From contig JAGXNR010000124.1 in NCBI GenBank assembly GCA_019894875.1, forward strand, positions 1 through 7,840: a stretch of DNA of 7,840 nt, written 5' to 3'. Shown piece by piece: positions 1-7,840 of this stretch (position 1 is its first letter; the number at the start of each line of letters is the position of its first letter). The DNA comes from Promethearchaeota archaeon. Its GTDB lineage: Archaea; Asgardarchaeota; Lokiarchaeia; Sigynarchaeales; SOKP01. The position numbers were made by a program, and so were the translations under genes. The notes beneath the pieces are model-generated. The model was not told the origin of the DNA, made no database searches, and worked only from the letters and a program-made list of their open reading frames with translations.

Positions 1-1
1 C

Positions 2-337
2 TCTTCTTTGGTGGAATTGACAGAAAGACATAAATCACTTGGAAAATTCATTCAAAGTAGCTTAAACACTGTACAAGAAGACGTAATGGCTATTTACACT
101 AAATCAACTAGAAGAATGAAGACCAATCTTAATAATATAGATAAGGATACTAAGGGTTATTTATCAAATTTAAAAGCAGCAATAATTTTATTAGAAAGTT
201 CAAAAACCCCAATTAAAGGGAAATTAAATTCACTCCAGACAGAGAATAAAGAGCTTCAGAAAGTTGTAAAAGATCTTAGATCCGATAATAAAGATTTATT
301 GAATAAACTTAAAAAATTAGAAAAGGGAGGAGAATAA
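2..337 (+). CDS. C-terminal part of a coiled-coil protein (5' end outside window)
   Basis: The reading frame is open to the left edge: two serine codons precede the first possible TTG/GTG starts at 8 and 11. It is therefore most likely the tail of a longer protein, with about 111 residues visible. The visible part is hydrophilic, rich in Lys, Leu, Asn, Ser and Glu, and contains no Cys or Trp. It ends in a strongly heptad-like stretch (about the last 45 residues) typical of a coiled coil. No catalytic motif or membrane segment is seen. The next gene begins 6 bases after the stop, and its Shine-Dalgarno site overlaps the last codons here. The two genes are thus co-transcribed and probably translationally coupled. 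The neighbour also has a long coiled coil, so a shared complex is a reasonable inference. The family cannot be named from this fragment. Confidence 0.75.
   Translation, partial: SSLVELTERHKSLGKFIQSSLNTVQEDVMAIYTKSTRRMKTNLNNIDKDTKGYLSNLKAAIILLESSKTPIKGKLNSLQTENKELQKVVKDLRSDNKDLLNKLKKLEKGGE
326..332 (+). promoter_or_regulatory. Shine-Dalgarno site for the MPN-domain gene
   Basis: GGAGGAG lies 11 bases before the ATG at 344 and inside the last codons (Gly-Gly-Glu) of the upstream gene. It is a near-perfect match to the anti-SD end of archaeal 16S rRNA. It fixes the start at 344 and shows that this genome uses strong SD sites for genes inside operons. Confidence 0.8.
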
Positions 338-343
338 CCAAAA

Positions 344-1687
344 ATGTCAGATATATCAAAAATCATAATTGATTCTGAAGCTTTCATTCGCATGATAACT
401 CACGTATTAAGGTTTGGTAATGAGGCGCTTGAAGAAAGTGTTGAAGTAATGGGTATCTGTATTGGTAAGAAAGATGAAACTGAAAACTTGTTTAATTTAC
501 TTAATATCATTCCACTTCAGCATGGAATGAAAGTAGCAACGGGGTTCACTAAAGAAGATATTGAACTTCTTGCTAATTTGAACAAAGAATATCAAGAAAA
601 AGATTTAAACATTATAGGATGGTATATTTCCAGACCAGGTTGGGGTCTTGATTTTACAGAATTCACAATTCAAAACCATAAATTTTTCCAAACAGAGAAA
701 AATCCACAAGGATTTGCTATAATATTTGACCATACGATCATGGGAAAAGAGAAAGAATTTGGTTTTAAAATCTATACTTTAAAAGACTTTAAAAAATCAA
801 ATGATTCTCGTGAAATCCCTTATGAGATTATATTACCGAAAAACCTAAGTTTTTTCAAATGGGTTCAAAAATTGGTAGAGGACTCACAACGATTATCTCC
901 GGTAATAATTAAGGAATTGAGGGAAGAACCCTTAAGAGAACTGCAAGAGATACCGCTTTCAACAGAGGATTTAGTTGATAAGAGCATTAAGGATTATTCA
1001 TCTCAAATAGAACAGGTATTTGATGGCTTTAATGATGGATTAAAAAAAGTCAATGAAACTATCAGCGGTACCTATAAATCTCAAATAAAAAACTGGGTGG
1101 ATGACATGACTCAGGGTACTCTGAAAGGTATAGAATATATTAGTAGATCAACATCTCAATTGAATAATACGGTTTCAGATGGACTTAGAGATGTACAGAA
1201 CTATTTGAATAGCACATTTACGGAGATATCGAGTCTTTTTAAGAAGAATATAACCGAATATATTAATAAACGTGTTATAGGACAACAAGAATTAACGAGT
1301 GAAATTTCTACTAAGTTAAAGGAGAACATTGAAGAGATTAAAAAAGAGTTTATGGATCAAATAATCAATAATATTAACCCTTTAGAAGAAAAAATTACAA
1401 CTGTGCTTGATATTTTGGATAGTAATTCAAAATTAAATTCCAAAATGTCAGAAATAGCAATTGAATTAAACTCGCTAATTTCAGAGACCGAAAATAATAT
1501 TAAAAGTCTAACCGACAATATTGATGAACAGATTGAGAATGTAATAGCGCCACATAAAGCACAAATTAATGAAAGTTCTGAAGAATTAGATTTAGAACTA
1601 AAACCAATCCAAGAAAGTCATTTGGGAATAAAAATTTTACTGGAAAAACTCCAAAAAATAATAACCGATTTTAGGAATTTAACCTAA
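344..1687 (+). CDS. MPN (JAB/Mov34-like) pseudoenzyme with long C-terminal coiled coil
   Basis: A 447-residue soluble protein. Residues about 5-148 read as an MPN domain of the Rpn11/Rpn8/CSN/eIF3 class: an initial beta-strand and helix, then a VEVMG strand (Glu34 in the position of the JAMM glutamate), then GWYISRPGWG (92-101), which aligns with GWYHSHPGFG of Rpn11. The zinc ligands are gone. The two His are Ile95 and Arg97, the JAMM Ser is Thr105 and the Asp is Thr108. It should therefore lack metalloprotease activity, as eukaryotic MPN-minus subunits do, and act as a scaffold or binder; that role is inference. Residues about 150-205 form a linker helical region, and about 208-447 are almost entirely predicted coiled coil, rich in Ile/Leu heptads with Asn, Ser, Lys and Glu. 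The gene follows another coiled-coil gene in an operon. The binding partner is unknown. Confidence is high for the gene, good for the MPN fold and low for any pathway. Confidence 0.85.
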   Translation: MSDISKIIIDSEAFIRMITHVLRFGNEALEESVEVMGICIGKKDETENLFNLLNIIPLQHGMKVATGFTKEDIELLANLNKEYQEKDLNIIGWYISRPGWGLDFTEFTIQNHKFFQTEKNPQGFAIIFDHTIMGKEKEFGFKIYTLKDFKKSNDSREIPYEIILPKNLSFFKWVQKLVEDSQRLSPVIIKELREEPLRELQEIPLSTEDLVDKSIKDYSSQIEQVFDGFNDGLKKVNETISGTYKSQIKNWVDDMTQGTLKGIEYISRSTSQLNNTVSDGLRDVQNYLNSTFTEISSLFKKNITEYINKRVIGQQELTSEISTKLKENIEEIKKEFMDQIINNINPLEEKITTVLDILDSNSKLNSKMSEIAIELNSLISETENNIKSLTDNIDEQIENVIAPHKAQINESSEELDLELKPIQESHLGIKILLEKLQKIITDFRNLT

Positions 1688-1700
1688 TTTTTTAAAAAAA
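1688..1700. terminator. Shared bidirectional T-tract terminator
   Basis: Six T then seven A sit between and over the ends of the convergent genes, whose stop codons are 4 bases apart. Read from either side this gives a T-run just after the stop codon, which is the usual intrinsic termination signal in archaea. No GC-rich hairpin is present. The A-run overlaps the final codons of the - strand gene. Confidence 0.5.
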
Positions 1701-1970
1701 TTGTAAACTGGAAACCTTTGCAACACTCAGCTTATATTTAGGGATATTAGTTTGTAGCCGTTTTAATTGATTTAATTTAGCCACTCGACTTAGTATGCGC
1801 CCTATTCTGTCTACCTTGATATTTACGCCGAAGTTTTCTCTTAGAATTGAATTAATTTTATAAGACGATAATACTACAACTTTCGAGATGTTCTTTTCAC
1901 AGAGTAATTCAATTGCTTTCTTAACCAAATGTATTAGATTTTCTCTACCTTCTACTTTAGTATTTTGCAT
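1692..1970 (-). CDS. Small winged-helix DNA-binding protein, putative regulator
   Basis: A 92-residue basic protein with a winged-helix look. Helix 1 is about residues 11-27. Helix 2 is about 36-46. A candidate recognition helix lies at about 53-66 (VDRIGRILSRVAKLN), followed by a basic turn and a Tyr-containing strand (about 68-82) that would form the wing. It has one Cys (Cys24), no membrane segment and no effector domain. No Shine-Dalgarno sequence precedes the ATG, but a TATA-like element is centred about 26 bases upstream, as expected for a leaderless archaeal transcript. It is convergent with the MPN gene and divergent from the large membrane protein gene, so autoregulation or control of the latter is possible. 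No specific family is recognised. Being short, it could be a chance frame, but the coherent helix pattern and well-placed promoter argue that it is real. Confidence 0.65.
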   Translation of the reverse strand: MQNTKVEGRENLIHLVKKAIELLCEKNISKVVVLSSYKINSILRENFGVNIKVDRIGRILSRVAKLNQLKRLQTNIPKYKLSVAKVSSLQFF

Positions 1971-1989
1971 TCTTTGGAAAAATATGTGT

Positions 1990-2002
1990 TATATTGTATA
2001 GT
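1990..2002 (-). promoter_or_regulatory. TATA-like promoter of the small winged-helix gene
   Basis: On the - strand the sequence TATACAATAT (2000-1991) is centred about 26 bases before the ATG at 1970. That is the canonical distance from an archaeal TATA box to a start site lying at or next to the start codon. The absence of an SD motif upstream of the gene agrees with leaderless transcription. This is inferred by eye only. Confidence 0.45.
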
Positions 2003-2024
2003 TATATTTTAGTGTTTTTAAAAC

Positions 2025-2036
2025 TTTCATATGAAA
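2025..2036. promoter_or_regulatory. Perfect 12-bp palindrome, candidate operator
   Basis: TTTCATATGAAA is an exact inverted repeat in the divergent region, about 25 bases upstream of the TATA-like element of the small regulator and about 147 bases before the ATG of the membrane protein. It sits within a looser outer inverted repeat, TGTTTTT (2013-2019) and AAAAACA (2034-2040). A dimeric winged-helix protein could bind such a site. In DNA this AT-rich a 12-bp palindrome can also arise by chance. Confidence 0.3.
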
Positions 2037-2182
2037 AACATCAATCAATCTAATATGTATATTATTCTTAATTGGATCTTCCTAATTTCAATTTTATATT
2101 ATAAAAAAATAAATAAAACAAAAAAAATACATTAAAATAAAAAAAGAATATTTAACAACTTTATCTCGACGTGGGGAAACAT

Positions 2183-4597
2183 ATGTCTGATAAGCAATCT
2201 AAGTCTAAAGAAATTAAAGAACCGAAAACGCTACATCCAAGAAAAACAAGGAAAGTTAACAATTTTACAGCGAAACAGCACACTAAATTAACCAATTTTT
2301 CTACTAAAATGAAAAATCAATTATCAAATATTTATTCTACTAAGATCGCTCATCAGGAAGTTTATTTAAAAGGCCAAGCGCCAACTTCATACTCTTTTCA
2401 ACGAAAGTTTTATGGGTTATATTTATTGTTTATATTTTATTCTCTACTGTTAATTATCGAAATTAACATTCCAGGTAGTAAGTGGATTAATTTATTGATG
2501 TTAGACAATCCATTTGCTTTTTCCAATGCAATTATAGGGTTTTTTATAGTGTTATCCTTTTTATTTAGCATCGATAAAGTAAGGATCTTTATTTTTGAAG
2601 AAAACACAGTAATTAAACAAATATTAATATACAGCGGTATAATTGTGGGATTGTATTTACTATTTCGATATATTTCAACAGATCTTAATTTTATGACTTA
2701 CTTATTGGCTCTATCCATGATCTGGTTAGTTCTCCTCTCCTCCAAGTTTTACATGTATTCAAGAAAATTTTCGACAAAAATAGAAGCTCGATTCATTAAG
2801 AAATATTCCGTTCCTAGATACTTTCTAGCAGTAATTATCCCATTTTTCATCTTGGCGGTCCTTGTTATTATTTCCTTATTTTATCGAAGTTTTTTGGTAT
2901 TCCTTTCATTAGATTTTTTTGCTGCGTTTGACCCAAGTAGTGCTGTTGTTGTTTATAATTTTGAAATGCGACGAATCATGCCCTTAATTTATCTTTCACT
3001 TGTTATGACTCTAGTTTTCATCATTTTTGAATTTATTTCCACCAGAAGAAGGGCTGAGACACGAAGAGCCGGAACATTTGATAATTTCACGTTTTCCTTA
3101 ATAGTATTGTTTATCTTTTTCTTTCAGATCATGCAGATAAGTATTTACTTACTCTTACAACCCGAAACGGTTACAGCTTTTAAGTCAACAATTGGTGCAA
3201 CGGGTTCAGCAGCTACGTATATCTTTATTCTTGAATTTGGTATATCTATGTATTTCTTATATCGAATTGTAAAAAAAACGGGAAAAACTTTGGGTTGGCG
3301 TATTTTGATTTTTAAACAAGATGGCTTAATAATGTTATGCTTGGCATGTGTATTAGCTCAAACACTTACTCGATTCTCTTTGGTAAGTGAAATACCTAAC
3401 CAGTTAATTTCTGATGTTGGAGTTATCCTAATGTGGGATAAGTACATAATTTCAGTTCTTCTGATATTTTTCTTAGGGTGTACAATATTAGTTTATTATA
3501 TCAAACCTCACGAAACGTCCATGTTTATGCGTCTACAGAAGGAGACAATAAACAAGGAAGAAGAAAGCATAGAAAGAATTTACAAAATTATCCGAAGTGA
3601 ATATATTAGAAGAGGTGAAGCATATCCACTTGAAGTAATTGAGAGAGAATTAATTAAAGCAACTCAATTGTCAAAAGGAAAGATTTATGATCTGATTCAA
3701 GAACTAGCAAAAAAAGATATGGATATTTTAATATCAGAAGAAAAGCAAGATGTCGGAATACCAATAAAAATGATTAATTTCACCTCAGTAACCGAGCGTT
3801 TTGAGAAAAAGGGAGTAGCTGAACAGAAGGCAAAAAAATTTCTAAGTGAAAGATTATTTGAAACTGCTCACCAAAAAGAAAAAAAAACTAGTAGGCTATT
3901 GAAGAGCGGTGAATCCGATGCAACAGAAAATAGCTTTATCTCCTCACTTACAACAGATTACGGTAAGAAACAAAAAGACAAAGAATTATATAACCAAAAA
4001 GTAAAGGATTCCTCAATATCTTTTACTTCTGAGCTACTCGCGAAGAATGTTACTAATCAAATAATCAATATCATTAAGAAAGAGTATATTTTTAGGATAG
4101 AAAATCCTGAAAAAAATCCAGATTTTTATATACCTATCTCAGAAATTTCAAACGAGGTTGAACTAGCTACTAAAATCACAGCTGGAGAGTTATATCCCGT
4201 AATAAAAGAAATAAGCAGAAAAGATTTAGAATTAACTTTAATAGATAATCCAGATGAGCCAGAAGACAAAAAAATCAAGTTTTTGCCATATTCTGATGAT
4301 AACATGAACTATAGCTTAGCGTACTTCAGGATTGAAGAATATTTAAGATTTAGAATTCTTGTAGCAAAAAATTTTCTGAAGAATTTAAAAACTAAAAGGG
4401 ATAAAAGAATACTTTCACAATTAATAAAAGAGATTCCAAAAGGAACCGATACGCAAAATTCTTGGATCGAATTGTTAACTATTTTACACCAATTATATCC
4501 AATATATACTGAACAGCTGAATTCAATTCCAGATACTAAGAAGATATTAAAAGAAGTAGATGCAATCATTAGAGATTACGAAAAAAAACAAGCATAA
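2183..4597 (+). CDS. Polytopic membrane protein with two tandem winged-helix-like cytoplasmic domains
   Basis: An 804-residue protein, counted from the ATG at 2183. The frame allows a GTG at 2171, but that GTGGGG sequence is better read as a weak SD-like element 6 bases before the ATG. Residues 1-75 are very basic and Ser/Thr-rich, hence cytoplasmic. About ten membrane segments follow, near 77-96, 113-130, 143-163, 170-188, 212-234, 264-285, 303-326, 340-362, 379-397 and 419-440, with an extra hydrophobic stretch at 236-249. An even number puts both ends in the cytoplasm. The tail holds two similar domains (462-535 and 623-704), each shaped helix-helix-helix-wing, joined by a charged Ser/Lys-rich linker, and then a helical end (about 710-804). 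No transporter, kinase or protease motif was recognised. A membrane-tethered regulator or adaptor is possible. It appears to be a single-gene transcript. The function is unknown. Confidence 0.85.
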   Translation: MSDKQSKSKEIKEPKTLHPRKTRKVNNFTAKQHTKLTNFSTKMKNQLSNIYSTKIAHQEVYLKGQAPTSYSFQRKFYGLYLLFIFYSLLLIIEINIPGSKWINLLMLDNPFAFSNAIIGFFIVLSFLFSIDKVRIFIFEENTVIKQILIYSGIIVGLYLLFRYISTDLNFMTYLLALSMIWLVLLSSKFYMYSRKFSTKIEARFIKKYSVPRYFLAVIIPFFILAVLVIISLFYRSFLVFLSLDFFAAFDPSSAVVVYNFEMRRIMPLIYLSLVMTLVFIIFEFISTRRRAETRRAGTFDNFTFSLIVLFIFFFQIMQISIYLLLQPETVTAFKSTIGATGSAATYIFILEFGISMYFLYRIVKKTGKTLGWRILIFKQDGLIMLCLACVLAQTLTRFSLVSEIPNQLISDVGVILMWDKYIISVLLIFFLGCTILVYYIKPHETSMFMRLQKETINKEEESIERIYKIIRSEYIRRGEAYPLEVIERELIKATQLSKGKIYDLIQELAKKDMDILISEEKQDVGIPIKMINFTSVTERFEKKGVAEQKAKKFLSERLFETAHQKEKKTSRLLKSGESDATENSFISSLTTDYGKKQKDKELYNQKVKDSSISFTSELLAKNVTNQIINIIKKEYIFRIENPEKNPDFYIPISEISNEVELATKITAGELYPVIKEISRKDLELTLIDNPDEPEDKKIKFLPYSDDNMNYSLAYFRIEEYLRFRILVAKNFLKNLKTKRDKRILSQLIKEIPKGTDTQNSWIELLTILHQLYPIYTEQLNSIPDTKKILKEVDAIIRDYEKKQA
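3566..3787 (+). repeat. Internal domain repeat, copy A (winged-helix-like)
   Basis: Encodes residues 462-535 of the membrane protein. Features shared with copy B are a first helix of the form IYKIIRSEYI (B: IINIIKKEYI), a second helix before a Ser/Thr-Lys/Ala-Gly turn, a third helix YDLIQELAKKD (B: YPVIKEISRKD), and a beta-wing ending in an I-K-M/F pattern. The similarity is at protein level, not DNA level, so this is an old duplication. Confidence 0.6.
4049..4294 (+). repeat. Internal domain repeat, copy B (winged-helix-like)
   Basis: Encodes residues 623-704 of the membrane protein. It matches copy A in helix 1 (EYI core), helix 3 (RKDLE against KKDMD) and the wing. It carries an insertion of about five residues, with Asn, Pro, Glu and Lys, after helix 1 and a more acidic wing (residues 688-696). 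The two copies are about 87 residues apart. Confidence 0.6.
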
Positions 4598-4615
4598 AAT
4601 GGGTAAAACATTCCT

Positions 4616-4677
4616 AAAAAAGAAGATAAAATATTTTAGATTATTTGATAAAATATAGAGAAAATACAAATATTCTC
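4616..4677 (-). terminator. Weak terminator region downstream of the cysteine synthase gene
   Basis: On the - strand, after the stop at 4687, there is an imperfect inverted repeat (4677-4658, outer stem GAGAA/TTCTC), then T-rich sequence, and a run of six T at 4621-4616. This would serve the cysteine synthase transcript. No comparable T-run is seen right after the + strand stop at 4597. The call rests on base composition and a weak stem only. Confidence 0.3.
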
Positions 4678-4686
4678 TTAAAAATT

Positions 4687-5682
4687 CTACTCTTGTGGTT
4701 CCCACCATTTTGCTATTGATTTAATGTATTCATCAGTCCAAAGATTTTTTATTCTACAGATTTTAGTGCATTCTAGGCATTTATCTGGACTGTAAATAGG
4801 ATGTGAAATATATTTCTCGCCTCCATCTGGGAGCAGGACAACGAGGGTTCCCGAATCCATCTTCTTTGCTGTTTCTATAGCAACATGTAAGGCTGCACCA
4901 GAACTAATTCCTGAAAAGATCCCCTCGGCTAAAGTAAGCATTCTGGATGCATGTGCCGCTTCTTCAAGAGTAACATATATTTTCTCGTCTAATCGAGATT
5001 CATCGAAAATTTTGGGTACATACGAGGTTTCTAAGTTCTTTAAACCTTGAATGCCTGATTTTGGTACAGGTTCTACACCAATTATCCTTATATTTGGGTT
5101 ATATTCTTTTAATCGTTCTGAGACACCCATTAATGTCCCGGTAGTGCCCAAACCACCGACAAACACATCAATCTCACCATCAGTTCCATCTATTATTTCT
5201 TCGGCTGTATATCTATAATGTGCTAATGGGTTATTTGGATTAGCAAATTGGTTAGGATAAAAATATTGATCTGGATTTTTATCAACAATTTTTTTCACAT
5301 AATCTTCTGCACCATTCATTCCAGCATCACCTGGTGTTAATGTTATTTTTGTCCCATACGCAGTCATAATTTTTCGACGTTCTATTGACATTGTTTCGGG
5401 CATAACAATTTCCAGTTGATAGCCTTTCACAGCACATACTAAAGCTAACCCAATACCTGTATTCCCACTGCTTGGTTCAATCACAATTTTATCAGGAGTT
5501 AAAATCCCTTCTTTCTCCGCTTCTTCAATCATAGAGATAGCAATACGGTCCTTTACTGAACCTGAGGGATTATATTTTTCCAATTTTGCTAACATCAATA
5601 CATTTGGGTTGGGATTACTTTTATTGATACGAACTAGGGGTGTTCTCCCTATTAACTTAAGTATGCTTGAGTAAAATTTCAT
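4687..5682 (-). CDS. PLP-dependent cysteine synthase, CysM/O-phosphoserine sulfhydrylase-like
   Basis: A 331-residue fold-type II PLP enzyme that would form L-cysteine from an activated serine and sulfide, in the cytoplasm. Visible motifs, counted from the ATG at 5682, are: the start LIGRTPLVRIN (10-20); SGSVKDR with the Schiff-base Lys44; PSSGNTG (70-76), the substrate loop; GLGTTGT (177-183), the PLP phosphate cup; GISSGA (258-263), whose Ser contacts the pyridine nitrogen; and LPDGGEKYIS (284-293). The PDGG-K-Y ending and the GLKN segment (213-216) resemble CysM and O-phosphoserine sulfhydrylases more than CysK. Lys215 falls where mycobacterial CysM has the phosphate-sensing Arg, so O-phosphoserine is a likely substrate (inference). 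An unusual tail carries Cys302, Cys305 and Cys309. The frame extends to a TTG at 5691, but the ATG fits the family start. It is the last gene of the copper cluster, 104 bases after its neighbour, and may also have its own promoter. Confidence 0.9.
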   Translation of the reverse strand: MKFYSSILKLIGRTPLVRINKSNPNPNVLMLAKLEKYNPSGSVKDRIAISMIEEAEKEGILTPDKIVIEPSSGNTGIGLALVCAVKGYQLEIVMPETMSIERRKIMTAYGTKITLTPGDAGMNGAEDYVKKIVDKNPDQYFYPNQFANPNNPLAHYRYTAEEIIDGTDGEIDVFVGGLGTTGTLMGVSERLKEYNPNIRIIGVEPVPKSGIQGLKNLETSYVPKIFDESRLDEKIYVTLEEAAHASRMLTLAEGIFSGISSGAALHVAIETAKKMDSGTLVVLLPDGGEKYISHPIYSPDKCLECTKICRIKNLWTDEYIKSIAKWWEPQE

Positions 5683-5715
5683 GATATCCAATCAACAACA
5701 TGTGTTAAATCAATC

Positions 5716-5726
5716 TATATGTAAGA
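5716..5726 (-). promoter_or_regulatory. Possible TATA element before the cysteine synthase gene
   Basis: The - strand reads ACATATAG about 35-42 bases before the ATG at 5682, which would place a transcript start roughly 10-15 bases before the gene. The 104-base gap upstream is very AT-rich, so TATA-like sequences are expected by chance. It would allow the gene to be transcribed apart from the copper genes. Confidence 0.25.
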
Positions 5727-5786
5727 AGTAAAAAATGTTTTAAAGATTAATTTTTATAAAATATAAAAATGGGATCAAGAAAAACT

Positions 5787-5972
5787 TTAGGTAACCTTTT
5801 TTTCTCGACATTTTTCACATACTACGCAATCAGCAGTTAAGTATCCATGTTCTGGTCCATTGTAGTACAAGACTTCTCCAGTTTCTTCATCAATAATTAT
5901 GTCTTGGGCTCCTTGTGGTAAAGTTTCCATAATATTCCCACATTTGCAACATTCTAGTTTTAATTTTCCCAT
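5787..5972 (-). CDS. Small cysteine-rich (zinc-ribbon-like) protein
   Basis: A 61-residue cytoplasmic protein with six cysteines in two knuckles. Cys8-Cys9-Lys-Cys11 gives a C-x2-C near the N terminus, and Cys49-x2-Cys52-x2-Cys55 lies near the C terminus. Between them is an acidic segment with Asp24, Asp28, Glu29 and Glu30, then Tyr36, Tyr37 and His42. Two C-x2-C pairs separated by about 37 residues match the general plan of zinc-ribbon or rubredoxin-like metal sites. The extra Cys9 and Cys55 are not needed for one tetrahedral site. The gene starts 18 bases after the ATPase stop, with an SD-like GAGATGG (5983-5977) just before the ATG, so it is in the copA transcript. A role in copper or zinc binding or buffering is inferred from context. 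No named family was recognised. Confidence 0.75.
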   Translation of the reverse strand: MGKLKLECCKCGNIMETLPQGAQDIIIDEETGEVLYYNGPEHGYLTADCVVCEKCREKKVT

Positions 5973-5990
5973 TTTCCCATCTCTTTCAAT

Positions 5991-7840
5991 TTATCCTATT
6001 ATATCCATAGGTTTCCCATGATGTTCCGGAATCGGTTGAGCACCACAACTAGCACCCATCCAACATACTAGCTGATTACCTTCCTTGTGCATATTTTGAC
6101 CGCAATGCATTGGAAGATCTTGCTCCAATCCACATTCCACACATTTTAATTTTTCCATTTTTTTTTCCTCCTCTTTTTTTTGAATATTTTCCTCTTTTTT
6201 TTCTTCTACTTTACTTATATTGGAATCTTTCATCTGCATCAACTTAGGATCCATCGCATCATAATTTTTGAATCTTTCAGGGTCTCGTTTAAAGTGGGTT
6301 TCGCAATTTGGATTACAGAAATGATAGATTTTATTTTTATATTCATATTCAATTGCACGTCTGGGGTCAATCTTCATCCCACATACCGGATCCGTTACCT
6401 TCTCTTGAGAGATTAATAGTCTTTCTTCTTCAAGTTGTTGGGGTGTTTTCGGTTCAAATTTTTTGAGTAAAAGGGCATTCAAGACAACAGATACGCTAGA
6501 TGTTGCCATAAATATTGCAGCTAGATAAGGAGGTAGAAAGAGACCAAATAATCCATATAAAACTCCTGCAGCTAAAGGAAGGCCTATAATATTGTATATA
6601 AATGCCCAGAATAGATTAGTTATCATTTTTCTGTAAGTTTTTTTCGATAAATTAATCGCCGAGACGACATTTCTAACATCTCCTCTCATGAGAACAACAT
6701 CGGCTGTTTCAATTGCGACATCAGTTCCAGAACCAATAGCAATTCCTACATCTGCTTGAGCTAATGCAGGAGCATCATTAATCCCATCACCAACCATCCC
6801 AACTATCCTTTTTTCCCCAGATTGTTGGAGCTTCTGAATATTTAAAGCTTTATCATTTGGTAATACTTCAGCTAAAATGTGCGACTCGTCAAATTTTAAT
6901 TGGCGCCCTATATGTAGAGCAGTCTGCATGTTATCCCCCGTTATCATATAAATCTCTATCCCCATTTTTCTCAGCATTTCTAGCGCATAAGGGGCTTGAT
7001 CTTTCAACTTATCAGAAACACCAATAATTCCTCTTACATTATTATCAATGCTTATTAAGATAGTTGTTATTCCTTGTTGCTGAAATTCCTCAAATGTAAC
7101 CTTATATTTTTCAATTGAAATTTCATTATCAATCATTAATTTTTCATTACCAATCAATACACTCCTTCCTTTTATACTGGACTTAATCCCTTTCCCTGGA
7201 ATAGCCTCGAACTCAGTAACAGGTTTGAGATCTATAGCCCTTTGGTTTGCTTCTTCTATAATAGCCCTTCCAAGTGGATGTTCTGAACCCATCTCTGCGC
7301 TTCCAGCATAAAGTAAAACATCATTATCATCATAACCTGATCCTGTTAAGGTTTTCTCTGAAAAAATTGCTGAAACTTTAGGTTTACCAACTGTCAAAGT
7401 ACCTGTCTTGTCAAACACAATCGTATTAATTGTATTAATAGATTCTAGCGAATCGCCACCCTTAATTAATAAACCATTTTCAGCACCTTTACCCGTTCCA
7501 ACCATGACCGCGGTAGGAATAGCCAATCCTAACGCACAAGGGCAAGCAATAACTACAATTGATGTAAATATTTGTAAAGACGTCTCCAGTTGTGTAACTT
7601 GAAGTTCGGGATATACTTGAGTCCCAATAAAATACCAATAGAGAAAGGCACTGATGGCAATTATTATAACTGCGGGAACGAAATAATTGCTAATTTTATC
7701 AGCTAGTTGTTGTTTTGCTGCTTTTCTACTTTGAGCTTGCTTAACAAAATCTATTATTTGAAATAACAAGGTTTCTTTTCCAATTTTCTCAGTCCTCATA
7801 TGAATTAGGCCAGTTTGGTTCACTGTCGCCCCGATTACTT
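5991..7840 (-). CDS. copA: Cu+-exporting P1B-1-type ATPase CopA with C-terminal metal-binding modules (5' end outside window)
   Basis: ATP-driven export of Cu+ across the cytoplasmic membrane. The frame runs off the right edge, reading VIGATVNQTG, which is actuator-domain sequence, so the N-terminal part (any HMA domains, the first membrane helices and the TGE loop) is missing. Visible in order are the metal-binding CPC in a membrane helix (7544-7536), the phosphorylation site DKTGT (7412-7398), the nucleotide-binding HP dipeptide (SEHPLG), TGD, GDGINDAP, then FIYN and MATSS in the last two helices. CPC plus YN plus M-x3-S is the Cu+ signature of P1B-1 pumps. After the last helix come a TRASH/YHS module (6398-6261), a Lys/Glu-rich linker, and a second Cys/His/Met-rich module (6158-5994). 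A strong SD and ATG inside the frame could start a free copy of the last module. The small Cys-rich gene follows 18 bases later. Confidence 0.95.
   Translation of the reverse strand, partial: VIGATVNQTGLIHMRTEKIGKETLLFQIIDFVKQAQSRKAAKQQLADKISNYFVPAVIIIAISAFLYWYFIGTQVYPELQVTQLETSLQIFTSIVVIACPCALGLAIPTAVMVGTGKGAENGLLIKGGDSLESINTINTIVFDKTGTLTVGKPKVSAIFSEKTLTGSGYDDNDVLLYAGSAEMGSEHPLGRAIIEEANQRAIDLKPVTEFEAIPGKGIKSSIKGRSVLIGNEKLMIDNEISIEKYKVTFEEFQQQGITTILISIDNNVRGIIGVSDKLKDQAPYALEMLRKMGIEIYMITGDNMQTALHIGRQLKFDESHILAEVLPNDKALNIQKLQQSGEKRIVGMVGDGINDAPALAQADVGIAIGSGTDVAIETADVVLMRGDVRNVVSAINLSKKTYRKMITNLFWAFIYNIIGLPLAAGVLYGLFGLFLPPYLAAIFMATSSVSVVLNALLLKKFEPKTPQQLEEERLLISQEKVTDPVCGMKIDPRRAIEYEYKNKIYHFCNPNCETHFKRDPERFKNYDAMDPKLMQMKDSNISKVEEKKEENIQKKEEEKKMEKLKCVECGLEQDLPMHCGQNMHKEGNQLVCWMGASCGAQPIPEHHGKPMDIIG
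6156..6173 (-). promoter_or_regulatory. Internal Shine-Dalgarno and ATG inside copA
   Basis: On the - strand GAGGAGG (6173-6167) stands 8 bases before an in-frame ATG (6158-6156). Translation from it would give a 55-residue protein (6158-5991) made only of the last Cys/His/Met-rich module: Cys6, Cys9, His18, Cys19, His24, Cys32, Cys38, His46, His47. The site is as strong as the genuine SD at 326-332. It also encodes part of a Lys/Glu-rich linker, whose AAA/GAG/GAA codons can mimic an SD by chance. Confidence 0.45.
6261..6398 (-). other. TRASH/YHS metal-binding domain within CopA
   Basis: This segment begins DPVCGMKID and contains KIYHFC, spaced as C-x21-C-x3-C. That matches the TRASH pattern (C-x19-22-C-x3-C) known from archaeal and bacterial heavy-metal chaperones, sensors and ATPases. 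In CopA it would bind Cu+ on the cytoplasmic side and deliver it to the pump or regulate it. Placement after the last membrane helix, rather than at the N terminus or in a separate CopM-like protein, is the notable point. Confidence 0.8.

Follow-up and report, generated by a model that had tools for sequence, protein, structure and literature searches.

In Escherichia coli, one copper-pump gene, copA, gives both the pump and a small copper chaperone, CopA(Z), which we take to be the pump's N-terminal heavy-metal domain. To judge from its title, Drees et al. 2017 reports differential transcript formation together with frameshifting for this gene. The frameshifting of E. coli copA is described as well supported (PMC9548414). 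In archaea, Cas11b of Haloferax volcanii is made from inside cas8b, as shown by mass spectrometry and by mutation of the ATG, and a potential Shine-Dalgarno (SD) sequence, GGATG, is upstream of the internal start (PMC11899642). This was the only archaeal precedent found among the matches listed in our literature search, and those matches included no other relevant paper on internal starts, whether of CopA or of Asgard genes.

Here we describe a copA gene in which translation from a second, in-frame start very probably yields the pump's tail as a free protein, judging by comparison of related sequences. The window, the whole stretch of DNA analyzed, is 7,840 nucleotides from a Promethearchaeota archaeon (contig JAGXNR010000124.1). 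As in E. coli, one copper-pump gene would yield a pump and a small protein. However, CopA(Z) is described as a frameshift product, whereas the candidate here is C-terminal, lies in the same frame, has a second start, and is not a heavy-metal-associated (HMA) domain. By its position and frame, the candidate does not match an E. coli-type frameshift product, which is N-terminal and ended by the frameshift. Like Cas11b (PMC11899642), the copA module is the C-terminal part of a longer archaeal gene and would be freed from an in-frame internal start. In contrast to Cas11b, which is a CRISPR effector subunit, the module is part of a membrane pump; its SD is mostly strong and conserved in the lineage, GTG also occurs as the start, and the evidence here is comparative.

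Table 1. Features of the copA locus, in window coordinates.
Feature	Position	Strand	Remarks
CopA-like P1B ATPase	5991..7840	-	gene cut by the window end; frame continuous with the module
YHS domain of the pump	6264..6398	-	residues 481-525 of P0001; PF04945, E 4.5e-11
Lys/Glu-rich linker, also holding the ribosome-binding site	6159..6263	-	predicted mostly disordered
In-frame Shine-Dalgarno GAGGAGG	6167..6173 (6173-6167)	-	dG -10.1 kcal/mol
Internal start codon ATG	6156..6158	-	in frame with the pump
Cys/His/Met-rich 55-residue module, the pump's terminal domain and predicted free protein	5991..6158	-	
Next gene, 61-aa Cys-rich small protein	5787..5972	-	directly downstream of copA

The pump frame carries the motifs CPC, DKTGT, GDGIND, YN, and MxxSS. 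We take CPC in TM6, YN in TM7, MxxSS in TM8, and the DKTGT phosphorylation site to be the P1B-1 (Cu+) set, and by these motifs the window pump appears to be a P1B-1 Cu+ ATPase (CopA). The NCBIfam model TIGR01511 matched this incomplete pump with 423 bits against a cut-off of 397. The pump is of the Lokiarchaeal type, and the closest one in our sample, L030, is 91% identical over 396 columns. An Rfam scan of the window gave no match at the gathering cut-off.

The 61-aa protein encoded directly downstream is apparently a degenerate relative of the module, and its gene is probably an operon partner of copA. Of 45 Lokiarchaeal-type fused loci, 29 have a small CxxC gene that starts at most 260 nt downstream, as do 32 of 61 loci overall, and several of these small proteins resemble degenerate module copies with different metal ligands. 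After the copA genes, on the same strand (minus, 4687-5691), the window encodes a cysteine-synthase-like PLP enzyme (PF00291).

The sequence-only reading had placed GAGGAGG and an ATG in frame before the last module of CopA and had proposed that the tail from this ATG could also be made as a free protein. The coordinates of both elements read exactly on the minus strand, and the tail is exactly 55 residues and rich in Cys, His, and Met. The spacer between SD and ATG is 8 nt (6166-6159), and the module's stop is at 5993-5991. The pairing energy of this site beat that of all 15 other in-frame ATGs tested in the window gene, and pairing as strong was found at 0.4% of the gene's codons. When the same K/E-rich peptide was recoded synonymously, the energy was reached in 9.6% of trials (p 0.096). 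Thus, the window by itself is only suggestive.

Relatives came from genome contigs, of which 80 of 126 loci were kept, and from a survey of the phylum to which L001's genome belongs, in which 127 of 227 genomes had the module at E 1e-8 or better. Part of the matches in this survey was taken (30 loci, 34 stretches), and G036, G037, G094, G098, and G135 were among those left out. Removal of duplicates gave 61 loci, the window included, at which an ATPase or YHS frame ends in the module. SD energies were analyzed at the 56 loci given a start, a set without L039, L048, L128, L140, and L144. For L046 and L049 the ATT was taken as the start, and for L148 a position one codon away from the correct ATG, which likewise gives -9.2. 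The codon counts and the downstream CxxC count used the 45 Lokiarchaeal-type loci, among them the window, from which L039 was excluded by hand and L048 (Lokiarchaeota) by a numbering rule. L021 was left out because its contig begins about 30 codons upstream. The synonymous control consisted of 1000 recodings per gene with that gene's own codon usage. Pairing energies were calculated against an assumed 16S tail; a 16S-tail-like and putatively 16S sequence, GGCTGGATCACCTCC, was matched in 5 of 10 genomes.

Mean SD pairing was -8.9 kcal/mol across the 56 loci, whereas 1092 other in-frame ATGs in these genes gave a mean of -2.6 kcal/mol. At 54 of the 56 loci, pairing was stronger than the mean of the locus's own synonymous recodings. 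Taken singly, 11 of the 56 reached p 0.05 or less against synonymous codons; most did not, because the K/E peptide itself permits SD-like codons. When the tree was thinned, the SD remained above expectation in 37 of 39, 28 of 30 (sign p 4e-7), 16 of 18, and 7 of 9 tips (p 0.09). For 47 of 61 terminal modules, an in-frame ATG, GTG, or TTG that pairs at -7 or better lies 4 to 15 codons before the first Cys, whereas this -7 criterion was reached in 66 of 1813 twelve-codon windows from the bodies of the same genes. The internal site was also more open than control ATGs, with a mean unpaired probability of 0.67 (58 loci, the starts of L048, L144, and L148 being provisional) versus 0.47 (232 ATGs).

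The sequence-only reading had named as its check that the SD and ATG should be kept at the base level while the linker varies, and the outcome was favorable. Linker peptides vary among relatives, and the site can move register. Codon -5, five upstream of the start, encodes Glu in 35 of the 45 genes, and it is GAG in 34 of these 35, compared with 19 of 168 linker Glu codons at -7 to -30. The lone GAA is that of L014, which has a different SD, GAAGGTGA. Expressed as a proportion, GAG makes up 97% at codon -5 and at most 39% in any of the 31 other conserved Glu columns, and the median of the 32 columns is 19%. The 31 columns together hold 213 GAG in 1184, and two of them never change, being fixed as GAA. 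On the tree, Glu at codon -5 changes once; the 31 other Glu columns change 165 times in all. In L001, L020, and L030 the SD is displaced by one codon, so that the residues differ and the SD bases are retained. The residue at -4 is V, E, D, or S, and the first base of its codon is G in 87%.

The start codon was examined in the same set. At the Met position, the 45 Lokiarchaeal-type genes have ATG 38 times, GTG 5 times, and ATT twice. Val at this position is encoded by GTG in all 5 cases, whereas GTG accounts for 290 of the 2524 codons for Val elsewhere in the gene bodies. Among 119 listed homologues of 238 matches, the start residue is M in 110, V in 7, and L in 1, and the remaining homologue has its Met one residue later. 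For the 20 non-terminal modules of tandem-module pumps, the same position holds I (10), G (3), M (2), V (1), and four other residues once each; 17 of the 20 have no start-capable residue there. Among a further 15 homologues, found with a bacterial pump, a Met lies at most nine residues before the first Cys in 12, a Val in 1, and neither in 2. A same-frame internal start codon of the Cas8/Cas11 kind is present in the window gene and in most of the 45 Lokiarchaeal-type genes. Together, the codon data support selection for the SD bases and for the start codon in their own right, over and above the peptide.

Fourteen of the 61 loci fail the -7 criterion. The related genes L036, L037, L038, and L040 retain the ATG with a weak SD (-3.9), and in L006, L022, L033, L041, and L048 the pairing lies between -5.8 and -6.6. 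Of the others, L140 and L149 have a weak SD, and L128 is masked by N. L048 falls within the Lokiarchaeal clade; it has no Met where the other genes carry it, and its sole candidate is a GTG eight codons before the Cys. Two sister genes, L046 and L049, have a strong SD (GAGGTGGAT and GAGGAGGTGGAA, respectively) and ATT where the others have ATG; ATT may be a rare start codon here, or the start may have been lost in this pair. Taken one by one, five bacterial pumps showed no significant SD advantage over the synonymous expectation (p 0.13-0.66). Base-level selection on the ribosome-binding site is indicated for the Lokiarchaeal set, the five bacterial pumps excepted.

These bacterial CopA proteins (L069 from Proteobacteria, L078 from Deltaproteobacteria, and L155-L157) have no YHS domain and end in the module. 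An in-frame AAGGAG or GGAGGG and an ATG precede the module in them, and their linkers are unrelated. The module may have reached these pumps by transfer or arisen there by convergence. Its bacterial spread was 6 of 395 and 5 of 395 genomes in what was largely one sample searched twice, and viral contigs gave one partial match. In other Asgard archaea (L057, L067, L137, L141, L142, and L145), we observed paired modules, in one frame or in two small frames next to each other; those of L145 are on the N-terminal side of a P-type ATPase frame.

Relatives were also found to encode the module as a separate gene, the other check that the sequence-only reading had named, and at two loci this gene lies directly behind an unfused copA-type gene. 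One pair is archaeal (L043) and one is bacterial (L158). In L043, which shares a contig with the fused L011, an unfused copA of 837 residues ends with a stop at 3973 and the free module begins with an ATG at 4001 after a weak SD (-2.9). In L158, a free module, which has a GGAGGA site, comes after a CPC ATPase frame. L039 has a free module copy behind another gene, and GAGGTG precedes the ATG of this copy. In the Thorarchaeal genomes scanned, the modules are encoded by free genes, and the stretches examined contain no copA-type frame. Twenty-nine homologues are of free-protein length, 16 of them exactly 55 residues; some of the 29 may derive from fused genes cut short where a contig ends. Mean pairing was -7.0 at the 41 of 45 free loci scored; among the 41 are L021, a paralogue that lies downstream of L019, and tandem copies that are non-Lokiarchaeal. 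We also considered a complementary distribution, in which pumps without a module start would have a separate free gene instead (Fisher counts, 4/5 versus 1/45 and, similarly, 4/5 versus 1/48). This was dropped because L039 and L144 carry an in-frame ATG with an SD 14 codons before the module.

Chaperones of the CopZ/Atx1 type are HMA (PF00403) folds. CopZ-type chaperone genes occur beside copA, and the module gene likewise lies directly behind the copA-type gene in L043 and L158. However, no Pfam or NCBIfam model matched the module above cut-off. The identity of an HMA copper chaperone (CopZ/Atx1) was rejected for it, as PF00403 was absent from the module at E 1 or better. A PDB sequence search with the module returned nothing significant, and Foldseek and VIA gave weak matches only, to desulfoferrodoxin (1dfx) and to PriA residues 430-488. 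By sequence, the module looks like two half-sites, CxxC...PxHCGxxM and CxxxxxC...PxHHxxxM. It can be compared with desulforedoxin and zinc-ribbon-like metal sites through its two CxxC...[H/C]CGxPM-like half-sites, the fold matches being weak. AlphaFold2 modeled the 55-residue module alone with a mean pLDDT of 95.2 and with strands only. The model of the 138-residue tail, in which the internal Met is residue 84, had a mean pLDDT of 70.0, with residues 53-83 below 50, and the linker is predicted to be disordered over most of its length.

We weighed internal initiation against other accounts of these data. The sequence-only reading had itself offered one, in which the linker is a fossil of gene fusion and the SD and ATG are unused relics of an unfused module gene. 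A fusion origin is likely, since unfused pairs of copA and module genes exist; this and the loss of the SD or the ATG in a few lineages speak for relics. However, a relic would not hold GAG at codon -5 in all genes but one with Glu there while other Glu codons drift, and a relic start with Val would not be GTG every time. For the Lokiarchaeal set we therefore reject this account, which we consider improbable. It could also be that the peptide K-E-[EDV]-[DE]-K-K-M is kept as a charged hinge of the pump and is merely SD-like. The motif is indeed fairly constant as a peptide in Lokiarchaeal pumps. However, codon choice is constrained as well as the peptide, the -4 codon mostly begins with G although it encodes different residues, and most non-terminal tandem modules have no start-capable residue at this place, so that we regard a pure peptide constraint as very improbable. 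Chance co-occurrence in an A/G-rich linker is compatible with the window's own p value against synonymous codons, and the excess of such sites at terminal modules over control windows leaves it a negligible likelihood.

A further account has the SD used on a short transcript of its own, from a promoter inside copA, or in a role other than initiation, such as pausing. The differential transcript formation reported for E. coli copA speaks for the former, whereas pausing leaves the conserved ATG or GTG unexplained. We consider this account unlikely, and a short transcript would be a variant of internal initiation, not a refutation of it, because the same two proteins result. The production of the pump and a free 55-residue protein from one frame, as the sequence-only reading proposed, is supported by the base-level conservation of SD and start, by the free module genes, and by the tandem modules.

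We propose the following model. Initiation at the copA start would give the full pump, with its YHS domain and with the module tethered by a disordered linker. Ribosomes on the linker-encoded SD would start at the internal ATG, or at GTG in some relatives, and release a free, soluble module; initiation there is presumably efficient. The free module would bind Cu(I) (or Zn/Fe) and transfer metal to the pump or buffer or sense metal for it. Its Cys, His, and Met content and its tie to a Cu+ pump make it a putative metallochaperone, and it may instead serve in buffering or sensing or handle another metal. The arrangement could have come from a copA-module pair in which the intervening stop was lost and the second start was retained. 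A small CxxC protein is encoded downstream in many of these loci; therefore, a free module is not obviously needed there, and such cells may have other free modules. That copA is a dual-output gene, giving a tethered and a free module through a conserved internal ribosome-binding site, throughout Lokiarchaeal genomes and in a few bacterial pumps, is in our judgment an evenly balanced proposition.

If true, this would be a second archaeal case of in-frame internal translation, and it would reach the logic of E. coli CopA and CopA(Z), in which one gene gives a pump and a small metal protein, through another mechanism of translation. The parallel with E. coli copA becomes directly testable at the level of the site (ATG 6158, GAGGAGG 6173). 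Copper would perhaps set the ratio of pump to chaperone. A lineage-wide case in an Asgard copper pump would suggest that internal initiation is used more widely and that free domains have been missed by gene annotation.
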